A DNA stretch of 21,044 nucleotides, taken from IMG/VR virus record IMGVR_UViG_3300033553_000150, positions 1 through 21,044 of that record; one strand, given 5' to 3'. The notes under the pieces were generated by a model. That model had not been told where the DNA came from, made no database searches, and worked only from the letters and a program-made list of their open reading frames with translations. This DNA is from a virus. Each line of letters begins with the position of its first letter. Positions within the stretch are counted from its first letter, which is position 1. Made by a program: the position numbers and the translations under genes. Of this stretch, positions 1 through 21,044 are shown in pieces.

Positions 1-20
1 CCCCGAAGACGATCCCTAGG

Positions 21-92
21 AGCGGATGACGGGAATCGAACCCGCATCGTTAGTTTGGAAGACTAAGGCCCTAGCCATTAGACGACATCCGC
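21..92 (-). tRNA. tRNA-Gly (anticodon TCC)
   Basis: Read on the minus strand, the cloverleaf closes fully: acceptor GCGGATG/CATCCGC, anticodon stem TTAGT/ACTAA around loop CTTCCAA, T arm CGGG-TTCGATT-CCCG, discriminator T. CCA is not encoded. It is the last and most promoter-distal of five tRNA genes on this strand. Confidence 0.95.
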
Positions 93-96
93 ATGG

Positions 97-167
97 TGGC
101 TCCGGTGGGTAACGCGCCCACGTCTTAGGTTCTTCATACCTACGTTCTGCTTTTGAACTACAGAGCC
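97..167 (-). tRNA. tRNA-Phe (anticodon GAA) with an unusual T loop
   Basis: Minus-strand cloverleaf: acceptor GGCTCTG/CGGAGCC plus A, D stem GTTC/GAAC, anticodon stem TAGGT/ACCTA with loop ATGAAGA, T stem GTGGG/CCCAC. All stems pair, but the T loop reads CGCGTTA instead of the near-universal TTCRANN. It lies four bases from its neighbour, so the five tRNAs are probably cut from one transcript. Confidence 0.85.
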
Positions 168-171
168 ATCG

Positions 172-245
172 TGCGCCCCCTGGGATTTGAACCCAGATTC
201 CTCCCGTTAAGAGCGGGATGCAGTTGCCAGTTGTGCTAGAGGCGC
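172..245 (-). tRNA. tRNA-Lys (anticodon CTT)
   Basis: Minus-strand cloverleaf: acceptor GCGCCTC/GGGGCGC with one G-U pair, discriminator A, anticodon stem TCCCG/CGGGA with loop CTCTTAA, T arm CTGGG-TTCAAAT-CCCAG. The D stem is short (GCA/TGC). Four bases separate it from tRNA-Phe. Confidence 0.93.
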
Positions 246-300
246 AAAAGGAGTTACCGGGGCTCTACCGGGACGGGGCCAGGACCGCTCGTACTCCACG

Positions 301-371
301 TCGGGGTAGGAGGAATCGAACCTCCGTCGTATGATCCCAAATCATAAGTTCTACCACTGCACTACACCCCG
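301..371 (-). tRNA. tRNA-Pro (anticodon TGG)
   Basis: Minus-strand cloverleaf: acceptor CGGGGTG/TACCCCG, discriminator A, anticodon stem TATGA/TCATA with loop TTTGGGA, T arm GGAGG-TTCGATT-CCTCC. The 55 bases between it and tRNA-Lys form no further cloverleaf. Confidence 0.94.
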
Positions 372-488
372 TTTTGCCCCCGCACTTGCGCACGAGAGCA
401 CGACCGGGCTTGGCGTTCCCGGTCAAACACTCATTCCACTGTCCAGTTTTCAAACTATCCGAACAGGCGCGGCTCTCACCGGCTGTCG
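372..488 (-). other. tRNA spacer without a recognisable gene
   Basis: This 117-base spacer between tRNA-Asn and tRNA-Pro gives no cloverleaf. It holds one perfect 7-bp inverted repeat, GACCGGG (402-408) and CCCGGTC (418-424), with a 9-base loop and no following U-run. It could be a processing signal for the tRNA transcript. Confidence 0.4.
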
Positions 489-559
489 TTCCCCCACCAG
501 GACTCGAACCTGGATGAACTGGTTAACGGCCAGTCGTGTTGCCATTACACTACAAGGGA
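489..559 (-). tRNA. tRNA-Asn (anticodon GTT) with C at position 33
   Basis: Minus-strand cloverleaf: acceptor TCCCTTG/TGGGGGA (two G-U and one G-T-type wobble pairs), discriminator A, D stem GTGT/ACAC, anticodon stem ACTGG/CCAGT, T arm CCAGG-TTCGAGT-CCTGG. The anticodon loop is CCGTTAA, which places C rather than the almost invariant U at position 33. It is the first tRNA of the cluster in the direction of transcription. Confidence 0.9.
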
Positions 560-604
560 ATATCGGGGCCTTATCTGCGGCCAGCCCCGGAGCCTCTTTC
601 CGTT

Positions 605-703
605 CTAGACGGAAAACAAGCAGTCGGCGGTATTTTCTCGCCTGACCCAGGGGGTCGGATACGGGCCGGACAGGAGCCTATCCGCGTGTTGCGTTTTACT
701 CAT
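605..703 (-). CDS. Small 32-residue protein ahead of the tRNA cluster
   Basis: No family is recognised. The reading frame starts at an ATG preceded by a strong Shine-Dalgarno sequence (GAGGAGGACAGT before ATG) and encodes MSKTQHADRLL to a TAG at 605-607. A TGGTATGCT promoter motif lies about 30 bases upstream (733-741), between the capsid terminator and this start, so the frame appears to open the tRNA transcription unit. Its stop codon sits inside a small hairpin (TTTCCGT/ACGGAAA, 597-615 region). It may be a real small protein or a translated leader that affects the tRNA transcript; the good ribosome site is the main argument for translation. Confidence 0.5.
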   Translation of the reverse strand: MSKTQHADRLLSGPYPTPWVRRENTADCLFSV

Positions 704-732
704 ACTGTCCTCCTCGTGTCGATGTTAGGTAC

Positions 733-741
733 AGCATACCA
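733..741 (-). promoter_or_regulatory. Extended -10 promoter, TGGTATGCT
   Basis: On the minus strand the motif reads TGGTATGCT, placing the hexamer TATGCT at 733-738, 30 bases before the ATG at 703. No good -35 is visible. It matches the TGnTAnnCT pattern found at four other starts in this arm and would drive the 32-codon frame and the tRNAs. Confidence 0.5.
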
Positions 742-757
742 CGGAATTAGGGCGCAG

Positions 758-792
758 AAAACCCCCGCCCTCCGGTTAGGGAGAACGGGGGC
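758..792 (-). terminator. Rho-independent terminator after the capsid gene
   Basis: On the minus strand CCCCCG (786-791) pairs with CGGGGG (762-767), with an inner CTCC/GGAG stem, followed directly by TTTT (758-761). It lies 17 bases past the end of the major capsid gene and should end the late capsid transcript. Confidence 0.85.
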
Positions 793-808
793 TCTGACCT
801 ATTAGGCG

Positions 809-1957
809 TTAGGCTACGCCGGTTCCCTCAGACCAAAGGACAAACGAGTCGCTCCATAAAATACCTCCCGCGACATAGCGGATGCGGTAGTCGATGGTGT
901 CGTTGTCCCAAGAACCCTCGTTGAAGGGCACTGCGGAAGACGTACCGAGGTACACGCCGGTGTTGCCATTGGCGCGGAGTTCCGGAGACTCGTAGCCACG
1001 AAGGCGACCGAGTTCAAGAACAGGGCGCTTGACGCCACCCGGCTTCGGAAGCACGTACCAGTTGGTGCCGGTAACGCGCGAGGACTCGATGATGTCGAAC
1101 CCTCCGAGCCATGAGCGGTCTCCACCAGTGAAGATGCTGGACCCGTTCTGGACGGTGAGAAGAGTCTGGCTCAACTCAAAGTCTAGAATCCACTTGGCGC
1201 CGATTGGAACAACAACGTTGTATCCGTTCGATGATGCACCGATGAAGCGGTTATTGATCTGCCGCATCTGCAACTCGTGGATTGCCTGTCCGATTGCGTT
1301 AACCGAGACTGCCGCGTTAACGGGAACCACGGTTCCGTCGGGAAGCGTTCCACCGGTCATCGTCTGGGTTGCGCTGAGAAGTGCGTCGTAAACCTCACGC
1401 TCTTCAGTGTCCAACGCTAGTTCAACGAGGTCGTTAGGCAACGAATCGTAGAAGCCCTCGACATCATTGATGTTGGATTCCCAGGTGAAGCCGAACTTCG
1501 CACCGCTCTTCTGGACCTTGGCCGAGAATGCTTCCTTACCCTTACCAATGGTGACGTAGGGGTACGGAGCGCCTTCAGGGATACCGGGAAGACCGTCAGT
1601 GTAGTTGGTGTCTCCGGTTCCGTCGATTACACCGGCACCGCTCGGCAACTCACTGATGAGCGAGTGGAGACGAACGTTGTCGAAGGTAGGAACCGTGCGG
1701 ACACCCGCGAGGGCTTCCCAGGTGCGAGGCGCCTTATCGAACTGCGGGATCGCCACAGACGAGATAAGGTGAGCCAGCGAGAACGGAAGGTCCGAGGTCG
1801 TGTGGACCTCTCGGAGCAAACCAGCGTCCGCGAAGTTTCCACGAAGCGCGGACGTAAGAAGCCTGTCGGCTTCCTTTACCTTTGTGCGGGTAACATACGG
1901 GTTTGCAGGCTTCAAACGACCGTCAAGAGTGAACTGGTCCTTGATTTCAGTAGCCAT
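809..1957 (-). CDS. Major capsid protein (HK97 fold, phage)
   Basis: This 382-residue protein is the main shell subunit. The assignment rests on its length, its composition and its place directly after the protease-scaffold and decoration-like genes and before a strong terminator, the usual order for HK97-type phages. Visible stretches typical of actinophage capsid proteins include the N-terminal MATEIKDQFTLDGRLKP, a central segment rich in Gly/Asn (about 110-150), and a C-terminal beta-rich part with RIRYVAGGILW near residue 360. There is no long N-terminal delta domain, which agrees with a separate scaffold in the neighbouring protease gene. The start ATG lies 2 bases past the TAA of the preceding gene; the ribosome site is weak (TTGGGGCC), so translational coupling is likely. 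Confidence 0.85.
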   Translation of the reverse strand: MATEIKDQFTLDGRLKPANPYVTRTKVKEADRLLTSALRGNFADAGLLREVHTTSDLPFSLAHLISSVAIPQFDKAPRTWEALAGVRTVPTFDNVRLHSLISELPSGAGVIDGTGDTNYTDGLPGIPEGAPYPYVTIGKGKEAFSAKVQKSGAKFGFTWESNINDVEGFYDSLPNDLVELALDTEEREVYDALLSATQTMTGGTLPDGTVVPVNAAVSVNAIGQAIHELQMRQINNRFIGASSNGYNVVVPIGAKWILDFELSQTLLTVQNGSSIFTGGDRSWLGGFDIIESSRVTGTNWYVLPKPGGVKRPVLELGRLRGYESPELRANGNTGVYLGTSSAVPFNEGSWDNDTIDYRIRYVAGGILWSDSFVLWSEGTGVA

Positions 1958-1959
1958 TA

Positions 1960-2412
1960 TTAGGCCCCAATCTTGACTGGGACAAAGCCCCGAGTCTTAT
2001 CGTAGTCGGTGGGGAAGTCAACCGTGCCCCAAGCAACAACACCCGCAGCCACAGCGTCCGTGGTCAGAAGACCCGTCGCAGAGGTGAAGTTGATCGCGGT
2101 GCCATTGGCGATAGTCGTCGGGACCGGGTTAGCGGCACCGTCGAAACCAGTGGTGGCGTCAAATTCCCAGGTACCGTTAAACGCGAGGGTAACTTCCTTG
2201 CCGGTGAGGCCAATACCACCTGCGGGGATCGCGGTGAGCGTGATCGGCGCGTAGGTGGTGGAGTCGGTGATCGTGTAGTCGCCCGAACCCGTTAGGGTTA
2301 CTGCGGGAAGCGAATCCAACGAGATAACAGGAACGCCCGGTGCGTACGTGGCCGCAAGGACCTGTACTCGGTTATCCTTATCTTCGTTACGGAATACCAT
2401 GTTAGTTGCCAT
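1960..2412 (-). CDS. Putative capsid decoration (head fibre-like) protein
   Basis: The 150-residue product begins MATNMVFRNEDKDNRVQVL and is then a Gly/Thr/Ala-rich beta-type sequence (repeated Thr-Gly-Ser and Ala-Thr-Gly motifs, no Cys). Small proteins of this kind, lying between the capsid protease and the major capsid gene, are commonly capsid-stabilising decoration proteins made in large amounts; that role is inferred from position and composition. The ATG at 2412 overlaps the previous stop as TAATG and has GGAG about 11 bases upstream. A GTG at 2421 in the same frame would add three residues but has a ribosome site placed too close. Confidence 0.65.
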   Translation of the reverse strand: MATNMVFRNEDKDNRVQVLAATYAPGVPVISLDSLPAVTLTGSGDYTITDSTTYAPITLTAIPAGGIGLTGKEVTLAFNGTWEFDATTGFDGAANPVPTTIANGTAINFTSATGLLTTDAVAAGVVAWGTVDFPTDYDKTRGFVPVKIGA

Positions 2413-3344
2413 TATGCCCACGCTCCAGACTTCCAGGCAGTGTCAGTGCCACCGGAGTGAAACCGGCCCGCGCTGTCGTTTGCGCTTTCGTTAAGACGCT
2501 TTGCATACGCCTCTCCGATAGCCTTTGCTTCCGCAACCTTCGCGGTGATGTCTACGCCAGTCTTCGCCTCGGCCAACAGGGCATCTGCCTGCTCAGTGAT
2601 GAGTTCCGCCTCAGAAACCAACTTGCGGGCCGCGTCGTAAGCCTCAAGGGCCTCCGTCACAGCCTTTCCGTCGGCTTCAATCTGAGCGGCCTCTTCGGCC
2701 TTATCGTTCTGGGCGGAGACAAGGGGTGCGATTGCGGCGGAGACGGCCTCATTTACGAGGGCCTTGATCTCATCCTTATCCATATCCTTGATGTCCTTTC
2801 CTTCCGACGCCGAGGTCTCAGCGCTGGTCTTTTCCTCGCGTCGTTGCGAGTAAATCTTTTGGAGGGACTCCTCGAAGCGGCCACCACGACCAGCGGCGAG
2901 AACAACGTCCACCGACTTGTAGGGGTCATTCTCGTTGAGGAAGTCAACAACAAAGTCGCCGTTCTCATCCACATGTCCATCGCCTTCGATGTAAATGGAG
3001 AGGCCCAGGTTTGACTTGTACCGGGCTAGACGGTCGCGCTGTTCGGGGTCAGGCTCCCAGTTCGCATAGATGGCGGTCTTACCCTGCTCATCTACTGCGG
3101 TCCAGGTCTCGCCAAGAACCTTGCCCACGATTTGGGTAAAGTTGCGGACCTCGGGGCCTTCAAACATTGGGGGGTGGTTCTCAAAGGAAAGGGTGTCATT
3201 AAACGCCTGGTGGAATTGCTCCAGCGTAGTGGCCGGATAAACACCGGAAGAGCCCTTACCTTCGTTAATCAATTTGACGCGCCAGGAACCCGTTTCGGGT
3301 GATTCCACCAGCGTTGCGGCCTCTAAGAGGTTTCGTGTAGCCAT
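2412..3344 (-). CDS. Capsid maturation protease fused to scaffold
   Basis: The 310-residue protein has two parts. Residues 1-165 look like a phage prohead serine protease: ENHPP with candidate catalytic His57, NLGLSIY with candidate Ser116, and SVDVV-AAGRGG (144-154) with candidate Asp146, matching the HxxP...GLSxx...SVDVV order of actinophage proteases. Residues 185-290 are a charged Ala/Glu/Lys-rich helix, probably coiled coil, expected to act as the internal scaffold that the protease later removes. The tail is HSGGTDTAWKSGAWA. It would process the capsid shell before DNA packaging. The start ATG has no Shine-Dalgarno sequence, and a promoter-like TGGTATCCT lies only 9 bases upstream, so the message may be nearly leaderless. 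Confidence 0.78.
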   Translation of the reverse strand: MATRNLLEAATLVESPETGSWRVKLINEGKGSSGVYPATTLEQFHQAFNDTLSFENHPPMFEGPEVRNFTQIVGKVLGETWTAVDEQGKTAIYANWEPDPEQRDRLARYKSNLGLSIYIEGDGHVDENGDFVVDFLNENDPYKSVDVVLAAGRGGRFEESLQKIYSQRREEKTSAETSASEGKDIKDMDKDEIKALVNEAVSAAIAPLVSAQNDKAEEAAQIEADGKAVTEALEAYDAARKLVSEAELITEQADALLAEAKTGVDITAKVAEAKAIGEAYAKRLNESANDSAGRFHSGGTDTAWKSGAWA

Positions 3345-3353
3345 ATTGATATC

Positions 3354-3362
3354 AGGATACCA
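3354..3362 (-). promoter_or_regulatory. Extended -10 promoter, TGGTATCCT
   Basis: Minus-strand TGGTATCCT with the hexamer at 3354-3359. The usual start distance would place transcription at about 3347, three bases before the ATG at 3344. It fits the TGnTAnnCT pattern of this arm. Confidence 0.45.
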
Positions 3363-3393
3363 TGAAATCTTGGGTGCAATTCATTTGCCCCAG

Positions 3394-3432
3394 AAAAGGC
3401 GTCGCCCCCGAGGCCACTTACACCCCGGGGGC
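3394..3432 (-). terminator. Probable terminator after the small membrane gene
   Basis: On the minus strand GCCCCCG (426-432 of 3400) pairs with CGGGGGC (3404-3410), with a 15-base loop. A U-run (TTTT, 3394-3397) follows after six bases, which is farther than ideal. It falls between the 3482-3733 gene and the protease promoter, so it would isolate the protease-capsid unit. Confidence 0.55.
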
Positions 3433-3481
3433 TAGACCCCACCTCCTTATCTACTCGGATTCGACTTAGAGGATTTTTCTG

Positions 3482-3733
3482 TTAGTTGCCGGGAACTGAG
3501 TCCACAGCGTCGAGAATTGCGTCAATAGGCGTGTGGTTTGCGGCCAACTTGCCGATCCACGCCCCAACAGCGCTTACTACCGCAAGAACCGCCGTGGTGG
3601 TAGCAGCAACCGGCCCCGCGCCCAAGTAAATAACCAGGGGGGTAACGATTGCGGACAGTCCCGCAAGCCCCGTAGCGATCAACGCCATGCGCTCGTAAAT
3701 CTTGAGCCTTACCGCGTCCTTAATGTCAAACAT
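3482..3733 (-). CDS. Small two-segment membrane protein, holin-like
   Basis: The 83-residue product has a short charged N-terminus (MFDIKDAVRLKIYERM), two hydrophobic segments at about residues 17-37 and 43-61 separated by a Gly-Ala-Gly-Pro turn, and a hydrophilic tail ending DSVPGN. Size and layout fit a class II holin or another small inner-membrane phage protein. Its position is odd: it lies between portal and capsid protease, with its own promoter motif upstream (3762-3770), a clear ribosome site (AGAAAGG before ATG) and a terminator downstream, so it may be expressed separately from the virion genes. A holin role is an inference from shape only. Confidence 0.6.
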   Translation of the reverse strand: MFDIKDAVRLKIYERMALIATGLAGLSAIVTPLVIYLGAGPVAATTTAVLAVVSAVGAWIGKLAANHTPIDAILDAVDSVPGN

Positions 3734-3761
3734 CTAGAGTACCTTTCTCTCTTGAACCTAC

Positions 3762-3770
3762 AGTTTAGCA
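3762..3770 (-). promoter_or_regulatory. Extended -10 promoter, TGCTAAACT
   Basis: Minus-strand TGCTAAACT, hexamer 3762-3767, 28 bases before the ATG at 3733. It fits the TGnTAnnCT pattern, has no clear -35, and lies just after the portal gene. Confidence 0.45.
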
Positions 3771-3782
3771 CCCCGTGGAGGG

Positions 3783-5390
3783 CTACTGGATTCCGTCAGT
3801 TCTAATATCGTTCTTCGTGGTGGAGTCCGTGCCTCCGGTGCCGTCATTCTTGCCCTGGCCCGCTGAAGGCGCCGTCTTGGTGGGTTTCTTCGTGGCCTTG
3901 TCCGTAGACGCCGACCCGGAGGAGTCAGTGTCAATGTCCTTACGCGGCAACGAGTTGGCATTGTTCGGAACCAAGTATCCCTCCGGGGGGGTGGGGTGCC
4001 TGAGCGTGAGGCCAGCAAGGTAAGCCATGCGCGAACGAACCTCATCCTCGTGGAACAGGCCCGTCATGTTCGCCAACTGGACCATCTGCATGGCCCGGTA
4101 AGGGGTTTCCTCTTCGATGCTTGCCGGAGTGACCTGATAGTGCGTTCCTATCGACCATTGGATTACGCGCTCCATCCACGAGGCGACCCTCTCGCGGCGC
4201 ACGAAGATAGCACGGCGCATTCCGGGAGCAAGTGCTTGTGCGGAGCCATACGATGCGCCTGCGGCTGACGGAGAGGCCAGCAGGTCTACCACTGACACAC
4301 CTGCCGCGAGAGCATAGATAGCGGCTATGTCGCGCAGGGCACCAAACTCATATGCCTTGCCACTGGTGGCGTAGGTGTCAATGCTATTTCCCTCGGCGTA
4401 GGTCTGCATCGACCCGGCCTTGCCACCGTTCTTGATGACCACGCCGGTAGAGTCGGAACCCGCCCGGCTCTGCTTCTTGACCTTCGCCGTCAGCCAAGCC
4501 AATAGGTCGGTGACTTCGAGGCCGTCCTTCATCGCCTGGAGATAGTTGCGGTTCCATACGTGACCGGCCCAGAGGTCAGGAACGCCAAACGCCCAGCCCA
4601 CTTGGTTGTTGATAGTCAAGTCGATCATCGTGGAGCCCTTATCGACCTTGACTCTTGCGGGTCCGGTTCCGAGGTAGTCCTCGCGCTTCCCTTCAAAACT
4701 ATCGGTGTAATACCAACGGTGCTCAACTACGTCCTTACCATTCACTAACGTAGTCCACGTCCGCTGGTATGCCCAAATCTCTCCTGGGAAGTCAGGGTCC
4801 TCCATCACGCCGTCAATATCCTTGAGGGGGATCGTGTGGCAGACCTTAGTGCTGTCATTGCCGAGCAGGAGGTACACGCCGTCCGTAGAGCAAGACGTGG
4901 AGATCAATTCCTGCGCGTTCTTACCAAAAACGAGGTCCCGTGAGGTCCGCTTCGCCATGAAAGCCCTAAGAGCCTTCAAAGCCTTCTCTTCTCCTGAAGG
5001 GGCGCCAGGACCACGCTTAGGCGCGTTGGGGGCCGAGGATTCTCCCGTTTGTTCCAGCCCGGGGATGATGAACGGTTCGCTGAACGTATATGACGCCCGA
5101 AGGTTGTTCGCTTGCTTGGGAAGGGGGCTCCCGGCCACCGCAGGACGAAGGAGGTTGGACATTTCCTTCAACTGGTCAAGGCCAACCCCATCCTCGGGCC
5201 TCTCGCCGCCGTTAAGCAACTGCCAACCCTGGTCCTCCAACCTCAACACCTGAAGTTGGCGGGTGGCTAGGTCGAGGTCTTCAGAGAGCCTATCCTCCCG
5301 CTCAGACGGGGATTGCTCCAAAAAGGGGGCTAATGCCGTGACAATTTCAACGATTCGGGGGTCAATTTGAGGTTCCATACTGCTAATCAT
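3783..5390 (-). CDS. Portal protein
   Basis: The 535-residue product is the dodecameric ring through which DNA enters the capsid. It sits directly after the large terminase gene and has the features of SPP1/HK97-type portals from actinophages: an N-terminal acidic part, a central region with WAYQRTW and HRWYYTDSFEG (about 210-230), a helix-rich stem with NRNYLQAMKDGLEVTDLL, and a Gly/Ala-rich segment SPSAAGASYGSAQALAPGM near residue 390. The last 50 residues are a low-complexity Ser/Thr/Lys/Gly tail. There are two possible starts; the ATG at 5390 has AGGG too close, and the second (5378, MEPQIDPRIVE) has it about 13 bases away, so the N-terminus may be four residues shorter. Confidence 0.88.
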   Translation of the reverse strand: MISSMEPQIDPRIVEIVTALAPFLEQSPSEREDRLSEDLDLATRQLQVLRLEDQGWQLLNGGERPEDGVGLDQLKEMSNLLRPAVAGSPLPKQANNLRASYTFSEPFIIPGLEQTGESSAPNAPKRGPGAPSGEEKALKALRAFMAKRTSRDLVFGKNAQELISTSCSTDGVYLLLGNDSTKVCHTIPLKDIDGVMEDPDFPGEIWAYQRTWTTLVNGKDVVEHRWYYTDSFEGKREDYLGTGPARVKVDKGSTMIDLTINNQVGWAFGVPDLWAGHVWNRNYLQAMKDGLEVTDLLAWLTAKVKKQSRAGSDSTGVVIKNGGKAGSMQTYAEGNSIDTYATSGKAYEFGALRDIAAIYALAAGVSVVDLLASPSAAGASYGSAQALAPGMRRAIFVRRERVASWMERVIQWSIGTHYQVTPASIEEETPYRAMQMVQLANMTGLFHEDEVRSRMAYLAGLTLRHPTPPEGYLVPNNANSLPRKDIDTDSSGSASTDKATKKPTKTAPSAGQGKNDGTGGTDSTTKNDIRTDGIQ

Positions 5391-5393
5391 ACC

Positions 5394-6959
5394 CTAAAAC
5401 TCGATAGCGTCGGCGTGAATGTCCTCAAACTCGAATTCGGAAGGCTGTTTGGCCACCACACTGCCCGGGGCGAGCGCATTCAACGGGTTTCCCGTCCACG
5501 GTTCGAGGTCACACACCGCATACACGAATGCGTCGGCCCGGTCAGGAGAACCGCCAATCTCGTTGACCATATTCTCCTTTTTCTCCATCAGAATTCCACC
5601 CTTGGTGGCAAACTTGTAGCGAATAAGAGCGAGTTCGTCAAGGAGTTCCTTGTCGTCCGGGTTGAGGTCAATCTCGTTCTCTACAAGTTGTTCCTTCGCG
5701 CTGGCATAGATATACGCACGCAGGTTGTCGTACTTCGTCTTGTCCGGGCTCGCCGCCGCACCCTCCAGCCCGATAGGTGTCCACGGACCCTCAAACTCTT
5801 CGTTCATCCACAGGTTGTCATACACACCCGCACCAACACCCGTGCTGTCAATCCGGATTTCGACGGGCTGGTACTTCTGGGCGAGTGCGAAAATCTTCTG
5901 GGACGACGTGTACGTGTCCGTCTTCTCCCACGCATCAAGCATCCGGACTCGACCCCCACGGTTGATATATACCACCGACTCGTCAAGGCCCATACGCGCG
6001 ATGTCAACCCCAAACGTGCAGGGGATATCTCCGTCGTCCTCAATCTCCTTGTCGCGGCCATTAGCCACGTCGCCGGGAGTAAAGAATCCAGTGCCCCCAT
6101 CCTTTGGGAACTCGCCCAACACCTTCGACTGGTACCACGAAGAGCGCTCGCCCCAGAACCGCTTCTTCTGCTCCACCCACGCCTTGGTGGTCAGGTTCTT
6201 GTTCATCTGTTCGTTCATCTTGGGGTCGTCAGGGTAGACGATCTCCCCGGTGGACCACGGCAGGTCGAAAGCGTTGACGGTGAAAAGGTTGAAGTCTTCT
6301 CCGTACTTGGGATCGGTGAACAACTTCTGCCACGGACCCCCGGTATGGTCAGGGTTACCGATGAAGAAGCCACGAGCGTCCTCACCGGTAAGGACTGCCT
6401 CCGCCGCGACAAACAGTTCCTCTGAGACGCCTCCGGCCTCCTCAACGAACACGAACGTCTTACCAAACACGGAACGGGTGCCCTGGAAGACCGAAACTTC
6501 CTCGCCCTTGCTTGGCACCTTTCCGTATGCGATCTCGGTGTTACCTGAAGGGGTCTTGACCTTCCACTCGATGTTCTCGTTGAGCCAACCGGGAAGTTCG
6601 TGTCCTCGGTCCCGAGCGCGGGTCCTGAACTCCTTGAGGTAACCCCACACAACACGGTTCACCTGATCCCGGGAGGGCGCGGTGACGATGGAAAGCGTCT
6701 CACCATAGTCGAACACCGTTCCGGCCCAGGTGATCGCTTCGGCCATAGTGAAACTCTTGGAAACACCGTTACTAGACTTGATCGCGGTACGGTTCTTCTC
6801 CCCGAACAGGGCAATATCAACCATCTCTTGCATCCGCTCGTACGTGCGTAGCCCAAGCACGTCGTTGGCCCACGCCGCAAAGTCAGTTTGGTAAAGGCTT
6901 TGGAGACGCCGGTTCTGCATCTCGCCCACAGCCGCGCTGGCAATTGCACCTAAATCCAT
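5394..6959 (-). CDS. terL: Terminase large subunit
   Basis: This 521-residue ATPase-nuclease drives DNA into the prohead and cuts it. A Walker A-like SSNGVSKSF lies at residues 62-70 (a variant of the usual loop, with Ser-Asn-Gly-Val-Ser-Lys-Ser), and a Walker B-like FVFVEEAGG at 169-177 carries the catalytic Glu pair. The C-terminal nuclease half shows three acidic sites of the RNase H-like fold: GVDIARMG (Asp319), IRIDSTGVGAG (Asp371) and SPDRADAFVYA (Asp473/Asp476). The start overlaps the small subunit stop as TAATG, and the stop lies three bases before the portal ATG. Confidence 0.95.
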   Translation of the reverse strand: MDLGAIASAAVGEMQNRRLQSLYQTDFAAWANDVLGLRTYERMQEMVDIALFGEKNRTAIKSSNGVSKSFTMAEAITWAGTVFDYGETLSIVTAPSRDQVNRVVWGYLKEFRTRARDRGHELPGWLNENIEWKVKTPSGNTEIAYGKVPSKGEEVSVFQGTRSVFGKTFVFVEEAGGVSEELFVAAEAVLTGEDARGFFIGNPDHTGGPWQKLFTDPKYGEDFNLFTVNAFDLPWSTGEIVYPDDPKMNEQMNKNLTTKAWVEQKKRFWGERSSWYQSKVLGEFPKDGGTGFFTPGDVANGRDKEIEDDGDIPCTFGVDIARMGLDESVVYINRGGRVRMLDAWEKTDTYTSSQKIFALAQKYQPVEIRIDSTGVGAGVYDNLWMNEEFEGPWTPIGLEGAAASPDKTKYDNLRAYIYASAKEQLVENEIDLNPDDKELLDELALIRYKFATKGGILMEKKENMVNEIGGSPDRADAFVYAVCDLEPWTGNPLNALAPGSVVAKQPSEFEFEDIHADAIEF

Positions 6960-7492
6960 TACATGTCCCCCGTGTTCCGAGTCTCCATCTCCACCACGGC
7001 CTCCATGAGCCCGTCCAACATGGTCTGAAGAATCTCGTCCTTCGTGTGAGGCTGACCGTCATCGAGTTTGTTGGCCGTGATATCGCTCATTTTGTTGAGT
7101 GCGAGAACCAACTCACGCTGACGCAAACCATTCAACGTCTCGACCTTACCAGACTCCATATCATTCCACTTCTTAAGTTCGTTAAGAAATGTTTTAGTAG
7201 CAGTCACAGCCGCCGCTAGTAGGGGGGCCTTTGACCTCGCATCATCCGTGCGCTCAAACTCTTCCCGCGCGTTCTCCGCAACGTCCCTCAGGAGCGCCAG
7301 GGAGTGCGCTACGTGCTCGGCCACCGTCAAAGCGTCGTGGCTGTCCATGATGTCCTGCTTCACGCGGATCACTACGTCCGGGGTGACCCCCAGGGACTCT
7401 GCAATCTCGCGGGGAGACTTACGGCCAAAGAGGGCCAACACCTGGCGGCGGGTGCGCTCATCAACCTCTGTGCGTGCAATTTCGTTGCTCAT
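6959..7492 (-). CDS. terS: Terminase small subunit
   Basis: The 177-residue product should bind the packaging site and hand the DNA to the large subunit. A helix-turn-helix lies at about residues 25-48 (KSPREIAESLGVTPDVVIRV), followed by long helices and an oligomerisation-type C-terminus. The ATG at 7492 was chosen because GGGGAG precedes it at good distance; the open frame extends 22 codons farther but without a ribosome site. It overlaps the large terminase by one base. A weak promoter-like TGCTATTTA lies about 20 bases upstream. Confidence 0.85.
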   Translation of the reverse strand: MSNEIARTEVDERTRRQVLALFGRKSPREIAESLGVTPDVVIRVKQDIMDSHDALTVAEHVAHSLALLRDVAENAREEFERTDDARSKAPLLAAAVTATKTFLNELKKWNDMESGKVETLNGLRQRELVLALNKMSDITANKLDDGQPHTKDEILQTMLDGLMEAVVEMETRNTGDM

Positions 7493-7523
7493 AACTCCCC
7501 ATCTTACCTTGTAAATAGCAGAA

Positions 7524-7568
7524 CCCCGGACCCTGCCCACCATTGTGAGCACTCTCAAAGGTCCGGGG
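7524..7568 (-). terminator. Long perfect inverted repeat upstream of the terminase genes
   Basis: CCCCGGACC (7524-7532) and GGTCCGGGG (7560-7568) are exact reverse complements separated by 27 bases. On the minus strand the stem is followed by TTCTGCTATTT, only a weak U-run. It lies between the 49-residue gene and terS, so it may end or attenuate the upstream operon. Confidence 0.5.
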
Positions 7569-7585
7569 CCTACCTTTAGTCTACC

Positions 7586-7735
7586 CTACTCGGTGGCAAC
7601 CAACTGGTCAAACTGTGCCCACAACGCGCCCAGCGGCCCCACGTTAGGGTCCAACCGCGTGTTAGGGCGCTCCGCGTGCACCGCGTGGTACAGGTCGAAG
7701 ATTGCCTGCTCCGTCTGTTCCAAAGTCATAGCCAT
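7586..7735 (-). CDS. 49-residue hypothetical protein
   Basis: The frame begins MAMTLEQTEQAIFDLYHAVH and ends with QFDQLVATE. No family is recognised; it looks like a short helical protein. The support is good: an AGGAGGT ribosome site five bases from the ATG and a one-base TGATG overlap with the hydrolase gene before it. Tight coupling makes it a possible partner of that hydrolase, but nothing in the sequence proves this. Confidence 0.7.
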   Translation of the reverse strand: MAMTLEQTEQAIFDLYHAVHAERPNTRLDPNVGPLGALWAQFDQLVATE

Positions 7736-8262
7736 CACTTTACCTCCTTGTAATTGACATTGTTGTCGGTATAGATATCCAGTTGGGATGCGATCTCCAC
7801 GGCCTTTTTCAAACCCGCACCCGCGAGCACGGCGCCCCTAGCGAACTTGGAGCCGGAACCGACCCCCACCACCTCATCCTCAGCGCCAACAATAGCAAGG
7901 TTGCTAGACATAACCCCCAAGAACCCGTGGCAGTAAAGGATGATGTGGCTTTCGTTATCGGATTGTCCATTCAATACCTCCTGTGCAGAATGGGTGGTGA
8001 GAACACTATCAATAGCGGGCATCAATTCACGAATGATCCACCGATGAATGTTTCCTCCGTCGCGGTCGGGGATAAACTCGGGGACATCCAGCCCATGCTC
8101 AAGAAGATCACTCACCCGCACCGACCCTGCAACGCCAAATGTTACCGGCCCATTGATGAACACCTTTGATGGGGAAATGTGCCTACTCCCGCCCCACGTC
8201 GTTTGGGAGTCATATGCAAACTCGGCACCATTCTTTGTCCTACGCGCTACGATTGTCGTCAT
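7735..8262 (-). CDS. Proteasome/HslV-like Ntn hydrolase
   Basis: The 175-residue product begins MTTIVARRTKNGAEFAYDSQ, the signature of N-terminal nucleophile hydrolases of the proteasome beta/HslV superfamily. Removing Met would expose Thr as the catalytic residue; Asp18 and Lys33 (17 and 32 in mature numbering) fall where the family has Asp17 and Lys33. FGVAGSV (42-48) fits the conserved turn after the third strand, and VGVGSGSKFARGAVLAG near residue 130 matches the conserved GSG-helix block. The length equals bacterial HslV. It is expected to be a cytoplasmic peptidase or a related hydrolase; no AAA+ partner lies in the window, so its substrate and whether it assembles a barrel are unknown. 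The ATG overlaps the upstream stop as ATGA. Confidence 0.78.
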   Translation of the reverse strand: MTTIVARRTKNGAEFAYDSQTTWGGSRHISPSKVFINGPVTFGVAGSVRVSDLLEHGLDVPEFIPDRDGGNIHRWIIRELMPAIDSVLTTHSAQEVLNGQSDNESHIILYCHGFLGVMSSNLAIVGAEDEVVGVGSGSKFARGAVLAGAGLKKAVEIASQLDIYTDNNVNYKEVK

Positions 8263-8504
8263 TCAGTAACCTCCACATTCACTCGGCAAATCAGGAACTT
8301 CATAAACATCTCTTCTTCGTCCTTGTCACCCAGCGTTTGAGTGGTGATAATATCGGTCTCCGTGAGGATTTCCAATGTGCCCCACAGAATACGTCCCCTT
8401 GCTCTCGTTTCCAACTCGGAGAGCGCGTGAGAAAGGTAGTAAGACCACTTCTCTTTGTCGTCAACAGAAGTAATCCACTTCTTTACCGCGATTGTTTCGA
8501 TCAT
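8259..8504 (-). CDS. 81-residue hypothetical protein
   Basis: The start at 8504 (MIETIAVKKWITSVDDKEKW) is preferred because it overlaps the upstream stop as ATGA and has AGGGGG about ten bases upstream; the frame is open farther but only in the shadow of the neighbouring gene. No family is recognised. The product has mixed charge, with Asp-Lys-Asp-Glu-Glu-Glu at 60-65 and a hydrophobic C-terminus. It also overlaps the hydrolase start by four bases, which puts it in the same operon. Confidence 0.72.
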   Translation of the reverse strand: MIETIAVKKWITSVDDKEKWSYYLSHALSELETRARGRILWGTLEILTETDIITTQTLGDKDEEEMFMKFLICRVNVEVTE

Positions 8505-8710
8505 TCTACAAGCCCCCTTACCCAAATTGGCGGGTTTCCAGGATATGACCCCGTCCTCAATTGCCCTAACGAATCCGTAGGTGGTGGGGACTGAAAGATA
8601 GCCCATCGTTTCATACAATGGTCGCACTGCCAGACATCCCCCGGCGTACCATCCTCAACGGGGGGTAGGTGACACTCGTGATTCGGGGGCGTGTGCCTAA
8701 TCCATCCCAT
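8501..8710 (-). CDS. Small putative zinc-binding protein
   Basis: The 69-residue product has HECH at 11-14 and CDHC at 29-32, with DVWQCDHCMKRWAI resembling the zinc-ribbon half often seen in short actinophage proteins. A metal site from Cys13/His14 and Cys29/Cys32 is plausible. It starts inside the end of the kinase gene (14-base overlap) with only a weak ribosome site (GTGGTGG) and ends in an ATGA overlap with the next gene. Function unknown. Confidence 0.68.
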   Translation of the reverse strand: MGWIRHTPPNHECHLPPVEDGTPGDVWQCDHCMKRWAIFQSPPPTDSLGQLRTGSYPGNPPIWVRGLVE

Positions 8711-9242
8711 AAGCCACCACTCCCATCACCGTGCGCTCTAACTCCTTGAGCGTCCCACTATTGTCGATAGTAGGCAACTCCAGTTGGTCAAGCGCAGTTT
8801 CAGTAAGGTGCTTATCTTCGTTCTCACGACCACGAACAACCCGGAAGACCCTTCCACCGGCAGCAAGGATAGCGTCTACCTCATTGGGGAAACGTACATC
8901 ACTGACAACAATGTTCTCGTCTGGGGCAATATCCTCTAACCCCGAGTTTCTCACCCAGAAATCGGGGTCTACATTCCGAATAGCAACGCCCAGGTTTTGA
9001 AGGAACCTACGAACGGAAGAATTGGCCTTTGCATCTTCCCAATCATTCCCGTTCCACTCCAACAGGTAGGAAAGGTTTGTGGTGTCGCCGTTTCCGGGCA
9101 TTTCAATAACGGGGTCAATGTCCTCGGCCACTCGCTTGATAACGTCCGCGAATGCAATACGCCTAAACCCGTATTGTTCCACGAGAATAGACGCTGTTGC
9201 GTCCTTTCCGCTTCGCTTTTTTCCAGCCAGCCCAATCAACAT
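8697..9242 (-). CDS. Deoxynucleoside monophosphate kinase
   Basis: The 181-residue product should phosphorylate dNMPs with ATP to supply dNTPs for phage replication. It starts MLIGLAGKKRSGKDATAS, with the P-loop GKKRSGKD at 7-14. RRFLQNLGV (78-86), DPDFWV (92-97), VVSDVRFPNEV (112-122) and IDNSGTLKEL (159-168) are in the order seen in T4 gp1-type kinases. The ATG at 9242 has a strong GAGGAGG site and overlaps the DUF4406 stop as TAATG; a longer open frame exists but lies over the preceding gene. Confidence 0.9.
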   Translation of the reverse strand: MLIGLAGKKRSGKDATASILVEQYGFRRIAFADVIKRVAEDIDPVIEMPGNGDTTNLSYLLEWNGNDWEDAKANSSVRRFLQNLGVAIRNVDPDFWVRNSGLEDIAPDENIVVSDVRFPNEVDAILAAGGRVFRVVRGRENEDKHLTETALDQLELPTIDNSGTLKELERTVMGVVAYGMD

Positions 9243-9565
9243 TACAGTTCCTCCTCTACTTCGATACTGAATTTCCCCAACGCCACGGCGGTAGCATATT
9301 CGGCACGCGCCCCGGAAGAATTCTTCCACCCGGGCAACAAGACAATTCCGTCCGCGTGCAGGCACACTTGCGTCAAATCCCATAACAGCGCATCCTGCAA
9401 AACAAAGCCCTGATCTTCTAGGTCTTCCAAACCGTCGCAGCCGGTAACATCGAGACCCAATTCCTCATCATGCTCGGCGGGGCTAATCACGCGATACCCG
9501 AGGTCTCGGTAGTGGTACGCCGCGCGCCGAAATGCGGGAAAGTTGAACTCCGGGATACCTCTCAT
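9242..9565 (-). CDS. DUF4406 nucleoside 2-deoxyribosyltransferase-like protein, N-terminus cut off
   Basis: The 107-residue frame shows family features: MRGIPEFNFPAFRRAA, GYRVISPAEHDEE (24-36), and ADGIVLLPGWKNSSGARAE (71-89) with the DGIVLLPGW and SxGARAE parts that form the substrate pocket. DUF4406 proteins normally begin with a strand and loop of the type YVAGPMRG. Here the frame opens only at MRG, and the missing VYVAG lies immediately upstream in the same frame behind a TGA (9572-9574). Translation may restart at 9565, where GAGGA lies only three bases from the ATG. The neighbouring kinase fits a nucleotide-metabolism role. Without the first strand the protein may be impaired. Confidence 0.75.
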   Translation of the reverse strand: MRGIPEFNFPAFRRAAYHYRDLGYRVISPAEHDEELGLDVTGCDGLEDLEDQGFVLQDALLWDLTQVCLHADGIVLLPGWKNSSGARAEYATAVALGKFSIEVEEEL

Positions 9566-9613
9566 GGGTCCTCATCCGGCCACGTATACGCAAAGGTGCG
9601 AATTTGTGGTCAT
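9566..9613 (-). pseudogene. Detached N-terminus of the DUF4406 gene (in-frame TGA)
   Basis: An ATG at 9613 overlaps the endonuclease stop as ATGA and has AGAGGTG upstream. It reads MTTNSHLCVYVAG, then TGA, then Gly-Pro and the Met of the downstream frame. Joined, the sequence is VYVAG-stop-GPMRG; removing the six bases TGAGGA restores the family motif VYVAGPMRG exactly. The piece is therefore the original start of the DUF4406 gene, split by a small insertion or read through by an unknown route. Confidence 0.7.
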
Positions 9614-10200
9614 AGGGCATCACCTCTCTTCCAACTCTTGATGTAACTCAAGAGCAATTCTAGTGTTTCTTCCGAGTCTCCAAGTAAGCCCAGCGCCCGG
9701 TTGCAATTATTGCAAAGCAGTCCTCGAATGCACTTCCCGCAACTTCTTTGGTCTTTACAGCAGGAGTGGTCGTGATCTATAGACAGTCTAACAGGAACGC
9801 CATCGCGTACTTGTCTCTCTGGGCTACCACAGGACGCACAGACGTTTCCCTGCGCCTCGGCTTTAGCGTAATACTCTTCTGGAGTAAACCCAAATTTCTT
9901 GAGGTTCATAGCGAGAACGTATTTCTTCCCGTTTGGTGTTTTCCGAAAAGCCCTCTGCCAATCGCGCGCCTGTAAGTGGTCCCTATCAGGGAATTTCCTC
10001 CGTACGACCCCGGCGCACTTCTGGCACCGGGTAGCGCTCCCGGCCTTATTACCACCACAATCTGGGCAAGGGGGCGGCCCCCCTTTCCAGTTTGGAGACG
10101 TAGGGCCTACATCAGCGGATTTTTGACATGACCGGCAGAACTGGGAAACGGCAGATTTCAAACCGTCACACCCCGGACAACTATCCCGTCTGCTCCCCAT
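9610..10200 (-). CDS. Endonuclease VII-type (HNH-like) nuclease with zinc ribbons
   Basis: The 196-residue product ends in a recombination endonuclease VII domain: CASC at 121-124, SIDHDH at 140-145 with the catalytic His/Asp, and LLCNNCNRALGLLGD at 161-175 completing the zinc site. The first 65 residues add CPGC, CRSC, CPDC and CQKC pairs, likely two zinc ribbons for DNA contact. T4 endonuclease VII resolves branched DNA before packaging; phage relatives can also be free-standing homing-type nucleases, and the sequence does not decide between them. A strong GGAGGAACGG site precedes the ATG, which directly follows the upstream TAA. Confidence 0.85.
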   Translation of the reverse strand: MGSRRDSCPGCDGLKSAVSQFCRSCQKSADVGPTSPNWKGGPPPCPDCGGNKAGSATRCQKCAGVVRRKFPDRDHLQARDWQRAFRKTPNGKKYVLAMNLKKFGFTPEEYYAKAEAQGNVCASCGSPERQVRDGVPVRLSIDHDHSCCKDQRSCGKCIRGLLCNNCNRALGLLGDSEETLELLLSYIKSWKRGDAL

Positions 10201-10407
10201 TTACCGTTCCTCCTTCTCCATTAGAAACCCATCCCGGGCATCCTCGCGCCCATTCGCGTACCCCTGAAGGTAAGCCGCGCCGTCAATCTCTGTTCTCATT
10301 TGATGGACTTTATCAACCACCAAACGAAAGTGTTCCGTATCCCCAAGAAGGTCCTTCAGTTCAAACTCCAGTGCCTCCTGCTCGGTTGGCGTCCACCACT
10401 TACTCAT
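10201..10407 (-). CDS. 68-residue hypothetical protein
   Basis: The product starts MSKWWTPTEQEALEFELKDL and ends GFLMEKEER. It is acidic, probably helical, and resembles no family that can be named. GYANGREDARDGF (49-61) is a pattern seen in several short actinophage proteins of unknown role. It overlaps the preceding gene as ATGA and abuts the endonuclease gene. Confidence 0.7.
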   Translation of the reverse strand: MSKWWTPTEQEALEFELKDLLGDTEHFRLVVDKVHQMRTEIDGAAYLQGYANGREDARDGFLMEKEER

Positions 10408-10820
10408 CCTTCTGTCCTATAGCCAGCGGTCCCGTCTAGGTTCCAGGTGGTGCCACAGTCCCAACATTCAAGGTCTTGATCGCTGTGCCGGATATCCCCG
10501 ATACCGTCCGGGCAAACAGAGCATCTCGCAGAGGGCTCCCAATCAACCTCGATGTCGAGCGCCCGCCCCGGGCTATTGTGCTGGAATAGGTGGTCGTCAA
10601 TCAGGCGAGACCAGTCATAGCCCGCCCTACCCCCCGTCCAAACCTTGTAATCACAGGCGGAGCACGTTACCGTGACGCTGACGCACTCACTGACTCCCTT
10701 GGGTTCTCCAACGGACACTGTTGCTACTGCTGACACCCCATCCCCTTTCTTTAGGCGCTCCAGAAACGTTAAGCCAATCCGATTAACCTGCTCCCGCGTA
10801 AACACATATTCCGTGGTCAC
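10404..10820 (-). CDS. Putative zinc-finger protein
   Basis: The 138-residue product carries two metal-site candidates. CSAC at 53-56 followed by HLFQH at 77-81 has the spacing C-x2-C-x20-H-x3-H of a C2H2-type finger, and CSVC (100-103) with CWDC (119-122) forms a zinc ribbon. The N-terminal 50 residues have no recognised domain. DNA or RNA binding is plausible but unproven. Both ends overlap neighbours as ATGA. Confidence 0.7.
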   Translation of the reverse strand: MTTEYVFTREQVNRIGLTFLERLKKGDGVSAVATVSVGEPKGVSECVSVTVTCSACDYKVWTGGRAGYDWSRLIDDHLFQHNSPGRALDIEVDWEPSARCSVCPDGIGDIRHSDQDLECWDCGTTWNLDGTAGYRTEG

Positions 10821-11086
10821 GACTTCACCACGCTAGCGATATCGGTGGTAAAGGCCCAGTCCTTCCCATGACCCCCCGACACGTACATTCTGTCGCCCAC
10901 CACAGGAGCCTCTACGGGCTTCGCATTATGAATTGCGGGCCACAAATTCTGATCGCGGTTAGAAAGTGACGGCACCGACTTGACAACCTTCAACTCACAA
11001 AGGTATTCGCCATTTTTCTCCACGGTGCCCTCATCGTAGTCGAGAACGTACACCGACCCTGTTTCCGTAACGCACCTATAGATCAT
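10817..11086 (-). CDS. 89-residue hypothetical protein
   Basis: The product begins MIYRCVTETGSVYVLDYDEG and looks like a small beta-rich domain (alternating hydrophobic strands, Gly turns, SGGHGKDWAFTT near 70-81). No family is recognised. It overlaps both neighbours by four bases within the 11331-7586 operon. Confidence 0.68.
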   Translation of the reverse strand: MIYRCVTETGSVYVLDYDEGTVEKNGEYLCELKVVKSVPSLSNRDQNLWPAIHNAKPVEAPVVGDRMYVSGGHGKDWAFTTDIASVVKS

Positions 11087-11331
11087 GGGTTCGTCCTCCG
11101 ATACCGGATAGCACTCGCCACGTCGCGGGTCAATACCATCGGACCCATGCGCTGGCGGCGTTCCTCGTCAACCACCAGCATCTCAACGGGAAGGCAGTCC
11201 CCCGCCGACTCCACAATCTTCGCGGCAGCCTCACGCTCCTTGGCCCGGACAACCTCAATCTCAGCCTGGACTTCCTCTTCCACCAAGGAAGTGAGAAGGT
11301 CGATCAACCGCCTCTTAAATTCTGGTCTCAT
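11083..11331 (-). CDS. 82-residue hypothetical protein, first gene of the nucleotide-metabolism operon
   Basis: Residues 1-40 form a charged amphipathic helix (LTSLVEEEVQAEIEVVRAKE), likely coiled coil; the rest is mixed. No family is recognised. The ribosome site is strong (AGAGGAG before ATG). It follows the terminator at 11362-11400 and the paired GGTAACGATT repeat, so transcription of the operon may begin or be controlled there. Confidence 0.7.
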   Translation of the reverse strand: MRPEFKRRLIDLLTSLVEEEVQAEIEVVRAKEREAAAKIVESAGDCLPVEMLVVDEERRQRMGPMVLTRDVASAIRYRRTNP

Positions 11332-11361
11332 TTTGTACTCCTCTCGTTGTCCCCAGCAATA

Positions 11362-11400
11362 AGAAAATCCTACCGCGTCCAGCGCAGTAGGATTGCCTTT
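11362..11400 (-). terminator. Hairpin terminator, possibly bidirectional
   Basis: AATCCTAC (11366-11373) pairs with GTAGGATT (11387-11394) around a 13-base loop that itself holds GCG/CGC. On the minus strand the stem ends in GGATTTTCTTATT, a good U-run; on the plus strand GCCTTTT follows. It would end the 11733-11425 transcript. Confidence 0.8.
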
Positions 11401-11403
11401 TCA

Positions 11404-11424
11404 GGTAACGATTCGGTAACGATT
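11404..11424 (-). repeat. Paired AATCGTTACC repeat, 11-bp period
   Basis: On the plus strand GGTAACGATT occurs twice (11404-11413 and 11415-11424), separated by one base. On the minus strand this is AATCGTTACC repeated at 11 bp. The same CGTTACC pair spacing recurs at 13567-13585 and 17743-17761, which suggests a protein-binding site. Confidence 0.65.
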
Positions 11425-11733
11425 TTAGCCCACGAAGTAGTTCGCAATCGAAGCAATCACGGCAACGATAGCAATTCCCCACGTAAAGCGCTGTGCCATT
11501 GACTTCTGCTTCTCCTCAGCGGCCCTCTTCGCCGCATACAGTTCGTTACGGAGGTTCACCATCTCGATGTGGAAAACTTCCTTCAAGACGTACTGCTCCA
11601 TCGTGGACTCGAACTTATCCATCCGCTTCTCCACGTTGTCCTCGACATGTCCCATACGCTTTGACAGGTTGGCCTCCATCTGGATCAGAAGTTTTTCCAA
11701 CCCCAAATTACTCATCTGGGTGTCGTCGGTCAT
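11425..11733 (-). CDS. Coiled-coil protein with C-terminal membrane segment, XhlA/holin-like
   Basis: The 102-residue product has a charged helical body (residues 10-80, rich in Glu, Lys, Met) and one hydrophobic segment at about 84-100 (WGIAIVAVIASIANYF). This is the layout of XhlA-type haemolysin proteins and other tail-anchored phage membrane proteins, some of which assist holins. It has its own promoter motif (11769-11777) and terminator, so it may be a one-gene unit. A lysis role is inferred from shape; no endolysin is in the window. Confidence 0.65.
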   Translation of the reverse strand: MTDDTQMSNLGLEKLLIQMEANLSKRMGHVEDNVEKRMDKFESTMEQYVLKEVFHIEMVNLRNELYAAKRAAEEKQKSMAQRFTWGIAIVAVIASIANYFVG

Positions 11734-11768
11734 CGTAAGAACCTCACTGTCGGGGGCGGTTACCTACC

Positions 11769-11777
11769 AGGATATCA
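11769..11777 (-). promoter_or_regulatory. Extended -10 promoter, TGATATCCT
   Basis: Minus-strand TGATATCCT, hexamer 11769-11774, 35 bases before the ATG at 11733. It fits the TGnTAnnCT pattern and lies in the 54-base gap after the 11788-12015 gene. Confidence 0.45.
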
Positions 11778-11787
11778 TGCCTCGCCG

Positions 11788-12015
11788 TTAACCGTCTTCG
11801 CCGTCCTGCTCATGCCCGGTCACCGTGTCCCATGTGCCCTGAGACACGTCAATGTCGATTGAGTTAACCCTCGTGATGTCTGCTCCCTCCCCGGGAGCGG
11901 TCCAGCCTGCGGACAAGATGGCCTCCGCACGCTGCTCGTTGGTCTCATACTCTTCGCTCACGAAGACTGCCACTAGCGCATCACGGTCTTTTAGGAACTT
12001 CTCTATTGCGTCCAT
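11788..12015 (-). CDS. 75-residue hypothetical acidic protein
   Basis: Starts MDAIEKFLKDRDALVAVF and ends GHEQDGEDG. The N-terminal half is helical with the pattern EQRAEAILSAGW; the C-terminal half is acidic. No family is recognised. The ATG at 12015 overlaps the upstream stop as TGATG and has AAGGAAAA upstream. Confidence 0.68.
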   Translation of the reverse strand: MDAIEKFLKDRDALVAVFVSEEYETNEQRAEAILSAGWTAPGEGADITRVNSIDIDVSQGTWDTVTGHEQDGEDG

Positions 12016-12200
12016 CACTTTTCCTTAGTGGTTGTACCCCCAGTGTACTCCCCCTGTGTGTTCGTGGATGTCGTGATGATTCCCGGCCCCACCCGGCCAA
12101 ACATGATGCGAGGCCACAGCGGCGGGACGTGAGCATACAACCAGTAATACCGACCAATCCTGCCGTGATAAAACCCCTTGCCGTCCCTGACGAACTCCAT
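12015..12200 (-). CDS. 61-residue hypothetical protein
   Basis: The start at 12200 (MEFVRDGKGFYHGRIGRYYW) overlaps the previous stop as TGATG and has AAAGGAACG upstream. The product is rich in aromatic residues and Gly, with a Thr-rich tail (TTSTNTQGEYTGGTTTKEK). No family is recognised. Confidence 0.65.
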   Translation of the reverse strand: MEFVRDGKGFYHGRIGRYYWLYAHVPPLWPRIMFGRVGPGIITTSTNTQGEYTGGTTTKEK

Positions 12201-12412
12201 CACTCGTTCCTTTCCCAAGAGTCATACACGTCAAGAACCTTACCGTGCTGTAGGCACCCGTTGTCGGTAACCCCGGCGAAGCCCCGCAGTAGGCTGTCGT
12301 AGCCAATGGAAAAGTCATCGTAGTCCACGTCGTAGATCACGGTGTCCGGGTCCAACGCCTCCAGCGCCACAATCATTTCAGCGGCGGTCAGTGCTACGTT
12401 TCGTCTGTTCAT
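12200..12412 (-). CDS. 70-residue hypothetical protein
   Basis: Begins MNRRNVALTAAEMIVALEAL; residues 20-40 (DPDTVIYDVDYDDFSIGYD) are acidic. The pattern of a helix followed by 'DPDTxIY' is shared in type with many short actinophage proteins that end 'LDALEPGT', as in the zinc protein at 17316, but function is unknown. The ribosome site AGGAAGGGG is strong. Confidence 0.7.
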   Translation of the reverse strand: MNRRNVALTAAEMIVALEALDPDTVIYDVDYDDFSIGYDSLLRGFAGVTDNGCLQHGKVLDVYDSWERNE

Positions 12413-12425
12413 GTTGGTCCCCTTC

Positions 12426-12962
12426 CTAGTTATTCAAGTCAACTGAGAAGTCACGTACAACCGACCCCTCCGGAACGTGGAACTCACGGATACCCGTGTT
12501 CTGTGTAGTGACCTTCGGCTCACCAAACGGCCAGGCCCACGAGATGTCATACGTCGTAGTATCAATCCGACACGCCATATACTGCTCGCCATCCTCGTAG
12601 ATCACGGCGTACTTCACCGGGAGTGAGTCCAAGGCTATTCCGCCTCGGGCATCCTCGGTCATGTAAACGATCTTCTGGTCGTCCCCGTATGACCCGCCTC
12701 CGATACCGAGGAACACCCCGAACGACCCCGAGGTCTCCGTCGTGTTGGTCAACGCGGCCAGCCCTGTCCGGCAGTCATCCGGGTTGGTCTTGACAAGGTC
12801 CGTCGTGAACAGTTGTGTTAGCCCAATGAGGACTGCGGCAGCAACTACCACCACGCCGGATATCGCCAATGTGCCCCCAAAAATCTCCTGGTCCCACGCC
12901 AAATCCACGACTCCCGCCAGAACTACAAGGGCCATCGCCCCAATCCCAATCCAGAAAACCAT
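12426..12962 (-). CDS. Membrane protein with external domain
   Basis: The 178-residue product has two N-terminal membrane segments (about 3-22 and 28-52), then a hydrophilic domain of 120 residues with Cys64 and Cys131 that could form a disulphide if exported. No family is recognised. It is the first leftward gene, with a strong ribosome site (GGGAGAGGAG) and an extended -10 motif at 12990-12998. It might act in superinfection control or in the host envelope, but the sequence does not show which. Confidence 0.7.
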   Translation of the reverse strand: MVFWIGIGAMALVVLAGVVDLAWDQEIFGGTLAISGVVVVAAAVLIGLTQLFTTDLVKTNPDDCRTGLAALTNTTETSGSFGVFLGIGGGSYGDDQKIVYMTEDARGGIALDSLPVKYAVIYEDGEQYMACRIDTTTYDISWAWPFGEPKVTTQNTGIREFHVPEGSVVRDFSVDLNN

Positions 12963-12983
12963 GATGCTCCTCTCCCTAGTGAT

Positions 12984-13026
12984 CTCAGGAGTCTAACACG
13001 TCGGTGTGACTCCGGGGCCTCCTGAG
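12984..13026. promoter_or_regulatory. Inverted repeat around the first leftward promoter
   Basis: CTCAGGAG (12984-12991) and CTCCTGAG (13019-13026) are exact reverse complements 27 bases apart. They bracket the -10 motif of the leftward promoter, so they may be operator half-sites or an RNA hairpin at the 5' end of the transcript. Confidence 0.4.
12990..12998 (-). promoter_or_regulatory. Extended -10 promoter, TGTTAGACT
   Basis: Minus-strand TGTTAGACT, hexamer 12990-12995, 27 bases before the ATG at 12962. It matches TGnTAnnCT and is the most upstream leftward promoter candidate. Confidence 0.45.
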
Positions 13027-13047
13027 CGGAAAGTTATGGAATCGTGA

Positions 13048-13090
13048 CCTTGCGGTCTGCCGACTGGTTACCTTGCGATCTGCCGGTTGG
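13048..13090 (+). repeat. Imperfect 20-base direct repeat, 23-bp period
   Basis: CCTTGCGGTCTGCCGACTGG (13048-13067) and CCTTGCGATCTGCCGGTTGG (13071-13090) agree at 17 of 20 positions. They lie at the left edge of the central intergenic region. Confidence 0.7.
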
Positions 13091-13104
13091 GATTACAACC
13101 CAGC

Positions 13105-13146
13105 GGTATGCGCGGGTGACCGGAAAGGAAACCTGCGGGTATGCGC
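13105..13146 (+). repeat. GGTATGCGC repeated at 33 bp
   Basis: GGTATGCGC occurs at 13105-13113 and 13138-13146, each within a longer GCGG(G)TATGCGC context. The 33-bp period is three times the 11-bp step of the nearby array. Confidence 0.5.
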
Positions 13147-13206
13147 CGAAAAACGGCGGCTGGAGGGGCGAGAAACGGCGAGGGCCTTATGGGTTTTATG
13201 GGCGGG

Positions 13207-13221
13207 AAAAATAAAATTTTA
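13207..13221. other. AT-rich stretch in the central intergenic region
   Basis: AAAAATAAAATTTTA stands out in GC-rich surroundings, 62 bases before the first box of the phased array. In an origin this would be the place for strand opening; it could equally be promoter upstream DNA. Confidence 0.35.
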
Positions 13222-13282
13222 GGGGCTATTCCGCAGTATAAAACCTTTGGGTCCAAATCTACGTGCGGTTGGCACACCCGGC

Positions 13283-18891: not shown

Positions 18892-19152
18892 ATGGGCAAG
18901 CCAACGGCAAAGAGCCTGCACGAGATGGGCGCGAGAATCGCGGAAGCGGCAAAGATCGACATGAGCGTTCGCCGGTGCGTGTTTGGGCACGGGTACCCCA
19001 ATTGCGGCTGTACGTGGCGCCTGGTGGCTGTCTCAGAGACCGGGGGGTACACCACGGCAATGGTCCTGGGCGATACAATTCCCAAAGCCCTCGCCTCCTT
19101 GAGAGGCGTCCTGTTCGGAATGAATTATGCAAACGCAAAGAAAGGGGAATAG
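18892..19152 (+). CDS. 86-residue hypothetical protein with Cys/His cluster
   Basis: Starts MGKPTAKSLHEMGARIAEAA, with CVFGHGYPNCGC at about 29-40 giving three Cys and one His for a possible metal site. The second half is a helix-rich segment (IPKALASLRGVLFGMNYANA). Ribosome site GGGAGAG. Function unknown. Confidence 0.7.
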   Translation: MGKPTAKSLHEMGARIAEAAKIDMSVRRCVFGHGYPNCGCTWRLVAVSETGGYTTAMVLGDTIPKALASLRGVLFGMNYANAKKGE

Positions 19153-19153
19153 A

Positions 19154-19315
19154 ATGCGAATTGCAATTCTCCCAAACAATGAGCAAGTGTTAGTGACCTT
19201 TGATAATGGCGAAACGTATGCCATTTCTAATGACGGGTTTGTGTTTACTACAAAGTTCCCTGTCGGCACGCTTGAATATGATTATGTTGTTTATGATTCA
19301 GAGAAAGGTAATTGA
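19154..19315 (+). CDS. 53-residue hypothetical protein
   Basis: The ATG at 19154 (MRIAILPNNEQVLVTFDNGE) has GAAAGGGG at good distance; an upstream in-frame start lies inside the previous gene. It is beta-rich (FDNGETYAISNDGFVF). The gene is noticeably richer in A and T than its neighbours. No family is recognised. Confidence 0.65.
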   Translation: MRIAILPNNEQVLVTFDNGETYAISNDGFVFTTKFPVGTLEYDYVVYDSEKGN

Positions 19316-19316
19316 A

Positions 19317-19787
19317 ATGACTATTTACGAAAGCCTTTACCGCGCATCCGAGGACGTGTTTGTACGTGATCCGCGCGAAGATGCTGACGAAGTCACTACC
19401 CTCGTTTTCCGTGGAGACAGCACAGACGACTGGGCAATGGTCGAGGACCCCCGGTTTGTATTGTTCTATCGCGTGTGGTGCGAGCGCCGCAACGAGGACC
19501 TTGCGCTACGCACGGCGAACCGTTACGCCCGCTTGACCGGGGCTAAGGAACTCACGATCCACAACCTGACGGGCTACGTCCAGAGCGACTGGTGGGGCGT
19601 GGTGTCCGACGATAGTCCCGAGGGCGTACATACGCTTGAACAGTACCTCAGAGGGGACGTGTGGTACGTGGAGCGTTACCACGTCGAGACGTGCGACTTG
19701 GGCCACGACCACGATGTAGTGGACGATTCCGTGGGCGAGGTCTTTGCGGACTCGCCGGAGGCGGCAATCGAACAGGCAGGGGAGTAG
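19317..19787 (+). CDS. 156-residue hypothetical acidic protein
   Basis: Starts MTIYESLYRASEDVFVRDPR after GAGAAAGG. Many Asp/Glu and aromatic residues (SDWWGVVSDDSPEG at about 93-106; CDLGHDHDVVDDSVGEV near 130). His-Asp-His could bind a metal, but no fold is recognised. The one-base gap after the previous stop suggests coupling. Confidence 0.7.
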   Translation: MTIYESLYRASEDVFVRDPREDADEVTTLVFRGDSTDDWAMVEDPRFVLFYRVWCERRNEDLALRTANRYARLTGAKELTIHNLTGYVQSDWWGVVSDDSPEGVHTLEQYLRGDVWYVERYHVETCDLGHDHDVVDDSVGEVFADSPEAAIEQAGE

Positions 19788-19789
19788 AA

Positions 19790-20062
19790 ATGATTCTCAT
19801 TATCGGGACACTCGCAGTGGTGGCGCTCGCAATCACCCGCCGATATTTCCTAGCCTTTGAGACCGCGATGGTAGCGGCGATTGTGATGTTGCTCATCTGG
19901 CCCACGGTCACGCCGCGTCACGACTACAGCGACCCCTTTGGGGGCCATAGCGCGTGCGCTCCTGTAGTCTCAGATGGCTATGATGCGACTTTCATAATCC
20001 CCTGGTCGCACGACGTAAAGTACCAGGCCGGAACTATTTGCTGGGGCGTGACTGATGACTGA
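19790..20062 (+). CDS. Small membrane protein
   Basis: The 90-residue product has two hydrophobic segments (about 2-15 and 26-40) and a hydrophilic C-terminal part with Cys56 and Cys84, which could form a disulphide outside the membrane. GGGGAG precedes the ATG. No family is recognised; it overlaps the next gene by eight bases. Confidence 0.68.
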   Translation: MILIIGTLAVVALAITRRYFLAFETAMVAAIVMLLIWPTVTPRHDYSDPFGGHSACAPVVSDGYDATFIIPWSHDVKYQAGTICWGVTDD

Positions 20063-20246
20063 AGGTTACGTTGCCACAGAGGCTCACATGCGCGAGGCGT
20101 ACATATCAACCGAGAGGCGCCGGGACGATTACTTTGAGTCCAGAGGAATGTCATACCACCAAACGGACGAAGAACTAGGAGCAGAGTTTGACCGGGGCCT
20201 GGCCCTGCTGAAAGCACAGGCAGACGCTATAGAGAACGGAGTATAA
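20055..20246 (+). CDS. 63-residue hypothetical protein
   Basis: Starts MTEGYVATEAHMREAYISTE and ends LLKAQADAIENGV. Highly charged and helical, likely coiled coil. It starts inside the end of the membrane-protein gene. No family is recognised. Confidence 0.62.
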   Translation: MTEGYVATEAHMREAYISTERRRDDYFESRGMSYHQTDEELGAEFDRGLALLKAQADAIENGV

Positions 20247-20253
20247 GAGGTGG

Positions 20254-20436
20254 GTGAAAAGTGTGGAGGGTAAGATCACGCTAGAAAATGGTGAGACGGT
20301 GGACTTCCTGCTAGGGCGCAATTCTGACGCCCGGTGGGGGAACACGATTGAGATGGTGGGGCACGCGGTTGCGCCCTGCCAGGCTATGTGGGACGCTTTG
20401 GAAGATGGAGAACACTTTGAGCCTTGGGGTGCGTAG
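20254..20436 (+). CDS. 60-residue hypothetical protein with GTG start
   Basis: The product (GKITLENGETVDFLLGRNSD in the first half; MWDALEDGEHFEPWGA at the end) is a short beta-rich protein of unknown role. Two in-frame GTG codons, 20254 and 20263, compete: AAGAGGTGG is three bases from the first and twelve from the second, so the start is uncertain by three codons. Confidence 0.6.
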   Translation: MKSVEGKITLENGETVDFLLGRNSDARWGNTIEMVGHAVAPCQAMWDALEDGEHFEPWGA

Positions 20437-20438
20437 CG

Positions 20439-20606
20439 ATGGACATTGCGGAACTAAGTGACCGTATGCAACACACCCGGGAAAACCTGGACCATATCCC
20501 GGCGTCCTATTCGGTACCGGGTTTGACTGCCCGCGAAGCGGCCCGTATGGTGGCACTACTGGACAAGGTTGACCGTGGCGTGATGAACTATTTTGAGGAG
20601 GTCTAA
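20439..20606 (+). CDS. 55-residue hypothetical protein
   Basis: The ATG at 20439 (MDIAELSDRMQHTRENLDHI) lies two bases after the previous stop. The sequence is helical, with GLTAREAARMVALLDKVDRG in the second half. No family is recognised. Confidence 0.65.
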   Translation: MDIAELSDRMQHTRENLDHIPASYSVPGLTAREAARMVALLDKVDRGVMNYFEEV

Positions 20607-20607
20607 G

Positions 20608-21011
20608 ATGCACAAGTATTACGTGATAGCAAGTGGTATCAAGAGCACGAAGACACGGGAGCGACTGGAAAAGGCCCTCATCTACAAGGGCTACCTTCCC
20701 GGTGGGGACGACAGTCAGGTGTGGGCGTTTGTTCATAGTTACAGCCCGGCGTCGGCGCTTGAGAGGGTGTTTTTGTCCCTCACGTCCTTCACGCCGGATC
20801 ACTTGAGCAACCTGACGTGGACTGTGACCACAGTCGATCCTTCTGTCCCGGTTGTATCCGCGCCGGTCAAGGACAACACCCTTCAGAGGGCCATCATCCT
20901 ACTCAACAAGAGCGAACTGGTGATCGTAGAGGTTGAGCCAGATGAGTGGGTTTACGAGTCCACGGGGGACAAGGCGGAGGGAGAGTCTACGTCTGGACCC
21001 CGGTATAACGA
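20608..21011 (+). CDS. Hypothetical protein, 3' end missing
   Basis: The frame starts MHKYYVIASGIKSTKTRERL after a very strong GAGGAGG site and stays open to the end of the biological sequence, 134 full codons. The first 60 residues have the pattern of a small alpha/beta domain ('WAFVHSYSPASALERVF'); no family is recognised. Residues after Tyr-Asn at about 133-134 would come from adapter DNA and must be ignored; the true C-terminus is unknown. Confidence 0.7.
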
Positions 21012-21044
21012 CTGTCTCTTATACACATCTGACGCTGCCGACGA
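21012..21044. other. Nextera sequencing adapter (not phage DNA)
   Basis: The last 33 bases, starting CTGTCTCTTATACACATCT and ending GCTGCCGACGA, are the exact reverse complement of the Illumina Nextera Read 1 transposase adapter, whose first 19 bases are the Tn5 mosaic end. They are untrimmed library sequence at the end of the contig. Confidence 0.97.

Follow-up and report, generated by a model that had tools for sequence, protein, structure and literature searches.

The locus described here raises the question of what a stop codon is doing inside an otherwise well-preserved phage gene, and whether that stop breaks the gene or is in some way passed by the ribosome. The window, by which we mean the whole 21,044-nucleotide stretch that was analyzed, is a 21 kb virus record from a tailed phage whose minus strand encodes its terminase and capsid proteins. 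When these two proteins are compared with those of named phages, the closest counterparts (about 28–40% identity) come from phages that infect actinobacteria (Clavibacter, Arthrobacter, Microbacterium, and Streptomyces), and the host of the window phage is therefore likely actinobacterial as well. Next to the capsid gene, the phage carries a group of four tRNA genes, for Gly (TCC), Lys (CTT), Pro (TGG), and Asn (GTT) (19–559, minus strand). At the other end of the contig, positions 21012–21044 are Nextera transposase adapter (CTGTCTCTTATACACATCTGACGCTGCCGACGA); unrelated phage records contain the same sequence at 100% identity, and this end is a library artifact.

The gene in question belongs to a minus-strand run of three genes, each of which overlaps its successor. 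The stop of an endonuclease VII gene of HNH type (9610–10200, minus; Pfam PF02945, 61 bits) overlaps the DUF4406 start as ATGA (9610–9613), and the ATG of the downstream deoxynucleotide monophosphate kinase gene (8697–9242, minus; PF21448, 78.4 bits) shares one base with the DUF4406 TAA (TAATG). The kinase gene has its own Shine-Dalgarno sequence, GAGGAGG, located inside the tail of the DUF4406 gene, where the same bases encode the acidic stretch VEEEL (9242–9260, minus).

Between these neighbors, the DUF4406 frame reads MTTNSHLCVYVAG, TGA, and then GPMRGIPEFNFPAF..., and translation of 9613–9242 (minus) continues from the stop as GPMRGIPEF...EEEL to a second stop. The first part of the gene (9572–9613, minus) carries strand 1 and the conserved tyrosine and ends in the TGA, while the remainder (9242–9565, minus) is open from an inner ATG to TAA over 107 residues and matches the DUF4406 profile (PF14359) at 44.6 bits, above the cut-off of 22, which bears out the family assignment made earlier from the bare sequence. 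Coordinates checked by script place the TGA at 9572–9574, codon 14 of the gene, between strand 1 and the substrate-binding loop; GGA codons lie at 9575–9577 and 9569–9571 and the inner ATG at 9563–9565. Translation thus confirms that an in-frame TGA splits the gene, as the original prediction had claimed, and a GAGGA three bases before an ATG was found as it described (GAGGA, then CCC, then the inner ATG). What that prediction missed is the pair of identical glycine codons on either side of the stop (GGA-TGA-GGA, 9569–9577, minus, including the six extra bases), a feature that adds a hop over the stop as a fifth option to the four it had listed, namely inactivating insertion, restart at the inner ATG, stop readthrough, and sequencing error. 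The insert can equally be written as TGAGGA, GGATGA, GATGAG, or ATGAGG, and its exact boundaries are ambiguous. GATGAGG recurs 107 bases downstream in the DUF4406 gene; as this word occurs frequently on the strand, we make no claim from it as a template for the insert.

Two observations establish where the gene originally began. Pairing with the 16S tail around GAGAGGTGAT (9617–9628, minus) gives the start at 9613 a very strong Shine-Dalgarno duplex of −18.7 kcal/mol, the best of 284 minus-strand ATGs, whereas the corresponding value for the inner ATG (9565), −6.8, is unexceptional, being equaled or bettered by 32% of the ATGs on that strand. The endonuclease VII and nucleoside deoxyribosyltransferase genes of Arthrobacter phage Tuck likewise overlap by four bases, and the transferase, which there also follows the endonuclease, starts with an intact MILYLAGPM. 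Because of this strongest Shine-Dalgarno sequence and the Tuck overlap with its intact start, we conclude that the DUF4406 gene originally began at 9613, coupled to the endonuclease stop as had been proposed, and then gained the six-base insertion.

Comparison with homologues bears directly on whether the interruption is a property of the family. Ninety-one homologues were read at the motif (80 from viral and 11 from bacterial contigs), and every one has Y-x-A-G-P-M or a close variant without a stop or extra residue; none begins at MRG, and the upstream strand is present in each. An alignment of 68 rows shows the two additional codons in the window alone (a gap in 67 of 67 other rows), in agreement with the earlier claim that six extra bases interrupt a YVAGPMRG motif, and the tyrosine of the cut-off peptide is present in all 67. 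When the upstream peptide is included, the DUF4406 score rises from 44.6 to 53.3 bits and that of PHROG 355 from 71.8 to 82.5. The window gene retains 25 of the 26 positions conserved at ≥90%, and its frame is open to the natural stop. Some homologues were found through the PEFNFPAF stretch, whose apparent invariance is therefore inflated, but positions before the stop never served as search seeds. A degenerate pattern with TGA and one further codon at the interrupted site in the motif matched seven stretches across all viral contigs, none of them a family member. Because the homologues are uninterrupted and this search found no family member, the insertion is, as far as the compared sequences go, private to the window and not a family feature.

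The window gene shares with the DUF4406/PHROG 355 nucleoside 2-deoxyribosyltransferases of actinophages (e.g., Tuck gene 31) its sequence family and the conserved Y, D, W-x-x-S-x-G-A, and E positions, and it differs from them, among the members seen, in that it alone has six extra bases and an in-frame TGA in the AGPM motif. The family members checked have a frame that runs uninterrupted from strand 1 through the AGPM loop, and in the window this frame is cut. We therefore class the window gene, by sequence, as an interrupted gene of the DUF4406 family and not as an intact member. Annotations in this family vary (nucleoside deoxyribosyltransferase, deoxycytidylate deaminase, MazG-like pyrophosphatase, or hypothetical protein among phage hits H7, H28, H36, and similar), and Microbacterium phage Mabodamaca (OR613467.1; L123, 1441–1800) contains an intact DUF4406-family frame (LYISGPMQGIKHFNYPAF...) with no annotated gene.

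Close relatives of the window phage were sought in several ways. A terminase scan and two DNA patterns from the DUF4406 gene found none, and a capsid scan returned a single relative (L082, 52 kb, 66%), which yielded no DUF4406 gene. Kinase and endonuclease scans reached distant loci only, with a DUF4406 motif near the endonuclease in none of those viral contigs, and distant blastn of the 7–13 kb region against phages gave no match.

The position of the stop within the predicted fold indicates what it would cost the protein. A PDB profile search by sequence gave only weak matches, and fold comparison was used instead, with an AlphaFold2 model of the translation in which TGA is read as Trp (mean pLDDT 86, pTM 0.82). 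Strand 1 of this model comprises residues 8–12, immediately ahead of the stop, and confidence in the loop is low (64 for the block of residues 11–20). Among solved structures, the closest in fold are nucleoside deoxyribosyltransferases, MilB, and DNPH1, and the model shares the fold of these enzymes (Z 12.0 to 1t1j and 8.0–9.5 to NDT, MilB, and DNPH1 entries, over about 90–105 residues). The catalytic triad of DNPH1 is Y24/D80/E104 (PMC10603095). Aligned ranges start at model residue 5 with DNPH1 residue 19 and with residue 2 of the Chroococcidiopsis enzyme, and if the start is ungapped, we infer that model Tyr10 corresponds to DNPH1 Tyr24 and to Tyr7 of the Chroococcidiopsis enzyme. Y10, D79, and E105 are invariant or nearly so in the alignment and fit the DNPH1 triad by the offset of the aligned ranges only; Asp79 and Glu105 are likely the partners of Tyr10 in the predicted triad, and Y10 precedes the stop. 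A model of the 107-residue form made by restart at the inner ATG lacks strand 1 and loses the second strand too. Because strand 1 and the invariant, predicted catalytic-site tyrosine both sit in the cut-off peptide, this form should be inactive.

We consider it probable that a nucleoside deoxyribosyltransferase-like gene of the DUF4406 family in a tailed phage has been broken by a recent six-base, in-frame insertion carrying TGA, which makes the inactivating insertion the favored of the four options originally put forward. Most ribosomes would then make a 13-residue peptide and terminate, some might start again from the ATG that lies six bases further along and produce a presumably inactive 107-residue fragment, and the downstream kinase, having a strong ribosome-binding site of its own, would still be made. 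Within the phage population, the allele may be either fixed or one variant among others. In support of this reading, neither the 91 homologues nor the 67 aligned relatives carry a stop or an additional codon here. In-frame stops of orthologous bacterial genes are usually short-lived, and mobilome genes are over-represented among them (PMC7918605). The window gene resembles such stops in bacterial genes under purifying selection in having a lone in-frame stop in an otherwise intact gene, and it differs in that the lesion is an insertion, not a point substitution, and is known from one sequence only (PMC7918605). Because everything downstream is intact (the conserved positions as well as the open frame), the insertion looks recent, or else its effect is bypassed; with no close relative found in any collection, we infer its recency from this preservation. 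Two points count against a broken gene. The downstream frame is wholly preserved and free of further lesions, as would equally be expected under a bypass, and matched flanking codons are expected in about 2–3% of stop-bearing six-base insertions.

The matched codons suggest an alternative that we regard as unlikely, in which the peptidyl-tRNA-Gly leaves the first GGA, skips the TGA, re-pairs with the second GGA, and resumes at CCC. Nine bases could thereby yield one glycine and the exact YVAGPMRG, at an efficiency that is low and adventitious or has been raised by selection. The identical take-off and landing codons flank the TGA in the arrangement of T4 gene 60, where a GGA take-off codon with an adjacent stop is matched by a GGA landing codon (PMC11194080), and a +6 hop would regenerate the very motif found in all homologues. 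Matched flanks were rare in simulation, ranging from 1.8% of six-base inserts carrying one stop when the insert was random to 3.2% when it was copied locally, which is suggestive, and they are seen at none of the 25 natural stops in the window. Among the tRNAs encoded by the phage, a tRNA-Gly (anticodon UCC) reads GGA and is perhaps the one that hops. However, this is a single sequence in which the matched flanks were noticed after the fact, and slippage-type insertions often duplicate neighboring bases, so the flanks may be a mutational by-product. The site has no unusual RNA structure (folding is weaker than in shuffles, with z of +0.9 and +1.2), and the 13-residue leader has no T4-like nascent-peptide signal and no KKYK-like stretch. 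The likeness to T4 gene 60 is accordingly confined to the stop directly after GGA and the matched landing codon; the gap there is 50 bases as opposed to six here, the window lacks the take-off stem-loop as well as the peptide signal, and bypass here is a candidate. A closer parallel is found in synthetic constructs in which, as reported in a 2016 review (PMC5009743, its ref. 54), ribosomes hop over a stop between identical codons, turning nine bases into one amino acid with the frame unchanged; the window differs from the constructs that review describes in being a natural sequence and a candidate only. According to the same review, which covers both T4 gene 60 and the synthetic stop-hops, in-frame examples from nature are not known (PMC5009743). 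That a natural in-frame hop lets this phage tolerate the insertion, with the full-length, family-standard enzyme produced in lower, possibly regulated amounts, is in our estimate quite unlikely.

An assembly or sequencing artifact, with the six bases absent from the real phage, is likewise improbable. The record is a single contig, and its last 33 bases are Nextera adapter, so trimming was imperfect; nevertheless, an in-frame insertion of six bases outside a homopolymer would be an atypical short-read error, the inserted bases are absent from the adapter, and the flanking sequence is clean.

Readthrough of the UGA by a near-cognate tRNA, probably tRNA-Trp, would give VAG-W-G-PMRG, with two extra loop residues after strand 1. 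The Trp-containing translation folds well, as noted above, and keeps the other conserved positions but one. The two residues would nevertheless lengthen the AGPM loop, which is nearly invariant and has no residue at these positions in any aligned homologue, and in which the confidence of the model is low (64), and the tRNAs of the window (Gly UCC, Lys CUU, Pro UGG, and Asn GUU) include no suppressor. Because TGA ends 13 of the 35 listed ORFs and a suppressor tRNA is absent, TGA is an ordinary stop here, and we give readthrough very little weight.

Termination followed by restart at the ATG at +6, to give a partly or fully functional 107-residue protein, possibly with the 13-residue strand-1 peptide acting in trans, is equally hard to credit. 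The frame is intact past the inner ATG, GAGGA lies ahead of it, and +6 falls inside the −8 to +10 range treated as predictive of coupling, for which 15 bases of the upstream gene are enough in E. coli (PMC10666635). The earlier suggestion of a restart thus holds insofar as one is possible, but the site is unremarkable, with an ordinary Shine-Dalgarno energy (−6.8) and a spacing of only three bases between GAGGA and ATG. Strand 1 and the invariant tyrosine at the predicted catalytic site would both be missing from the product, and the upstream strand is present in all 91 homologues checked. Reassignment of TGA (e.g., code 4 or 25) is ruled out by those same 13 TGA-terminated ORFs and the lack of a suppressor tRNA.

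Accessory nucleotide-metabolism genes of phages frequently gain and lose function, and as a broken gene the DUF4406 gene of the window is ordinary. It is worth keeping in view for its unusually clean lesion, in which the insert builds the exact codon-stop-codon layout for which synthetic constructs, as the 2016 review presents them, showed ribosome hopping.
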